A stretch of DNA of 64,000 nt from Sulfitobacter indolifex. Its GTDB lineage: Bacteria; Pseudomonadota; Alphaproteobacteria; Rhodobacterales; Rhodobacteraceae. This document shows positions 1 to 64,000 of this stretch, piece by piece; the stretch's first letter is position 1; every line of letters begins with the position of its first letter. The notes beneath the pieces are model-generated. The model was not told the DNA's origin and made no database searches. It saw nothing but the letters and a program-made list of their open reading frames with translations. Made by a program: the position numbers and the translations under genes. The stretch lies in contig NZ_CP084951.1 in NCBI RefSeq assembly GCF_022788655.1, positions 2,480,001 to 2,544,000 of the forward strand, written 5' to 3'.

Positions 1-579
1 ATCACCCTGCCCTTCGCTAAAGCTGTGGAAGATGTCCCCTTCCTCGGCCCGCTCTACGAAGAACTGATCTCAGGCCATTCAATCTTGGTCTACGCCGCCT
101 TCCTCGCTGTGCCGCTGACATGGTGGATCCTATTCCGCACGCGCTTTGGCCTGCGCCTGCGTGCCGTGGGCGAGAACCCTGCCGCCGTGGACACCGCTGG
201 CGTCTCGGTCGTCGGTCTGCGCTATGCGGCTGTCGGCATTGCCGGGCTGCTCTGCGGCGTGGCGGGGGCGTACCTCAGCACTGCGCTTCAGGCAGGCTTT
301 GTCAAAGACATGTCCGCAGGCCGGGGCTTCATCGCCCTCGCCGCATTAATCTTTGCCAAATGGCGCCCGTGGTACGCGCTTTGGGCCACCCTGCTCTTTG
401 GCCTCTTCGGCGCGCTGGAGACCCGGCCTGACGTGATCCAATCGGTCATTGGCATCAAGGTTCAAGGCCAGCTCTTGGGTGCACTGCCCTATCTGATGAC
501 GGTGGTGATCCTTGCAGGCTTCGTGGGCAAAGCGATCCCGCCCCGTGCGGGCGGCGAACCCTATGTGAAAGAACGCTGA
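1..579 (+). CDS. ABC transporter permease, nucleoside/BMP-type (5' truncated)
   Basis: The frame is open from the first base, so the start lies outside the window and about 192 C-terminal residues are seen. It is an inner-membrane permease subunit of the family that pairs with Bmp-type binding proteins. The family signature is visible as FGLRLRAVGENPAAVDTAGV, followed by several hydrophobic segments and a glycine-rich GRGFIALAALIF loop. It closely resembles the complete permease at 48396-49340, so the window holds two such importers. The usual partner genes would lie upstream, outside the window. Substrate (nucleoside or purine) is inferred from the family only. Confidence 0.85.
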   Translation: MTLPFAKAVEDVPFLGPLYEELISGHSILVYAAFLAVPLTWWILFRTRFGLRLRAVGENPAAVDTAGVSVVGLRYAAVGIAGLLCGVAGAYLSTALQAGFVKDMSAGRGFIALAALIFAKWRPWYALWATLLFGLFGALETRPDVIQSVIGIKVQGQLLGALPYLMTVVILAGFVGKAIPPRAGGEPYVKER

Positions 580-587
580 CAAACCTC

Positions 588-613
588 TCCAGCCCTTGCA
601 CCCGAGGGCTGGA
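588..613 (+). terminator. Hairpin after ABC permease
   Basis: A perfect 9-bp stem (TCCAGCCCT / AGGGCTGGA) with an 8-nt loop lies 8 nt after the permease stop. There is no clear T-run after it, so factor-independent termination is only likely. Confidence 0.5.
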
Positions 614-693
614 TCGGCGCAACATATTCTAAGGGTCGCATCACTGCGACACGCTATCTTGAATCGCGCAGCCGTTCAGGGCTAGGAAACGTC

Positions 694-1608
694 ATGCAAA
701 TCTACCTGCCCATCGCCGAAGTATCGGTTAACGCCTTTCTCCTTCTGGGATTGGGCGGGATCGTGGGCATCTTATCAGGCATGTTTGGCGTCGGCGGCGG
801 ATTTCTGATCACGCCGCTGCTCTTCTTTGTCGGCATCCCACCTGCCGTGGCCGTGGCCACCTCGACCAACCAGATCGTCGCGTCGTCTTTTTCGGCGCTG
901 CTGGCGCATCTGAAACGACGCACGGTAGATTTCCGAATGGGCTGGGTGCTGCTGGCCGGGGGTTTGATCGGCTCCGGCATCGGCATGTTCATCTTTAACT
1001 ACCTAAAGTCGCTCGGACAGGTCGATCTGCTGGTGACCCTTTGCTACGTGATATTTTTGGGCATCATCGGCGGGCTGATGTTCTTTGAATCGCTCCGCGC
1101 CATCCGCCGCAGCCGTAAGGGCGGGCGCGTGCAACGCAAAAAGCATTACTGGGTTCACGGTCTGCCATTCAAACTGCGTTTCCGCGTTTCGGGTCTTTAT
1201 ATCTCGGTGATCCCGCCCGTGTTGGTTGGCGCAGCGGTCGGGATGCTCTCGGCCATTATGGGCGTCGGCGGTGGCTTCATCATGGTGCCCGCGATGATCT
1301 ATCTGCTCGGCATGCCGACCAAGGTCGTGATTGGCACCTCGCTGTTGCAGATCATTTTCGTGACTGGCTTTACCACCATGCTGCACGCGACCACCAACCA
1401 GACGGTCGACATCGTGCTGGCGGTGCTGTTGCTGGTCGGCGGGGTGTTGGGCGCGCAGGTGGGCACGCGGATCGGCGTGCGGATGCAGGCCGAACAGCTG
1501 CGTATTTTGCTGGCGGTGCTGGTCCTCGCGGTCAGCGGCAAGCTGGCACTTGATCTGCTGTTGGAGCCGGCCGAGCTTTACTCCCTCAGCCCGGTGGCGG
1601 CAGAATGA
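694..1608 (+). CDS. TauE/SafE family sulfite/sulfonate exporter
   Basis: A 304-residue polytopic inner-membrane protein with the two-fold internal repeat of the TauE/SafE family: GVGGGFLITPLLF near the N-terminus and GVGGGFIMVPAMIYLLGM in the second half, separated by a basic cytoplasmic loop near residues 135-155. The family exports sulfite, sulfoacetate or other organosulfur anions, or acts as a related carrier. The stop overlaps the start of the next gene by ATGA. The neighbour is the TIGR02186 protein that accompanies this exporter in many alphaproteobacteria, so the two probably work as a pair. The exact substrate cannot be read from sequence. Confidence 0.85.
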   Translation: MQIYLPIAEVSVNAFLLLGLGGIVGILSGMFGVGGGFLITPLLFFVGIPPAVAVATSTNQIVASSFSALLAHLKRRTVDFRMGWVLLAGGLIGSGIGMFIFNYLKSLGQVDLLVTLCYVIFLGIIGGLMFFESLRAIRRSRKGGRVQRKKHYWVHGLPFKLRFRVSGLYISVIPPVLVGAAVGMLSAIMGVGGGFIMVPAMIYLLGMPTKVVIGTSLLQIIFVTGFTTMLHATTNQTVDIVLAVLLLVGGVLGAQVGTRIGVRMQAEQLRILLAVLVLAVSGKLALDLLLEPAELYSLSPVAAE

Positions 1609-2372
1609 TCCGCGCAGTTTTCGCATTCGTTGGCCTGTTGTTCACAGCTCTCACCGCCACGGCGGAAGAGGAGATCGTGCTGGGCCTCAGTCAGGCCGAA
1701 GTCTCCATCACCACCAATTTCGACGGCTCAGAGATCCTCGTCTACGGCGCTGTCAAACGTGAAACCCCGATCCCCGAAGGCGCGCCGCTTGAGGTTGTGG
1801 TCACCGTCTCCGGCCCCTCAATGCCGATCATGGTACGGCGCAAGGAGCGGCGGTTTGGCATCTGGGTCAACGTGGACGCTGTCGAGGTCGACCGCGCGCC
1901 GAGCTTCTATGCGGTGGTCACCTCTGGCCCGCTGTCCGAAGTGCTAAAACGCATCGAAGACCTGCGCCACCGCATCTCCATCCCCCGCGCCATCCGCTCG
2001 GTCGGGGCCCCGATGGAGATCGAAAACCCGGTTAAATTCACCGAAGCCCTAATCCGCGTGCGCACGGCTTCGAACCTTTACCAAGTCATCGAAGACGGCG
2101 TGAAGGTTGACGAACAGACCCTCTTCCGCGCCGCCGTTGCCCTGCCTGCCTCCCTCACCGAAGGCGCCTATGACACGCGCATCTTCTTGACCCGTGGCGG
2201 CGATGTGGTCGCGCAATATGAGACGGTGATCGACGTGCGCAAGGTCGGGATGGAACGGTGGCTGTTCAACCTCGCCCACGAACAAGCGTTTATCTACGGG
2301 CTGCTGTCGCTGTTTATCGCCGTTTCGGCGGGCTGGGTTGCCTCTGCCGTCTTCGGATTACTGCGCCGCTAA
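1605..2372 (+). CDS. TIGR02186 family membrane-anchored periplasmic protein
   Basis: A 255-residue protein with an N-terminal signal peptide (hydrophobic stretch ending near ATAEEE), a beta-rich periplasmic domain, and a C-terminal membrane helix around residues 230-252 with a basic end (GLLRR). This matches the TIGR02186 family, found next to TauE/SafE exporters in alphaproteobacteria. No enzymatic motif is visible. It is translationally coupled to the exporter by a 4-base overlap, and its 3' end overlaps the convergent helicase gene by 4 bases. A role as an accessory or sensing subunit of the exporter is inference. Confidence 0.75.
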   Translation: MIRAVFAFVGLLFTALTATAEEEIVLGLSQAEVSITTNFDGSEILVYGAVKRETPIPEGAPLEVVVTVSGPSMPIMVRRKERRFGIWVNVDAVEVDRAPSFYAVVTSGPLSEVLKRIEDLRHRISIPRAIRSVGAPMEIENPVKFTEALIRVRTASNLYQVIEDGVKVDEQTLFRAAVALPASLTEGAYDTRIFLTRGGDVVAQYETVIDVRKVGMERWLFNLAHEQAFIYGLLSLFIAVSAGWVASAVFGLLRR

Positions 2373-3907
2373 GCCGCGCCGTCCTCGGTTGCTTCCAGCG
2401 TCAAGGCCGCAGCCGGAGCGGCGCGCAGATCATCGACGCGCAGCGGCCCAGATGGTTTGCTAAGCCGATTGCGCACCACCCAGATCAGACGCTCCTGCGC
2501 GCGGGTGATGGCAACATAGGCAAGGCGTTTCCACAGCGGTTGCCCGGCCTCACTTCGCCCCATACGCGCGGCAGCATAAAGATCGGGCGCAAAGACCTGC
2601 ACGCTTTCCCATTGGCTGCCCTGCGCCTTATGGATCGTCACAGCAGCGCCGTGCAGAAAGGTTGCCCCCATGCGTGCGGCGAAGGGGATAAAGGGCTCTT
2701 CCTCATCCGGTTTTTCAATCTTCACGATCGACGCGGCACTCACCTGCGGGTCTTCGGCACCGAGGACGTGCAGTCGGCTGAACCCCGGCTTGCGCCCCTC
2801 GCCCAGATAAACCACCTGCGCGCCTTTGATCAGACCGCGCGCCTCTAGGTCGAGGCGTTTTTTGCGGTGTTTCAGCGGCAGTTCGATCCCGTCGCAGATC
2901 AGCGGCTCCCCGGCCAGCAGCGCATCTTCGGGCGCGCCGTGGACCGCGCGGAAGGCGTTGATCAGCCGGATACGCGTCGCATTGCGCCAGACCAGCACCG
3001 GGCTGCGCGCCATTAGATCAACCTCAACCCGCTGGCCCCAGACCACCCGGTCATCTTTGCGCGCGGCGTCTTCGATCATCCGCTCAAAGTCATGAAACTC
3101 AAGCTGAGGATCGGCCAGCGCATGGGCCAGATCGAGGATCGGGTTGTCCGCTTGCTGCCGGTGGATGCGGTTAAGGTTCAGCACCCGTTTCTCGGGCAGC
3201 TTCTCAAATACCATCGTGCCCGACTGCCCGACCGGGGCCAACTGCGCAGGATCGCCGAACAGCAGCAGCGTCGGGAAAATCTCTTTCAGGTCTTCGAACT
3301 GCTTGTCATCCAGCATCGAGCTTTCGTCGACAAATCCGATATCTAGCGGGTCTTCGCGGCGCTTCCACCCGGTGATGAAATCACTGCCGCGCAAGCCCGC
3401 TGCCGCCAAGGCGCCCGGCACAGATTTGTTGTTTGCGAAAAACGCGGCAGCTCGGTCAAGGGCGATATCGCTAAGTCCCTCAATGTTAGGTTTCTCACCG
3501 TTCCCGGTCAGCCATTCGGCGATGTGCTCGTATTCGGGGTGGTAAACCGGTGTGTAGAGAATGCGGTGGATCGTCGTCGCAGGCACGCCGCGCAAGCGCA
3601 GCACGCTTGCTGCTTTGTTCGTCGGCGCAAGGATCGCCAGCGTGCGTTTCTCACGCTTCTTGCGCGATTCATAATCGCCCGAAACGATGTCCACGCCCGC
3701 CGCTTCCAAAGCGCGGTAAAGCTCGGCCAGCAGCAGCGTTTTGCCCGATCCGGCCTTGCCCGTCACCGCCATCACCTGATCCGGCCCGCCTGCAGGCGGC
3801 ATCAACAATGAATCGTCCAGATCAATGCCCGCAGAGCGCAGCATTTCAGCCACCTTATCATGGGCGGCGGCTTGGTCTTCGGAATAGGTGAGCGCGGTAG
3901 ATGTCAT
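2369..3907 (-). CDS. RecD-like superfamily 1 DNA helicase/AAA ATPase
   Basis: A 512-residue SF1 helicase. Walker A is TGKAGSGKTLLLAELYRAL near residue 50, the DE-type Walker B is VDESSMLDD, motif III/IV is represented by LNRIHRQ, and the C-terminal UvrD-like half has TIHKAQGSQWESV and YVAITRAQERLIWV. It is much shorter than RecD of RecBCD, and no recB or recC lies nearby, so it is a stand-alone RecD-like/PIF1-type helicase acting on DNA ends, forks or conjugation-like substrates. It is convergent with the TIGR02186 gene, with 4 bases of overlap. Confidence 0.85.
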   Translation of the reverse strand: MTSTALTYSEDQAAAHDKVAEMLRSAGIDLDDSLLMPPAGGPDQVMAVTGKAGSGKTLLLAELYRALEAAGVDIVSGDYESRKKREKRTLAILAPTNKAASVLRLRGVPATTIHRILYTPVYHPEYEHIAEWLTGNGEKPNIEGLSDIALDRAAAFFANNKSVPGALAAAGLRGSDFITGWKRREDPLDIGFVDESSMLDDKQFEDLKEIFPTLLLFGDPAQLAPVGQSGTMVFEKLPEKRVLNLNRIHRQQADNPILDLAHALADPQLEFHDFERMIEDAARKDDRVVWGQRVEVDLMARSPVLVWRNATRIRLINAFRAVHGAPEDALLAGEPLICDGIELPLKHRKKRLDLEARGLIKGAQVVYLGEGRKPGFSRLHVLGAEDPQVSAASIVKIEKPDEEEPFIPFAARMGATFLHGAAVTIHKAQGSQWESVQVFAPDLYAAARMGRSEAGQPLWKRLAYVAITRAQERLIWVVRNRLSKPSGPLRVDDLRAAPAAALTLEATEDGAA

Positions 3908-3987
3908 TGGGCGACCCTAATTGAGCCCCGCGCCGGGGGCCAGATGGCTTCGCCCTGCCCGCTCGTGATTCCGCGCAAATATCCTGC

Positions 3988-4707
3988 TCAGACGACGATC
4001 AATCCCCGGCTTAGCGCCCGCGCGACGGCATGGGTCGTGTTTGAGGCACCCAATTTGAACCGAGCGCTTTCCACATAGGCGCGCAGCGTGTGTTCCGAGA
4101 TTGATAACCGCTGAGCCACCTGCGCGCGGTTATAGCCCACCGCCAATAGCGTCATTGCGTCCACCTCGCGGGGGGACAACGCCTGCACCGCCCCCGGCCT
4201 GCGGTTCGGCGCAAGCGCGAGCGCTTTTTCGTTGAAACAATGTGCCGCCCAGATCAAATCGCGCCGGTGCCGGGCGGTGAAACTTGACCAAAGGGCATCG
4301 GTGCAGCTGTGGTTTGTCGTAAACAGCGCAAACTGCCCATGCGGCCCGCGTACAGGCACCGAAAACCCTTGATTGCCCACGCCATGATCCGATGCGTCCC
4401 GGCGGAATTTTCGCGCCGCCCGCGAGGTCCAATCTAGGTCTTTCCAATCCACCGGCTCAAACCGGCGATAGCAGCCGCTGACCACCGGATCGATGCGCAG
4501 GTAGTTGTGTTCGTGGTACCGATCAGACCAGAGCGCCCCATAGGTGCCGCAGCCATACTGTTCGCCCGCCGTGTCAATCCAATGATAGACAACATGCAAA
4601 ATGCCATAGTGGTCGCGCAGGGCTTCGCTTACCTGCCCAAGCGCGGCCTGCCCATCAGCCTGAGCCAGCCTTTCCCAAATCTGTTCCAGATGCGGCTCTA
4701 TTTTCAT
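3988..4707 (-). CDS. LuxR-type transcriptional regulator with autoinducer-binding domain
   Basis: A 239-residue regulator from the ATG at 4707 (an upstream in-frame start at 4758 would add 17 residues that look non-conserved). The N-terminal half has the autoinducer-binding pattern, including YGALWSDRYHEHNYLRIDPV with the W-x3-Y and D-P positions of LuxR proteins. The C-terminal helix-turn-helix is of GerE type (LSPREVDAMTLLAVGYNRAQ, then SEHTLRAYVESARFKLGA). No luxI-like synthase is in this window, so locally it looks like a solo or distantly paired receptor for an acyl-homoserine lactone or similar signal. Its start lies inside the small gene at 4655-4861, and a CtrA-type box sits upstream of both. 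Confidence 0.85.
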   Translation of the reverse strand: MKIEPHLEQIWERLAQADGQAALGQVSEALRDHYGILHVVYHWIDTAGEQYGCGTYGALWSDRYHEHNYLRIDPVVSGCYRRFEPVDWKDLDWTSRAARKFRRDASDHGVGNQGFSVPVRGPHGQFALFTTNHSCTDALWSSFTARHRRDLIWAAHCFNEKALALAPNRRPGAVQALSPREVDAMTLLAVGYNRAQVAQRLSISEHTLRAYVESARFKLGASNTTHAVARALSRGLIVV

Positions 4708-4861
4708 GCGGCCTGCCTGCGATCCTCTCGCGCTGCGCGGACATTTCAGCCAGAGCAATAAGCGCCGCGTCGTCCAACTGCTCCGCCGTGCGGGGCAGAT
4801 GGTTTGCCGTAGCGAAAGCCCTAAGATCGGCCAATACGTCCAATATCCAATCGTCTTGCAT
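4655..4861 (-). CDS. Small protein leader overlapping the luxR-type gene
   Basis: A 68-residue acidic protein (MQDDWILDVLADLRAFATAN...) with a regular amphipathic pattern at its N-terminus. It starts 21-35 bases downstream of a TTAA-N7-TTAAC box and its 3' end overlaps the luxR-type start by 53 bases in another frame, which suggests translational coupling. Short proteins of this look occur upstream of LuxR-type genes in roseobacters as far as I recall. The last ~20 residues are compositionally different because they are constrained by the overlapping gene. Function unknown; partner or modulator of the regulator is a guess. Confidence 0.6.
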   Translation of the reverse strand: MQDDWILDVLADLRAFATANHLPRTAEQLDDAALIALAEMSAQRERIAGRPHENRAASGTDLGKAGSG

Positions 4862-4880
4862 GAGCGTCGCCCGGTTTTAG

Positions 4881-4896
4881 TTAATGGCAGATTAAT
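4881..4896 (-). promoter_or_regulatory. CtrA-type box TTAA-N7-TTAAC
   Basis: Read on the gene strand the sequence is TTAATCTGCCATTAAC, a perfect match to the alphaproteobacterial CtrA consensus TTAA-N7-TTAAC, ending about 20 bases before the start of the small leader gene. CtrA controls motility, cell-cycle and quorum-sensing-linked genes in this group. Binding is not shown by the sequence alone. Confidence 0.6.
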
Positions 4897-5001
4897 ACAA
4901 CCATAGCATGTACGTGATTTCGCACCATCCGCGCATTTTACCCCCCCTTAAATGGCGGGGCCGGCTGCGCCTAAGCCTCTGCTTCCCCTGAGGGGCAAAC
5001 G

Positions 5002-5031
5002 AAAACCCCCGCAGCCAAGGCCACGGGGGTT
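5002..5031 (-). terminator. Terminator of ccr
   Basis: An 8-bp perfect stem (AACCCCCG / CGGGGGTT) followed on the minus strand by TTTTC lies 25 bases beyond the ccr stop. Confidence 0.7.
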
Positions 5032-5055
5032 CCTAATTTCGTCAATGGGTCAGGC

Positions 5056-6336
<1,281 letters not shown>

Positions 6337-6461
6337 GTGGGCCTCCTGCCGGTGATCGGTGTCTACAAAGTCTGTGCCGCACTGCAGAATCGCGGCGGCT
6401 CCCCTTTGGAATATGATCCGCCGCGCAACATTGCAACCCCTACAAGTCTACTTTTGTAATT

Positions 6462-7859
6462 TTATGACCCAGCGGTTGCAGCATTTTGCGCCGCAGGTGC
6501 AGCATCCCCGTTGGTGAAATGCGCAATAGAATTCGCATAGAACGCCAAAACCGGCTCCTGCCCTGCCACCACTTGCAGCCCATGCTCAGTCTCAAAAATG
6601 ACGCCGCGTTTTTTCAGCCGGGCAGCGGCACGGGCAACACGGTCAGGCAGAACATCAGGTTTCGGCACGCGGTTGCGTACTGGCATCTGCTGCAGCGTGG
6701 CCTCTACTTTCGCAAGCAGATCGGCGTGATTTAACGGCGCGGATTCCTGCAACATCACCCGCGCGATCAGGGGCACGGTCAGCACCGGCATCGCCTGCGC
6801 GATCCGGTCCATCAATATTTCAGAAAGCTCAGTGACCGACACATCCGCGCCCGCGCGTCGCAAGGACAGCGGATCGCCAAAAGTCACCGCAGCGGTGCCA
6901 AACCGCGTGTCATGCCCACGCATCCGCCGCCACATCTTGCGCAGGACGAACCCCACAATCACCGTGATCCGCGCGCCAAAGCGTCGGTCGCCCCGCTGCC
7001 CGGCGGCGATCAACACGCGGTCTTCCAGCACCCGGTCATAGTTAATCGCAACAGGTACAAAGATGATGTCGCGCTCGCCTTCGGGGTCGAACCCTTCCAC
7101 CACATAAGACAGCAACCCCACCTTGGGCGGCTGCAACGCGCCGGTCAAGCTGAGCCCCCCTTCGGGATAAAACGCCTGCGTCACACCGCCAGCCGTGGCC
7201 ATCTGCACATAGCGTGCCAACACCTTACGATAGAGCGCCCCGCGCGATCGCCGCCGGATAAAGTAAGCGCCCAAAGAGCGGATCAAAATGCTCAGCGGCC
7301 AGACCCGCGCCCATTCCCCCACCGCATAGCTCAGCGCCGAAGAGCGGGCCGCGAGATAGGTCACCAGCATGTAATCCATGTTCGAGCGGTGGTTCATCAC
7401 GAAAACCACCGTCGCGTCGCGCGGCAGAGCGGCAAAAGTCGTCTCGTTGCTCTCTGCCGTTTCGATCCGGTAAACCGCATTGGCCAAAAGCCGCGCCAGC
7501 CGGATGCCAAAGCTAAAATAGGCAAATGCCGAAAAGCGCGGCACGATCTCACGGGCGTATTCGCGGGCTTTTTGAAAGGCGACGTTCTCCGGCACGCCAT
7601 TGCTGCGGGCGTAGTTTACGATCTCTTGGCTGACCTCCGGATCATAGATCAACCGCTGGATCATATCGTGCCGCCGCGCCAGCTTGAACGGCTCAATGGG
7701 TCGGGTCAGCCGTTTGTTCAACCGCGCCACCGCGCGCTCCAGCCGCCGGCGAAAGAACCAGCGCACCGAAGGCAACAGAAAGTGGCTCAGCGCCGTGACG
7801 GCTGCGAAAACCACGATGAGGATGAACAGCCAAAGGGGCAATTGCACGGTCTGCGTCAT
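6462..7859 (-). CDS. Glycerol-3-phosphate/lysophosphatidate acyltransferase family protein
   Basis: A 465-residue protein with an N-terminal membrane helix (residues about 8-28) and a PlsC/PlsB-type acyltransferase domain: FVMNHRSNMDYMLVTYLAA carries the H-x4-D catalytic motif, and FYPEGGLSLTG is the expected substrate motif. It probably acylates glycerol-3-phosphate or a lysophospholipid at the inner membrane. It lies upstream of ccr on the same strand with a 125-base gap, and is divergent from ecm. A Glu/Ala-rich C-terminus carries no recognised domain. Confidence 0.8.
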   Translation of the reverse strand: MTQTVQLPLWLFILIVVFAAVTALSHFLLPSVRWFFRRRLERAVARLNKRLTRPIEPFKLARRHDMIQRLIYDPEVSQEIVNYARSNGVPENVAFQKAREYAREIVPRFSAFAYFSFGIRLARLLANAVYRIETAESNETTFAALPRDATVVFVMNHRSNMDYMLVTYLAARSSALSYAVGEWARVWPLSILIRSLGAYFIRRRSRGALYRKVLARYVQMATAGGVTQAFYPEGGLSLTGALQPPKVGLLSYVVEGFDPEGERDIIFVPVAINYDRVLEDRVLIAAGQRGDRRFGARITVIVGFVLRKMWRRMRGHDTRFGTAAVTFGDPLSLRRAGADVSVTELSEILMDRIAQAMPVLTVPLIARVMLQESAPLNHADLLAKVEATLQQMPVRNRVPKPDVLPDRVARAAARLKKRGVIFETEHGLQVVAGQEPVLAFYANSIAHFTNGDAAPAAQNAATAGS

Positions 7860-7889
7860 GGCTTAACCCTTACAGCGCGGGGCTGAGAG

Positions 7890-7970
7890 AACAATATGTA
7901 TCTGTTTCTGCATGCGCCGCAGCGGCACAGGTGATGCCGCAACGCAGCGAATTGACAGCGGCATATTGTT
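7890..7970. promoter_or_regulatory. Divergent promoter region with 9-bp inverted repeat
   Basis: Perfect inverted halves AACAATATG (7890-7898) and CATATTGTT (7962-7970) flank the interval between the acyltransferase and ecm starts. The downstream half sits inside a possible sigma-70 promoter. A looping or paired operator is possible; the regulator is unknown. Confidence 0.35.
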
Positions 7971-7981
7971 TCCCCTATCAA
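7952..7981 (+). promoter_or_regulatory. Candidate sigma-70 promoter of ecm
   Basis: A perfect TTGACA (7952-7957) is followed after 18 bases by TATCAA (7976-7981), about 46 bases before the ecm start codon. Confidence 0.45.
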
Positions 7982-8026
7982 CGGTGTAACGCAACTTTAT
8001 TGCCAAACCGATTCAAGAGGCCCCCG

Positions 8027-9994
8027 ATGACGCAACCGCAGAAAGACCGCCCCTGGCTCATTCGTACCTATGCGGGCCATTCCACCGCCGCTGCATCCAA
8101 CGCGCTCTACCGCTCGAATCTTGAACGCGGTCAAACTGGCCTGTCGGTTGCTTTCGATCTGCCAACCCAAACGGGCTATGACAGCGACCATGTGTTGAGC
8201 CGCGGAGAGGTTGGCAAAGTCGGCGTGCCGGTAAACCATCTTGGCGATATGCGCGCGCTATTTGACGGAATTCCACTTGAGCAGATGAATACGTCTATGA
8301 CGATCAATGCGACGGCCCCTTGGCTGCTGGCGCTTTATATCGCCGTGGCCGAGGAACAGGGCGCGGATGTCACGGCCCTACAAGGCACAGTGCAAAACGA
8401 TCTGATAAAAGAATACCTCAGCCGGGGCACCTATATCTGCCCGCCCGCACCGTCGCTCAAGATGATCGCGGATGTGGCCGAGTATTGTTATAAGAACGTG
8501 CCGAAATGGAACCCGATGAACGTCTGTTCCTATCACCTGCAAGAGGCCGGCGCGACGCCAGAGCAGGAATTGGCATTCGCTCTCGCCACCGCCACTGCCG
8601 TGCTTGACGCACTAAAGCCCCGTGTCCCTGCCGAAGATTTTCCACAATTGGTGGGGCGTATTTCCTTTTTCGTGAACGCCGGCATCCGCTTTGTCACAGA
8701 GATGTGCAAAATGCGTGCTTTCGTAGACCTTTGGGACGAAATCTGCCGTGAGCGTTATGGCGTGGAAGATCCGAAATTTCGCCGTTTCCGCTATGGGGTG
8801 CAGGTCAATTCGCTTGGCCTGACCGAACAACAGCCCGAAAATAACGTTTACCGTATTCTCATTGAAATGCTGGCTGTGACGCTTTCGAAAAAGGCCCGCG
8901 CCCGTGCCGTGCAATTGCCCGCATGGAACGAAGCGCTCGGCCTGCCCCGGCCCTGGGACCAGCAATGGTCAATGCGCATGCAACAGATCATGGCCCATGA
9001 AACCGACCTGTTGGAATTCGACGATCTTTTCGATGGCAACCCAGCGGTCGATGCCAAGGTCGAATTACTTAAAGAAGGCGCGCGCGCCGAATTGGCGAAC
9101 TTGGACGGAATGGGCGGTGCCATTTCCGCGATTGACTACATGAAAGGCCGTCTGGTCGAAAGCAACGCCGACCGCCTACGCCGGATTGAAAGCGGTGAAA
9201 CGATCGTGGTTGGTGTTAATAAATGGCAGCAGGGTGCCCCCTCTCCATTGATGACCGGCGCCGGGGATATCATGCAATCCGATCCGGGGGCTGAGGCCGA
9301 TCAGCTGGCCCGTCTTGAGGCATGGCGCGGGGCGCGGGATGAGGGTGCGGTCAAACAGGCGCTGGCCGATCTGCGCGCCGCAGCCAGTGCGGGCGACAAT
9401 ATCATGCCTGCGTCTATCACCGCGGCCAAAGCCGGTGTCACCACAGGTGAATGGGCCGCACAGATGCGCGCCGTTCACGGAGAATACCGTGGACCAACAG
9501 GGGTTTCCGCAGGTCAGTCCAACAGAACCGAAGGGTTGGAAGATTTGCGCGACGCCGTAGATGCCGTCAGCGATCGTTTGGGTCGCAGGCTTAAGTTCCT
9601 TGTCGGCAAACCGGGGCTTGATGGCCATTCCAACGGGGCCGAACAAATCGCCGTGCGCGCCCGCGATTGCGGCATGGACATCAGCTATGAAGGCATCCGC
9701 CTCACCCCTGCAGAAATTGTTGAAGCGGCCCAAGCAGAAGAGGCCCATGTGGTCGGTCTTTCAATTCTTTCTGGCTCGCATGTGCCGCTGGTCGAAGACC
9801 TGATGAAACGTATGCGCGACGCCGGGCTAAACCATATCCCGGTTATCGTCGGCGGTATTATTCCCGAAGCCGATGCAATCCGTTTGCGGGCCGCCGGGGT
9901 GGCGCAGGTTTATACGCCAAAGGACTTTGAATTGAACGTCATTATGAACGATATCATAACGCTCGCAGACCCTGCCGCAGTTGCCGCCGAGTGA
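8027..9994 (+). CDS. ecm: Ethylmalonyl-CoA mutase
   Basis: A 655-residue coenzyme B12-dependent mutase converting ethylmalonyl-CoA to methylsuccinyl-CoA. I place the start at 8027 (MTQPQKDRPWLIRTYAGHST), 6 bases after AGAGG; the 32 residues that could be added upstream look non-coding. The methylmalonyl-CoA mutase-like barrel covers about residues 1-500 (LPTQTGYDSDHVLSRGEVGK, PPAPSLKMIADV). The C-terminal B12 domain has the lower-ligand motif PGLDGHSNGAEQ (D-x-H-x2-G), SILSGSH and VPVIVGGIIP. Large and B12 domains are fused in one chain, as in known Ecm. Methylmalonyl-CoA mutase is the alternative, but the neighbouring ccr, mch and mcl2 genes favour Ecm. Confidence 0.93.
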   Translation: MTQPQKDRPWLIRTYAGHSTAAASNALYRSNLERGQTGLSVAFDLPTQTGYDSDHVLSRGEVGKVGVPVNHLGDMRALFDGIPLEQMNTSMTINATAPWLLALYIAVAEEQGADVTALQGTVQNDLIKEYLSRGTYICPPAPSLKMIADVAEYCYKNVPKWNPMNVCSYHLQEAGATPEQELAFALATATAVLDALKPRVPAEDFPQLVGRISFFVNAGIRFVTEMCKMRAFVDLWDEICRERYGVEDPKFRRFRYGVQVNSLGLTEQQPENNVYRILIEMLAVTLSKKARARAVQLPAWNEALGLPRPWDQQWSMRMQQIMAHETDLLEFDDLFDGNPAVDAKVELLKEGARAELANLDGMGGAISAIDYMKGRLVESNADRLRRIESGETIVVGVNKWQQGAPSPLMTGAGDIMQSDPGAEADQLARLEAWRGARDEGAVKQALADLRAAASAGDNIMPASITAAKAGVTTGEWAAQMRAVHGEYRGPTGVSAGQSNRTEGLEDLRDAVDAVSDRLGRRLKFLVGKPGLDGHSNGAEQIAVRARDCGMDISYEGIRLTPAEIVEAAQAEEAHVVGLSILSGSHVPLVEDLMKRMRDAGLNHIPVIVGGIIPEADAIRLRAAGVAQVYTPKDFELNVIMNDIITLADPAAVAAE

Positions 9995-10033
9995 GTTGAC
10001 ACAAAAATTTTCGTGCAATTAACTATTTCGCTC

Positions 10034-10039
10034 TATAAT
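10034..10039 (+). promoter_or_regulatory. Candidate -10 box of the H-NS-like gene
   Basis: A perfect TATAAT lies 39 bases before the start codon of the H-NS-like gene in an AT-rich stretch. No good -35 is present at 16-18 bases; the TTGACA at 9996-10001 is 32 bases away and too far. Confidence 0.4.
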
Positions 10040-10077
10040 TCCCGTACCAGCACAATCTGGAAAAGGAAAAAGCAGAT

Positions 10078-10422
10078 ATGGAAAAAGACCTGAAATCCAT
10101 GAGCCGCAAGGATCTGGAGAAACTTCTGTCGGATGTCAAAAAGGCGTTGCAGGCGGCGCAGACACGCGAGCGGCGTGCTGCACGCAAAGCGGCCGAGAAG
10201 GCAGCGGCAGAATATGGCTTTTCCCTCAACGACTTGGCAGACGACAAACCTGAACCAAAGAAAGCGAAAAAGCCGCGCAAGGTTGCTGCTGGGCCGAAAT
10301 CGAAACCCCAGTTCGCCAATCCCGAAAACTCTTCGCAGACTTGGACTGGAAAAGGCCGCCAACCGAATTGGTTTCTCGCCCAGGTAGAAAACGGCACCGA
10401 TCCAGACTCGATGCGGCTCTAA
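10078..10422 (+). CDS. H-NS family (HvrA-like) nucleoid protein
   Basis: A 114-residue protein with an N-terminal charged coiled-coil (residues about 1-50, oligomerisation), a basic linker (KPEPKKAKKPRK), and a C-terminal H-NS DNA-binding motif QFANPENSSQTWTGKGRQPN. This matches the alphaproteobacterial HvrA/Spb type, which binds AT-rich DNA and silences or tunes genes. It has a private AT-rich promoter region and a strong terminator, so it is monocistronic. A GGAAAAGG-like stretch precedes the start. Confidence 0.88.
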   Translation: MEKDLKSMSRKDLEKLLSDVKKALQAAQTRERRAARKAAEKAAAEYGFSLNDLADDKPEPKKAKKPRKVAAGPKSKPQFANPENSSQTWTGKGRQPNWFLAQVENGTDPDSMRL

Positions 10423-10446
10423 ACTATTCTCGATTTGCGGGAATTG

Positions 10447-10483
10447 GACGCCGATGAATTAGATTTCATTGGCGTCTTTTTTT
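10447..10483 (+). terminator. Terminator of the H-NS-like gene
   Basis: A 12-bp stem with one G-T wobble (GACGCCGATGAA / TTCATTGGCGTC), 6-nt loop, followed by seven T residues. Confidence 0.85.
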
Positions 10484-10626
10484 GTGAGAATTCAATTTCC
10501 GAAATGAACGCGGCACGGTTTTGCCGGGCCCCATGACGACATCACGTTATCCCCCGGGCGGCCCATCACTACCCTTGTGAACCGCGCGCCTCACAGGCAA
10601 AATGCGCCAAACATCAGGAGATAGAA

Positions 10627-11331
10627 ATGACCGTCCATATTGGCGCAAAACCCGGCGATATCGCTGAAACCGTATTGATGCCCGGCGACCCATACCGTGC
10701 AAAATGGGCGGCAGAGACCTTTCTTGAAGGGGCCGAACTGGTCAACGAAGTGCGCGGCATGTTGGGCTTTACCGGAACTTGGCGCGGCAACCGTGTAACG
10801 ATCCAAGGGTCCGGCATGGGCATGCCGTCGCTGTCGATCTACGCCAATGAATTGATGATGGAATATGGCGCCCAGACCTTGATCCGTATTGGTTCGTGCG
10901 GGGGAATGCAGCCCCATGTCGGCATTCGCGACGTGATCATCGCCATGACAGCCAGCACAATCACCTCTCCCTCCTCCGGTATTTTTCGTGAGTTGAACTA
11001 CGCCCCCTGTGCCGATTGGGGGCTTTTGCGCGCTGCTGTGACGGCTGCTGAGAAAATGGATGCCAAAACCCATGTGGGTGGCATCTATTCCTCGGATGTC
11101 TTCTATGCCGAACGTCCTGATCTGGATGAGCAGATGGTCCGGCACGGTATTCTGGGCGTCGAAATGGAAGCAGCTGAACTTTATACGCTGGCCGCGCGGC
11201 ACAAGCGTCGGGCGCTGGCGGTATTAACCGTAAGCGATCATCTGCAGACTGGTGAGGCGTTGCCTTCAGAGGACCGCGAGAAGAGCTTTGGCGATATGGT
11301 TGAGATTGCGCTGGAAGCGGCATTTGCCTGA
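10627..11331 (+). CDS. deoD: Purine-nucleoside phosphorylase DeoD
   Basis: A 234-residue cytoplasmic enzyme that splits purine (deoxy)nucleosides with phosphate into base and (deoxy)ribose-1-phosphate. The hexameric DeoD-type signature is clear: [15 protein letters not shown], phosphate-binding [11 protein letters not shown], and the nucleoside pocket [14 protein letters not shown] with VSDHL near the end. Length is normal for the family. It stands alone between two terminators; AGGAG lies 6 bases before the ATG. It fits purine salvage together with the nucleoside-type ABC importers in the window. Confidence 0.94.
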
Positions 11332-11375
11332 AGGTCACGCCTGCTGAGAGTGCGGACGGTATTTGAAAAAGGATG

Positions 11376-11402
11376 AAAAGGCGCGGCAAGGTCGCGCCTT
11401 TT
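11376..11402. terminator. Terminator of deoD, probably bidirectional
   Basis: A 10-bp perfect stem AAAAGGCGCG / CGCGCCTTTT with a 7-nt loop; T-runs on both strands allow it to serve deoD and the convergent small gene at 11459. Confidence 0.85.
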
Positions 11403-11458
11403 GCCTTTGTAGTGGTGGATGTTAGGCGCGTTTGTTTGGGCGACACGTTGAGCGCGGC

Positions 11459-11674
11459 TTACAGGCGCGGTGCATCGAGCCCTTTGAGGCAGCGATCAGG
11501 CGGCCCTTCGCTGCGGTAAGCTTCGGCCCCGCAGGCGATGCAGTTGTATTTGCGCAAGCTCCCCTTGTCGCCTGTGCGGTCTTCGCGCCAGCGGCAGTCG
11601 CGTGTGGCTGCGTTGCGCCGGGCAAAGATCATCACGACAACGAAGACGATTATGATGACGAATGGCAGGATCAT
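11459..11674 (-). CDS. Small membrane protein with CxxC zinc-ribbon-like tail
   Basis: A 71-residue protein from the ATG at 11674 (a TTG start at 11686 is possible). Residues 1-18 form one strongly hydrophobic helix (ILPFVIIIVFVVVMIFARR). The short cytoplasmic tail carries YNCIACGAEAY and a later RCLKG cysteine, resembling half of a zinc ribbon. It lies beyond the sdhB terminator and ends before the deoD terminator, so it could be transcribed by readthrough or on its own. Function unknown. Confidence 0.55.
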   Translation of the reverse strand: MILPFVIIIVFVVVMIFARRNAATRDCRWREDRTGDKGSLRKYNCIACGAEAYRSEGPPDRCLKGLDAPRL

Positions 11675-11685
11675 GGTGCAAACCA

Positions 11686-11710
11686 AAGGCCCGGCGCTTG
11701 GCCGGGCCTT
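11686..11710. terminator. Terminator of sdhB
   Basis: A perfect 10-bp stem AAGGCCCGGC / GCCGGGCCTT with a 5-nt loop, starting 19 bases after the sdhB stop on the minus strand and followed by TGGTTT. Confidence 0.75.
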
Positions 11711-11728
11711 GTTGTCAGACGGTGTTGA

Positions 11729-12508
11729 TCAGACGGTCCGTTCGACCATCAGTTTCTTGATATTGGCAATCGCTGCTGCCGGGTTCAGGCCCTTGGGGCA
11801 GGTCTTGGCGCAGTTCATGATCGTGTGGCAGCGGTAGAGTTTGAAGGGGTCTTCCAACTCGTCCAGACGCTCGCCCGTGGCTTCATCGCGGCTGTCGATG
11901 ATCCAGCGGTAGGCGTGCAGCAGCGCTGCTGGCCCGAGGTAGCGGTCGCCGTTCCACCAGTAGCTGGGGCAGGATGTCGAGCAGCAGGCGCACATGATGC
12001 ACTCATAGAGACCGTCAAGTTTGGCGCGGTCGTCGATCGACTGTTTCCACTCTTTGCGCGGCTCGGGCGTCTCTGTTTCCAGCCAAGGCTGGATGCTGGC
12101 GTGCTGGGCGTAGAAGTGGGTCAGGTCAGGGATCAAATCCTTGACCACCGGCATATGCGGCAGCGGGTAGATTTTGACCACGCCGTTGATCTCTTCCATG
12201 CCGTAGGTGCAGGCCAGCGTGTTGATCCCGTCGATGTTCATCGCGCAGGAGCCGCAGATGCCTTCGCGGCACGAGCGGCGGAAGGTCAGCGTGGGGTCGA
12301 TCTCGTTTTTGATCTTGATCAGCGCATCAAGGATCATCGGGCCGCAATCGTCCATATCGACGAAGTAAGTATCCAGCGCAGGGTTTTTCCCGTCGTCTGG
12401 GTTCCAACGATAGACATGGAACTCGCGCAGGTTGGTGGCACCTGCAGGCTTGGGCCACGTTTTACCGCTGGTCATGCGGGAGTTTTTTGGAAGCGTCAGT
12501 TGAACCAT
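11729..12508 (-). CDS. sdhB: Succinate dehydrogenase iron-sulfur subunit
   Basis: A 259-residue subunit of complex II passing electrons from FAD to quinone through three Fe-S centres. The cysteine ligands are visible: [15 protein letters not shown] with a later TLAC for [2Fe-2S], then [16 protein letters not shown] and [17 protein letters not shown] for the [4Fe-4S] and [3Fe-4S] centres. Last gene of the leftward sdhCDA-x-B operon and followed by a strong terminator. A small lipoprotein gene separates it from sdhA. Confidence 0.97.
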
Positions 12509-12518
12509 TGTGCGTCTC

Positions 12519-12854
12519 CTAAAGCGTCATGCCGGCTGCGGGCGCGGCGGCCAGCAGGCAGGATCGGGTCTCGGGGCGCGACAGGATCGTGCGCACGGTG
12601 CCCGTTGTGGTGTCCTCCACGCCGACAACAGCGGCGCGGGCCAGTTCGCGCAGTTCCAGCGCGTCGGCATTGTCGATGATGCAATCCGTGAAGGGGGTGA
12701 TCAGCTGTTTCGGCACCTGCGGGAAGCGGGTGGCCAAAATCTCGGTCACCACGCCTTTGGAGCCTTGGCGGGCGGTGTCATCCACCACCTGCTGCACTTC
12801 GACACAGGCCGTGAGCGCCGTGAGGCTGGCTGCAATGAGTACGGTGCGCAGCAT
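12519..12854 (-). CDS. Small lipoprotein-like protein inserted between sdhA and sdhB
   Basis: A 111-residue protein starting at the ATG at 12854, which overlaps the sdhA stop as TGATG. The N-terminus [16 protein letters not shown] is a signal peptide with a lipobox, predicting an inner- or outer-membrane lipoprotein. The mature part contains two further cysteines (TDCIID and RSCLL) that could form a disulfide. No recognised catalytic motif. Being translationally coupled inside the sdh operon points to a role linked to complex II or to its co-expression, which is inference. Confidence 0.75.
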
Positions 12855-14659
12855 CAATACACCCGTGCCTTGGGGGCGATCTTTTTCATGTCGATCCCGC
12901 CCTCGTCTTCTTTGGTCAGCGGGTCGAGGTGCACGGCGCGGTAGGTGAGTTTCGCGTCATTGCCTTCGAACCATGCCAGCGAGTGCTTGCGCCATTCGTC
13001 GTCGTTGCGATCCGGGTAGTCCTCATGCGCGTGTGCGCCTCGGCTTTCCTTACGCGCGGCGGCGGCGGTGATGGTGGCGGTGGCGTTGGGCATCAGGTTG
13101 GTCAGCTCCAGCGTCTCCATCAGGTCCGAGTTCCACACGAGGCTGCGGTCGGTGACATGCAGATCGTTGAGCTTGCCCGCGACCTCGATCATCTTCTCGC
13201 GGCCCTCTTCCAGCGTCTTATCGGTGCGGAAGACAGCAGCATCGGCCTGCATGGTCTTTTGCATCTCAAGGCGCAGTTCCGCCGTGGGCGTGCCGCCCTT
13301 GGCGTGGCGCAGACCGTCGAAGCGGTCAAAGGCTTTCGCGACGGAGGCCGGGTTTGCCGTTGGCACGGCAGTCTCGGGATCAACGATCTTGGCAGCGCGG
13401 ATCGCGGCGGCGCGGCCAAAGACCACAAGGTCGATGAGCGAGTTGGAGCCCAAGCGGTTCGCACCATGCACGGAGGCACAGCCCGCCTCGCCCACAGCCA
13501 TCAGGCCGGGCGCGATGGCGTCGGGGTTGTCCGCCGTTGGGTTCAGCACTTCGCCCCAGTAGTTCGTGGGGATGCCGCCCATGTTGTAGTGCACCGTGGG
13601 CAGAACCGGGATCGGCTCTTTCGTCAGGTCCACACCCGCAAAGATACGCGCGGATTCAGAGATGCCCGGCAGGCGCAGGTCCAGCGTTTCGGGTGGCAGG
13701 TGGTTCAGGTGCAGGTGGATGTGGTCTTTGTTCTCGCCCACACCACGGCCTTCGCGGATTTCCATGGTCATGCAGCGCGAGACAACGTCGCGGCTGGCGA
13801 GGTCTTTATACGTCGGCGCGTAGCGCTCCATGAAACGCTCGCCTTCGGAGTTGGTGAGGTAACCGCCCTCGCCCCGCGCGCCTTCGGTGATCAGGCAACC
13901 CGCACCATAGATGCCGGTGGGGTGGAACTGCACGAATTCCATGTCTTGCAGCGGCAGGCCCGCACGGGCCGCCATGCCGCCACCGTCGCCGGTGCAGGTG
14001 TGGGCCGAGGTGGCCGAGAAATACGCACGGCCATAGCCGCCGGTCGCCAGCACCACCATCTTGGCGCTGAACAGGTGCATGGTGCCGTCGTCCAGCTTCC
14101 AGCAGAGCACGCCTTGGCAAACACCGTCATCCGACATGATGAGGTCGATGGCGAAGTATTCGATGAAGAACTCGGCCTTCTGCTTTAGCGACTGGCCGTA
14201 AAGCGTGTGCAGGATCGCGTGGCCGGTCCGGTCAGCGGCGGCACAGGTGCGCTGCACGGGCGGGCCTTCGCCAAATTCAGTGGTGTGGCCGCCAAAGGGG
14301 CGCTGGTAGATCTTGCCCTCTTCGGTGCGCGAAAACGGCACGCCGTAGTGTTCCAGCTCGTAAACCGCCTTGGGCGCTTCGCGGGCGAGGTATTCCATCG
14401 CATCCGTGTCGCCCAGCCAGTCAGAGCCTTTGACCGTGTCATACATATGCCACTGCCAGTTGTCCGGTCCCATGTTGCTCAGCGACGCCGCAATGCCGCC
14501 CTGCGCCGCTACGGTGTGCGAGCGGGTTGGGAAAACCTTGGAGATACAAGCCGTGCGCAGCCCCTGCTCCGCCATGCCCAATGTCGCGCGCAGGCCAGCA
14601 CCGCCTGCCCCCACCACGACAACGTCATATTCGTGGGTTTCATATTCATATGCTGCCAT
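12854..14659 (-). CDS. sdhA: Succinate dehydrogenase flavoprotein subunit
   Basis: A 601-residue catalytic subunit of complex II oxidising succinate to fumarate. Seen: Rossmann FAD site [20 protein letters not shown] at the N-terminus, the covalent-FAD histidine in [15 protein letters not shown], the active-site region [20 protein letters not shown], and [20 protein letters not shown]. Full length. Sits between sdhD (29-base gap upstream) and the coupled lipoprotein gene. Confidence 0.98.
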
Positions 14660-14688
14660 TTAATCGGTCTCCCGTTTGGGCGGATTGT

Positions 14689-15060
14689 TTACAGGGCGAG
14701 CTTGGCAATGGCGAAGACGCCGACTGCTGCTGCGCCGTAGCTGATGATGGTCATCACGATGATGGCGATTTTATTGGCAAGGCCGTGGACATAGTCCTCG
14801 ATCAGCACCTGCACGCCGTCATTGAAGTGCTTGAAGCCTACGATCAGCGTCAGCGCCGCCACGATGGCCGGGAAAGGCCGCGCGTAATAGGCGAGGATTT
14901 CCTCATAGGTGCCGCCAAGGGCACTGCCGAAGGTAAAGACGAAAAGCGGGATCAACACCAAAAGTGCCAGCGAGGAGACTTTCATCGCCCAGAAATGCGC
15001 GGTGCCGGTTTTGGCCGAGCCGAGGCCGAGGGCGCGTTTGCGGTCTGTCATATAAGCCAT
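14689..15060 (-). CDS. sdhD: Succinate dehydrogenase membrane anchor subunit
   Basis: A 123-residue protein from the ATG at 15060 (MAYMTDRKRALGLGSAKTGT), typical of alphaproteobacterial SdhD; a TTG five codons earlier is less likely. Three hydrophobic helices are visible (WAMKVSSLALLVLIPLFVFT, IVAALTLIVGFKHFNDGVQV, IAIIVMTIISYGAAAVGVFA), with HFNDGVQVLIEDYVH as the conserved quinone/haem-side motif. Immediately follows sdhC. Confidence 0.93.
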   Translation of the reverse strand: MAYMTDRKRALGLGSAKTGTAHFWAMKVSSLALLVLIPLFVFTFGSALGGTYEEILAYYARPFPAIVAALTLIVGFKHFNDGVQVLIEDYVHGLANKIAIIVMTIISYGAAAVGVFAIAKLAL

Positions 15061-15071
15061 TGTTTCGCTCC

Positions 15072-15455
15072 TCAAACGATGATGACGGTCAGGACGGTCA
15101 GGACGACTGACCCGATCAGCGCGGCGATGCCCAGCTTCTCAGCGGTCGGCACGTCAAGCATGCGGCCCGTGTCCCAGATCAGGTGCCGGATGCCGGCGAG
15201 CGTGTGATACCACAGGCCCAAGAGCGACAGGGTGAAGACCAAGTCACCGAACCAGCTGGTCATGATCCCGTTAACCGTATCGAAATACTCAACCGACGTG
15301 GCCGCGGCGAGGAACCACCAGACGATCAGCAGCGCGGTGATCAGCATCGCGTTGCCAGTGATCCGCGTGAGGATCGAAGTCATGGAGGTCAATTGCGGGC
15401 GGTAGATTGTCATATGCGGGGAAAGCGGGCGGTTACCCCGGTTCACATCGGCCAT
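15072..15455 (-). CDS. sdhC: Succinate dehydrogenase cytochrome b556 subunit
   Basis: A 127-residue three-helix membrane subunit. The family motif RPLSPHMTIYRPQLTSMTSI is at the N-terminus and the haem-ligand region LWYHTLAGIRHLIWD follows the second helix. First gene of the leftward sdh operon; the 5' region carries the twin TGTGATCACA element described separately. Confidence 0.95.
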   Translation of the reverse strand: MADVNRGNRPLSPHMTIYRPQLTSMTSILTRITGNAMLITALLIVWWFLAAATSVEYFDTVNGIMTSWFGDLVFTLSLLGLWYHTLAGIRHLIWDTGRMLDVPTAEKLGIAALIGSVVLTVLTVIIV

Positions 15456-15590
15456 GGCGCGGTCCTTTGTCCTGTGCTTTGCATCTTGATAGCGGTTTTT
15501 ACGGGACTGTCACGGGGAACTCCCGAGAATCTGCGGGATTTGGCCGGTCATTTAGCGGAAAAATGATGGGCTGCGGCTTTAGGGTGCATA

Positions 15591-15625
15591 TTTGTGATCA
15601 CAGCAGATTGACGTGTGATCACAAA
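15591..15625. promoter_or_regulatory. Twin TGTGATCACA operator upstream of sdhC
   Basis: Two perfect 10-bp palindromes TGTGATCACA (15593-15602 and 15614-15623), each extended by TT/AA, have centres exactly 21 bp apart, two helical turns. The 11-base spacer ends in TTGACG. The same element, with the same spacing and a similar spacer, precedes sucC at 21474-21508. This looks like a cooperative dimer-of-dimers site for a TCA-cycle regulator. Confidence 0.75.
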
Positions 15626-15650
15626 CGGGACCACCACATGCCCCAACGAA

Positions 15651-15678
15651 AAAAGCGCGCCCCAAGGGACGCGCTTTT
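15651..15678. terminator. Terminator of mdh
   Basis: A perfect 9-bp stem AAAAGCGCG / CGCGCTTTT; on the minus strand it follows the mdh stop by 22 bases and ends in a T-run. Confidence 0.8.
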
Positions 15679-15699
15679 CAATCTCAAGCCATGAATGGC

Positions 15700-16803
<1,104 letters not shown>

Positions 16804-16816
16804 TCAGGGGTAGATA

Positions 16817-17905
16817 TTAGTCGCCCTGGTACTCTGGCTGCGATTCCAGACGCTCTTCGGTGCTGTCGATGTAGATACGTACATCATCACCTTCGACGTT
16901 TTTCAGAACCTGCAGTTCGTCAAATGTTACGGCAACTGGCTTTTCGCCGAGACCAAGGAAACCACCAACGTTGATGACAACACGGTCGATTTTGCCGTTG
17001 TCGCCGATCAGCAGCGTGTCGATTTCACCGACTGTTTCGTCGTTGGCACCATATACATAGGAACCTTCCAGATCATCGGCAGACATCTGTTCGATCATGC
17101 CAACTTCGGCAGCGGCATAGCCTTCACGCTCAACTTCGGGGCGCGGCAGCAGTTCACGCTCAACAGTTTCGTCGCCGGTGATCACGGTGGTGTTGGCTTC
17201 CGCTTCGTTGACAGCTTCTTCTGTCTCAGCTTCGGCATTCTCCATCATGGTTTCGGCTTCTGTTGCCATTTCCTTAGATTCGGCTTCTACTTCGTTGGCC
17301 ATCTCTTCGGTCTCGGCTTCGACGTTCTCAGCCGCGTTCTCGGCGTCTTGTGCCAATTCCTCGGTCTCGGCTTCTACTTCGTTGGCCATTTCCTCGGTTT
17401 CGGTTTCGGCGTTTTTAGTTACGACTGTGACGTTATCGTCGGTCTTAGTCATAGCTTCGTTGTTCATCGCCTTGCCGTCCATCATGGGACGTTCGAATTC
17501 AGGCGCCTGCTCAAGCATCTCTTTCGAGGTGTTTACGACGAGGAAACGATCGCCGTCTTCGTCGGTCAGGATTTTGATCTTGTCCATGGAGATGGACACG
17601 TCACGCTCGCCCATACCAAGGAAGCCGCCAATGCCGAGGATCACGGCAGTCACGTCACCGTCTTGGGTTACAATGATGTCATTGATTTCACCGATGTCAT
17701 CCCACTCTTTTTCAGCGTCCGCTGCGAGGGTTGCGTCGGCTTCAACTTCGGCTTCCGCGTTGTAAATACGCATGCCGATCAGGTCGGAGGCGAGGAAGTC
17801 TGTCTGCTCAATGGCGACGTTGCCGAAGCCTTCGGAATGTGCGTCAGCAAAGGCCGCGCCGGTCATGGTCAGTACGATGGCCGTGGTGCTCAGAAAACGT
17901 TTCAT
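16817..17905 (-). CDS. PRC-barrel protein with central acidic LEA-like repeats
   Basis: A 362-residue exported protein: start at 17905 after a strong GGAAGGAG site, signal peptide ending near AFADAHSEG. Two PRC-barrel domains flank a repeat region: the first at about residues 30-140 (GFLGMGERDVSISMDKI), the second at about 280-362 (GFLGLGEKPVAVTFDELQV). Between them lies a highly acidic, Ala/Met/Glu-rich helix built from 11- and 18-residue units beginning ETEE or ESKE. Such amphipathic repeats resemble LEA or apolipoprotein-like segments. Probably a periplasmic stress or envelope protein; exact role unknown. It has its own terminator. Confidence 0.8.
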   Translation of the reverse strand: MKRFLSTTAIVLTMTGAAFADAHSEGFGNVAIEQTDFLASDLIGMRIYNAEAEVEADATLAADAEKEWDDIGEINDIIVTQDGDVTAVILGIGGFLGMGERDVSISMDKIKILTDEDGDRFLVVNTSKEMLEQAPEFERPMMDGKAMNNEAMTKTDDNVTVVTKNAETETEEMANEVEAETEELAQDAENAAENVEAETEEMANEVEAESKEMATEAETMMENAEAETEEAVNEAEANTTVITGDETVERELLPRPEVEREGYAAAEVGMIEQMSADDLEGSYVYGANDETVGEIDTLLIGDNGKIDRVVINVGGFLGLGEKPVAVTFDELQVLKNVEGDDVRIYIDSTEERLESQPEYQGD

Positions 17906-18091
17906 TGTAATACTCCTTCCAATGAGCGAGTGTTGTTCGCTCTTCTGCAACCACAACCCGAATGGCCTCATCCAGTTCCACGGCTGAACAAATAAATGAC
18001 GCGGCACACAGACACCCGGACATAGGAAGGGCGGCCCATGGCCGCCCTGTGCATTCCGCAGAACTCGTGTATTCCAAAGTCAGGGCTCGCG

Positions 18092-18418
18092 TTAGGCGTC
18101 CTTGCCCTTCGCGGGTAGCCCTTCGGCCAATTCTTCGAACCCCTGCCCTGACGCCACAAGACAGGTAACTCCGTTGGTGCCAGTCACGGTGATCGTCCAG
18201 CTTCCTGTCTGATCAGAAGCAAAAACCTCAATCACTGCGTTGTCCTCGCCCAGCCCCATGGATTGCCGCGTTTCGCCATATCCATCGGCCAACCGCAGCA
18301 CCACATGATCGCGCGGAGCGCAGCTGCGAGGGGTCTGCGCTTCGGTTGTGGTGGCCAGCACCAAAGCCGACGCCGCGGTAAGGGCCGCAAGATGAATGAT
18401 CTTCATTAAACGTGTCAT
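18092..18418 (-). CDS. Small secreted protein of unknown function
   Basis: A 108-residue protein from the ATG at 18418 (GAAG precedes it; the upstream extension looks non-coding). It has a cleavable signal peptide (IIHLAALTAASALVLATTTEAQ) and a short beta-rich mature domain with two cysteines, one in RSCAPRD and one in GVTCLVASG, which could pair. Not recognised as a named family. It is leftward and divergent from the mcl2 operon. Confidence 0.65.
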   Translation of the reverse strand: MTRLMKIIHLAALTAASALVLATTTEAQTPRSCAPRDHVVLRLADGYGETRQSMGLGEDNAVIEVFASDQTGSWTITVTGTNGVTCLVASGQGFEELAEGLPAKGKDA

Positions 18419-18722
18419 AGCTTCTGCCTTCGCATCAAAAGGCGTGGCCCTAAGGACTGGCAATGCGCGGTCTTCCGCATCACCCCGCGGGCGGCCTTGG
18501 TTGAAATGACTGCATCTGTGCGATGGGATGGATCGGCAGATGCGATGTAGAGCAGACTGCGCCTCAGTACTAAAGGAGTGGTTAACCCGCCGTCCGGAAC
18601 CGCCGCGCCCCTAGGTTCGCTGCGTCGCGGCATATTTGACCTTGAAGTTTTCGCACAAAAATGCCCCTCTGCACGCAACAATGTTAGGCGGCCAATGCGC
18701 CGCCCTGCCCAAGGAGCCTCAC

Positions 18723-19589
18723 ATGACCGCCACCACCCGTCCGCTTCGTTCCGTCCTCTATATCCCCGGCTCCAAGCCGCGCGCCCTCGATAAGGCGCGC
18801 GGTCTGGCCTGCGACGCGGTGATTTTTGATCTCGAAGACGCGGTTTCACCTGATGAGAAGACCGCCGCCCGCGATACGCTGGCCGAGGCATTGGCAACGG
18901 GCGGCTACGGTGCGCGGATGCGCGTGGTGCGCATCAATGGGCTGGACACAGAATGGGGCGCTGATGACGCCCGCGCCGCCGCCGCGATGAAACCCGACGC
19001 GATTTTGCTGCCTAAGGTCGGCTCCCCCCCCGACCTTGAAGCTCTGACCGAGATTGTCGGCGACATCCCCCTCTGGGCGATGATGGAAACTCCGGGCGCG
19101 ATGCTGAACGCCGCCGCCATCGCCGGGCATCGCCAGCTGCAGGCGATGGTCATGGGCACAAACGATCTGGCCAAAGACCTGCAAACCCGCTTCCGCCCCG
19201 ACCGCCTGCCGCTGGTCACCGGCCTCGGCCTCTGCCTGCTGGCCGCCAAGGCGCATGGCGTGGCGATCATCGATGGCGTTTATAATGCGTTCAAGGACGA
19301 AGACGGGCTGCGCGCCGAATGCGACCAAGGCCGCGACATGGGTTTTGACGGCAAAACACTGATCCACCCGGCGCAGCTTGATATCGCCAATGCCGCCTTC
19401 ACCCCCTCGGAAGACGAAGCCACCCTCGCCCGCCGCCAAATCGACGCCTATGAAGAAGCGCAAGCCGCCGGCCAAGGTGTCGCGGTCGTTGATGGCAAGA
19501 TTGTCGAAAATCTCCATGTTGCCACCGCCCGCGAAACACTGGCAAAACTGGAGGCAATCACAGCCATGACCCCGGAGTCCTCCTCATGA
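18723..19589 (+). CDS. mcl2: (3S)-malyl-CoA thioesterase / CoA-ester lyase family
   Basis: A 288-residue protein of the HpcH/HpaI-CitE lyase family. Start at 18723, 7 bases after AAGGAG. Signatures: SVLYIPGSKPRALDKARGL, FDLEDAVSPDEK (metal/CoA site), METPGAMLN and MGTNDLAKDLQ. Its short length and co-transcription with mesaconyl-CoA hydratase fit Mcl2, which hydrolyses (S)-malyl-CoA to malate in the ethylmalonyl-CoA pathway, more than the longer lyase Mcl1. The stop overlaps nnrU as ATGA. Confidence 0.85.
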   Translation: MTATTRPLRSVLYIPGSKPRALDKARGLACDAVIFDLEDAVSPDEKTAARDTLAEALATGGYGARMRVVRINGLDTEWGADDARAAAAMKPDAILLPKVGSPPDLEALTEIVGDIPLWAMMETPGAMLNAAAIAGHRQLQAMVMGTNDLAKDLQTRFRPDRLPLVTGLGLCLLAAKAHGVAIIDGVYNAFKDEDGLRAECDQGRDMGFDGKTLIHPAQLDIANAAFTPSEDEATLARRQIDAYEEAQAAGQGVAVVDGKIVENLHVATARETLAKLEAITAMTPESSS

Positions 19590-20143
19590 CCATTCTCATC
19601 CTCGGCCTGATCCTTTGGATCGGCGCCCACCTCTTCAAACGCCTGATGCCCGCACAACGCGCCCAACTGGGCAGCGCAGGCCGCGGCGCGGTGACGGCGG
19701 CGCTCGTCGTGGCACTGGCCCTCATCATCTGGGGCTATCGCACAGCCGAGTTCATCCCGGTCTGGAACCCGCCCAGCTTCTTTACCCATATCAACAACCT
19801 GCTGATGCTACTGGCCTTCTGGGTCTTCGGCTCAAGTGCGGCCAAAGGTGCCAAAGCATGGCCCGCCTATAAAACCCGCCACCCGCAACTGCTGGCGGTC
19901 AAGATCTGGGCCACCGCCCACCTGCTGGTCAACGGCGACCTTGCCGCGATCCTGCTCTTTGGCACCATGCTCGGCTGGGCCGTGAGCGAAGTCATCCTCA
20001 TCAACCGCGCCGAGCCAAACTGGACCCCTCCGCCTCGCGCGGGCCGCGCCACCTATATCCGCCTGATCGTCATCTCCGCGATCATGTTCGCTCTTGTCGC
20101 CGCCATCCACATGTGGCTGGGCGTCATCCCCTTCCCCCATTAA
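19586..20143 (+). CDS. NnrU family membrane protein
   Basis: A 185-residue inner-membrane protein with about five hydrophobic segments (MTILILGLILWIGAHLFKRL at the N-terminus, HINNLLMLLAFWVFG, AVSEVILINRA). It matches NnrU/NnrS-neighbour family proteins first linked to nitric-oxide metabolism, related to methyltransferase-like isoprenylcysteine membrane folds. Here it is translationally coupled to mcl2 and followed by DUF1737 and mch, so a link to denitrification is not supported locally. Confidence 0.8.
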   Translation: MTILILGLILWIGAHLFKRLMPAQRAQLGSAGRGAVTAALVVALALIIWGYRTAEFIPVWNPPSFFTHINNLLMLLAFWVFGSSAAKGAKAWPAYKTRHPQLLAVKIWATAHLLVNGDLAAILLFGTMLGWAVSEVILINRAEPNWTPPPRAGRATYIRLIVISAIMFALVAAIHMWLGVIPFPH

Positions 20144-20156
20144 CCCGGAGCCTGCC

Positions 20157-20360
20157 ATGAAAGTTTACCGCTTCCTCTCCGAAGAGGACACATCCGCCTT
20201 TTGTCACAAGGTCACCGACGCGCTGAACAAGGGATGGGAGCTTTACGGCACCCCGACCCAGACATGGGACCACAAAGCCGGGGTCATGCGCTGCGGCCAA
20301 GCCGTGATCAAAGATGCCCCCGGCACCTATTCGCCAGACACCAAACTGGGTGCGCAGTGA
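20157..20360 (+). CDS. DUF1737 domain protein
   Basis: A 67-residue protein starting at 20157 (MKVYRFLSEEDTSAFCHKVT). The compact alpha/beta sequence with KGWELYGTPTQTWD matches DUF1737, small proteins that often end with or precede metabolic enzymes. The stop overlaps the mch start as TGATG. Function unknown. Confidence 0.75.
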   Translation: MKVYRFLSEEDTSAFCHKVTDALNKGWELYGTPTQTWDHKAGVMRCGQAVIKDAPGTYSPDTKLGAQ

Positions 20361-21391
20361 TGAGCAAAACCAACCGGGGCCGCTTTTTTGAGGACTACCA
20401 ACTGGGCGAGGTGCTGCACCACGCCGTGCCCCGCACGGTTGGAGAAGGCGAACGCGCGCTCTATCATGCGCTCTACCCCGCGCGTCACGCGCTCTATTCT
20501 GCGGACAGTTTTGCACAATCTAGCGGGCTTAAGGCCAGCCCCCTCGACGATCTGATCGCCTTTCACATCGTCTTTGGCAAAACCGTGCCGGATGTTTCGC
20601 TTAATGCAGTGGCCAACCTTGGCTATGCGCAGGGCCGCTGGCTACTGCCGGTCTGGCCTGGCGACACGCTGCGTGCAGAGAGTGAGGTCATTGGCCTCAA
20701 GCAGAACTCCAACGGCAAGACCGGCGTTGTCTGGGTCCGCACCACGGGGCTGAACCAACACAACGAGAAGGTGTTGGAATACGTCCGCTGGGTGATGGTG
20801 CGCAAAGGCAATCTGGATGCCGCAGCGCCCGAGACAACCGTGCCTGACCTGCCCGACGTCCTGACTGTCGAGCAGCTTAGGGTGCCAGAGGGGCTGGACT
20901 TCACCCACTACGATTTCGCCCATGCCGGAGAGCCGCACCGCTGGGGCGATTACGAAGTGGGTGAAAAGATCGACCACGTCGATGGCGTGACGGTCGAAGA
21001 AGCCGAGCACATGATCGCCACGCGCCTGTGGCAAAACACGGCGAAAGTGCACTTTGACACCTCTGCCAGGCCCGACGGGTCTCGCCTGATCTACGGCGGT
21101 CATGTCATCTCAATGGCGCGGGCGTTGTCGTTCAACGGGCTGGCCAATGCGCAGATGATTGCGGGCCTTAACGGTGGCGCGCATGCGAACCCTTGCCTCT
21201 CGGGCGACACGATCCGCGCATGGACCGAAGTGCTCGACAAAGCCGAGACAGCAGCCCCCGGTGTCGGGGCAATCCGTCTACGGTTGGTCGCCACCAAAGG
21301 CGGCGCCCCTTTTGAGTTGCGCGATGAGGCGGGCAAATACCGCCCGGAGGTTCTCCTTGACCTCGACTACTGGGCGCTCATGCCGCGCTAA
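20360..21391 (+). CDS. mch: Mesaconyl-CoA hydratase (beta-methylmalyl-CoA dehydratase)
   Basis: A 343-residue tandem hot-dog (MaoC-like) enzyme hydrating mesaconyl-CoA to beta-methylmalyl-CoA in the ethylmalonyl-CoA pathway. Start MSKTNRGRFFEDYQLGEVLH overlaps the preceding stop. Both halves carry MaoC-like features: YSADSFAQSSGLKASPLDDL in the first and IYGGHVISMARALSFNGLAN in the second. The operon partner mcl2 acts nearby in the same pathway. Followed by a hairpin. Confidence 0.9.
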   Translation: MSKTNRGRFFEDYQLGEVLHHAVPRTVGEGERALYHALYPARHALYSADSFAQSSGLKASPLDDLIAFHIVFGKTVPDVSLNAVANLGYAQGRWLLPVWPGDTLRAESEVIGLKQNSNGKTGVVWVRTTGLNQHNEKVLEYVRWVMVRKGNLDAAAPETTVPDLPDVLTVEQLRVPEGLDFTHYDFAHAGEPHRWGDYEVGEKIDHVDGVTVEEAEHMIATRLWQNTAKVHFDTSARPDGSRLIYGGHVISMARALSFNGLANAQMIAGLNGGAHANPCLSGDTIRAWTEVLDKAETAAPGVGAIRLRLVATKGGAPFELRDEAGKYRPEVLLDLDYWALMPR

Positions 21392-21397
21392 AACGCT

Positions 21398-21419
21398 GGC
21401 CCGACCAGACGGTCGGGCC
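21398..21419 (+). terminator. Hairpin after mch
   Basis: A perfect 9-bp stem GGCCCGACC / GGTCGGGCC with a 4-nt loop begins 6 bases after the mch stop; a CCCCCCTTTT run follows 12 bases later. Separates the mcl2-mch operon from the suc promoter. Confidence 0.7.
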
Positions 21420-21473
21420 GCCTATCCCCCCTTTTACAAGCAAAAATCAGCCGATTCGGACGGGCTGAGCGCA

Positions 21474-21508
21474 TTTGTGATCACACGCATTTGACGTGTG
21501 ATCACAAA
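21474..21508. promoter_or_regulatory. Twin TGTGATCACA operator upstream of sucC
   Basis: Perfect TGTGATCACA at 21476-21485 and 21497-21506, centres 21 bp apart, extended to TTTGTGATCACA and TGTGATCACAAA. The spacer CGCATTTGACG resembles the one at the sdh element (GCAGATTGACG). It lies 108-142 bases before the sucC start. Confidence 0.75.
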
Positions 21509-21615
21509 TGCCATTTTTAGCTGGTCAAACCCAACTTTCTCGGAAAAAACCCTTACAGGAACGAGAGTCACCCCCATACTAAGGGGCAACTGGAACAGAA
21601 ACGGGACCGTTTTTC

Positions 21616-22809
21616 ATGAACATCCACGAATATCAGGCGAAAGCCCTCCTGCGCAGCTATGGCGCCCCTGTCTCCGACGGCCGTGTCGTGCTTAAGGCCG
21701 AAGACGCCAAGACCGCCGCTGGCGAGATGGACGGCCCGCTTTGGGTGGTCAAAGCGCAAATCCACGCAGGTGGGCGCGGCAAAGGCAGCTTTAAAGAAGC
21801 CGGCGCTGGCGAAAAAGGCGGCGTGCGCCTGACCAAATCCGTGGAAGAAGCGGCAGAAGAAGCCAAAAAAATGCTGGGCAAGACGCTGGTCACGCACCAG
21901 ACCGGCCCCGCAGGCAAACAGGTTAACCGCATCTACATCGAAGACGGCTCCGACATTGAGCGTGAGTTGTACCTCGCGCTGTTGGTCGACCGTCAGACCA
22001 GCCGCATCTCATTCGTCTGCTCCACCGAAGGCGGCATGGACATCGAAGAAGTCGCCGACGCGACACCTGAGAAAATCCTCAGCTTCTCCGTCGATCCGGC
22101 CACCGGCTATCAGCCTTTCCACGGCCGCCGCGTTGCATTCTCGCTGGGCCTCGAAGGCACAGCCGTCAAACAATGCGTCAAGCTGATGGGTCAGCTTTAC
22201 CAAGCCTTCATCGAGAAGGACATGGAGATGCTTGAGATCAACCCGCTGATCGTCATGCCCGGCAACGACCTGAAAGTGCTCGACGCGAAGGTCAGCTTCG
22301 ACGGCAACGCGATGTACCGTCAGCCCGACGTCGCCAACCTGCGTGACGAGACCGAAGAAGACAGCAAAGAACTCGAAGCCTCCAAATACGACCTGAACTA
22401 CATCGCACTCGATGGCGAGATTGGCTGTATGGTCAACGGCGCGGGCCTCGCCATGGCGACGATGGACATCATCAAGCTCTACGGTGCCGAGCCTGCCAAC
22501 TTCCTTGACGTGGGCGGTGGTGCGACCAAAGAGAAAGTCACCGAAGCCTTCAAAATCATCACATCTGATGAGAACGTCAAAGGCATCCTCGTGAACATCT
22601 TCGGCGGCATCATGCGCTGCGACGTCATCGCCGAAGGCGTTGTCGCTGCGGTGAAAGAAGTCGGTCTGAAAGTGCCGCTGGTTGTCCGCCTCGAAGGCAC
22701 CAACGTCGAAGAAGGCAAAGCGATCATCAACAACTCCGGTCTTGATGTTATCGCCGCTGATGACCTGAAAGACGGCGCTCAGAAAATCGTGAAAGCGGTT
22801 AAGGGCTAA
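21616..22809 (+). CDS. sucC: Succinyl-CoA synthetase beta subunit
   Basis: A 397-residue ADP-forming subunit that, with SucD, makes ATP (or GTP), CoA and succinate from succinyl-CoA. The ATP-grasp start [20 protein letters not shown], the [15 protein letters not shown] loop, LEINPLIV and [13 protein letters not shown] are all present. Unusually it is not adjacent to sucD: three envelope genes and two hairpins intervene. Preceded by the twin operator. Confidence 0.97.
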
Positions 22810-22818
22810 ACTGCCTGG

Positions 22819-22882
22819 TCGGCCACCCCTGCCCAGCGTTTGGGGTGGCCGATACCACCGTCTTTGCCGCCCCGCTGCGGCA
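22819..22882 (+). repeat. Tandem hairpins between sucC and the inserted genes
   Basis: A perfect 11-bp stem TCGGCCACCCC / GGGGTGGCCGA (22819-22852) is followed by a 6-bp stem TGCCGC / GCGGCA (22865-22882). No T-run follows, so mRNA processing or partial termination is more likely than a full stop, since sucD must still be expressed. Confidence 0.65.
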
Positions 22883-22936
22883 GGGGCATTCCGGCCTAGC
22901 AATGTCGCGCAAACCTAAGAATGCAACGAGGTCAGC

Positions 22937-23230
22937 ATGGATCAATCTCCCAAATCCTCCCCCGTTCTCGCGGGTATTGCGCTATTTGGGGCCGGGCTTT
23001 TGATCCGTCAGTGGCAACCCGATGCCCTGCGGCTGCCCGAGCCTGAGAACAAAAAACGCCTCGACCGGGGTCTGTCCCGCGCAGCGCGCAAATCGCGTGA
23101 CGGCTTGGCGATGATCTTGCCGTCCAACCTCACCGGTTCCATTGGCCGGAGCCTGATGGTGATGGGCGCCGGTTTGTTGGCCCTGCGCGCTCTCGATTTT
23201 CTCGCCGACGATAACGAGCGTCTTTACTGA
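22937..23230 (+). CDS. Small membrane protein between sucC and sucD
   Basis: A 97-residue protein with two hydrophobic helices (VLAGIALFGAGLLI near residues 10-23 and SLMVMGAGLLALRALDFLAD near 72-91) separated by a basic, proline-containing loop. Stop and next start overlap as TGATG. Not recognised; no catalytic motif. First of three coupled envelope genes placed between the two succinyl-CoA synthetase genes. Confidence 0.65.
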   Translation: MDQSPKSSPVLAGIALFGAGLLIRQWQPDALRLPEPENKKRLDRGLSRAARKSRDGLAMILPSNLTGSIGRSLMVMGAGLLALRALDFLADDNERLY

Positions 23231-23736
23231 TGTCGCTGATGCCACCCCTCCTTCTGACCGGCCTTCTGGCTGGCCCCGCTTTTGGCGGGCCGGAAGAGGT
23301 GGCGATCTCGAACTTTAATGACTGGTGCTTCAAGGCTGGCCAGACCGAGGCGCAAGCCCGAGCTAATATGACCGCCGATGAGGCACCTTTCGCCCTCTCC
23401 TTCTGGGACGACAGCCTAGAGCCACGCCCCGACAACGCCCCACATGGCGTAGAGCGGCGCTGCGAAGTGGCTTTTGACGGCGACCACACCGCCGCGGCCA
23501 TCACCGCCCTGCGTGCGCAAATGGCCACCCCGCCCGTCTTTGGCGATGCGATCCCCCTGCCCGACACCCATAGCGCCGCCCCCGGCACCGCGTTGATCGA
23601 GGGCCGTGAATTGCTGCGTGGTCGCGTGGCAGTCGTGCATGTTGGCACGCGCAGCGCTAATGCCGCCATGCAGACTTTCATGGCCGTTGACCGGCTCTAT
23701 GATGGTCTTGGACTGCCCAAGGAGGTGTCGCAATGA
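23230..23736 (+). CDS. Exported protein of unknown function between sucC and sucD
   Basis: A 168-residue protein with a short signal peptide (PPLLLTGLLAGPAFGGPEE) and a mature domain with cysteines at NDWCFKAGQ and VERRCEVAF, suggesting a periplasmic fold with one disulfide. No family recognised. It overlaps both neighbours by 1-4 bases, so it belongs to a tightly coupled three-gene set. Confidence 0.65.
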   Translation: MSLMPPLLLTGLLAGPAFGGPEEVAISNFNDWCFKAGQTEAQARANMTADEAPFALSFWDDSLEPRPDNAPHGVERRCEVAFDGDHTAAAITALRAQMATPPVFGDAIPLPDTHSAAPGTALIEGRELLRGRVAVVHVGTRSANAAMQTFMAVDRLYDGLGLPKEVSQ

Positions 23737-24410
23737 CCTCCTCTCAACGCCAGGGCTGGACCCTTTTGCTGACACTGGGGCTGGCCTTTGCCATGCAGAT
23801 GTTCACCGTGAACACACTGCCCGTCACCACTCAGGAAACTTTGCTCGCGGAAGGTGGCTTTTACGAAAGCCTTTCCGTTGTGGGCTATGGGCTCTGCATC
23901 GCAGCGCTGATCTGGACGTTACGCGGCGCGGTTCTGCGGGTCTGGTACCTGCCGCTGGTGCTGGCCGTTATGGCAGCACGCGAGCTCGACCTCGACAAAT
24001 CGCTGTTCACCCGCGGCCTGTTTAAGGCCCGGCAATATACCGGCGACGACGTACCACTGGGCGAGCGACTGATCGCAGCGCTGATCCTCGTAATTATCAT
24101 CTGTGCAATCCTGCTGATGCTGTGGCGCCACGTCCGGCCTTTCTTTGCCGCCCTATTTCAGGGGCGCGCATGGGCCGGGGCCGTGTTGCTCGGGATCGGC
24201 TTCACCATCCTTTACAAACTACTCGACGGCATCGCCCGCAAACTCGCCCCCTTGGGGATCGAGATTTCTGCCGATGCCGAACGCACCGCTTTCGTCGTCG
24301 AGGAGATCGGGGAGCTTGGCATCCCGGTCATGTTCCTCGCCGCCATCCTGCTGTGGCCCGGCGCACCGCCTGCCACGGCGCATCCCACCAACCGGGCGCA
24401 TCGCGCCTGA
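23733..24410 (+). CDS. Polytopic membrane protein between sucC and sucD
   Basis: A 225-residue membrane protein with about six helices. Conserved-looking polar motifs sit at helix edges: [20 protein letters not shown] and [15 protein letters not shown]. The RELD...LFK.R.Y pattern recurs in bacterial hypothetical membrane proteins I remember but cannot name. Overlaps the preceding gene as ATGA; ends 52 bases before sucD. Function unknown. Confidence 0.65.
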
Positions 24411-24462
24411 CGCCCCCGGGGCCCGCCCCCGGGATCAAATATCACCGACCAAGGAAGAAATC

Positions 24463-25350
24463 ATGGCCGTACTAGTCAACGAAAACACCAAAGTCATCTG
24501 TCAGGGTCTGACCGGCTCGCAGGGGACGTTCCACACCGAACAGGCCATTGCTTATGGCACCAAGATGGTTGGCGGCGTCACGCCCGGCAAAGGCGGTCAG
24601 ACGCATCTCGACCTGCCCGTGTTCAACTCCGTCCACGAAGCCAAGCACGTGACCGAGGCGAACGCCTCCGTGATCTACGTCCCGCCCCCCTTCGCAGCGG
24701 ATTCGATCCTTGAGGCGATCGACGCCGAGATGGAATTGATCGTCTGCATCACCGAAGGCATCCCGGTTCTGGACATGGCCCGCGTTGCCCGCGCGCTCCA
24801 AGGCTCCAAATCGCGCCTGATCGGCCCGAACTGCCCCGGTGTCATCACGCCTGACGCCTGCAAAATCGGCATCATGCCCGGCCACATCCACCGTCGCGGC
24901 TCGGTCGGTGTTGTGTCGCGCTCGGGCACGCTGACCTATGAGGCGGTCAAGCAGACCACCGACATGGGCCTTGGCCAGTCCTCTGCCGTTGGCATCGGTG
25001 GCGACCCCATCAAAGGGACCGAGCATATCGACGTGCTGGAAATGTTCCTTGCTGACCCCGAGACACAGTCGATCATCATGATCGGCGAAATCGGCGGCTC
25101 CGCCGAAGAGGAAGCAGCACAGTTCCTTGCCGACGAAAAGAAAAAAGGCCGCTGGAAGCCGACCGCTGGTTTCATCGCGGGCCGCACGGCCCCTCCCGGC
25201 CGCCGCATGGGCCACGCAGGCGCGATTGTCGCCGGTGGCAAAGGCGACGCGGAAAGTAAGATCGAAGCGATGAAAGAAGCCGGTATCGTTGTGGCTGACA
25301 GCCCCGCGACACTGGGCGAAGCGGTCAAAGAAGCGATCGATAAGGGCTAA
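24463..25350 (+). CDS. sucD: Succinyl-CoA synthetase alpha subunit
   Basis: A 295-residue subunit carrying the CoA site and the active-site histidine. Start at 24463 ([20 protein letters not shown]) after AAGGAAG. The CoA-binding [29 protein letters not shown], and the phosphohistidine in [14 protein letters not shown] are present. It heads the sucD-sucA-sucB stretch, separated from sucA by a hairpin. Confidence 0.97.
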
Positions 25351-25360
25351 CCCCCCCTCC

Positions 25361-25394
25361 GGTCTTGCGGCCCCCCTTCCGGTGCCGCAAGACC
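25361..25394 (+). repeat. Intra-operon hairpin between sucD and sucA
   Basis: A perfect 10-bp stem GGTCTTGCGG / CCGCAAGACC with a 14-nt C-rich loop starts 10 bases after sucD; no T-run. Likely an mRNA-processing or stability element that sets different levels of SucCD and OGDH. Confidence 0.65.
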
Positions 25395-25439
25395 CCACGA
25401 CCCCTATGCCTACGGTCCCAACCCACACGAGGTACTCTC

Positions 25440-28400
25440 ATGACCGACCAACCCGCCAACGAACAATTCCGCGCCTCCTCCTTCATGGAAGGCGAAAACG
25501 CAGAGTATCTTGAGGCGATGTACGCCCGCTATGCCAACGATCCCAACGCGGTCGATGGCGCTTGGCAGGAATTTTTCGCGGCGATGGGCGACGACGCCGA
25601 AACCGCGCAGGCCGAGGCCGCTGGCCCGTCTTGGGCGCGCCGCGATTGGCCGCCTGCACCTGCGGGCGAAGTGATGGGCGCGTTGACGGGCGTCTGGCCC
25701 GAACCTGCCGAAGCACAAGCCGCTGGCGACAAGATTAAAGCCAAAGCCGCCGAGAAGGGGGTTGAGGTTTCCGACGCACAGGTCAAGCAAGCCGTGCTCG
25801 ACAGCATCCGCGCGCTCATGCTGATCCGCGCCTACCGCATCCGGGGCCATTTGGCTGCCGACCTTGATCCGCTTGGCATGCGCGAGACCGGCAACCAGCC
25901 CGAGCTTGACCCGAAGTCTTACGGTTTCACTGACGCTGACATGGACCGCCCGATCTTTATCGATCAGGTGCTGGGCCTTGAAGTGGCGACAATGAAGCAG
26001 ATCGTCGACATCGTGCGCTCAACCTACTGCGGCACCTTCGCGCTGCAATACATGCATATCTCCGACCCCGAGCAGGCCGGCTGGTTGAAAGAGCGGATCG
26101 AAGGCTACGGCAAAGAAATTCAGTTCACTAAGGAAGGCCGCAAGGCGATCCTGAGCAAACTTGTCGAGGCCGAGGGCTTTGAGAAGTTTCTCCACGTCAA
26201 ATACATGGGCACCAAGCGCTTTGGCCTTGATGGCGGCGAAAGCCTTGTCCCGGCGATGGAGCAAATCATCAAGCGCGGCGGCCAGTTGGGTGTCAAAGAC
26301 ATCGTCATCGGCATGCCCCACCGGGGCCGTTTGTCGGTCCTCGCCAATGTGATGCAGAAACCCTACCGCGCGATCTTTAACGAATTCCAAGGCGGCAGCT
26401 TTAAACCTGACGATGTGGACGGTTCGGGCGATGTGAAATACCACCTCGGCGCGTCCTCAGACCGTGAGTTTGATGGCAATTCGGTTCACCTGTCGCTGAC
26501 CGCCAACCCCTCGCACTTGGAGGCGGTGAACCCCGTCGTGTTGGGCAAGGTCCGCGCCAAGCAGGACCAGCTGAACGACAAGGACCGTACGGCGGTGATG
26601 CCAATCCTGCTGCACGGCGATGCGGCCTTTGCGGGCCAGGGCGTCGTGGCGGAGTGTTTCGCGCTTTCGGGCCTCAAGGGCCACAAAACCGGCGGCACCA
26701 TGCATATCGTGGTGAACAACCAAATCGGCTTCACCACCGCGCCGCATTTCTCGCGCTCCTCGCCCTATCCCACCGACAACGCGCTGGTGGTTGAGGCGCC
26801 GATCTTCCACGTCAACGGCGACGACCCCGAAGCGGTCGTGCACGCCGCCCGCGTGGCCACCGAATTCCGTCAGAAGTTCCACAAAGACGTGGTCATCGAC
26901 CTCTTCTGCTACCGCCGCTTTGGTCACAACGAAGGCGACGAGCCGATGTTTACCAACCCGGTGATGTACAAGAGCGTCAAGAAACAGAAAACCACGCTGA
27001 GCCTTTATACCCAGCGTCTGGTCGCCGATGGTCTGATCCCCGAAGGGGAGATTGAGGACATGAAGACCGCCTTCCAGAACCATCTGGGCGCGGAATTTGA
27101 AGCGGGCAAAGACTACCGTCCGAACAAGGCCGATTGGCTGGACGGCAAGTGGTCACACATGGACAAAAAGAAAAAGTCCTACCAGCGCGGCAAGACGGCC
27201 ATCGCACCCGAAACCCTGCAGGAAGTCGGCAAGGCGCTCACCACCGCGCCCGACAAATTCCCGCTGCACAAGACCATCGGTCGTCTGCTCGAAGCGAAAA
27301 AGGCGATGTTCGAAAGCGGTGAAGGTTTTGACTGGGCCACTGCTGAGGCAATGGCCTTCGGCTCCCTGCTGACCGAGGGCTACAAGGTCCGCCTGTCTGG
27401 CCAAGACAGCACGCGCGGCACCTTTAGCCAGCGGCATTCGGCATTCGTCAACCAAGACAACGAAGACCGCTACTACCCGCTGAACCACATCCGCGAGGGT
27501 CAGGCCGAGTATGAGGTCATCGACTCGATGCTCAGCGAGTATGCGGTGCTGGGCTTTGAATATGGCTACTCGCTGGCCGAGCCCAATGCGCTGACGCTCT
27601 GGGAGGCTCAGTTTGGTGACTTCGCCAACGGCGCGCAGATCATGTTTGACCAGTTCATCTCAAGCGGTGAAAGCAAATGGCTGCGGATGTCGGGCCTCGT
27701 CTGCCTGATGCCGCATGGCTATGAGGGTCAGGGGCCCGAGCACTCTTCTGCCCGTCTGGAGCGTTTCCTCACCATGTGTGGGGGCGACAACTGGATCGTG
27801 GCGAACTGCACCACGCCCGCCAACTACTTCCACATCCTGCGCCGCCAGCTGCACCGCAGCTACCGCAAGCCGCTGATGTTGATGACGCCCAAGTCACTGC
27901 TGCGCCACAAGCTTGCGGTGTCCAACGCGGATGATTTCACCACCGGGTCGAGCTTCCACCGAGTTCTGTGGGATGACGCCCAAAAGGGCCATTCCGACAC
28001 CAAGCTGGTCGCGGATGACAAGATCAAGCGCGTGGTGATGTGTTCGGGCAAGGTCTATTACGACCTGCTGGAAGAACGCGACGCGCGCGGCATCAACGAC
28101 GTCTATCTCCTGCGGTTCGAGCAGTTCTATCCCTTCCCCGCGCAATCGGCGGTCAAGGAACTGGAACGCTTCAAAGGGGCCGAGATGATCTGGTGCCAAG
28201 AAGAGCCCAAAAACCAAGGTGCGTGGTCCTTCATCGAGCCAAATATCGAATGGGTTCTGGGCCGCATCGACGCCAAACATGGCCGCGCCTCCTATGTGGG
28301 CCGCGCCACCGCCGCCTCGCCCGCCACGGGTCTGGCCAGCCAGCACAAAGCACAACAAGCCGCCCTCGTCGACGAGGCGCTGACCATCAAAGGAAACTAA
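25440..28400 (+). CDS. sucA: 2-oxoglutarate dehydrogenase E1 component
   Basis: A 986-residue thiamine-diphosphate decarboxylase of the 2-oxoglutarate dehydrogenase complex. Start MTDQPANEQFRASSFMEGEN at 25440. The N-terminal E2-binding helix region (EYLEAMYARYANDPNAVDGA), the IGMPHRGRLSVLANVM motif, AFAGQGVVAEC, the ThDP magnesium site region IGFTTAPHFSRSSPYP, and QFGDFANGAQIMFDQFISSG are visible. Full length. Co-transcribed with sucB four bases downstream. Confidence 0.97.
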   Translation: MTDQPANEQFRASSFMEGENAEYLEAMYARYANDPNAVDGAWQEFFAAMGDDAETAQAEAAGPSWARRDWPPAPAGEVMGALTGVWPEPAEAQAAGDKIKAKAAEKGVEVSDAQVKQAVLDSIRALMLIRAYRIRGHLAADLDPLGMRETGNQPELDPKSYGFTDADMDRPIFIDQVLGLEVATMKQIVDIVRSTYCGTFALQYMHISDPEQAGWLKERIEGYGKEIQFTKEGRKAILSKLVEAEGFEKFLHVKYMGTKRFGLDGGESLVPAMEQIIKRGGQLGVKDIVIGMPHRGRLSVLANVMQKPYRAIFNEFQGGSFKPDDVDGSGDVKYHLGASSDREFDGNSVHLSLTANPSHLEAVNPVVLGKVRAKQDQLNDKDRTAVMPILLHGDAAFAGQGVVAECFALSGLKGHKTGGTMHIVVNNQIGFTTAPHFSRSSPYPTDNALVVEAPIFHVNGDDPEAVVHAARVATEFRQKFHKDVVIDLFCYRRFGHNEGDEPMFTNPVMYKSVKKQKTTLSLYTQRLVADGLIPEGEIEDMKTAFQNHLGAEFEAGKDYRPNKADWLDGKWSHMDKKKKSYQRGKTAIAPETLQEVGKALTTAPDKFPLHKTIGRLLEAKKAMFESGEGFDWATAEAMAFGSLLTEGYKVRLSGQDSTRGTFSQRHSAFVNQDNEDRYYPLNHIREGQAEYEVIDSMLSEYAVLGFEYGYSLAEPNALTLWEAQFGDFANGAQIMFDQFISSGESKWLRMSGLVCLMPHGYEGQGPEHSSARLERFLTMCGGDNWIVANCTTPANYFHILRRQLHRSYRKPLMLMTPKSLLRHKLAVSNADDFTTGSSFHRVLWDDAQKGHSDTKLVADDKIKRVVMCSGKVYYDLLEERDARGINDVYLLRFEQFYPFPAQSAVKELERFKGAEMIWCQEEPKNQGAWSFIEPNIEWVLGRIDAKHGRASYVGRATAASPATGLASQHKAQQAALVDEALTIKGN

Positions 28401-28403
28401 ACC

Positions 28404-29990
28404 ATGACAAGCGAAGTACGCGTACCCACGCTGGGCGAATCCGTCACCGAAGCCACCGTTGCCACATGGTTCAAGAAGCCCGGCGATACCGTCGCGGTGG
28501 ATGAAATGCTCTGTGAGTTGGAAACCGACAAAGTCACCGTCGAAGTGCCCAGCCCCGTCGCTGGCACCCTGAGCGAGATCGTCGCGCAAGAAGGCGAAAC
28601 CGTCGGCGTTGATGCCCTGCTGGCCAATGTCAGCGAAGGCGATTCTGGCTCTGCCGCCGCGCCGAAAGCCAAAGAAGCCGCAAAAGACGACGCAGCCGCC
28701 TCCCAGTCCGACCGTGGCGGCGATGCGCCCAAGGCGATCGACGCAGGCTCGGCGGATGTGGCCGCGCGCGAAGGTGAAACCATCGAGGTCAAAGTGCCCA
28801 CACTGGGTGAGTCGGTCACCGAAGCGACCGTCAGCACTTGGTTCAAGAAGGTCGGCGACAAAGTCGAAGCCGATGAAATGCTCTGCGAGCTGGAAACCGA
28901 CAAAGTCAGCGTCGAAGTGCCCGCGCCCGCCGCTGGCGTGTTGGCCGAAATCCTCGCCGACGAAGGCAGCACCGTTGAAGCCTCCGCCACTCTGGCCGTC
29001 CTGACCTCCGGTGCAGGCGCTGCCGCTCCCAAGGGCGAAGACGCGAAATCCGGTGCTGGGGCCGCGCCTGAAACCAAATCTGCCGATGGGAAAGACGTCG
29101 AAGACGCGCCCTCGGCCAAGAAAGCCATGGCCGAGGCCGGCATCAGCCGTGATCAGGTCACAGGCTCAGGCCGCGATGGCCGGGTGATGAAAGAAGACGT
29201 GGCCAAAGCCATCGCCGCTGGCACCTCCGCCGCGCCGAAAGCCGACGCCAAGCCCGCTGCACCGCGCGCGGCGTCTGCTCCCGATGACGCGTCGCGCGAA
29301 GAGCGGGTCAAGATGACCCGCCTCAAGCAAACCATGGCGCGTCGTCTCAAGGAAGCCCAAAACACCGCCGCGATCCTGACCACCTTCAACGAGGTCGACA
29401 TGACCGAGGTCATGGAGCTGCGGAACACCTACAAGGCTGATTTCGAAAAGAAACACGGCGTCCGCATGGGCTTTATGTCGTTCTTCACCAAGGCTTGCTG
29501 CCACGCACTGAAGGAAATCCCCGAGGTCAACGCCGAGATCGACGGCACCGACATCATCTACAAGAACTACGTCCACATGGGCGTCGCCGCGGGCACGCCC
29601 ACGGGCCTTGTGGTGCCGGTGATCAAAGACGCCGACGCGATGTCATTCGCCGAGATCGAAAAGGCCGTGAACGCCATGGGCAAGAAAGCCCGTGACGGCA
29701 AGCTGACCATGGCCGACATGACCGGCGGCACTTTCACCATCTCGAACGGCGGCGTCTACGGCTCGCTGATGACCGCGCCGATCCTGAACCCGCCACAGTC
29801 CGGCATCCTCGGCATGGCGAAAATTCAGGACCGCCCGATGGCGATCAACGGCGAAGTCGTGATCCGTCCGATGATGTATATCTCGCTCAGCTATGACCAC
29901 CGGATCATTGACGGCAAAGGCGCGGTCACCTTCCTCGTCCGCGTCAAAGAGATGCTCGAAGATCCGCGCCGTCTGTTGATGGATCTGTGA
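28404..29990 (+). CDS. sucB: Dihydrolipoyl succinyltransferase (E2) with two lipoyl domains
   Basis: A 528-residue E2 core of the 2-oxoglutarate dehydrogenase complex. Two lipoyl domains are present: residues about 1-77 and 125-200, each with the lipoylated lysine in LCELETDKV. After an Ala/Glu-rich linker come the E3-binding domain ([20 protein letters not shown], about 235-272) and the catalytic domain ending in [16 protein letters not shown] with the H-x3-D active site. E. coli SucB has one lipoyl domain; two domains fit the alphaproteobacterial type. The two lipoyl coding regions are similar in sequence, reflecting duplication. Confidence 0.96.
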
Positions 29991-29994
29991 TAGG

Positions 29995-30570
29995 ATGAAA
30001 CGAGGTCAGCCTTCCAATGTGCTATTCTCCGAAATGACGGAGGCTGACCTCAATACCTATATCGACACACTCTACTCTGAGAAGGAAAATTTCTGGAAGT
30101 CCACAGAGCAAGAGAGCGATCGTGGACTGGCGCTAGTTTGCATGGCGTATTTGGAAGGTAAGCTTGAAGATTGCCTATTCGAATATATGGATCGATCACC
30201 TGAAGCGCGTGAACTCTTAAAGCCATCCGGACCACTTGGTACCATGGTCGCCCGGATAAATATGTGCATTTGCCTTAAGATCATTCATCGAAATACTGGA
30301 CGAATGCTCCGCGTCGCAGCGAAAATTAGAAATGAATTTGCGCACACATTTCAGGCTACCTTCGACGACAGCCCAGTTAAGGAGCTTAGTATTTCGCTCC
30401 TGTCCGATTTCAACGTGGAGAATAAGCCAAGCGACGCGAGAACTTGCTTTTCAGTTGCCATGCTTATGCTCGACAAGCACCTTTGGCCGCGGCCGATGGA
30501 AGTTGCTATATATCGAGAAAAGTTGCCGGATGGTATTCCGACATTTATCTCAGCACCTGACGATGCCTGA
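29995..30570 (+). CDS. MtlR/DUF4145-like (HEPN-type) protein, AT-rich insert
   Basis: A 191-residue all-helical-looking protein resembling the mannitol-repressor MtlR/DUF4145 group: SDRGLALVCMAYLEGKLEDC, SGPLGTMVARINMCICL and AAKIRNEFAHTF. The last contains R112-x4-H117, the RX4-6H signature of HEPN proteins, many of which are RNases. Its base composition is clearly more AT-rich than the neighbours, and it interrupts the otherwise GC-rich 2-oxoglutarate dehydrogenase operon 4 bases after sucB. It has no strong ribosome site (AGG abuts the ATG). Probably acquired by transfer; function unproven, and no antitoxin-like neighbour is seen. Confidence 0.65.
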   Translation: MKRGQPSNVLFSEMTEADLNTYIDTLYSEKENFWKSTEQESDRGLALVCMAYLEGKLEDCLFEYMDRSPEARELLKPSGPLGTMVARINMCICLKIIHRNTGRMLRVAAKIRNEFAHTFQATFDDSPVKELSISLLSDFNVENKPSDARTCFSVAMLMLDKHLWPRPMEVAIYREKLPDGIPTFISAPDDA

Positions 30571-30591
30571 ACCGAAACCGGGAGCATTAAC

Positions 30592-30975
30592 TTGACCGAA
30601 ACAACCCTCCTCGCCGCCTATGGCCTTCTGGTCATGCTGACGATCCTGCTGCAAGTGCTGGGCGCGACCCGGCAGTTGTCGATGGGCTATCTCATGTCCT
30701 CTCGCGATGAGACCCGCACCACTACCGGTATGACCGCCCGTCTGGGCCGCGCAGTTGATAACTCCGTCGTGGCCATGGCGCTTTTCGCGCCTGCCGTGTT
30801 GCTGGTCGAGATGCTGGGCCGCAACAACAACGCCACGCTGCTGGCCGCCCAAGTCTTCCTGCTGGCGCGGATCATCTATGTGATCGTCTACGCACTCGGC
30901 GTGCCGACAATCCGCACGCTGGCATGGCTCGCAGGCTACGCCGCCACCGCGGTCCTTTATTTCCACGCGCTCTGA
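30592..30975 (+). CDS. MAPEG family membrane protein (copy 1)
   Basis: A 127-residue four-helix membrane protein of the MAPEG family (membrane-associated eicosanoid/glutathione proteins). The start is a TTG, 7 bases after GGGAG. Family-like segments: MSSRDETRTTTGMTARLGRA, then FLLARIIYVIVYALGVPTIR. Similar to the second copy at 31248-31643 in topology and in the RLGRA.DN motif. Bacterial members' substrates are mostly unknown. Confidence 0.8.
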   Translation: MTETTLLAAYGLLVMLTILLQVLGATRQLSMGYLMSSRDETRTTTGMTARLGRAVDNSVVAMALFAPAVLLVEMLGRNNNATLLAAQVFLLARIIYVIVYALGVPTIRTLAWLAGYAATAVLYFHAL

Positions 30976-30987
30976 AAGGGCATTCAA

Positions 30988-31251
30988 ATGCAGATGATCT
31001 GCCACTTCGACGTTACCGACTTCGCCGCTTGGAAAAGCGCCTTCGACGCTGACGCCGAAGCGCGCCGCACTGCCGGGCTGTCGGTACTGCAAATCTGGAA
31101 ACACGCCGATAGCAGCGCCAAAGCAACTGTCCTGCTTAATGTCAACGATCGCAAAAGAGCCGAGGAATGGATCACCCGCTCCGACGCCCTCAGCAGCGAT
31201 GACAACGGCACCGTGACCAACGCGACAGCCGTCTTTGTGAAATCCGCATGA
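30988..31251 (+). CDS. Small ferredoxin-like (ABM-type) protein
   Basis: An 87-residue soluble protein with the beta-alpha-beta look of the dimeric alpha-beta barrel group (ICHFDVTDFAAWKSAFDADA at the start, then a helix ending in EEWITRSD). No catalytic residue can be assigned. It lies between the two MAPEG genes and overlaps the second by ATGA, so the three are likely co-translated. Confidence 0.6.
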   Translation: MQMICHFDVTDFAAWKSAFDADAEARRTAGLSVLQIWKHADSSAKATVLLNVNDRKRAEEWITRSDALSSDDNGTVTNATAVFVKSA

Positions 31252-31643
31252 CCACCGAACTGACCGTCCTGACCCTTGCAGCCCTGCTGCAAGGAGTGCA
31301 ATTCGTGGTCTACGCCGTGCCCGCCAACCGTGAGCTTGGCCCCGGTTATACCATGTCTGCCCGCGACCGTGATCCGTCGCGCGCACTGTCGGACCGCACT
31401 GCCCGACTGGGCCGCGCGCTTGATAACCACTTCGAAGGGCTGATCCTTTTCGGCATCGCCGTGGGCGTGGTGCAGATGTCAGCCCAGAACACCGCTTTCA
31501 CCGCGGCCTGCGCGTGGGTCTATCTCATCGCCCGCGTGCTTTACGCCCCCGCCTATGCCATGGGCCTGCGCCCACACCGCTCACTCATCTGGGTAATCGG
31601 CTTTGCCGCGACCATGCTGATGCTGCTGGCGGCTCTCGTTTAA
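31248..31643 (+). CDS. MAPEG family membrane protein (copy 2)
   Basis: A 131-residue four-helix MAPEG protein with [15 protein letters not shown] loop region (actual: [20 protein letters not shown]), [20 protein letters not shown] and [19 protein letters not shown]. It is a divergent paralogue of the gene at 30592. Stop lies 94 bases before lpd. Localised to the inner membrane; substrate unknown. Confidence 0.8.
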
Positions 31644-31737
31644 CCCTTCCCCCCAACACCCGCAGGCAGCGGCGCTTGCACCTGAAACCCGCGCCCCCTA
31701 CCTTGCCTGCAACACCCGACTGCTAAGGAGACCCCCC

Positions 31738-33126
31738 ATGTCGAGCTATGATGTCATCGTGATCGGCTCCGGCCCCGGCGGCTATGTTGCCGCCATCCGT
31801 TGCGCGCAACTGGGCCTGAAAACCGCCTGTGTGGAGGGCCGTGAGACCCTCGGCGGCACCTGCCTCAACGTCGGTTGCATCCCGTCCAAAGCGCTGTTGC
31901 ACGCCACGCATATGCTGCACGAGGCCGAGCATAACTTTGGTGAGATGGGTCTGAAGGGCGACGCGCCTTCCGTCGACTGGAAGCAGATGCTGACCTACAA
32001 AGACAAGACCATCGAGACCAATACCAAAGGCATCGAATTCCTGTTCAAAAAGAACAAGATCGACTGGCTCAAGGGCTGGGGATCAGTACCAGAGGCCGGC
32101 AAGGTCAAGGTCGGCGACGAGGTCCATGAGGCCAAGAATATCATCATCGCCTCCGGCTCGGAGCCCGCAGGCCTGCCCGGTGTCGAAGTCGACGAAAAGG
32201 TCGTCGTCACCTCCACCGGCGCGCTGGAACTGGGCAAGATCCCCAAAAAGATGGTCGTGATCGGCGCGGGCGTCATTGGGCTGGAACTGGGCAGCGTCTA
32301 CGCGCGTCTGGGGACCGAGATCACCGTGGTTGAATACCTCGACGCGATCACGCCGGGCATGGACCCTGAGGTGCAGAAAACCTTCCAGCGGATGCTGAAA
32401 AAGCAGGGGCTGAACTTCGTCATGGGCGCCGCCGTGCAGAAGACCGAAGTGGCCAAGGGCAAGGCCACGGTCAGCTACAAATTGCGCAAAGACGACAGCG
32501 AGCACCAGATCGAAGCCGACACCGTGTTGGTCGCCACAGGCCGCAAGCCGGTCATCAAAGGCATGGGGCTGGATGATCTCGGCGTCAAAATGACCGAGCG
32601 CGGTCAGATCGCCGTGAACGAGCATTGGGAAACGTCCGTTAAGGGCGTCTATGCCATCGGTGACGTGATCGAAGGCCCGATGCTGGCGCACAAAGCCGAA
32701 GACGAGGGTATGGCCGCCGCAGAGGTCATCGCCGGCAAACACGGCCATGTGAACTACGGCGTCATCCCCGGCGTGATCTACACCTACCCCGAGGTCGCAA
32801 GCGTCGGCGAAACCGAGGCAACCCTCAAGGATGCGGGCCGGGAGTACAAGGTCGGCAAGTTCTCCTTCATGGGCAACGCACGGGCCAAGGCGGTCTTTGC
32901 CGGAGACGGTTTCGTCAAGCTGATCGCCGACAAGGAAACTGACCGCATCCTCGGCTGCCACATCATCGGCCCCGGCGCAGGTGACCTGATCCATGAGGTC
33001 TGCGTGGCGATGGAGTTCGGCGCCTCGGCGCAGGACTTGGCGATGACCTGCCACGCGCACCCGACCTATTCCGAAGCCGTGCGCGAAGCCGCGCTGGCCT
33101 GCGGCGATGGGGCGATCCACATGTAA
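31738..33126 (+). CDS. lpd: Dihydrolipoyl dehydrogenase (E3)
   Basis: A 462-residue FAD/NAD disulfide oxidoreductase, the E3 subunit of the 2-oxoglutarate dehydrogenase complex. FAD site [20 protein letters not shown], redox disulfide [20 protein letters not shown] site [18 protein letters not shown], second FAD motif [20 protein letters not shown], and the C-terminal catalytic His-Glu in [15 protein letters not shown]. Last gene of the suc operon; a strong terminator follows. Confidence 0.97.
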
Positions 33127-33133
33127 GCGATGC

Positions 33134-33160
33134 GGGGCGGGCCAATGGTCCGCCCCTTTT
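33134..33160 (+). terminator. Terminator of the suc operon
   Basis: A 10-bp stem with one wobble (GGGGCGGGCC / GGTCCGCCCC), 3-nt loop, followed by TTTT, 8 bases after the lpd stop. Confidence 0.88.
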
Positions 33161-33191
33161 CTGTATAAGCTATGGGCTCTTCAGCGCGGGC

Positions 33192-33515
33192 TCAGTTAAT
33201 CAGCGCCTTGACCAACAGCGTGGTCGCCGCGGCCAAGTAAATGCTGTTATCATTCACAACGTATACTTCGTTACGTCCGGGCTGCGGAAGGCCGCGGGCG
33301 CGCCAGTTTTTCACGACAACCACCTCTTGTTTGCGAAAGCGGTGCCCGACGGCTTTGTGGTGGTGATGCTGCTTCTTAACCTTTACTTTGGCGTGGTGAT
33401 TGCGTTCCGCATGTCTTTCGACCGCTTTGCCGGCCATCGCTGTGACCGGCGCCACAGTCACTACTGCGGTAGCCAAGACAAGAACAGTTGCGCATCGTTT
33501 CACGAGAGTTTGCAT
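33192..33515 (-). CDS. RcnB-like periplasmic protein, histidine-rich
   Basis: A 107-residue exported protein (start at 33515; an in-frame ATG at 33524 is possible). Signal peptide LVLATAVVTVAPVTAMAGKA, then a basic His/Lys-rich stretch (NHHAKVKVKKQHHHHKAVGH), and a C-terminal segment RGLPQPGRNEVYVVNDNSIY typical of the RcnB/Ni-Co homeostasis-like family. The histidine cluster suggests metal binding. Stands alone, convergent with the suc operon. Confidence 0.7.
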   Translation of the reverse strand: MQTLVKRCATVLVLATAVVTVAPVTAMAGKAVERHAERNHHAKVKVKKQHHHHKAVGHRFRKQEVVVVKNWRARGLPQPGRNEVYVVNDNSIYLAAATTLLVKALIN

Positions 33516-33683
33516 TGGGTCCATCCCTTTGGTTCAGTCCAATTTGAACGGTTTGGGTGTGGATTTCCGTCGCTAAAACTTTGACAACCTCGCCATTGCG
33601 GTCGGCGTTGCGCCCGAGCGCAACACACGCCGCGATCACCGGGGGATCATACAGACCAACTATGGTTTCAGAGAGATTGAACG

Positions 33684-33713
33684 TTTGAGGGCGACCAGTA
33701 CATCGCCCCCAAA
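33684..33713. terminator. Hairpin downstream of a possible gene remnant
   Basis: An 11-bp stem with one mismatch (TTTGAGGGCGA / TCGCCCCCAAA) and 8-nt loop. It could end leftward transcription from the ftsEX-acyltransferase genes. Confidence 0.45.
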
Positions 33714-33722
33714 CAGCAGGTC

Positions 33723-33812
33723 TTAGGCTTTCTTGGCGGTCTCAGCCGGGATAGCCCGCTGAAAAGTAATGCCATAATTCTTTTGAATGCTGCTCTTCTC
33801 GAGCGCTTCCAA
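33723..33812 (-). pseudogene. Possible short ORF or gene remnant
   Basis: A 29-codon frame from a TTG (33812) reads like a protein end: ALEKSSIQKNYGITFQRAIP, then AETAKKA and a stop. It begins right behind the acyltransferase stop and the hairpin at 33684 follows. Either a tiny coupled protein or the C-terminal scar of a lost gene; I do not recognise the family. Confidence 0.25.
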
Positions 33813-33820
33813 TTCACCCT

Positions 33821-34567
33821 TTAAGAACGGCTAAGCCCTTCAGCGGGCCGCCACCCAGCTTCATGCAGCAACGCATTTGAACGGCTCTCTACCTCGTCCT
33901 CCAAGCGCGCCATGAAAGCACGCTTGTCCAGCCCCGGCTCAATCGGTTCAAGAAACTCGACGACCGCCAAACCCGGCTTGCGGTACAGCCCCCGGCGCGG
34001 CCAAAAGTGGCCCGCGTTGGTCGCCACCGGCACGCAGACCTGCCCCATTTGGTCATACAGCACCGCTGTACCGACCTTGTAGGGCGCACTGATCCCCGGT
34101 GCGACGCGCGTACCTTGGGAATAGATTACCAATTGCCCCGGCTCGACCCGACCGGCGTTAACGTCAGCCATCATCTGGGTAATCGCCTGCCCGCGCTTGC
34201 CGCGGTTCACGGCAATCATACCCATCCGTTTGGCATATTGCCCGATCACCGGGGTCCAAAGCACTTCGCGTTTCATGATGAACTTCGCTCGCGGCAAGGC
34301 ATGAAAGATCATCAGGATGTCCAGAAACGATTGGTGTTTGGCCGCCACCAGAACCTCGCCATCAGGCACCGTGCCACGCACTTCGCAGCGCAACCCGATC
34401 AGCCAGCGCGCCGACCACATGGCCCAAGCGGCATAGGCCTTGCAGGCCCGATACGCCCCACGTTTAGAGAACATCGCCCATGGTGCGAAGGCCAACCCGA
34501 TCACCGGCATGGCCACGGTAACTTGCACGATATAGAGGATCGAGCGGATCCACTGCAGCAGCTTCAT
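33821..34567 (-). CDS. 1-acyl-sn-glycerol-3-phosphate acyltransferase
   Basis: A 248-residue PlsC-like enzyme that acylates lysophosphatidate to phosphatidate at the inner membrane. The start at 34567 overlaps the ftsX stop as ATGA; the upstream frame extension is excluded because it lies in ftsX. N-terminal membrane helix (ILYIVQVTVAMPVIGLAFAP), catalytic H-x4-D in VAAKHQSFLDILMIFHALP, and the second motif YSQGTRVAPG (EGTR type). Third gene of a leftward ftsE-ftsX-plsC-like operon. Confidence 0.87.
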   Translation of the reverse strand: MKLLQWIRSILYIVQVTVAMPVIGLAFAPWAMFSKRGAYRACKAYAAWAMWSARWLIGLRCEVRGTVPDGEVLVAAKHQSFLDILMIFHALPRAKFIMKREVLWTPVIGQYAKRMGMIAVNRGKRGQAITQMMADVNAGRVEPGQLVIYSQGTRVAPGISAPYKVGTAVLYDQMGQVCVPVATNAGHFWPRRGLYRKPGLAVVEFLEPIEPGLDKRAFMARLEDEVESRSNALLHEAGWRPAEGLSRS

Positions 34568-35472
34568 GTCAGTTCCCTCAATGTGCGCCGCGCGGCAGCT
34601 CCGGTCGCGGCAAAGGCCACTGCGCCAACCAGCAGCGGCACCAGAAGCGGCACCACCCAATGCCAGCCGCGAAAGCCCAAACCGGTCAGGAAACCGCCCG
34701 CCTCGCCTGCGTCGGGCAACAGGATGACCGCCACCATGCCCAGAACCGTGCCCGCCGCCGCACCCAAAAGCGCGCGCAGGGTGAAACGGCGAATGAAGGC
34801 GCGAGCGATATAGTCATCAGTCGCCCCCACCAGGCGCAGCACCGCGATCACCTGCGCATTTGCCGCCAGCGCGGCCTGTGCAGCCAAGGTGACCATCGCC
34901 GCCACCGCCGCCCCGATCAGCAGGGTCGAGATCCACCCCAACAGCCGCAACCGACTTGCAGCCGCCACCAGCGGCGCGCGCCAGCGGCTGTGATCGTCGA
35001 GCACGGCTCCCGGCACTTCAGCGGACAGACGCAGGCGCAGGCCAACCGGGTCCAGCCCCTCGCCTTCCTCAACCACTTCGATCAAACGCGGCACCGGCAG
35101 GTTTTCCATCGCCAATTCGGGGCCAAACCACGGGGCGAGCAGTTCTTCCTGCTCTGCATCCGTCAATGCGCGGGCCGAAGCGACGCCTTTGGTCGTCTGC
35201 AAAAGTTTCAACGCCGCCTCAGTCTGTGCCGCGCGTTGATCCAGCGGGGCCACGATACGCACTGTGGCCGACTGCGCCAGCTCCTGCCCCCAAACCTGCG
35301 CCAATCGGCCCGAGGCGAGCGACAATGCCAAAGCAAAGACTGCCAAAAACGCCATGGCGCCCGCAGCAAACAGGGTCAGCTGCGCGGTGAACCCCGAGGG
35401 CGGCACCACACGGTCCGCTTGCCTGTCGCCTTTGAAAATCGCGCGCAGGGCGCCCATGTCGAACCGCTTCAC
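34564..35472 (-). CDS. ftsX: Cell division protein FtsX
   Basis: A 302-residue FtsX/MacB-type inner-membrane protein with an N-terminal helix (about residues 28-52), a periplasmic domain, and three C-terminal helices. With FtsE it forms the ABC-type complex that regulates septal peptidoglycan hydrolases. The start is a GTG that overlaps the ftsE stop (GTGA); the end overlaps the acyltransferase start. Sequence is divergent, as is normal for FtsX. Confidence 0.85.
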   Translation of the reverse strand: MKRFDMGALRAIFKGDRQADRVVPPSGFTAQLTLFAAGAMAFLAVFALALSLASGRLAQVWGQELAQSATVRIVAPLDQRAAQTEAALKLLQTTKGVASARALTDAEQEELLAPWFGPELAMENLPVPRLIEVVEEGEGLDPVGLRLRLSAEVPGAVLDDHSRWRAPLVAAASRLRLLGWISTLLIGAAVAAMVTLAAQAALAANAQVIAVLRLVGATDDYIARAFIRRFTLRALLGAAAGTVLGMVAVILLPDAGEAGGFLTGLGFRGWHWVVPLLVPLLVGAVAFAATGAAARRTLRELT

Positions 35473-36146
35473 AAATCCGCCCCCGCCAATTGAATGCGCC
35501 GATTGGCGATGCGCAGCACGCGCGCTTGCACATGCGCCTTGGTGGCACGGATCAAGCTCAGGTCATGGGTGGCGATCAACACGGTCTTGCCCATCCGGTT
35601 CAACTCGATCAGCAGGCGCAGCAGACGTTGGGACATCTCCCAATCAATGTTGCCGGTCGGTTCATCCGCCAAAATCACGTCTGGCGACATAATCACTGCG
35701 CGCGCCAAGGCCGCACGCTGCCGTTCCCCGCCAGAAAGCTCGGGCGGCAGGGCATCGGCGCGGTGGGTCAGCCCGACCCAAGACATCAACTCTTCCAAAT
35801 CCGTGCCGCCGGCCTCGGCCTGTCGGCCTGAGACGTTCAGTGGCAGCGCGATATTCTCGGTTAACGGCAGATGGTCGAGGAATTTTACATCCTGATGCAC
35901 CACACCAACGCGGCGGCGCATGAGCGCAATGTCATCCCGCCCCAGCCCGCGCACATCGGCCCCGAACATCCGCAGGTGCCCCGCCGTGGGCAGCAGAGCG
36001 CCGTAGCAGAGCTTCATCAATGTGGTCTTGCCCGTGCCCGATGGGCCGGTGAGGAAATGAAACGATCCGGGGGCAAGTTTCAGCGTGATGTCGGACAGCA
36101 GTTCGCCCCCGCCATAGCTGTAGGCCACATTTTCGAGCTCTATCAC
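35469..36146 (-). CDS. ftsE: Cell division ATP-binding protein FtsE
   Basis: A 225-residue ABC ATPase: Walker A TGPSGTGKTTLMKLCYGALL, signature LSGGERQRAALARA, Walker B ILADEPTGNIDWEMS, and switch histidine IATHDLSLI. The start is a GTG preceded by AAGGTGG. Partner of FtsX. Divergent from the zinc-ribbon gene across a 162-base AT-richer promoter interval. Confidence 0.93.
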   Translation of the reverse strand: MIELENVAYSYGGGELLSDITLKLAPGSFHFLTGPSGTGKTTLMKLCYGALLPTAGHLRMFGADVRGLGRDDIALMRRRVGVVHQDVKFLDHLPLTENIALPLNVSGRQAEAGGTDLEELMSWVGLTHRADALPPELSGGERQRAALARAVIMSPDVILADEPTGNIDWEMSQRLLRLLIELNRMGKTVLIATHDLSLIRATKAHVQARVLRIANRRIQLAGADL

Positions 36147-36308
36147 GCATCCACCTTAAAACACTTCGACCTGTTGTGCCTCAGCACCGGAAAGGATTCA
36201 ATCACCCAGAACCCTAGCACCCTGTCCAGATATCACTTTTCCTACGTAATTCTAGGACATATGCTGTCCGTTACGATCCGAGAGCACCGAACGAACCCAG
36301 GAATGACC

Positions 36309-37400
36309 ATGCGGCTGATCTGCCCAAACTGCGACGCGCAATACGAAGTCCCCGACGAAGTGATGCCGGTAGCGGGGCGTGACGTGCAATGTTCCAACTG
36401 CGGGCAGACGTGGTTTCAGTATCATCCCGACAATGCGCCAGAAGAAGATTATCCAGAGGATGACAGTCCAGAGCGCGCTCATTCGGGCGGCAACGGCACA
36501 GGTTACGACGACCCGGATTACGATGACCCGGATTACGACGATGACGTGATGCACATGAAGCAACGCGCAACCGACGACGCGGGTCACGAAGAAAAAGCAG
36601 CCAATAGCTTGCCTGATCTCCAGCCGTTCGGGGATGAGGATTACGAAAACGATAGCCTCGAAGATGACGGGTCTTTTGAAGATGACGCGGACTTCGACGA
36701 TGGCTATGATTTCGAGCCGGAGGAGGAGGCGCAGCGCCCGACAGCCGCGCCCACCGCCACCGCACCCGTGAGACGCCCGCTGGATCCGGCCATCGCCGAA
36801 ATCCTGCGTCAGGAGGCGGCAGCAGAGCAAGATGCCCGCCGCAAGCGTCAGTCGGACCCACTGGAAACCCAGCCGGATCTGGGCCTTGATGACGCCCCGC
36901 GCTCTGAACCCCAAAAAGACCCCCGGCCCGACATTGCCGAAGCGGACCATGTGCCCGCGGATGAGGATGCCCGCCGCGCCCATGATGCCCGACTGCGCAT
37001 GGCCAAGATGCGGGGGGAGCCGATCCCAGAGAGCGAAGCCTACGGCAGCGCCTCGCGCCGGGACCTGCTGCCCGATATCGAAGAGATCAACTCGACCCTG
37101 CGCCATGATCGCAACCAAGGCCAGCATGCGGGGCCAACACCGACGGCCGCGCTTGACAGCCCCGAGAGCAAGCGCAAGTCGGGAGGATTCACGCGTGGTT
37201 TCGTCTTGATGATCGCCTTGGCGGCCATCTTGGCGGCGGTCTATGTCTATGCGCCGCAGATTGCGCAATCAATGCCGCAGGCCGATCCCTACCTGTCGTC
37301 CTATGTGGCATGGATGGACGACGCGCGGATTTGGTTGGACGGGCAGTTGCAGGACCTGCTTGTCTGGCTTGACACCGTGGCGACCCAATCGCAGGGCTAA
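36309..37400 (+). CDS. MJ0042-type zinc-ribbon membrane protein
   Basis: A 363-residue protein. The N-terminus is an MJ0042 zinc ribbon (ICPNCDAQYEVPDEV then VQCSNCGQTWFQ). A long, very acidic, probably disordered middle includes the tandem DDPDYDDPDYDDD, and a single helix near residues 305-327 (GFVLMIALAAILAAVYVYA) precedes a short C-terminal domain. I chose the ATG at 36309, 6 bases after AGGA; 36303 is an alternative. In alphaproteobacteria such genes lie divergent from ftsEX, so an envelope or division role is plausible but unproven. Confidence 0.75.
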   Translation: MRLICPNCDAQYEVPDEVMPVAGRDVQCSNCGQTWFQYHPDNAPEEDYPEDDSPERAHSGGNGTGYDDPDYDDPDYDDDVMHMKQRATDDAGHEEKAANSLPDLQPFGDEDYENDSLEDDGSFEDDADFDDGYDFEPEEEAQRPTAAPTATAPVRRPLDPAIAEILRQEAAAEQDARRKRQSDPLETQPDLGLDDAPRSEPQKDPRPDIAEADHVPADEDARRAHDARLRMAKMRGEPIPESEAYGSASRRDLLPDIEEINSTLRHDRNQGQHAGPTPTAALDSPESKRKSGGFTRGFVLMIALAAILAAVYVYAPQIAQSMPQADPYLSSYVAWMDDARIWLDGQLQDLLVWLDTVATQSQG

Positions 37401-37406
37401 CCCCGC

Positions 37407-39956
37407 CTAGAACCGATCCAACAGTCTATTGAGATAATCCCGCTCAACCTCTGGCCGCTCCGTCTCGCCCGAGCGGCGGCGGATTTCGTCCAGCAGGCGC
37501 CGCGCGCGGCCCTGATCGTCTGGACCCTGAGCCAGCGGCGCGTCCGAGCTATTGGCCCCATTGCCCCCCTGCTCGCGCCCCAGCGGATCGCGCGCCTCGG
37601 CCCGGCGGTCGCCCTCGGCAGTGCCTTGGCCGGGCTGGCCCTCGGCCTGCTCTTGCTCCATCGCATCGCCAAGCGACCGCATCCCCTCGCGCAGCGCTTC
37701 CATGGCCTGTGCTTGATTGTCGATCGCCTCGGCCAACTCATCGCGGCGCAGCGCGTCGCTGGCGCGGTCCATCGCCTCTCCCGCACCCTCTAGCGCCTCG
37801 CGCGCGGCATCGCCCTCAGGCGTGCCTTGCCCCGGCAGACGGCCTTCCTGACGGCGCAGCTCGTCGCGCAGCGCTTGCTGACGCCCGGCCAGCCCCTCTT
37901 CGGCGCCCTCTTCGCCGGATTGGCCGCCCTGCCCTTGCTGACCCTCATGGCTCTGACCGCGCCCCTGACCGCCATTGCGGCCCTCGTTGCCGTCACTCTC
38001 ACCCGCGTCGGTGCCGGGATTGAACTGTTCTTGCAGGTCGCGGAAAGCCTGATCGCTCAGCCCCTGCTGCTCTCGCAGCGTCTCCGAGAGACCCTCCATC
38101 GCCTGTTCGCCCGGTGAATTGCCACCCTCGCCCGGCTGGCCTTGGGTGACGCGCATGTTCTCCATTAGCTCTTGCAACTGACGCAGCGCCTCAGCGGCCT
38201 CTGCCATGCGGCCCTGTTCCATCAACTCCTGAATGCGGTCCATCATGCGTTGCAGATCGTCTTGGGTCATCTGCATGGATTCGCCTTGGGGCTGCTGTCC
38301 CTCGCCTTCGCCCTCCTGCGCTTGCTGGCGTTGGAGTTGTTCAAGGTAGTCTTCGGTGGCGCGGCGCAACTCGTCCATCAACTCAGCAATCTCGGCCTGT
38401 GAGGCACCGTTCTTCATCGCCTCGTTCAGCCGATCCTGCGCGCGGCGCATCCGCGCCAGCGCATCGGCCAGCACGCCTTCCTCCAGTTCAATCGCGAGCG
38501 CCCACATGTCTTCGGCCATCTCGGCCTGCACCTCTTCGTCCAACCCGAAGCGCGCACGGATTTCCAAACGGCGGATCAATTGCTTGAGCCGCAGAACCGT
38601 AACATCCGAGCGCAGTTCCTCCCCCGGTTCATAGACCACTGCCCGCAGCACCTGCGCGATGCGCGGCGCATTGGCGCGTGACCACAAAAGATCGCGACGC
38701 ATCTCGATCACAGCCGCTGCCGCCGGATCAAAGAAACGCCGTCCGGGTAAGGTCAATTGGCTCGCCTCGGTCGCGGCTTGTTGCTCGGCGGCGTCGAGCA
38801 CGGAAAGCTCAAGGGACACCGGCAGATTGGCCCATGGGTGTTTCGAGAAATTCTCAATCAGGTTCTCTTCGAACTGCCGCCGATCGCCCGTGATCGGCAT
38901 GGGCAGCGGCACAACAATCTCGGGCCGCGCGTCAGGGTCGATGGTCAGCCCATAGCGACGGTCGACGGAGGCCAGATCAAGGCTGATCCGTGCCTCACCC
39001 GCTTCGACGCCATAGTCATCCCGCGCAACGAAGGGCAGGCTCATCTCGCCCAAGGCCGTAACCTCGGGCGGGCCTTGTCGCTCAATTTGCGGGGCGGCGT
39101 CGGGCAGCATCGTGATCTGCCATGCTCGCGCGCCCGGGCCCTCGATGCTGATCTCGCCGCTTTGGCGCAGGGTGAAATCCTGCGCGGGCTCTGAGGTCGC
39201 GCCCCCCGCGCGGCCCGATACGGTTTCTTCTACCGTCAACGCACCCAACTCTCCGTAAAGCCGCAGGGTGATCAACGTGCCCGCAGGCAGAGACAGCGCC
39301 CCGGCCTCAAGGTCATTCAGATAAAGCGTTGGTTTCCCAGTATGGCGCGGCGGCTCGGCCCACCCCTCCCAGACCGGGCCAGAGGCCAGCGTGCCGCCCG
39401 CCCCGCCGGGGGTCAGCTGCGTCACCTCACCCAACCGCCAGACCGAGCCGAAGACCAGTGCAACGACGAAAGCCAGCAGCGCCACATAGCGCAGCGCATA
39501 GGGATCGGCCCGCGAGACGCGCAGATCGCCCTTCACCGGCTTGGCCGCTGCCGCCCGCGCGGCCATACGTTTCTGATGCGCCTGCCAGACCGCTGCCGAG
39601 GCCGCATCGCCCGCGCCAATCGCTTGATCGTCCAGAAGCGCCCGAATGGGCCGCCCCGGCAGGCTGGCATCGAGCCGCGCTAGGGCCGCCGCCTGCGAGG
39701 GAATACGAAAGCGCCGCAGCGCGAAAATCAATGTGCCGAGAAAAAGAAGACCAACAGCGACCAGCACTCCCCAAAGCAGATCACCGCCCAGACTGTCCTG
39801 CGCCCCCATCATCAGCAGCGCCAGCACCGCCAGCAGCAGCGTCAGCATCGGCCAAAGCGCCTGTACCAGCGCTTCAGCCAGCATCCCCCCCCAGGTCAGC
39901 CGCAAGGGCCAGCGCAGCGCGCGCAGCCCGTCTGTCCTGTCAGTGGATGCTTTCAT
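37407..39956 (-). CDS. TIGR02302 family large membrane-anchored protein (DUF4175)
   Basis: An 849-residue alphaproteobacterial protein. Two membrane helices lie in the first 70 residues (LTLLLAVLALLMMGAQ; LLWGVLVAVGLLFLGTLIFA) and a third near 155-175, followed by a large periplasmic beta-rich domain (about 180-420), a helical region, and a long Gln/Glu/Gly-rich C-terminal part with repeats such as EGEGEGQQPQGE, ending in a predicted coiled region. It matches TIGR02302/DUF4175. Function unknown; last gene of the argH-lysA operon. Confidence 0.8.
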   Translation of the reverse strand: MKASTDRTDGLRALRWPLRLTWGGMLAEALVQALWPMLTLLLAVLALLMMGAQDSLGGDLLWGVLVAVGLLFLGTLIFALRRFRIPSQAAALARLDASLPGRPIRALLDDQAIGAGDAASAAVWQAHQKRMAARAAAAKPVKGDLRVSRADPYALRYVALLAFVVALVFGSVWRLGEVTQLTPGGAGGTLASGPVWEGWAEPPRHTGKPTLYLNDLEAGALSLPAGTLITLRLYGELGALTVEETVSGRAGGATSEPAQDFTLRQSGEISIEGPGARAWQITMLPDAAPQIERQGPPEVTALGEMSLPFVARDDYGVEAGEARISLDLASVDRRYGLTIDPDARPEIVVPLPMPITGDRRQFEENLIENFSKHPWANLPVSLELSVLDAAEQQAATEASQLTLPGRRFFDPAAAAVIEMRRDLLWSRANAPRIAQVLRAVVYEPGEELRSDVTVLRLKQLIRRLEIRARFGLDEEVQAEMAEDMWALAIELEEGVLADALARMRRAQDRLNEAMKNGASQAEIAELMDELRRATEDYLEQLQRQQAQEGEGEGQQPQGESMQMTQDDLQRMMDRIQELMEQGRMAEAAEALRQLQELMENMRVTQGQPGEGGNSPGEQAMEGLSETLREQQGLSDQAFRDLQEQFNPGTDAGESDGNEGRNGGQGRGQSHEGQQGQGGQSGEEGAEEGLAGRQQALRDELRRQEGRLPGQGTPEGDAAREALEGAGEAMDRASDALRRDELAEAIDNQAQAMEALREGMRSLGDAMEQEQAEGQPGQGTAEGDRRAEARDPLGREQGGNGANSSDAPLAQGPDDQGRARRLLDEIRRRSGETERPEVERDYLNRLLDRF

Positions 39957-39991
39957 GCGTCACGCTCCCGCGCTCTGGCGGCGGGGTGCCG

Positions 39992-41257
39992 TCAGAGCCA
40001 TTCAGGGATGGTATCGCGGTTTATCATTTCGTCAAAGCTTGGCCGTGGGCGGATAACCGCGAATTGATCGCCATTGACCAAAACCTCAGGGATCAGCGGG
40101 CGCGAATTATACTCGCTGCTCATCACCGCGCCGTAGGCTCCGGCAGAGCGGAAAGCCACCAGATCACCCGAGCCCAGCACCGGCATCATCCGCTGCTTGG
40201 CAAAAGTATCACCGGATTCACAGACCGGGCCGACGATATCCACCGGGCGCGGCTCTGCCCCCGGTGCGGGTTCATTGAGCGGCACGATGTCATGCCAAGC
40301 GTCATACATCGCCGGGCGGATCAGGTCGTTCATCGCGGCATCAAGGATCAGGAAATCGCGGCCCTCGCCGGACTTAAGGTAAATCACCTCGCTCACCAAG
40401 ACGCCCGCGTTCCCGGCAATCAAGCGCCCCGGCTCAATCTCAATCTCGCAATCCAGATGCCCCAGCGTGCGCTGCACCATCGCGCCGTAATCCGTCGGCA
40501 GTGGCGGGGCGGAATTGGACCGCTCGTAAGGAATGCCCAAACCGCCGCCAAGGTCCAGCCGCCGGATGTTATGCCCATCGGCGCGCAGCACTTCGGTCAG
40601 TTCCGCCACCTTGCCATAGGCCTGCTCAAACGGGGCCAGATCGGTCAACTGGCTGCCGATATGCACGTCGATGCCGATGATCTCCAACCCCGGCAGCGTG
40701 GCGGCCATGGCATAAACCTCACGGGCGCGGGCGATCGGGATGCCGAACTTGTTCTCGCTCTTGCCGGTGGCGATCTTGGCGTGGGTTTTGGCGTCAACGT
40801 CCGGGTTCACGCGGATGGTGATTGGGGCCACTTTGCCCAACTCGCGTGCCACGATATCAAGCAGGATCATCTCCGGCTCGCTCTCGACGTTGAATTGCCG
40901 GATGCCGCCCGTGAGTGCCAGTTCGATCTCCTCGCGGGTTTTGCCGACGCCTGAGAAAACGATTCTGTCCCCCGCCACGCCTGCCGCTTTGGCGCGACGG
41001 TATTCCCCGCCCGACACCACATCCATCCCCGCGCCGGCCTGCGCCAGCGTGCGCAGCACAGCTTGGTTGGAATTGGCCTTCATCGCGTAGCAGACCAGAT
41101 GATCCATGCCCGAAAGCGCGTCGTCAAACAGGTGAAAATGCCGCAGCAGCGTCGCGGTGGAATAGACATAGACCGGCGTGCCGACGGCGGCGGCGATCTC
41201 GGCCAAGCTTACGTCTTCGGCGTGCAAGACACCGTCTTTATAAAGAAAATGATCCAT
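39992..41257 (-). CDS. lysA: Diaminopimelate decarboxylase
   Basis: A 421-residue PLP enzyme making lysine from meso-diaminopimelate. The PLP lysine is in VCYAMKANSNQAVLRTL, the phosphate-binding loop is LGGGLGIPYE, EPGRLIAGNAG follows, and the substrate cysteine lies in GPVCESGDTFAKQR. Normal length. Part of the leftward operon argH, two small lipoproteins, DUF2834, lysA, TIGR02302; the arrangement lipoprotein-then-lysA recalls gammaproteobacterial lysA loci. Confidence 0.96.
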   Translation of the reverse strand: MDHFLYKDGVLHAEDVSLAEIAAAVGTPVYVYSTATLLRHFHLFDDALSGMDHLVCYAMKANSNQAVLRTLAQAGAGMDVVSGGEYRRAKAAGVAGDRIVFSGVGKTREEIELALTGGIRQFNVESEPEMILLDIVARELGKVAPITIRVNPDVDAKTHAKIATGKSENKFGIPIARAREVYAMAATLPGLEIIGIDVHIGSQLTDLAPFEQAYGKVAELTEVLRADGHNIRRLDLGGGLGIPYERSNSAPPLPTDYGAMVQRTLGHLDCEIEIEPGRLIAGNAGVLVSEVIYLKSGEGRDFLILDAAMNDLIRPAMYDAWHDIVPLNEPAPGAEPRPVDIVGPVCESGDTFAKQRMMPVLGSGDLVAFRSAGAYGAVMSSEYNSRPLIPEVLVNGDQFAVIRPRPSFDEMINRDTIPEWL

Positions 41258-41285
41258 CTGCGCGTCGCCTTATGTCGTCCCGGCT

Positions 41286-41603
41286 CTATTTGATCGGCGC
41301 TGTCCGCAGGAACAGATAGAGCGGCAGGCCACAGCTCACCCCAATACAGAACGTGGCGGGAATGGCAATCAAGCTGAGGAAATTCCGGCGCACGGCGACC
41401 TCGGCGATGATCCAGATGGTTAATGTGACGGCAGCGATGGTCAAATCCCAAACCAGCCCGCTGGCGGCGGCATTGGCGTGCCACGCATCAATCATGGCAC
41501 TCAGGCTCCAGCCTTCGGTGTTGAACCACGTGATGAAGTAATACATTGGATGGATCGTGCCCCAGACCGCAAGGGCGAGGTAGAGCATGCGCAGCGGTGA
41601 CAT
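41286..41603 (-). CDS. DUF2834 membrane protein
   Basis: A 105-residue membrane protein with three helices (MLYLALAVWGTIHPMYYF, VWDLTIAAVTLTIWIIAEVA, LIAIPATFCIGVSCGLPLYL) matching DUF2834. I place the start at 41603 because the preceding small lipoprotein ends 1 base before it (TGAGATG); a longer start at 41636 would overlap that gene. Ends 28 bases before lysA. Function unknown. Confidence 0.75.
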   Translation of the reverse strand: MSPLRMLYLALAVWGTIHPMYYFITWFNTEGWSLSAMIDAWHANAAASGLVWDLTIAAVTLTIWIIAEVAVRRNFLSLIAIPATFCIGVSCGLPLYLFLRTAPIK

Positions 41604-41604
41604 C

Positions 41605-41766
41605 TCAAAAACTTTTTGCAACGCCGACGGTGGCATAGCCCGACAAGCTGACCCCCGGCTCGGCAGGTGGTGTAGGCGTATCTTGGCGTGCGGAAGACTG
41701 CAGCGGGGTACAAGCGGCTAAGGTGAGCACCCCGGCCACCAGCGTGACATGAAAAAGCGGCTTCAC
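41605..41766 (-). CDS. Small lipoprotein 2 (53 aa)
   Basis: A 53-residue GTG-started protein whose start overlaps the stop of the gene before it (GTGA). Signal peptide PLFHVTLVAGVLTLAAC with a lipobox (LAAC), a proline-rich linker (QDTPTPPAEPG) and a short end GVSLSGYATVGVAKSF. One base separates its stop from the DUF2834 start. Position between argH and lysA and tight coupling support a real gene. Outer- or inner-membrane location is not decided: residue +2 is Thr, which favours outer-membrane sorting. Confidence 0.65.
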   Translation of the reverse strand: MKPLFHVTLVAGVLTLAACTPLQSSARQDTPTPPAEPGVSLSGYATVGVAKSF

Positions 41767-41942
41767 CCGCCGACCCCAAGCGCCAGCGAGAACGGCCCGC
41801 GCCGCAGACCCACAGCGGTGCCGACCGACACGCCCGACGACGACATGGTGATCGTGCTGCTTGCCGTCGGTTTCACCGGTTCGCCATCCGCGCCGCAGGC
41901 GGCAAGGGTTAGCAGAGACAGGATCGCAAGGCCGCGTTTCAC
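41763..41942 (-). CDS. Small lipoprotein 1 (59 aa), LptM-like position
   Basis: A 59-residue GTG-started protein; the GTG overlaps the argH stop (GTGA). Signal peptide [20 protein letters not shown] with lipobox LAAC and +2 Gly, followed by a Ser/Thr-rich tail [20 protein letters not shown] and [11 protein letters not shown]. The CG-x2-G-x-P-x-x-P pattern after the lipid cysteine recalls LptM/YifL, the small lipoprotein near lysA in other bacteria that aids LPS translocon maturation. That kinship is an inference from position and a few residues. Confidence 0.7.
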
Positions 41943-43330
41943 TTCAGGATTTCCTTCCAGCGCTCAACTTGGGCACGCACCTGCGCAGGGGCGGTGCCGC
42001 CGTAGGACATGCGCGAGTTTACCGAGTTATCGACGCCGAGCACATCAAAAATATCTTGCGTGATCTCAGCGTGGACCGATTGCATCTGCTCCAGCGTAAG
42101 GTCGGGCAGATCGCAGCCCTGCTTCTCGGCCATAGCGACCAGCGTGCCGGTCACGTGATGCGCGTCGCGGAACGGCAGGTTCGGCACCCGCACCAGCCAG
42201 TCGGCCAGATCGGTGGCGGTGGAGAAACCCGAGCCCGCAGCAGCAGCGAGGTTCTCGCGCTCGGCGGTCATGTCACCCACCATCCCGGTCATCGCGGCGA
42301 GCGCCAGCATCAGGTTGTCGGCGGCGTCAAAGACCTGTTCTTTGTCTTCCTGCATGTCCTTGGAATAGGCCAGCGGCAGCCCCTTCATCACGATCATCAG
42401 CGCGGTGTTCGCGCCAAAGATGCGGCCCACTTTGGCGCGGATCAACTCGGCGGCATCGGGGTTTTTCTTTTGCGGCATGATGCTGGAGCCGGTCGAGAAG
42501 CGGTCCGACAGCGCCACGAAACGGAACTGCGCCGAGGACCAGATCACCAGTTCTTCGGCAAAGCGCGACAGGTGCATGGCGCAGATGCTGGCCGCGCCCA
42601 TGAACTCCAGCGCAAAGTCGCGGTCGCTTACGGCATCAAGGCTGTTGGCGGCGGGGCGGTCAAAGCCAAGCGCTTCGGCCGTCATGTCCCGGTCAATCGG
42701 GAAGGACGTGCCAGCCAAGGCGGCAGCGCCCAGCGGGCATTCGTTCATCCGCTTGCGGGCATCGCGGAAGCGCGACAGATCGCGGCCAAACATCTCAACA
42801 TAGGCCATCATGTGATGGCCCCATGTGACGGGCTGCGCGGTTTGCAGGTGAGTGAAACCGGGCATGACCCAATCCGCGCCCGCTTCGGCCTGAGACAAAA
42901 GCGCGCGGATCAGCGCTTGCAGACCCTCATCGGCGGCGTCCAACTGGTCACGCACCCAAAGCTTGAAATCGGTGGCGACTTGGTCATTGCGCGAGCGGCC
43001 CGTGTGCAGACGGCCTGCGGGCTCACCGATCAAGTCTTTGAGCCGCGCTTCGACGTTCATGTGGATGTCTTCAAGCGCTGCCGAGAACTCAAACTTGCCC
43101 TCTTCGATCTCTGACAAGATCGTGAGAAGCCCTTCCCGTATGGCCTCGGCATCGCTATCAGTCAGGATGCCCGTGGCTGCCAGCATGGCGGCATGGGCAC
43201 GCGACCCGGCGATGTCTTGTGCGGCCATCCGTTTGTCGAACCCGATCGAGGCGTTGATCGCCTCCATGATCGCGTCCGGTCCGGCGGCGAAACGGCCACC
43301 CCACATTTTGTTCGAGGTCGTGTCGGTCAT
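41939..43330 (-). CDS. argH: Argininosuccinate lyase
   Basis: A 463-residue enzyme that splits argininosuccinate to arginine and fumarate. Start [20 protein letters not shown] at 43330. Fumarase-superfamily signature [39 protein letters not shown] and [19 protein letters not shown] are present. It heads a leftward operon and starts only 23 bases from the divergent tlpA start, so the two promoters must overlap coding or face each other inside it. Confidence 0.97.
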
Positions 43331-43353
43331 GTTGAATACCCTTGGAGGGACGT

Positions 43354-43923
43354 ATGAAAAATCTGGTGCTTGGCTTCGTTTATACGCTGCTTGTCGCAGG
43401 TGCAAACCCCGCCCTTGCCGGAACGGCTGACATCGCAGGGCTGCGCGACGGGGACATGAAGAAACTCGTGATCCACGATGCGCCGCAGGCGGCGTCCGAC
43501 GTGACCTTTGAGCGTGAGGATAATGGCGAGGCGATGTCGCTGACGGATTTCGAAGGCAAAGTTGTGCTGGTGAACTTCTGGGCCACTTGGTGCGCGCCTT
43601 GCCGCAAGGAAATGCCGCAACTGAACGCGCTACAAAAGGAATTTGGTGGTGATGATTTTCAAGTGCTGACCATCGCCACGGGCCGCAATTCCGAGGAAGG
43701 GATCAAACGTTTCTTTGAAGAAGCAGGCGTCGACAGACTGCCGCGCCACCAAGACCCAAAACAAAAGCTCGCCAGTCAAATGGGCATATTCGGCCTGCCG
43801 ATCAGCGTGCTTTTGGACCGTGAGGGTCGCGAGATAGCGCGCTTGCAAGGCGACGCGGAATGGGATTCCGAAAGCGCCCGAGCGATCATCGCGGCCCTGA
43901 TTAAAGAAGACGCCGAGGGCTAA
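43354..43923 (+). CDS. TlpA-like thiol:disulfide reductase
   Basis: A 189-residue thioredoxin-fold protein with a signal peptide ([21 protein letters not shown]). The start is the ATG at 43354 after GGAGG. Active site [20 protein letters not shown] (CxxC), and the cis-proline region [14 protein letters not shown]. Periplasmic reductant for cytochrome c or copper-site maturation is the family role. Divergent from argH; ends in a hairpin before the convergent Hint gene. Confidence 0.9.
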
Positions 43924-43937
43924 GCCCCGAAGTTGAG

Positions 43938-43960
43938 GTCGGGCGTCCGCGCCCGGCTTT
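43938..43960 (+). terminator. Terminator of tlpA-like gene
   Basis: An 8-bp stem with one wobble around CGGGCG / CGCCCG, 4-nt TCCG loop, followed by TTT. Confidence 0.6.
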
Positions 43961-45032
43961 ACGCCACATGCCGCAGGATCGCTGCCTCTGAGGTGCTCAG
44001 ATTGCGACGTGCGAAGCCACCATAACTGTGCGGATCAGCCTCCAACTGCGGATGTGCCGCCAGCAGCCGTGCCCGGTCCTGCGCGCCAAGGCTGGTGAGC
44101 GGGGCCGCGGCGGGATGGAAGCTTTCGGTCTCCACCCCATTGGCCCACATCACCTGATGTTCGGCCAGCAGCACATGGATATAGGTCACCTCGCGCAGGG
44201 ACATATCGCTGGCCACGCTGCGCCCGTTGATTAAGTCCTTGGCCGCGACCAGCACTTCGTCACAGTTAAACAGGTCGCGGGCCTGCGGGCCTTGCAGCAC
44301 GATCCGGTGATCCGGTGAGACCAGCAGCGAAGCGTCGGGCTGCGCGATCCCTAACGCGCCGGGGCGGAACCGTACGGGGCGTAGATGTGGCATGGCATGC
44401 AGCCGTGCGCCGCTCATGCGGCGGCTGCCGATCCATTCGAGCGGCTGCGCGCCGTTGTCTTTGGTTTGGATCAGATCGCCCTCACGCAGATCTTCAATCA
44501 AGGTGCTGCCCAGGGGCGTGCGGATGCGGGTGCCGGGGGTAAAGCAGATGACACCACCGCTCTCCGCCCCTGACTGCGCATTGCGCGTCAGTTTAAGCGT
44601 GCTGTGCATCACCCAAAGCTCGCAATCACGCGGCGGCAATTCATCGACAAACATCAACAGCGGCGTCCGGCCTTGGCCTGCATCGATCAGCGTAACCGTG
44701 TAGGTCCGCGCGCCATTGGTAACCATAAAACTGTTGTCGAGCGGTGGGGCGGTATGGTCTTCACGCGAAGTTTTGGGTGGCATCACGCCCCCCTCCTCCA
44801 ACGCCGCGCCGATCAGGCGTTGCACCATGCGGGCCGCGCGTTTGCGCAGCTGTTCTGCCCCGTCCGCCATATCCAGACGCAATACATCATTCGGCCCATC
44901 CACGCGGATAGTGTCCCCGCGCCACGCCCAGGCAGAGCCCAGTTCGAGCGACTGCACCGGTGCGGCCTCCAGACCGTCGATCTCTGTTTGCGACCAGCTG
45001 ATGACGAACGTGCCTCGAAAGCCCGTTTTCAT
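43959..45032 (-). CDS. Hint (hedgehog/intein) domain protein
   Basis: A 357-residue protein with a central Hint_2 domain starting GVICFTPGTRIRTPLGSTLI, followed by LREGDLIQTKDNGAQPLEW and VSPDHRIVLQGPQARDLF. The Cys after VI is the expected nucleophile; no signal peptide is present, which is usual because such roseobacter proteins are often type I secreted or linked to RTX-like exports. The N-terminal part lacks a named domain. Possible self-processing function; substrate unknown. Confidence 0.8.
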   Translation of the reverse strand: MKTGFRGTFVISWSQTEIDGLEAAPVQSLELGSAWAWRGDTIRVDGPNDVLRLDMADGAEQLRKRAARMVQRLIGAALEEGGVMPPKTSREDHTAPPLDNSFMVTNGARTYTVTLIDAGQGRTPLLMFVDELPPRDCELWVMHSTLKLTRNAQSGAESGGVICFTPGTRIRTPLGSTLIEDLREGDLIQTKDNGAQPLEWIGSRRMSGARLHAMPHLRPVRFRPGALGIAQPDASLLVSPDHRIVLQGPQARDLFNCDEVLVAAKDLINGRSVASDMSLREVTYIHVLLAEHQVMWANGVETESFHPAAAPLTSLGAQDRARLLAAHPQLEADPHSYGGFARRNLSTSEAAILRHVA

Positions 45033-45229
45033 TACTGCTCTGCCTGCCTCGTGTTTTTATTAACGCCAGCCTAGCAAAGCCTCTGCCCTCGCGGAAGATG
45101 TCAAGAACGTGGCAATTCAATCTGTTGCAATTTGATCTTCATGCGCCAAACAGACAGGGACGCCCGGAACGCTTGTAAATCGCCAGCGTCTTGGTAACGT
45201 TATGCAGGTCAAATAGCCGGAGGCAGCCC

Positions 45230-45757
45230 ATGTCGGAAGAAATTCCCCCCACCCCGTCGCGCCGGATCGTCTCTTCGCGGCATTTGGCCGAGGGCGAAGG
45301 CTGGGAGGCGTCCGAGCTCGAATACGGGATGATCATCGCCTATAACGCCTTCACCCGCTGGATGTCGCGCTGCATGGCGGCGGCGGGCAATGGCGACCTG
45401 ACGCCCTTGGAAATCCTCGTGCTGCACAATGCCAACCACCGGGGCCGGGAGAAGCGGCTGACGGATATCTGTTTTCTGCTCAATATCGAAGATACGCACA
45501 CGGTGAACTACGCGCTGCGCAAACTGGTGAAGGCTGAACTGCTGACTGCCGAAAAGCGCGGTAAGGAGGTGTTCTACCGCACCTCGCCCGCCGGGGCCGA
45601 GCTTTGTGACGCGTATCGCGCAATCCGGCAGGCTTGCTTCCTCGACGGGTTGCCGCGCACCGATATCTCGGGCGAGGAGCTGCGCAAAATCGCGGCTCAA
45701 CTGCGGGCGATGTCGGGGCAATATGACCAAGCGAGCCGCGCGGCGGCCTCGCTGTAG
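45230..45757 (+). CDS. MarR-like winged-helix regulator
   Basis: A 175-residue cytoplasmic protein starting at 45230, 7 bases after CGGAGG. The central wHTH is visible as DLTPLEILVLHNANHRGREK, LTDICFLLNIEDTHTVNYAL and a wing LLTAEKRGKEVFYRTSPAG. It matches the predicted MarR-type regulators of alphaproteobacteria annotated as winged-helix DNA-binding proteins. The target is unknown; convergent with gap. Confidence 0.82.
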   Translation: MSEEIPPTPSRRIVSSRHLAEGEGWEASELEYGMIIAYNAFTRWMSRCMAAAGNGDLTPLEILVLHNANHRGREKRLTDICFLLNIEDTHTVNYALRKLVKAELLTAEKRGKEVFYRTSPAGAELCDAYRAIRQACFLDGLPRTDISGEELRKIAAQLRAMSGQYDQASRAAASL

Positions 45758-45796
45758 AGCGGGACGCGGGCGAGGTTCCCCCGCGCCCCATGTCGC

Positions 45797-46798
45797 TTAG
45801 ATCAACGCGGCAATCGCGCGGGCCGTGTCGTTCATACGGTTCGAGAAGCCCCATTCATTGTCGTACCAGCTGACCACGCGGATCATGCCGCCTTCGGTCA
45901 CGCGGGTCTGGTCGGGCGCGAGGGTCGAGGAATGCGGGTCGTGATTGAAATCGGTTGAGACCAGCGGCGCGGGCTCATAGGCCAACACGCCTTTCATCGC
46001 GCCGTTGGCCGCTTCTTGCATCGCCGCGTTCACAGCCTCTGCCGTGGCGGGTTTCTTGGGCATAATGCACAGATCAACGAGCGAGACATTGGCCGTCGGC
46101 ACCCGCACGGCGGAGCCTTCAAGAACCCCTCTAAGATGCGGGATCACCTCAGAAATCGCGGCAGCAGCACCTGTTGAGGTCGGCACCATCGACAGGGCGG
46201 CGGCGCGGCCACGATACGGGTCGCGGTGCGGGCTGTCATGGGTCGGCTGGTCGCCGGTGTAGGCATGAATCGTGGTCATATAGCCAGTCTCGATCCCGAA
46301 GGTATCATCAAGCACCTTGGCCACGGGGGCGAGGCAGTTGGTGGTGCAAGACGCGTTGGAGACGATCAGGTCACCGGCGGTCAATTCCTGATGGTTCACG
46401 CCGTAAACCACGGTGCGGTCTACACCCTTGCCGGGGGCCGAAATTAGCACGCGCTTGCTGCCGTTTTCCAAATGTTTCGCCGCCGCATCGCGCGCAGTGA
46501 AAAAGCCGGTGCACTCATAGGCTACGTCAACGTCGCCCCAAGGCAGCTTGGCCGGATCACGCTCTGCCGTCATACGGATGCTTTGGCCTGCCACATGCAG
46601 GATGCCGTCTTTCAACTCGGCATCCACGGTCAGCCGGCCATGGACAGAGTCGTATTTCAGCAGATGCAGCAGGTTCTCGGCATCGGTCAGATCGTTGATG
46701 GCAACGACTTCGATCCCGTCAAAGCCGTTTTCGATCAGCGCGCGCAGCACGCAGCGTCCGATGCGGCCAAAGCCGTTGATGGCGATTTTTGTGGTCAT
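45797..46798 (-). CDS. gap: Glyceraldehyde-3-phosphate dehydrogenase
   Basis: A 333-residue NAD-dependent glycolytic/gluconeogenic enzyme. NAD site INGFGRIGRCVLRALIEN, catalytic cysteine SNASCTTNCLAPVAKVLD, and the C-terminal SWYDNEWGFSNRMNDTA. Single gene, with a LacI-type palindrome 42-53 bases upstream of the start. The winged-helix gene is convergent. Confidence 0.97.
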   Translation of the reverse strand: MTTKIAINGFGRIGRCVLRALIENGFDGIEVVAINDLTDAENLLHLLKYDSVHGRLTVDAELKDGILHVAGQSIRMTAERDPAKLPWGDVDVAYECTGFFTARDAAAKHLENGSKRVLISAPGKGVDRTVVYGVNHQELTAGDLIVSNASCTTNCLAPVAKVLDDTFGIETGYMTTIHAYTGDQPTHDSPHRDPYRGRAAALSMVPTSTGAAAAISEVIPHLRGVLEGSAVRVPTANVSLVDLCIMPKKPATAEAVNAAMQEAANGAMKGVLAYEPAPLVSTDFNHDPHSSTLAPDQTRVTEGGMIRVVSWYDNEWGFSNRMNDTARAIAALI

Positions 46799-46839
46799 GG
46801 TAAATCCTCCGGTGGCCCGGTTTCGGGCGGATTGGCGCG

Positions 46840-46851
46840 GTTAGCGCTAAC
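46840..46851. promoter_or_regulatory. LacI-type palindrome GTTAGCGCTAAC upstream of gap
   Basis: A perfect 12-bp palindrome GTTAGCGCTAAC with the central CG of LacI-family operators, extended on the gene strand to ATGTTAGCGCTAACC. In Rhodobacter sphaeroides the LacI-family regulator CceR controls central carbon genes including gluconeogenesis; the site here fits that type, by inference. Confidence 0.7.
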
Positions 46852-46892
46852 ATAACAGCAGATACGGCGGAGTTCAATTGGCCATAGAAACG

Positions 46893-46918
46893 AAAACGGC
46901 GCCCGCTATGGGACGCCG
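46893..46918 (-). terminator. Terminator of the codA-like gene
   Basis: On the minus strand an 8-bp stem with one wobble (CGGCGTCC / GGGCGCCG) followed by TTTT, about 27 bases after the stop of the amidohydrolase gene. It separates that gene from the gap promoter. Confidence 0.65.
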
Positions 46919-46944
46919 CTTTAGGTGTCAGTTAACGCTAGATT

Positions 46945-48225
46945 TTACGAATGCGCGCCATGACGGCGGCGCACGCTGTCGGGGCGTCCCGGCAGGCTCA
47001 ACCGCGCATCGTTGCGCGATTGGCGTGAGATCACGCGGCCTTTGGCCACCACGCAAAGCCGGTCAGGCCGCAGGCGCAGCGCTTCGATCGGATTGCCCGC
47101 GTCGAGCACCACCAGCGAGGCTTTGGCCCCGACTTTTAGGCCGTAGTCTTGCAGCCCCATGATCCGCGCGTTGACGTTGGTCACCATGTCAAAGCAGCGG
47201 CGCATCTCTTCGGGCGAAGTCATCTGCGCCACATGCAGCCCCATGAAGGCCACGTCGAGCATGTCGCCCGTCCCCATGGAATACCACGGGTCCATCACGC
47301 AATCCTGCCCCCAACCGACGTTAATGCCCATGGCCTGCATCTCTTTCACGCGGGTGAGGCCGCGGCGTTTGGGGTAGGTATCGTGGCGGCCTTGGAGGGT
47401 GATGTTGATCAGCGGGTTGGGGATCGCGGCGACCTCAGCTTCGGCCATCAGCGGCAGCAGTTTCGAGACGTAGTAGTTGTCCATCGAATGCATCGACGTG
47501 AGGTGCGAGCCAGCCACCCGGCCCTGAAGGCCGAGCCGCTGCGTTTCATAGGCCAACGTTTCAATATGACGCGAATGAGGGTCGTCGGTTTCATCGCAAT
47601 GCAGGTCAACCATCAGACCGCGTTCGGCGGCGAGTTCGCAGAGTGCGGTGACGGAACGGGCGCCGTCCGCCATGGTGCGCTCGAAATGCGGAATGCCGCC
47701 GACCACGTCGACGCCCATATCGAGGGCGCGGATGGTGTTCTCATGCGCCGTGGGGTCGCGGTAGAGGCCGTCTTGGGGGAAGGCGACAAGTTGCAAGTCG
47801 ATGTAGTCCTTGACGGTTTCGCGCACGTCGAGGAGGGCTTCGACGCCAAGCAAGCGGTCGTCGCAGGTGTCGACATGGCTGCGGATCGCCAGAAGGCCGA
47901 GCGAGGCGGCCCAGTCGCAGTATTCCAGCGCGCGGGCTTTGACCTCTTCTTGGGTCATGACCTCTTTGAGCTCGCCCCAGAGGCCGATGCCTTCAAGGAG
48001 GGTGCCTGACGCATTGATGCGCGGGGTGCCGTAGCTGAGCGTGGCGTCCATGTGGAAATGCGGGTCGACGAAGGGCGGGCTGACGAGGTCTCCGCTGGCG
48101 TCGATGGTTTCGCGGGCCTCAGTGGTGGAGAGGTCTTCGATGGCGGTGATCTTGTCGCCCTTGATGCCGATGTCGGTGGTGCGGCCGTCGGGGAGTGTGC
48201 CGCCTTTGATGATAATGTCGAACAT
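46945..48225 (-). CDS. Amidohydrolase, cytosine-deaminase-like
   Basis: A 426-residue metal-dependent amidohydrolase of the CodA family. Metal and catalytic motifs: DPHFHMDATLSYG, MVDLHCDETDDPHSRHIETL, GSHLTSMHSMD, and WGQDCVMDPWYSMG. It probably deaminates cytosine or a related pyrimidine or guanidino compound. It is the last gene downstream of a BMP-type ABC importer, with a 170-base spacer holding a three-stem element, so import and deamination of the same base are likely linked. The C-terminal RPDSVRRRHGAHS extension is unusual. Confidence 0.8.
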   Translation of the reverse strand: MFDIIIKGGTLPDGRTTDIGIKGDKITAIEDLSTTEARETIDASGDLVSPPFVDPHFHMDATLSYGTPRINASGTLLEGIGLWGELKEVMTQEEVKARALEYCDWAASLGLLAIRSHVDTCDDRLLGVEALLDVRETVKDYIDLQLVAFPQDGLYRDPTAHENTIRALDMGVDVVGGIPHFERTMADGARSVTALCELAAERGLMVDLHCDETDDPHSRHIETLAYETQRLGLQGRVAGSHLTSMHSMDNYYVSKLLPLMAEAEVAAIPNPLINITLQGRHDTYPKRRGLTRVKEMQAMGINVGWGQDCVMDPWYSMGTGDMLDVAFMGLHVAQMTSPEEMRRCFDMVTNVNARIMGLQDYGLKVGAKASLVVLDAGNPIEALRLRPDRLCVVAKGRVISRQSRNDARLSLPGRPDSVRRRHGAHS

Positions 48226-48263
48226 GGTGTGGTCCTTATGACTGCGGGGCTGAAAACCACGAA

Positions 48264-48367
48264 GGACAGCTCCCGACCGCGGGTGGGGGTGAAGCCCCCG
48301 CCGTCACACCGAAGGTTTGCCATTGGCAAAACGGGGGCGGTCGGGGGCTGTCCGGCCCTGCGGCCGG
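48264..48367. repeat. Three-stem inverted-repeat element
   Basis: Outer stem: 17 bp (48264-48280 with 48337-48353, one G-T pair). Inside it lie two hairpins: 8 bp with loop TGAAG (48282-48302) and 6-7 bp TTTGCC/GGCAAA (48316-48330). A separate hairpin CCGGCC-ctgc-GGCCGG (48352-48367) overlaps its edge, and GAAGGTTTG occurs twice. It could be a dispersed palindrome, a mRNA stability or attenuator element, or a structured RNA. Confidence 0.7.
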
Positions 48368-48395
48368 ACTGAAGGTTTGAGAGGGAGCGCTTTGT

Positions 48396-49340
48396 TCAGC
48401 GCTCACCTTTGTTGAAAGGCACCATTAAGGCAGCGGGTACCTGCGCGCGACGCGACATAACTACAAGCGCTAGGATCGACAGAATATACGGCGCCATCAG
48501 GAATATCTGATAGGGAATATCCGCCCCAAGCGGCGTTTGCTGCACACGAATTTGCAGCGCATCAAAGGCAGCAAAGAGCACCGCGCCCAGCAGGGTCTTG
48601 CCCGGTTTCCACGAGCCGAAAACCACCAACGCGATGCAGATCCAGCCGCGCCCGTTGACCATCTCAAAAAAGAACGAGTTGAAGGCGCTCATAGTCAAAA
48701 ACGCCCCGCCCACGGCCATAAACCCGCTGCCAACCATGACCGCACCGATACGGATGGCCGACACGCTGAGGCCCTGTGCCTCCACCGCCGCTGGGTTCTC
48801 GCCCGCCGCACGCAGGGCGAGGCCGAGCGGCGTGCGGTAGAGCACCAGTGTTACGGCGACGACCAGCACGAAGGCGAGATATGTGAGTGGAGTCTGGTTA
48901 AACAGTGCGGGGCCAATGACCGGGATGTCGGAGAGCAGCGGGATTTCGAACGGCTGGAAGGCCTCGATCTTGGGCGGCGAGGTGACCTCGGGCAGCGCGA
49001 GGCGGTAGCAGTAGTAGGTCAGCGAGGTCGCCAGCAGCGTGATGCCGAGGCCGACGACATGTTGGCTGAGGCCGAAGGGCACCGTCAGCACGCCATGCAC
49101 CAAGCCGAATGCCATGCCCGAGAGCATCGCCACCGCAACCCCGAACCACAGACCGCCACCGAGGTAAACGGTGAGCCAGCCCGCGAAAGCGCCGACGACC
49201 ATGATGCCTTCGATGCCGAGGTTCAGCACCCCTGCCCGCTCGCAGATCAACTCGCCCAAAGCGGCAAATATCAGCGGCGACGCGATGCGGATGGCGGCGG
49301 TCCAGAAGCTCGCCTGTAGGAGAATGTCGAGAATATCCAT
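48396..49340 (-). CDS. BMP-type ABC transporter permease 2
   Basis: A 314-residue inner-membrane permease of the nucleoside/BMP importer family. Seen: LGIEGIMVVGAFAGWLTVYL, TPLGLALRAAGENPAAVEAQ and MVNGRGWICIALVVFGSWKP. Its start abuts permease 1, showing translational coupling. With the double ATPase and the BMP protein it imports nucleosides or bases; the downstream deaminase suggests a pyrimidine. Confidence 0.9.
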   Translation of the reverse strand: MDILDILLQASFWTAAIRIASPLIFAALGELICERAGVLNLGIEGIMVVGAFAGWLTVYLGGGLWFGVAVAMLSGMAFGLVHGVLTVPFGLSQHVVGLGITLLATSLTYYCYRLALPEVTSPPKIEAFQPFEIPLLSDIPVIGPALFNQTPLTYLAFVLVVAVTLVLYRTPLGLALRAAGENPAAVEAQGLSVSAIRIGAVMVGSGFMAVGGAFLTMSAFNSFFFEMVNGRGWICIALVVFGSWKPGKTLLGAVLFAAFDALQIRVQQTPLGADIPYQIFLMAPYILSILALVVMSRRAQVPAALMVPFNKGER

Positions 49341-50389
49341 CAGTCGCGCCTCACCCGGAATTTCGTGAGCATGATCGCCAGCACCATCGCCAAGAGCGCC
49401 AGTGCCAGCATGATGTCGGCGAGATAGGTCGGCACCCCGGCGGCGCGGCTCATGCTGTCTGCGCCGACAAAAATGCCCGCGACAAAGAGGGCGGCCACCA
49501 CCACGCCCAGCGGGTTCAACAGCGCCAGCATGGCGACGATGATGCCGGTGTAGCCAAAGCCGGGGGAGATATCCAATGTGAGGCTGCCTTTCAGCCCCGC
49601 GACCTCGGAAAAGCCTGCGAGGGCGGCAAGTCCACCGGAAAGGAGCGCGGTTTTAATCAGCACCCGGTTCACTGGAATGCCCGCAAACCGCGCCGCCGCC
49701 GGGTTCAGCCCCACGGCGCGCATCTCGTAGCCCAAGGTGGTGCGGCGCTGGATCACCCAAACGACAATGGCCGAGATCAGCGCGAGGCCGAAGCCCCAAT
49801 GCAGCCGCAGCCCGTCGATCATGCGCGGCAGGCGCGCTTCCCCGATCAGCCGCGCGGATTTAGGCCAGCCGAGGCCCATCGGGTCTTTCAGTGACCCTTC
49901 GAGCAGCATCGAGACCCAGAGCAGCACGACAAAATTCAGAAGCAGTGTGGTGACAACTTCATCCACGCCGAAACGGGTTTTCAGAAAGGTCGGCACCAGC
50001 AGCACCAGCGCGCCGCCGAGCATGGCAGCCACGGCAATGGTGGGCAGCAGCGCAAAGGCGGGCCATGCCAGCGCGCCAGTGCCCAGCACCACAGTCACCA
50101 CTGCGCCCATGTAAAGCTGCGCTTCGGCCCCGATGTTCCAAAGTTTGGCGCGGAAGGCGACGGCGACGGCGAGGCCGGTGAAGATCAGCGGTGTGGCGCG
50201 GTTGAGGGTTTCCAACGTGGCGAATTTCGAGCCAAAGGCGCCTTTGACGATCAGCCCCAGCACCGAAAACGGCTGTGCGCCGGCGACCATGGCCAGCAGT
50301 GAGGCGACGACCACCGTGGCGAAAAGCGCCAGCGCTGGCAGGCCCAGCGAGCGGGTCCATGTGGGGTTGGCGATGGGTTCAAGCCGCAT
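49340..50389 (-). CDS. BMP-type ABC transporter permease 1
   Basis: A 349-residue permease; start at 50389 (MRLEPIANPTWTRSLGLPAL) after GGAGG, overlapping the ATPase end by 11 bases. Several hydrophobic helices, including AMVAGAQPFSVLGLIVKGAF, ALALLAMVLAIMLTKFRVRR at the C-terminus, and the family-like MRAVGLNPAAARFAGIPVNR. Partner of permease 2. Confidence 0.88.
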   Translation of the reverse strand: MRLEPIANPTWTRSLGLPALALFATVVVASLLAMVAGAQPFSVLGLIVKGAFGSKFATLETLNRATPLIFTGLAVAVAFRAKLWNIGAEAQLYMGAVVTVVLGTGALAWPAFALLPTIAVAAMLGGALVLLVPTFLKTRFGVDEVVTTLLLNFVVLLWVSMLLEGSLKDPMGLGWPKSARLIGEARLPRMIDGLRLHWGFGLALISAIVVWVIQRRTTLGYEMRAVGLNPAAARFAGIPVNRVLIKTALLSGGLAALAGFSEVAGLKGSLTLDISPGFGYTGIIVAMLALLNPLGVVVAALFVAGIFVGADSMSRAAGVPTYLADIMLALALLAMVLAIMLTKFRVRRD

Positions 50390-51926
50390 GGGGGGCCTCC
50401 TCAAATCCGTCGCCTGCCATCCATACGCCAAGCTCGGCGGGCGTCAGCGCGCCACGGGCGAAGGGGGGCGAGAGGCGGCCTTCGGAGATCACATGGATTA
50501 CATCCGACAGCGCCGTGACCTCGTCAAGGTCTTCAGAGATCAGCAGCACCGCCGCCCCCCGATCGCGGGCGGCGAGCAGTTGTTCGTGGACGTAGGTCAG
50601 CGCGCCGATGTCGAGGCCGCGCACGGGCTGATTGGCCAGCACCACGGCGGGCGCGGTCTCCAGCACGCGACCAAGGATCAGCTTTTGCATGTTCCCGCCG
50701 GACAGAAGGCGGATGCGCGTTTCGGGACCGGGGCAGCGCACGTCGTAACCCTTGATGATCTTGGCGGCGAAATCCCTGGCGGCGCGCCAGTTCATCCAGC
50801 CGTGGCGGGAGAAACCGGGGCGGGAATAGAGTTCGAGCACCGCGTTTTCGGTGAGGTCGAAATCGGCGATGGTGCCGGTTTTGTGGCGGTCTTCGGGGAT
50901 GCGGGCGATGCCTGCGCTGATCGCGGCATGGGGCGACCAGCCGCGGGGCGCGTCGCCTTTCACGTGAAACGTACCGGAAGCCGGGCGCAGCAGCCCGCCG
51001 ATGAGGTCGGCAAGGGCGGTTTGGCCATTGCCGGAGACCCCGGCCAGCCCGGTGATCTGGCCTGCGCGCAGTTCGAGGTCCACGTTTTTCAACCCCGGAG
51101 CAGAGCCGATGTCGGGCGTGGAGACGCCTGCGAGCGTGACCAGCGCGGCACCCGGATCGGCGCGGCGCACGATCGGAGCGGCGACCTCCGATCCGACCAT
51201 CATCTGCGCCATCGCGGCGCGGTCGGTCTCGGCAGTCTTGGCCTCAGCCACCAGCTTGCCGTGGCGCAGCACGACGACGCGGGACGAGATCGCCATGACC
51301 TCATGCAGCTTGTGCGAGATGAAGATCACCGAGAGGCCAAGCGCCACGGCCTTGCGCATGGTGGCAAAAAGGTCGTCGGTCTCTTGCGGGGTGAGAACGG
51401 CGGTCGGCTCGTCCAAAATGAGGATACGCGCCTCGCGGTAGAGCGCCTTGAGGATTTCGACCCGCTGGCGCTCACCAACGCTGAGGCTGCCGACCTGCGC
51501 GTCCGGATCCACCCGCAGACCGTAGTCGTCCATCAGCGTGACAATCCGCTGCCGCGCCTGCGCGCGCCCAAAGCCGGGCCGCCAGAGCGAGCGGGTGCCG
51601 AGCACGATGTTTTCCAGCACGGTCATATTGTCGGCCAGCGTGAAGTGCTGGTGCACCATGCCCACGCCCGCGGCCAGCGCAGCACGCGGGTTTCCGGCAG
51701 GCAAACGCTGGCCGAAGACTTCGACAAATCCTTCGTCCGGCGTGTAATGGCCGAACAGGATATTCATCAGCGTGGTCTTGCCCGCGCCGTTTTCGCCCAG
51801 CAGGGCAATGACTTCGCCCTGCCGCAGATCAAAGCTGATCGCGTCATTGGCGGTGAGCTTGCCAAATCGCTTGGTAATGTTGTCGAGGCGCAGGACAACC
51901 TGCGCCTCGGATTTTGGATCGGTCAT
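50379..51926 (-). CDS. BMP-type ABC transporter, double ATP-binding subunit
   Basis: A 515-residue protein with two ABC domains. The first (about 1-240) has ALLGENGAGKTTLMNILFGH, LSVGERQRVEILKAL and ILDEPTAVLTP. The second (about 265-515) has a degenerate Walker A (LAGVSGNGQTALADLIG), signature LSGGNMQKLILGR and a changed Walker B (VVLANQPVRGLDI). This arrangement is normal for sugar/nucleoside-type importers. Start abuts the BMP protein stop (TAA|ATG). Confidence 0.92.
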   Translation of the reverse strand: MTDPKSEAQVVLRLDNITKRFGKLTANDAISFDLRQGEVIALLGENGAGKTTLMNILFGHYTPDEGFVEVFGQRLPAGNPRAALAAGVGMVHQHFTLADNMTVLENIVLGTRSLWRPGFGRAQARQRIVTLMDDYGLRVDPDAQVGSLSVGERQRVEILKALYREARILILDEPTAVLTPQETDDLFATMRKAVALGLSVIFISHKLHEVMAISSRVVVLRHGKLVAEAKTAETDRAAMAQMMVGSEVAAPIVRRADPGAALVTLAGVSTPDIGSAPGLKNVDLELRAGQITGLAGVSGNGQTALADLIGGLLRPASGTFHVKGDAPRGWSPHAAISAGIARIPEDRHKTGTIADFDLTENAVLELYSRPGFSRHGWMNWRAARDFAAKIIKGYDVRCPGPETRIRLLSGGNMQKLILGRVLETAPAVVLANQPVRGLDIGALTYVHEQLLAARDRGAAVLLISEDLDEVTALSDVIHVISEGRLSPPFARGALTPAELGVWMAGDGFEEAPHAA

Positions 51927-52934
51927 TTAGGAGGACTTCGGCTCTTCGTCGTTGATATCGACGGTGAAAGAGCCGTCCTTGATCGCCTGCTCGCGTTCCT
52001 TAACCATATCCAGCGCCTCTTGCGGGACTTTGCCCTCGAAGGTGCCCAGCGGGGCGAGCGAGGAGCCGCCCTCGGACATGAAGGAATAGCGGCCATAGTC
52101 GTCGGCTTTGAACTCGCCCGCTTTGACGGCGGCGATGGCGGCGTCGAGCGTTGGCTCGAAATGCCACAGGGCCGAGGCGACGACTGTCTCGGGGTATTCG
52201 GCTTGGGTGTCGATCACGTTGCCGATGGCCAGAACGCCCTTTTCCTGCGCCGCGTCAGAGACGCCGAAACGCTCGGCATAGAGCACGTCCGCCCCCTGCT
52301 CGACCATGGCAAAGGCGGTTTCCTTGGCTTTGGGCGGATCGAACCAAGAGCCGATAAAGCTGACCTGGAACTTGATGTCAGGGTTCATCTCGGCTGCGCC
52401 CGCCATGAAGGCATGCATCAGGCGGTTCACTTCGGGAATCGGGAAGCCGCCGACCATGCCGATGTTGCCGCTCTCAGTCATGGACCCTGCGATGATGCCC
52501 GACAGATACGCCGCGTCTTGGATGTAGTTGTCAAAGACCGCGAAGTTGGGCAGCGCGTCGTCTTGCTTGAAGCTGGAGCCCATGAGGAAGGCAACCTCGG
52601 GGTAATCGGCGGCAACTTCGCGCGCCTCAGCTTCGGCGCCAAAGACCTCGCCCACGATCAACTGGTTGCCGGCCTCTGCATATTCGCGCAGCACGCGGGC
52701 GTAGTCGGTGTTGGAGACATTCTCGGTGAAGGTATACTCGATGTCGCCGCGTTCCTGTGCCGTCTCAGCGGCTTTATGGATGCGGCTGACCCACTGCTGC
52801 TCGACCGGAACGGTATAGACGCCCGCGACTTTCAGCGGCTCAGCGGCAAGCGCGCCCTGCGGCAAAAGGCTGGCCCCGGCCAGCATGGCGGCCGTGCCCA
52901 ATAGGAAGCGGCGTGTGAGATTGCGTTGTGTCAT
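51927..52934 (-). CDS. BMP family ABC transporter substrate-binding protein
   Basis: A 335-residue periplasmic binding protein with a probable twin-arginine or long signal peptide (NLTRRFLLGTAAMLAGASLL). The BMP fold is recognisable from VAGVYTVPVEQQWVSRIHKA and the middle FTENVSNTDYARVLREYAEA. It is the first gene of the operon (binding protein, ATPase, two permeases, then the deaminase-like gene). It captures a nucleoside or base in the periplasm. Confidence 0.92.
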   Translation of the reverse strand: MTQRNLTRRFLLGTAAMLAGASLLPQGALAAEPLKVAGVYTVPVEQQWVSRIHKAAETAQERGDIEYTFTENVSNTDYARVLREYAEAGNQLIVGEVFGAEAEAREVAADYPEVAFLMGSSFKQDDALPNFAVFDNYIQDAAYLSGIIAGSMTESGNIGMVGGFPIPEVNRLMHAFMAGAAEMNPDIKFQVSFIGSWFDPPKAKETAFAMVEQGADVLYAERFGVSDAAQEKGVLAIGNVIDTQAEYPETVVASALWHFEPTLDAAIAAVKAGEFKADDYGRYSFMSEGGSSLAPLGTFEGKVPQEALDMVKEREQAIKDGSFTVDINDEEPKSS

Positions 52935-52971
52935 GTGGTATCCCCCGTTGGTTATTCATTTTACCGTTTGA

Positions 52972-52983
52972 TAAAATATTTTA
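52972..52983. promoter_or_regulatory. AT palindrome in the importer promoter
   Basis: A perfect palindrome TAAAATATTTTA 38 bases before the start of the BMP gene, with GGTAAAAT occurring twice on the gene strand around it. A possible operator for the importer operon; regulator unknown. Confidence 0.45.
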
Positions 52984-53077
52984 CCTGTCAAGCTTATCCT
53001 GACCCTAGGTCAGCCCAAGCTTTTCCGAATTCTCGCGATGTGCTGATTAATTTGGCGGTCAGCGAGCGAAGCGGTCA

Positions 53078-53340
53078 ATAGGGTCGATCCCAAGGATCGG
53101 ATTCTGCATACCATATGTATTGCACCGCAATCTGCGCGCCGCGCAACCTGTGATCGTGCGTGGGCAAGGAAATTTCTTCATTGATGACAAGGGGAAGCGT
53201 CACCTAGCCGCCCTTGGCTGGTCGGCTGGGTCGGACCTCTGGCTTGGCCATGCGGACCAACGTTAGGTATCTATTCGTGCAATTGAACCAGCTTGCCTCA
53301 AACCATTTGAGCCTTTTTCCCCTCCCTACCCTGCAGGGCA
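53078..53340 (+). pseudogene. Aminotransferase class III N-terminal remnant
   Basis: One frame (53101-53255) reads YVLHRNLRAAQPVIVRGQGN then FFIDDKGKRHLAAL and LGHADQR before a TAG; this matches the start of PLP class III aminotransferases (such as beta-alanine:pyruvate type). After a +1 frame change the text continues VQLNQLASNHLSLF (53277-53318), the next piece of that family. The catalytic domain is missing. It is a broken, truncated copy; the match is from memory of family motifs. Confidence 0.5.
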
Positions 53341-53546
53341 CTGGCGGCCTACGTGCAACTCCTCGAAGTCGAAAAACGTCAGCCGGTTTAATGTGCCTTC
53401 GCGTTCAGACAGCACGGTTTTATAGACCGCGTTGGCCAAGGGCGCGGGAGGTTCGTTCGTGATGAGGAAGATCAGCTTGCAGCAGTGATGCGCCAGACGG
53501 AACCTCTCTGTGGTGCCTAGCATAACGGGCGGTGATAGTGCTGACT

Positions 53547-53556
53547 TGAATATTCA
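53547..53556. promoter_or_regulatory. Palindrome TGAATATTCA upstream of blh
   Basis: A perfect 10-bp palindrome about 120 bases upstream of blh, sharing TTGAATATT with the bigR-yeeE intergenic region. Candidate BigR/SqrR half-site region. Confidence 0.4.
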
Positions 53557-53674
53557 GGCTAAGCAGGCCTCGCCCTGCCCGCCATTTCCGCAGGGAACAG
53601 TTGCGGCGGATTGGTGTTGTGCTGCTGAAACCATCGCGCGTGGCAACACGGCCCGCGCAGAGAAGGAGGCCAGA

Positions 53675-54133
53675 ATGACCGACGACAGCCAGAAGATCGC
53701 GACCATCGACCCTACGCATAACGTGGCCCTGTTCACGCCAGACGCCAAAGCGCTGGAGCAGGCGGCTTCGGCCGGGATGAAAACAGTGATTAATTTTCGC
53801 GCCGCGGATGAGAAAGGCGGCCTTTCCCCCGACGAGGAGCGTTTGGTAGCCGAGAAGCTGGGGCTGAATTACCTGCACCATCCGGTCACGCCCGATACGC
53901 TTGGCCCCGAGACGGTGGATGAATTCCGCCGCTCATTGGATGACCTGCCGCAGCCGGTATTTCTGCACTGCGCCTCAGGCAAACGTGCGGGGGCGATGAC
54001 CTTGATGGCCCTTGCGGCAGATAAGGGATGGGACGGCGACACGGCCCTGCAAGAGGGCAAAACGCGCGGCATCGATCTGACCGAAGAGAAGATCGGCCAG
54101 TTCGTGAAATCTTATGCGGATCGCAAAGCGTGA
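53675..54133 (+). CDS. blh: Blh/DUF442 tyrosine-phosphatase-fold protein
   Basis: A 152-residue protein starting at 53675, 6 bases after AGAAGGAGG. DUF442 (beta-lactamase hydrolase-like) family with a phosphatase P-loop HCASGKRAGAMTLMALAA. In the sulfide-detoxification loci of alphaproteobacteria a DUF442 domain is fused to or sits beside the persulfide dioxygenase and acts in persulfide handling. Convergent with bigR. The persulfide dioxygenase is 1.3 kb downstream as a separate gene. Confidence 0.8.
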   Translation: MTDDSQKIATIDPTHNVALFTPDAKALEQAASAGMKTVINFRAADEKGGLSPDEERLVAEKLGLNYLHHPVTPDTLGPETVDEFRRSLDDLPQPVFLHCASGKRAGAMTLMALAADKGWDGDTALQEGKTRGIDLTEEKIGQFVKSYADRKA

Positions 54134-54159
54134 AGAAGGCGCCCGGGTTTGCTGGGCGT

Positions 54160-54465
54160 TTACTTTTGCGCGCAGTAAAGGCCGTGCAGCGTTTCCAAAA
54201 TCGCCACGGCCTCCTGCCCCTTCACGCAATAGTAAATCGTCTGCCCCGCGCGGCGGCTGTCGACAAGACCCGCTTCTTTCAGCTTCTTAAGCTGCTGGGA
54301 CATGGTGGATTGCGACAGGCCGCAGACCTGCGCCAAATCCCCGACCGAGCGTTCGCCGCCCAGCAAACGGCACAGGATCTGCAACCGCGCCTCAGACGCA
54401 AGCATCGTCATGAGCGCCGCAGCCCCGGCAATATCACCGTCTAAGAAGTCGTTCACGTTTTTCAT
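54160..54465 (-). CDS. bigR: ArsR-family persulfide-sensing repressor (BigR/SqrR-like)
   Basis: A 101-residue winged-helix repressor. Helix-turn-helix region DLAQVCGLSQSTMSQQLKKL. Cysteines at 32 (LQILCRLL) and 98 (GLYCAQK) correspond to the two reactive cysteines of BigR/SqrR, with others at 48 and 80. Reactive sulfur species would link C32 and C98 and release DNA, switching on the neighbouring sulfur genes. Divergent from the yeeE-persulfide dioxygenase operon across an AT-rich interval containing an inverted repeat. Confidence 0.87.
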   Translation of the reverse strand: MKNVNDFLDGDIAGAAALMTMLASEARLQILCRLLGGERSVGDLAQVCGLSQSTMSQQLKKLKEAGLVDSRRAGQTIYYCVKGQEAVAILETLHGLYCAQK

Positions 54466-54479
54466 ATTAGCATCATTGA

Positions 54480-54499
54480 ATATTATGAAATGGTAATAT
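54480..54499. promoter_or_regulatory. Inverted repeat between bigR and yeeE
   Basis: ATATTA-N8-TAATAT in a 94-base AT-rich interval. Likely operator of the ArsR-family repressor, which by family logic regulates its own gene and the operon. Confidence 0.55.
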
Positions 54500-54559
54500 A
54501 TAGTGAATAGCAGTCTGATACAAGCCAGCCGCCACGGTCGGCGCTTAGGGAGTTAAGAC

Positions 54560-54994
54560 ATGGAAACTGAATTCACACCTTGGCTGTCGCTCGGCGGTGG
54601 CGCCATGATCGGAGCCTCGGCGGTGCTGCTGATGGCGACGAACGGGCGTATCGCGGGCATCAGCGGCCTTACCTCGCGTCTATTTGCGCGCAGCAGTGAC
54701 GGCGAAGCGCGGGGCGTTTCATTCTTCTTCGTTCTGGGGCTTTTGCTGGCAGCACCGCTTTGGCTAATCGTTTCCGGCAATTGGCCCCAGCAATGGGTGC
54801 CGTCGAACCCGCTGTTGATGGCCGTGGCTGGGCTGCTCGTCGGCTTTGGCGCGACCTATGGCAATGGCTGCACCTCGGGCCATGGGGTCTGCGGGATCAG
54901 CCGAGGGTCGGCACGGTCGATTGTGGCCACTGTGACTTTCATGGCGACGGCATTCGTGACCGTGTTTGTCATGCGGCATGTGTTGGGAGCGTGA
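54560..54994 (+). CDS. YeeE/YedE family sulfur transporter 1
   Basis: A 144-residue half-transporter with hydrophobic helices and the conserved cysteine motif GNGCTSGHGVCGISRGSA. YeeE/YedE proteins import thiosulfate or transport persulfide-like sulfur. Two half-size genes occur in tandem here (54560 and 54996), as in PmpA/PmpB pairs. First gene of the bigR-controlled operon. Confidence 0.87.
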   Translation: METEFTPWLSLGGGAMIGASAVLLMATNGRIAGISGLTSRLFARSSDGEARGVSFFFVLGLLLAAPLWLIVSGNWPQQWVPSNPLLMAVAGLLVGFGATYGNGCTSGHGVCGISRGSARSIVATVTFMATAFVTVFVMRHVLGA

Positions 54995-54995
54995 T

Positions 54996-55436
54996 ATGAA
55001 ACAGATTTTTGCCCTCCTCTCCGGCCTTATCTTTGGCATTGGCCTTATCGTCTCTGGCATGGCAGACCCCGCCAAGGTGCTCAACTTTCTCGATGTCTTT
55101 GGCACTTGGGATCCCAGCCTTGCCTTTGTCATGGGCGGTGCCATCGCTGTGACAGCACCGGGCTTTGCATGGCTGTTCCGCAGCCGTCAAACCCCCTATT
55201 TCGACAACACATTCCGCGTCCCCACCCGCAACGATCTTGAGCCGAAACTGCTGACTGGTGCTGCGATCTTTGGCATCGGTTGGGGCTTGGGCGGCTTCTG
55301 CCCCGGCCCTGCGTTGACCGCCCTGCCCTTGGCGGCCAGTGGCACGTTGATCTTTGTCCCCTTCATGCTGGGCGGCATGTGGATCGCCCGCCACACCCCT
55401 GATTTGACTCCAAAAACTAAGGAAGGAACTGCCTGA
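54996..55436 (+). CDS. YeeE/YedE family sulfur transporter 2 (DUF6691)
   Basis: A 146-residue membrane protein starting at 54996 (MKQIFALLSGLIFGIGLIVS) with the second-half motif GWGLGGFCPGPALTALPLAA. Start and stop fit tightly with neighbours: the stop overlaps the dioxygenase start as TGATG. Partner of the gene at 54560. Confidence 0.85.
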   Translation: MKQIFALLSGLIFGIGLIVSGMADPAKVLNFLDVFGTWDPSLAFVMGGAIAVTAPGFAWLFRSRQTPYFDNTFRVPTRNDLEPKLLTGAAIFGIGWGLGGFCPGPALTALPLAASGTLIFVPFMLGGMWIARHTPDLTPKTKEGTA

Positions 55437-56353
55437 TGAGCGACCCTCTTAACTCTCCCATTGTGCGCCATTCCCCCTCAAACGGTGCGGGCAGCCCCGA
55501 TGTCTGGGGCATTTACGAGCCCGACACCGGCTCGATCCAATACATCTGCGCCGATCCGGCGACCAAAAAGGCCGCGCTGATTGATGTGGTGTGGAACTTT
55601 GACCCGAAGAATTACAAGTTCACGACCGAGAGCATGGATCAGGTCTTGGACCTTGTGAAAGAGCACGGACTGAGCGTGGAATGGGTGCTTGATACGCATC
55701 CCCATGCCGACCACGTCATGGCCTCCGCCCATCTGAAAGAACGGACCGGCGCGCCCAATGCCATCGGTGCACTGGTGCCTGAGATCGCAAAGATTTGGGC
55801 GGACCTTTATAATCTGCCAGAGGCTTTTGACCCCGACCGCGACTTTGACCATCTGTTTGAAGAAGGCGAGACCTTTAAGATCGGTGAACTAGAGGCGAAA
55901 GTGATGCTTTCGCCCGGCCATACGCTGGGGTCGATCACTTACGTTTGTGGCGATGCCGCCTTCGTGCATGATACATTGATGCAGCCTGATGCGGGCACTT
56001 CACGGTCGGACTTCCCCGGCGGCAAGACGGCGGAGCTTTGGGACTCGATCCAAGATATCCTCGCCCTGCCCGGCGACACGCGGCTTTACATCGGCCATGA
56101 CTACGGCACCGAAGACCGCAAGGAACCGACGTGGGAAGCCACGGTTGATGAGCACAAAGCCAACAACATCCATGTCAAAGACGGCACCAAGCGCGAGGAC
56201 TACATCGAGCGCCGCCAAAAGCGAGACGCGACCCTGTCGCTGCCGAACCGCATCCTTGCCGCCTTGCAGATCAACCTGCGCGGCGGGCGGCTGCCCCCGG
56301 CAGAGGATGACGGCAACCACTACCTCAAACTGCCAGTGAACCGTTTCGACTGA
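55436..56353 (+). CDS. Persulfide dioxygenase-like metallo-beta-lactamase
   Basis: A 305-residue MBL-fold enzyme of the ETHE1/BigR-operon type that oxidises glutathione persulfide to sulfite. Metal site motif DTHPHADHVMASAHLKE (HxHxDH), LSPGHTLGSITYV and IGHDYG are visible. The 12-base-wide overlap with yeeE and the SulP gene downstream fit sulfide/persulfide detoxification with sulfite/sulfate export. N-terminal rhodanese is absent. Confidence 0.88.
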   Translation: MSDPLNSPIVRHSPSNGAGSPDVWGIYEPDTGSIQYICADPATKKAALIDVVWNFDPKNYKFTTESMDQVLDLVKEHGLSVEWVLDTHPHADHVMASAHLKERTGAPNAIGALVPEIAKIWADLYNLPEAFDPDRDFDHLFEEGETFKIGELEAKVMLSPGHTLGSITYVCGDAAFVHDTLMQPDAGTSRSDFPGGKTAELWDSIQDILALPGDTRLYIGHDYGTEDRKEPTWEATVDEHKANNIHVKDGTKREDYIERRQKRDATLSLPNRILAALQINLRGGRLPPAEDDGNHYLKLPVNRFD

Positions 56354-56409
56354 GCCAGACCGGGCTGCCCTTCGGGGCGGCCCCCCTCCCCCTTGACGGA
56401 TAGCCCAAC

Positions 56410-58131
56410 ATGACCCTGCCGCCGCTTGCGCAATATCTGCCGATCCTCGACTGGGGGCGGCGCTATGATCGTAGCCAGTTCACCGGGGATATGGTGGCGG
56501 CGGTGATCGTCACTATCATGTTGATCCCGCAATCGCTGGCCTATGCGCTGCTTGCGGGGATGCCGCCCGAGGCGGGTATCTATGCCTCCATCGCGCCGAT
56601 TGTGCTCTATGCGATTTTCGGAACCAGCCGGGCGCTGGCAGTGGGGCCAGTGGCGGTGGTGTCGCTGATGACAGCGGCGGCGGTGGGCAATATCGCCGAA
56701 GCCGGCACGGCCGGCTATGTCACCGCGGCGCTGACGCTGGCGTTTCTGTCGGGCGCGATGCTGCTGGCGCTTGGGCTGTTCCGGCTGGGGTTTTTGGCAA
56801 ATTTCCTATCGCACCCGGTGATTGCGGGGTTCATCACCGCGTCGGGCATCCTGATTGCGGCAAGTCAGTTGCGGCATATTCTGGGGATCCAAGGCGAGGG
56901 CCATACACTGGTCGAGATCCTTGCCAGCCTTTGGGCGCATCTGGGTGAGGTGAACCCGATCACCGTACTGCTGGGTGTAACCGCGACGGCGTTTCTTTTC
57001 TGGGTCCGGGGCGGGCTGAAGCCTTTGCTCTTGCGTGTGGGGCTGGGGCCGCGCATGGCCGATATTGGGGCGAAGACAGGGCCAGTGCTGGCGATTGTCG
57101 GCACCACGCTGGCGGTTTGGGCCTTTGATCTGGGCAGCCGCGGCGTGGCCATCGTGGGCGACGTGCCGCAAAGCCTGCCGCCGCTCACTCTGCCTTCCTT
57201 CTCGCCTGACCTACTGTCACAGCTCTTCGTCCCCGCGCTGCTGATTTCGATCATCGGCTTTGTGGAAAGCATCAGTGTGGCGCAGACATTGGCCGCCAAG
57301 AAGCGTCAACGGATTGACCCAGATCAGGAACTGATCGGTCTCGGCAGCGCCAACCTCGGGGCGGCGTTCACCGGGGGCTTCCCGGTCACGGGGGGATTTT
57401 CACGCTCGGTGGTAAACTTTGACGCGGGGGCCGAGACGCCCGCCGCCGGCGCCTTCACCGCCGTTGGGCTGGCGCTCGCGGCGCTGTTTCTCACGCCGCT
57501 AATTTTCTTCCTGCCCAAGGCGACGCTGGCCGCCACGATCATCGTCGCGGTACTGAGCCTCGTAGATTTCTCGATCCTCAAACGCGCGTGGGCTTTTAGC
57601 CATGCCGACTTCGCAGCCGTGAGCGTAACGATCCTGCTCACGCTGATTTTCGGCGTTGAAGCGGGGGTGAGCGCGGGGGTCATCACCTCGATCCTGGTCC
57701 ATCTTTATAAGACCTCGCGCCCGCATATGGCTGTGGTGGGCCGCGTGCCGGGCACCGAGCATTTCCGCAATGTTCTGCGCCATGAGGTCGAGACACAACC
57801 GCATGTGCTGTCGCTGCGGGTGGATGAGAGCCTCTACTTCCCCAACGCGCGCTACCTAGAGGACCAACTTGCACGCTATGCCGCCGAAAAGCCCGAGCTG
57901 ACGGATGTGGTCCTGATGTTCCCGGCGGTAAATGAGATCGACCTTTCGGCACTGGAATCGCTTGAGGCGATCAACACACGGCTGCGGGATGCCGATATCC
58001 GGCTGCATCTAAGCGAGGTGAAAGGCCCGGTCATGGACCGCCTTCAACGCAGCCACTTCTTGGATGATCTGACGGGCGAAGTGTTTCTCAGCCAGCATGA
58101 AGCTGTTTGCGCCTTAGCTAAGCAGCACTAG
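56410..58131 (+). CDS. SulP family anion transporter with STAS domain
   Basis: A 573-residue membrane transporter of the SulP family: LIPQSLAYALLAGMPPEAGI is the signature N-terminal motif, followed by about ten helices and a C-terminal STAS domain (about 450-570; VDESLYFPNARYLEDQLARY). It probably exports or exchanges sulfate or sulfite made by the dioxygenase, fitting the adjoining sulfide module. Last gene of that stretch before CreA. Confidence 0.9.
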   Translation: MTLPPLAQYLPILDWGRRYDRSQFTGDMVAAVIVTIMLIPQSLAYALLAGMPPEAGIYASIAPIVLYAIFGTSRALAVGPVAVVSLMTAAAVGNIAEAGTAGYVTAALTLAFLSGAMLLALGLFRLGFLANFLSHPVIAGFITASGILIAASQLRHILGIQGEGHTLVEILASLWAHLGEVNPITVLLGVTATAFLFWVRGGLKPLLLRVGLGPRMADIGAKTGPVLAIVGTTLAVWAFDLGSRGVAIVGDVPQSLPPLTLPSFSPDLLSQLFVPALLISIIGFVESISVAQTLAAKKRQRIDPDQELIGLGSANLGAAFTGGFPVTGGFSRSVVNFDAGAETPAAGAFTAVGLALAALFLTPLIFFLPKATLAATIIVAVLSLVDFSILKRAWAFSHADFAAVSVTILLTLIFGVEAGVSAGVITSILVHLYKTSRPHMAVVGRVPGTEHFRNVLRHEVETQPHVLSLRVDESLYFPNARYLEDQLARYAAEKPELTDVVLMFPAVNEIDLSALESLEAINTRLRDADIRLHLSEVKGPVMDRLQRSHFLDDLTGEVFLSQHEAVCALAKQH

Positions 58132-58198
58132 AGAAAACGACATTCGATAATTCGGTACCCCCACGGGAACCGCCCGGCCCGTCGCGCGTTGGCCTGCC

Positions 58199-58663
58199 AT
58201 GAACAAGATATTTGCGCGCGCCGCCGCCCTTTCCGCCTGCCTTTTTGCCACTGCTGCCTCCGCCGAACAGGTGGGGAATGTCGACGTGGACTGGCTCGGC
58301 AATGACATCATCGTCGAAGCGGTGGCCGACCCTAAGGTTAAGGGCGTGACCTGCCATCTGGCCTACTTCGAGCGCGGTTTGATCGACCGGCTGCAAAAGG
58401 GCAACTGGTTCGAAGACCCGTCGAACTCTTCCATCTCTTGCCGCCAGACCGGCCCGATTGAAGTGGGTGATATCGAGATGGATGACGAGGGCGAGAATGT
58501 CTTTAGCGAACGCCGATCGATCATCTTCAAAACACTGCGGGTGAAGCGCATTTTCGACGAAGAGAATAACACGCTGATCTACATCAGCCACAGCCAGCAG
58601 GTGCAGGACGGATCGGCCAAGATGTCGATGTCGACTGTGCCGCTTTACCAGTCCGGACAATAA
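58199..58663 (+). CDS. CreA family protein
   Basis: A 154-residue periplasmic protein: signal peptide ending ATAASAEQVG, then GNDIIVEAVADPKVKGVTCH and VFSERRSIIFKTLRVKRIFD. This matches CreA, whose function is unknown. Cysteines at VTCHLAY and ISCRQTG may pair. Stands alone between SulP and the transglycosylase. Confidence 0.88.
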   Translation: MNKIFARAAALSACLFATAASAEQVGNVDVDWLGNDIIVEAVADPKVKGVTCHLAYFERGLIDRLQKGNWFEDPSNSSISCRQTGPIEVGDIEMDDEGENVFSERRSIIFKTLRVKRIFDEENNTLIYISHSQQVQDGSAKMSMSTVPLYQSGQ

Positions 58664-58780
58664 GCCGAAGGGCTAAGATTTCCTCGGCAAAGCCTTGCCA
58701 TCTTAGCGAAGGCGGCTTGTCGGGCGACCTGCCTGCGATATGCTGCGCAAAACGCAACAATGCAGCGACAGGCAGGTTTT

Positions 58781-59929
58781 ATGAGACATTCACGCAGAAC
58801 ATTCGCATTCGGGCTCGCCGCACTGGGGCTGACATCGGCCTGCTCGAACGGCGGCGGCGCACTCGGGCCCGCAGCGGCGGCTGGGGTGCCGGACGATCTG
58901 CGGCCCGTGGCCAATGCAGGGTACGATGCTTGGGTCGCGTCGTTTAAAGGCCGCGCTTCGGCGCAAGGGATTTCTGCCAGCACCTTGGCCCAAGGGTTTA
59001 GCGGCGCGGGCTACCTGCCCGGTGTGGTGAAGCGGGACCGTAACCAGACTGAATTTAGCAGGAGCTTAGAGGACTACCTCGCCATCGCGGCCTCCGATGA
59101 CCGGGTTTCCAAAGGTCGCGCGGCCTTTGCGCGGCATCGCAGCACGCTGAGCGCTATCGAAAGCCGCTACGGCGTCGCCGCCGAGATCGTCGCGGCGATT
59201 TGGGGGCTTGAGAGTTTCTTTGGCGAGCGGCGCGGCAATGTGCCTGTGGTCTCAGCTACTTCCACATTGGCCTATGATGGGCGGCGCGGCGCATTCTTTG
59301 AAAAGCAGCTGATCGCGGCGCTGAAAATCTTGCAAAACGGCGACATCAGCGCGGACCGCCTCACCGGGTCTTGGGCGGGCGCCATGGGGCATACGCAGTT
59401 CATTCCCACGTCCTATCAAGCCTTTGCCGTGGATTTCACCGGCGACGGGCGGCGCGATATCTGGTCTGAGGATCCCAGCGATGCGCTGGCGTCGACCGCC
59501 GCTTATCTTTCGCGCAACGGTTGGACGCGCGGTATCAAATGGGGTGGTGAGTTGGGCAGCATCCCCGCCAGCGCCGGCTCGGTGATCCAGCCGCAGGCAG
59601 GTGGGCCGCAGTTTGTCGTGACCAGCAATTTCCGGGCGCTGAAGCGCTACAACAACTCCGACAGCTATGCCATCGGCGTGGGCCATCTGGCCGACCGCAT
59701 CGCCGGGGGCGGACCGCTGCGCGGCAGCTTCCCACCCGATGCCAATGGGTTGACCAAAGACGACCGGATGGCGCTGCAACAGCGGCTGACGGCGCGAGGG
59801 TTTGACACCGATGGCACCGACGGTGTGATCGGGCCGAACAGCCGCAAAGCAATCAGCGCATACCAGCAAAGCATCGGCCTGCCTGCGACCGGCGAGCCTT
59901 CGATGGACCTGCTGCGCCGCCTGCAATAG
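58781..59929 (+). CDS. Lytic murein transglycosylase, MltB type
   Basis: A 382-residue lipoprotein starting at 58781; lipobox in LAALGLTSACSNGGG. The MltB-type catalytic domain (about 55-300) has AIWGLESFFGERRGN with the catalytic glutamate, SWAGAMGHTQFIPTSYQAFA, and AYLSRNGWTRG. A C-terminal PG_binding_1 domain follows (ARGFDTDGTDGVIGPNSRKA). It cleaves peptidoglycan to 1,6-anhydro products in the envelope. Convergent with fliI. Confidence 0.93.
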   Translation: MRHSRRTFAFGLAALGLTSACSNGGGALGPAAAAGVPDDLRPVANAGYDAWVASFKGRASAQGISASTLAQGFSGAGYLPGVVKRDRNQTEFSRSLEDYLAIAASDDRVSKGRAAFARHRSTLSAIESRYGVAAEIVAAIWGLESFFGERRGNVPVVSATSTLAYDGRRGAFFEKQLIAALKILQNGDISADRLTGSWAGAMGHTQFIPTSYQAFAVDFTGDGRRDIWSEDPSDALASTAAYLSRNGWTRGIKWGGELGSIPASAGSVIQPQAGGPQFVVTSNFRALKRYNNSDSYAIGVGHLADRIAGGGPLRGSFPPDANGLTKDDRMALQQRLTARGFDTDGTDGVIGPNSRKAISAYQQSIGLPATGEPSMDLLRRLQ

Positions 59930-59935
59930 GCAGGC

Positions 59936-61276
59936 CTAGCCGGGGCTGATACCAGCACGGTCGAGCATCCCTGCCACCTCAGCGAAAGAGGCTTGCGGCG
60001 GGGTGTGCTCGGCCTTGCGCTGGCTAAGGAACGCCTCACACGGCCCGGCGAATGCGATGGCGCGGTCCAACTCGGGATTGCTGCCGCTGCGGTAAGCGCC
60101 GATGCGGATCAACTCTTCCATATCGGCATGGGCCGCCAGCGCCTTATGAGCGGCGGTCAGCAGCGTATACTCCGCATCACTGTGACAATCCGGCAACGTC
60201 CGCGAGACGCTGGCCAGCAGGTCAATCGCCGGATAACGCCCTTTTTCGGCGATCTTACGGTCCAACACGATATGCCCATCCGTGATCCCGCGCACGGCGT
60301 CGGCGATGGGGTCATTCATGTCATCACCATCCACCAGAACGGTGAAAATCGCGGTGATATCGCCCTTGCCCACCGGCCCCGGCCCTGCCCGCTCCAGCAT
60401 CTGCGGAAGCTCGGAAAACACTGTCGGCGGGTAGCCTTTGGCGGTGGGGGGTTCGCGTGACGCAAGACCAATTTCGCGCTGCGCCATGGCAAAGCGGGTC
60501 ACGCTGTCCATCAGCAGCAGCACGTGCTGCCCCTGATCGCGGAAATGCTCGGCCACGGCCATAGCTGTCCAAGCGGCTTGGCGGCGGGTGAGCGGCGGCT
60601 CGTCGCCCGTCGCGACAACGAGAACCGCCTTCTCCATCCCCTCGGGGCCAAGGTCGGATGAAATGAAATCCTGCACCTCGCGGCCCCGTTCGCCAACCAG
60701 CGCCATAACCACCACATCGCAGTCCGTATAGCGTGCCAGCATGGCCATAAGCGTCGATTTACCGACGCCCGAGCCTGCAAAGATACCCAAGCGCTGGCCT
60801 TGGCAAAGCGGCGTGAACACATCGAGCGCGCGCACATGGGTCGCGAGTTTCGGGCCGATGCGTTTGCGGTCGAACGCACCCGGCGGGGCGGCGCGCAGCG
60901 GGCGGGGCTGATTACCTTCGGGCAAATGCCCCTTCCCGTCGAGCGGTGCTGCCGAGGCGCTGATCACCCGCCCCTTCCAACTTTCATCCGGGCGGATCAC
61001 ATCGCGGCCAATCGCGACCTCAACCCGATCACCCGCGGCGACCCCGCGCCACGACCCGAAGGGGAGCAATTCTGTGCCATGCGTACCTAGCCCCACGACC
61101 TCGGCATGGACCGGACCATCAGATCCATGCACGATGCAGCGCTCACCGATGCCCAGCACCCGTTCAAGCCCCACAGCGGTCAGCGTGATGCCGGTGATTG
61201 CACGCACTTCGCCGGTGATCTCGGCCTCGCCAGCCTCGCGGGCAAAGCTTGTCAGCTCGGAAAAGAGTGTCTGCAT
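59936..61276 (-). CDS. fliI: Flagellar export ATPase FliI
   Basis: A 446-residue F1-beta-like ATPase of the flagellar type III export apparatus. Walker A GIFAGSGVGKSTLMAMLARY, Walker B VLLLMDSVTRFAMAQREIGL, and EPPTAKGYPPTVFSELPQML. Divergent from flgB across a 70-base interval, so it opens a leftward unit while the basal-body genes run right. Confidence 0.95.
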   Translation of the reverse strand: MQTLFSELTSFAREAGEAEITGEVRAITGITLTAVGLERVLGIGERCIVHGSDGPVHAEVVGLGTHGTELLPFGSWRGVAAGDRVEVAIGRDVIRPDESWKGRVISASAAPLDGKGHLPEGNQPRPLRAAPPGAFDRKRIGPKLATHVRALDVFTPLCQGQRLGIFAGSGVGKSTLMAMLARYTDCDVVVMALVGERGREVQDFISSDLGPEGMEKAVLVVATGDEPPLTRRQAAWTAMAVAEHFRDQGQHVLLLMDSVTRFAMAQREIGLASREPPTAKGYPPTVFSELPQMLERAGPGPVGKGDITAIFTVLVDGDDMNDPIADAVRGITDGHIVLDRKIAEKGRYPAIDLLASVSRTLPDCHSDAEYTLLTAAHKALAAHADMEELIRIGAYRSGSNPELDRAIAFAGPCEAFLSQRKAEHTPPQASFAEVAGMLDRAGISPG

Positions 61277-61346
61277 GGATAAATTTCCTCTAGGAGACCA
61301 AGCTATTATTTACTATACAAGGATTAAACAGGCTATAGGCAAAAAA

Positions 61347-61751
61347 ATGAACTTGTCTAATCTTTCTATTCTTGGGCTCGCTTCGGACCGGATGCAGTGG
61401 CTTTCGGCCCGGCAAAAGGTCGTGTCTGAAAACGTGGCCAATGTGGCGACGCCGAACTTCAAGGCGCGTGACGTGTCGTCCTTCGCCTCAATGCTGAGCG
61501 GAGAGCTTTCGCGCGATAATGGGTTGGTAACCACCCATGACAAGCATTTCACCGGCGTGGCCCAAGGCACACCCGGCGTGCGTGAGGTGACGGATCGTAG
61601 CGTCATCGGCACAACGCTGGACGGCAATACCGTCAACCTAGAAGAACAGGCAGTGAAGGCCGCCGAGATCGACGATCATTACAGGTTGGCCGCACAGCTT
61701 TATCGCAAGAGCTATGACATGCTCACCATGGCCGTCACCGGAAACAGGTAA
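61347..61751 (+). CDS. flgB: Flagellar proximal rod protein FlgB
   Basis: A 134-residue rod protein: start at 61347 (MNLSNLSILGLASDRMQWLS), VVSENVANVATPNFKARDVS (rod-protein N-terminal motif) and NTVNLEEQAVKAAEIDDHYR near the end. First of a rightward run flgB-flgC-fliE-fliQ-SLT-flhA. Confidence 0.93.
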   Translation: MNLSNLSILGLASDRMQWLSARQKVVSENVANVATPNFKARDVSSFASMLSGELSRDNGLVTTHDKHFTGVAQGTPGVREVTDRSVIGTTLDGNTVNLEEQAVKAAEIDDHYRLAAQLYRKSYDMLTMAVTGNR

Positions 61752-61760
61752 GGAAAACGC

Positions 61761-62171
61761 ATGGATCCGCTTCAGTCTATCGCCAAAATCGCCGCCAGCG
61801 GGATGACCGCGCAGACCGCGCGTCTGCGGGTGATTTCGGAAAACGTGGCCAACGCCGATTCAACAGGCACCACGCCGGGCGCTGACCCTTTCCGCCGCAA
61901 GACCATCAGCTTTTCCGAGTTGATTGACCGTAACGGCGGCGGATCACTGGTTGAGGTTGACCGTATTGGGCGCGATCAATCGCCCTTCCGGCGCGACTAT
62001 GATCCGGCGCATCCGGCAGCGGATGAGACTGGCTATGTCAACCGGCCCAATGTCGACCCGATCATTGAAATGGCCAACATGCGCGAAGCATCGCGCAATT
62101 ATGAGGCAAACATGAACATGTTCGAGTCCGGCCGCCGGATGCGCAGCCAAATGCTCGACCTGCTGAAGTGA
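61761..62171 (+). CDS. flgC: Flagellar basal-body rod protein FlgC
   Basis: A 136-residue rod protein: ASGMTAQTARLRVISENVAN at the N-terminus and YVNRPNVDPIIEMANMREAS near the C-terminus, both characteristic of FlgC. Nine bases after flgB. Confidence 0.95.
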   Translation: MDPLQSIAKIAASGMTAQTARLRVISENVANADSTGTTPGADPFRRKTISFSELIDRNGGGSLVEVDRIGRDQSPFRRDYDPAHPAADETGYVNRPNVDPIIEMANMREASRNYEANMNMFESGRRMRSQMLDLLK

Positions 62172-62178
62172 GGCTGAC

Positions 62179-62511
62179 ATGAGCGATCCTGCTTCCTTAA
62201 TCTCTACCGCCGCCGTCCGGGGTGCCTACCGCACCTCGCAATCGCTGACGGGCCAAAAGGGTGAAGGCATCGCCGAAGAAGCCGGTGCCAGCGCCAATAG
62301 TTTCACCAATCTGGTGCAGCAGGCCTCGGAAAGCGCGCTGGAAACGGTGCGCGGGGGCGAGGCCGTGGCCCAAGCCGGGCTGCGCGGCGAGGCGGATACT
62401 CAGCAGGTGGTTGAGGCGATGTTGGCGATGGAAAGCACCGTGAAAGTGGCCGTGTCGGTGCGCGATCGCTTTGTCGAAGCCTATCAGGAAATCCTGCGGA
62501 TGCCGATCTAG
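62179..62511 (+). CDS. fliE: Flagellar hook-basal body protein FliE
   Basis: A 110-residue protein with the FliE C-terminal signature AMLAMESTVKVAVSVRDRFV and YQEILRMPI. It links the MS ring to the rod. Seven bases after flgC and 3 bases before fliQ. Confidence 0.93.
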   Translation: MSDPASLISTAAVRGAYRTSQSLTGQKGEGIAEEAGASANSFTNLVQQASESALETVRGGEAVAQAGLRGEADTQQVVEAMLAMESTVKVAVSVRDRFVEAYQEILRMPI

Positions 62512-62514
62512 GCC

Positions 62515-62784
62515 ATGACCGAAACCCAGACCTATGACATCATCTCTGACACCGTCTGGGCCGTGCTTTTGGCCTCTGGTCCGGTGCTGGGGGTGGCATT
62601 GGGCATTGGTTTGGTGATCGCGTTTTTCCAAGCACTGACGCAAATTCAGGAAATGACGCTGACCTTCGTGCCCAAGATCGTGATGATCTTTGTCACCCTG
62701 CTGGTCGCGACGCCATTTATGTATGCCACGCTCAAAAACCTGTCGGATACGGTCTTTGACCTCGTGCAAAACGGTGGGCTGTGA
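62515..62784 (+). CDS. fliQ: Flagellar export protein FliQ
   Basis: An 89-residue two-helix membrane component of the type III export gate. Typical sequence: GVALGIGLVIAFFQALTQIQ followed by EMTLTFVPKIVMIFVTLLVA. Its TGA overlaps the next GTG start (GTGA). Confidence 0.95.
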   Translation: MTETQTYDIISDTVWAVLLASGPVLGVALGIGLVIAFFQALTQIQEMTLTFVPKIVMIFVTLLVATPFMYATLKNLSDTVFDLVQNGGL

Positions 62785-63614
62785 GGGTGTTTTGGCATAT
62801 CGCCCGCGCGGCGGTACTGGGGGTTGTGCTGAGCGCCCCTGCCCTCGCCCAAGGCTGGGGATCATTCTATGAGCCGTCGCAGAAAAACGCCGTGACCAAG
62901 ACGGCGCGGACGCTGGCGGCCAAGGGCGGGCCCGAAGGCGTCTGCATCCGCGAAATCCTCGCAGCACAGACCCGACATGGCATTCCTGACAACTTGCTCT
63001 TGGCGATCGGCCTTCAAGAGGCGGGTACGCGGCGCAATGGCCATTTCACGGTCTGGCCCTATGCGGTGAACGCGGCGGGCGAAGGCCGGCTGTTTGACAG
63101 CCGCAACGCCGCGCTTGATTGGGTGGCCGAGCGTCAGGCGAGCGGCATCCGCTCTATCGACGTGGGCTGTATGCAAATTAACATGCGCTGGCACCCGGAT
63201 GCCTTTGCCAACGTGGCCGAAGGTTTTGATCCGCGGGTGAATGTCGATTACGCCGCGCGCTTCCTCAAACGGTTGCACCGGCGCACGGGCAGTTGGATGC
63301 AGGCCGCCGGATCCTATCATTCCTTCGAGCCGGAATACCGCGACGTTTACCTCGACCGGCTGCAAAAGAACATCTCCGCGGCCAATGCGCGGCTGCCGGA
63401 GTTTCAGGCGCTGGCCAGTGCCAGCCCTGTTGCCGTGCGTAAGCGGAAACCTGTGGCGAAATCATCCGGCAGCTACGACAGGCTGGCGGCCAAAGCCACA
63501 TGGGGCGCGCGGATTGGCGGCGCTGAAAACGCCCGCCGCTCGCTCTATTCCGCGCATGAGATGCAGCCGGTGCTGCCACAGTTCACCACCGTCCACGCGG
63601 AGGATGCGGGATGA
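62781..63614 (+). CDS. Lytic transglycosylase, SLT-type, in the flagellar cluster
   Basis: A 277-residue exported protein with GTG start; signal peptide RAAVLGVVLSAPALAQG. The SLT catalytic core has the glutamate in AIGLQEAGTRRNG and the motif IDVGCMQINMRWHPDAFAN. It probably opens peptidoglycan for flagellar rod/ring passage, which its position between fliQ and flhA supports. The stop overlaps flhA as ATGA. A basic C-terminal tail (RKRKPVAKSSGSY) is less conserved. Confidence 0.87.
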   Translation: MRVFWHIARAAVLGVVLSAPALAQGWGSFYEPSQKNAVTKTARTLAAKGGPEGVCIREILAAQTRHGIPDNLLLAIGLQEAGTRRNGHFTVWPYAVNAAGEGRLFDSRNAALDWVAERQASGIRSIDVGCMQINMRWHPDAFANVAEGFDPRVNVDYAARFLKRLHRRTGSWMQAAGSYHSFEPEYRDVYLDRLQKNISAANARLPEFQALASASPVAVRKRKPVAKSSGSYDRLAAKATWGARIGGAENARRSLYSAHEMQPVLPQFTTVHAEDAG

Positions 63615-64000
63615 GCACGAAACCGAATTCCATAATGCCGCAATGGCGCATGTTTGGCGCCAATAAGGACGTCAGCTTTGCCGTCGGCATGTCGCTGGTG
63701 CTGGCGGTTCTGTTCCTGCCGCTGCCACCGATCTTGTTGGACTTTGGGCTGGCGCTGTCGCTGTCGCTCAGCGTGCTGATCTTCATGGTGGCGCTGTGGA
63801 TCCCCTCGCCGTTGCAGTTCAACTCTTTCCCGACGCTGTTGTTGGTCACCACCATGCTGCGCCTGTCGCTGAACGTGGCCTCAACCCGACTAATCCTCAG
63901 CGAAGGCCATGCGGGTCTGCACGCCGCGGGCGATGTGATCCAGGGCTTCTCCAAATTCATCGTGGCAGGCAATTTCGTTATCGGCGTGGTGATCTTTGCC
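63611..64000 (+). CDS. flhA: Flagellar biosynthesis protein FlhA (3' truncated)
   Basis: The first 130 residues of FlhA, running off the window. The N-terminal membrane region is typical: VLFLPLPPILLDFGLALSLS, LQFNSFPTLLLVTTMLRLSL and STRLILSEGHAGLHAAGDVI. FlhA is the large export-gate component. Confidence 0.95.
   Translation, partial: MSTKPNSIMPQWRMFGANKDVSFAVGMSLVLAVLFLPLPPILLDFGLALSLSLSVLIFMVALWIPSPLQFNSFPTLLLVTTMLRLSLNVASTRLILSEGHAGLHAAGDVIQGFSKFIVAGNFVIGVVIFA

Follow-up and report, generated by a model that had tools for sequence, protein, structure and literature searches.

Twin palindromes two helical turns apart upstream of sdhC and sucC in Rhodobacteraceae, probable operators of the GntR-family regulator AkgR

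Two copies of the palindrome TGTGATCACA stand side by side upstream of sdhC in the 64,000-nucleotide stretch of Sulfitobacter indolifex DNA analysed here (the window). An initial annotation, made from the letters of the DNA, had described two perfect 10-bp palindromes with centres exactly 21 bp apart upstream of sdhC and an identical architecture before sucC, and had proposed a dedicated TCA-cycle regulator, possibly AkgR. Both twins were recovered as exact matches (Table 1), with zero mismatches in all four copies, 21 bp from centre to centre in each, and half-sites that abut without a spacer. The placement of the first twin had to be corrected: it does lie upstream of sdhC, but sdhC and mdh are both on the minus strand, so that the twin is downstream of mdh and also of a terminator-like hairpin recognized by eye.

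Table 1. Features of the sdh and suc loci and the candidate regulator gene (window positions except for akgR; gene identities were checked with NCBIfam and Pfam)
Feature	Position	Strand	Evidence or remark
sdhB, iron-sulphur subunit	11729..12508	-	NF004616 over cut-off
sdhA, flavoprotein	12854..14659	-	TIGR01816 over cut-off
sdhD, membrane anchor	14689..15063 (scan range; start codon approximate)	-	TIGR02968 over cut-off
sdhC, succinate dehydrogenase cytochrome b556 subunit	15072..15455	-	TIGR02970 over cut-off; Pfam Sdh_cyt
Predicted -10 box of sdhC promoter, TATCAA	15486..15491	-	16 bp from -35 box
Predicted -35 box of sdhC promoter, GTGACA	15508..15513	-	88 bp from start of proximal GTGATCAC core
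sdh twin, sdhC-proximal palindrome TGTGATCACA	15593..15602	.	exact match; kept in relatives
sdh twin, 11-bp spacer	15603..15613	.	centres 21 bp apart
sdh twin, sdhC-distal palindrome TGTGATCACA	15614..15623	.	exact match
mdh, malate dehydrogenase	15700..16659	-	NF004863 and TIGR01763 over cut-off; far side of sdh twin from sdhC
suc twin, sucC-distal palindrome TGTGATCACA	21476..21485	.	exact match
suc twin, sucC-proximal palindrome TGTGATCACA	21497..21506	.	exact match
Weakly predicted -35-like box of sucC promoter, CTTACA	21552..21557	+	adjoins conserved A-rich/CGTTT block
Weakly predicted -10-like box of sucC promoter, CATACT	21575..21580	+	weak boxes
sucC, succinyl-CoA ligase beta subunit	21616..22809	+	NF001913 over cut-off
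sucA, 2-oxoglutarate dehydrogenase E1	25365..28400	+	NF006914 over cut-off; further down sucC's strand
akgR orthologue, 216 residues	C1:3077307-3077954	-	about 0.5 Mb from window; unlinked to sdh/suc cluster

With up to two mismatches the single 10-mer occurs 30 times in the window, against 20 expected, and a lone TGTGATCACA-like site is weak evidence because the 10-mer is so common there. The pair behaves differently: even when three mismatches were allowed, TGTGATCACA-N11-TGTGATCACA matched only twice in the whole 4,498,570-base genome, at the sdh and suc twins, and the reversed control of the pattern gave no match in the same 4,498,570 bases. This genome-wide search had been suggested together with the initial annotation; each of its two hits is at a TCA operon, and none fell at a random site. 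The exact single palindrome is found eight times in the genome, four copies forming the two twins, one standing 8 bp ahead of a GntR start codon, and three lying within long open frames of other genes.

The arrangement is widespread in the family. The 21-bp pair, with up to two mismatches, was present in 347 of 395 Rhodobacteraceae genomes, the window's own counted. On the other 48 we ran a 20-bp pattern (N10 between full 10-mers, three mismatches), which matched 17; the 15 with at most two mismatches were counted, including one from the window's own genus (G050), and the remaining two (G362 and G376) carry no akgR. A looser pattern built on the core of the palindrome, GTGATCAC-N13-GTGATCAC with three mismatches, matched all 48 and was of no use; the N10 pattern of full 10-mers was taken in its place. 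The spacing of exactly 21 bp proposed earlier thus holds for both twins of this genome, while the rule across relatives is 20 or 21 bp. Among 387 genomes sampled across the class, six belong to the family, five of them with the pair, and 381 to other families, 2 of them with it. A further sample was blind to the motif, its 80 loci being picked by their SucC protein, and 36 of these had a SucC from or close to Rhodobacteraceae. The pair preceded sucC in 35 of the 36, at 21 bp in 31 and at 20 bp in 4; the one exception, the sucC of L171, has 10-kb flanks free of mdh and is perhaps a second copy. Among the 23 sdhC upstreams readable in this sample, 19 had the pair at 21 bp, 2 at 20 bp and 2 a single site, so that the pair is not strictly required. 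The only other pair distances up to 60 bp, 48 and 57 bp, were each seen once, at sdhC. When one mismatch at most was allowed, the sites numbered 74 in the 36 sucC upstreams against about 4 expected from shuffled sequence, compared with 6 against 5.4 in 44 sucC upstreams of other alphaproteobacteria.

The genes next to the pair agree with the proposal of a dedicated TCA-cycle regulator. Besides the two genomic pairs, the best 30 family loci that were read all lie directly upstream of sucC or sdhC, and one genome (G037) has a third pair (L266, 501-531), situated 124 bp ahead of a gene start; the partial protein read from that gene best fits class II fumarase (fumC). The regulon may therefore extend to another TCA step, fumarase, in some species. 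A lone TGTGATCACA was also found in G184 (L289, 699-708), 143 bp upstream of a dihydrolipoyl dehydrogenase gene, again by best fit of a partial protein.

Which protein might bind the twins was approached through the GntR/FCD proteins of the genome. FCD domain matches occur at 20 loci, and only one of them has TGTGATCACA within 1.5 kb. This gene, an akgR orthologue, carries the palindrome as TTGTGATCACAA, 8 bp before its ATG, and its product combines an N-terminal GntR winged helix (PF00392, 51.5 bits) with a C-terminal FCD domain (PF07729, 62.2 bits), both over cut-off. Another FCD gene of the genome (L048) has CGTGATCACG some 350 bp upstream. Among the 30 family proteins most similar to AkgR, which were chosen by similarity to the window genome's copy (itself included) and not at random, 29 have an exact GTGATCAC near their gene, and in 28 its centre lies 9-15 bp ahead of the start codon as aligned. 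Four further akgR orthologues were inspected: the site is present in two and absent in R. sphaeroides and G138.

We take AkgR to be RSP_0981 of R. sphaeroides, and the abstract of Imam 2015 reportedly states that it directly activates several TCA genes. One family genome (G046) was taken as Rhodobacter (Cereibacter) sphaeroides on the basis of a PufL (reaction centre L protein) 100% identical to that of R. sphaeroides. It has both twins, with 0 and 1 mismatches, and an AkgR orthologue 78% identical to the protein here, whose gene ends about 0.75 kb past sdhB in a cluster that holds suc genes, mdh, HpcH, NnrU, a hydratase gene and sdhCDAB. In published work on R. sphaeroides, RSP_0968 is mdh, RSP_0967-6 succinyl-CoA synthetase, RSP_0965-62 2-oxoglutarate dehydrogenase and RSP_0974-6 sdh, while the GntR regulator RSP_0981 has as its predicted targets succinyl-CoA synthetase, 2-oxoglutarate dehydrogenase and sdh (PMC4344238). 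The position of the orthologue beside sdhB in G046 fits the number RSP_0981 relative to RSP_0962-0976; the equation with RSP_0981 is made by the 78% identity and this gene position rather than by the RSP_0981 sequence itself. A second paper calls AkgR an activator and gives GTGATCAC as a motif among its sites (PMC6365646). That motif is what we find at the sdhC and sucC promoters, and the targets predicted in R. sphaeroides (sdh, sucCD, sucAB) correspond to the twins that precede sdhC and sucC, sucA following further down the same strand. Together with the palindrome at the akgR start and the co-occurrence described below, the published motif and the R. sphaeroides gene position speak for AkgR as the initial annotation had suggested, and this GntR/FCD protein is the likely, sequence-predicted binder of the twins. 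The same annotation had called the half-site compatible with the FadR subfamily. The FadR/FCD-type operator has the form TNGTNNNACNA, a consensus rather than a strict criterion; TTGTGATCACAA is similar to it and one base longer, with four central bases instead of three.

A CRP/FNR site was considered as well and set aside. The CRP site is TGTGA-N6-TCACA, with a gap of six bases, whereas the half-sites of the twin abut; CRP also belongs to another protein family, and here two palindromes stand in tandem.

Presence of akgR and presence of the pair go together across the 395 family genomes. An orthologue was called at E 1e-70, a cut-off set afterwards in the gap between E 6e-75 and 5e-59, and five of the non-matching genomes were identified by elimination. 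Of the 365 genomes with an orthologue, 359 have the pair (344 at 21 bp, 15 at 20 bp) and 6 do not; of the 30 without, 27 also lack the pair and 3 have it (G018, G105 and G225). A plain cut-off of E 1e-35 gives 25 genomes without akgR, 2 of them with the pair. On closer reading, three of the six akgR-bearing genomes scored as pair-less (G053, G258 and G367) do show a pair of cores at the 21-bp distance before sucC, the core mismatches numbering 0, 1 and 2; in G178 the sucC start was unread, and G056 and G139 gave no sucC match. The three genomes with a pair and no akgR are assemblies of 210-320 contigs, and the missing gene may be an assembly gap. None of the 24 sucC upstreams read from the 27 genomes that lack both has the pair, two of them having a lone one-mismatch site. 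Relatives do not count as independent cases: the akgR-less genomes fall at several places in the SucC tree, and well-supported branches leave 2 independent contrasts between akgR and the pair; an independent-pairs test on these two was not significant. With only two contrasts on strong branches, the link between akgR and the pair is therefore to be read as an association and not as proven joint losses.

These data bear on two alternatives. The relatedness of the genomes, and nothing further, would favour a twin that is a chance pattern or a phylogenetic relic without function, and we regard such an origin as extremely improbable in view of the excess of sites before sucC, the fixed spacing, and the 24 of 24 pair-free sucC upstreams just described. 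A more serious candidate is a paralogous GntR/FCD protein (L045, L057 or L060) as main binder of the twins in place of AkgR, since all three belong to the same broad subgroup. The palindromes extend beyond AkgR in at least one respect: two pairs were found outside the family, neither with sdhC or sucC found beside it, and one of them (L121, in G520) precedes the gene of an AkgR-like GntR protein that is non-orthologous to AkgR and closer to L060 and L045 than to it, with a three-site phased array at its promoter. Because this protein has the same palindromes, the motif is not unique to AkgR. We nevertheless consider a paralogous binder improbable, as akgR is the only one of the 20 FCD loci here with TGTGATCACA, its orthologue adjoins sdhB in R. 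sphaeroides, and the same orthologue tracks the pair over the 395 genomes, a comparison that covered akgR alone among the GntR proteins.

In 60 of 65 pair-anchored sdhC upstreams, GTGACA or GTGACT (about once ATGACT) precedes a TA-rich -10-like box by 15-18 bp. Each upstream was represented by its highest-scoring element on the downstream side of the pair, the pairs themselves being sought at centre spacings of 20 and 21 bp only and exact duplicate loci being dropped; the element is absent from the other five, which were left out of the distance counts. Counted from where the proximal core begins, the 60 distances to the -35 box fall at 55-56 (2 cases), 65-68 (51), 78 (2) and 86-88 bp (5), and none of the 60 lies between these four clusters. 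The best period of the shifted cases is about 10.5-10.75 bp, and a phasing simulation of the nine off-cluster cases gave p of about 5e-5 when all nine are taken as independent, rising to 0.0012 with six independent shifts and 0.0032 with five. A tree covering 47 of the 60 promoters needed six distance shifts, on weakly supported branches; its strong branches force only 2. The vector strength was at most 0.24 for the distance to the start codon against 0.89 for the -35 box, the latter value being dominated by the main cluster. An unseeded motif search returned the element in the same four places for 60 of the 65 rows and elsewhere for 5 (offsets 21, 22, 23, 41 and 90).

At sucC, where the triple array of L008 was counted as two rows, the picture is less sharp: seeded scoring of -35 and -10 boxes was clear for sdhC and unclear for sucC. 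The unseeded search found the ribosome-binding region first and, once this was trimmed, an A-rich/CGTTT block, mostly at offset 45-46 and about 10 bp nearer in a smaller group of 13 rows. The start codons are also about 10 bp nearer in 7 of these 13 rows and not in the other 6, and 3 rows outside the group have them equally near; because the start codons shift only partly with the block, phasing at sucC is only suggestive. By transcription starts placed by hand from the boxes, the centre of the proximal palindrome lies about 85 bp upstream at sucC, about 96 bp in the main sdhC cluster and about 118 bp at sdhC in this genome. Class I activators such as CRP have upstream sites at whole helical turns from the promoter, and twins at whole turns from the sdhC promoter are the geometry expected of an upstream activator acting on one face of the polymerase.

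The same positions weigh on two other readings of the twin. An RNA element or terminator, formed by the two palindromes pairing with each other, might be suspected at suc, where the twin and the bases around it form one long inverted repeat whose pairing, judged by eye, reaches 17 bp. Identical palindromes, however, can always pair, so the pairing is uninformative, and the twin lies upstream of the predicted promoter and would therefore be outside the mRNA, which makes such an element very improbable. GntR regulators are mostly repressors, and the twin could also be a repressor site or roadblock for AkgR or another protein that is released by a TCA metabolite; the single akgR site, which overlaps the start region, has a repressor-like place. 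At the twins, by contrast, the predicted -35 box begins some 50 bp or more downstream of the pair centre, which places the pair beyond the usual polymerase footprint, and the distance at sdhC is kept in whole helical turns. With AkgR also termed an activator in the literature (PMC6365646), we judge repression at the twins unlikely.

The reading that we favour is that AkgR dimers occupy each palindrome and activate sdhC and sucC from upstream, the single site at akgR serving autorepression; we think this probable, arguing from sequence and position. Each palindrome would be the operator of one dimer, so that two dimers would sit side by side on the same helix face, two turns (20-21 bp) apart, with the pair some 85 to 120 bp upstream of the presumed sdhC and sucC transcription starts. 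Activation would proceed by contact with RNA polymerase, as it does for class I activators. Since the akgR palindrome sits in the start region, a repressor's place, AkgR most likely would shut down its own synthesis there. A broader proposal, to which we give an even chance, is a two-level helical code in which two dimers of a FadR-type GntR activator lie exactly two turns from each other and whole turns from the promoter, tolerate shifts of 11 or 22 bp, and are braked at the regulator's own start. The twin would then mark a Rhodobacteraceae-wide master switch of the TCA segment from 2-oxoglutarate to fumarate that is gained and lost together with the akgR gene.

The switch as such is not new, as the link of AkgR to the TCA cycle, its GTGATCAC motif and its TCA targets are already published. 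The regulon of AkgR (RSP_0981) in R. sphaeroides shares with the system here the GntR/FCD regulator, the motif and the sdh and suc targets; it differs in that akgR is here unlinked to sdh and suc and its start bears a palindrome that is missing from the R. sphaeroides genome. By sequence, the best solved relative of AkgR is McbR of E. coli (PDB 4p9f, E 6e-20), whose targets and operator presumably differ from those of AkgR and for which we know of no role in the TCA cycle. A GntR protein of the Pseudomonas simiae deoxyribonate cluster, PS417_07240, is 32% identical to AkgR, and its proposed binding site is a GTGATCAC immediately before the gene that encodes it (PMC6365646); this is a single site with a catabolic cluster, and the accessible part of that paper describes no twin or TCA target. 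In the accessible literature on AkgR and the motif, the motif figure of the original AkgR paper aside, we found neither the paired-site geometry nor the promoter phasing; the twin may be contained in that figure, and the likeliest novelty is the operator geometry.

In the sea, Rhodobacteraceae are important oxidisers of carbon, and a rule of two GTGATCAC cores 20-21 bp apart, at whole turns from a promoter, would mark likely direct TCA targets of AkgR among them. The strict spacing makes the twin switch testable, as the rule predicts which spacing changes would abolish activation, and the natural distance series of 55, 66, 78 and 87 bp offers a handle on how a GntR protein may activate from upstream.

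Several minor observations were made alongside. The interval between mdh and sucC (window 18636-21391) contains an HpcH/HpaI-type lyase, an NnrU protein and a mesaconyl-CoA hydratase-like gene, and in G046 and G138 these three again adjoin sdh and suc, perhaps an indication that a C4/C5-CoA side pathway belongs with the sdh-suc cluster. Ten genomes besides G037 have three or four pair matches each, among them G175, which has a triple array at sucC. In G520, a genome of another alphaproteobacterial family, the array of L121 (972-1022) consists of three TGATCAC-type palindromes in phase, with spacings of 20 and 21 bp. It stands directly before a GntR/FCD gene whose product shares about 30% identity with AkgR, and a TonB-dependent receptor gene is divergent from that gene. 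In the window genome, a lone CGTGATCACA at C1:2449914 (L297, 1501-1510) lies about 110 bp upstream of an open frame that by eye resembles a small DoxX-type membrane protein, and may represent a minor target.
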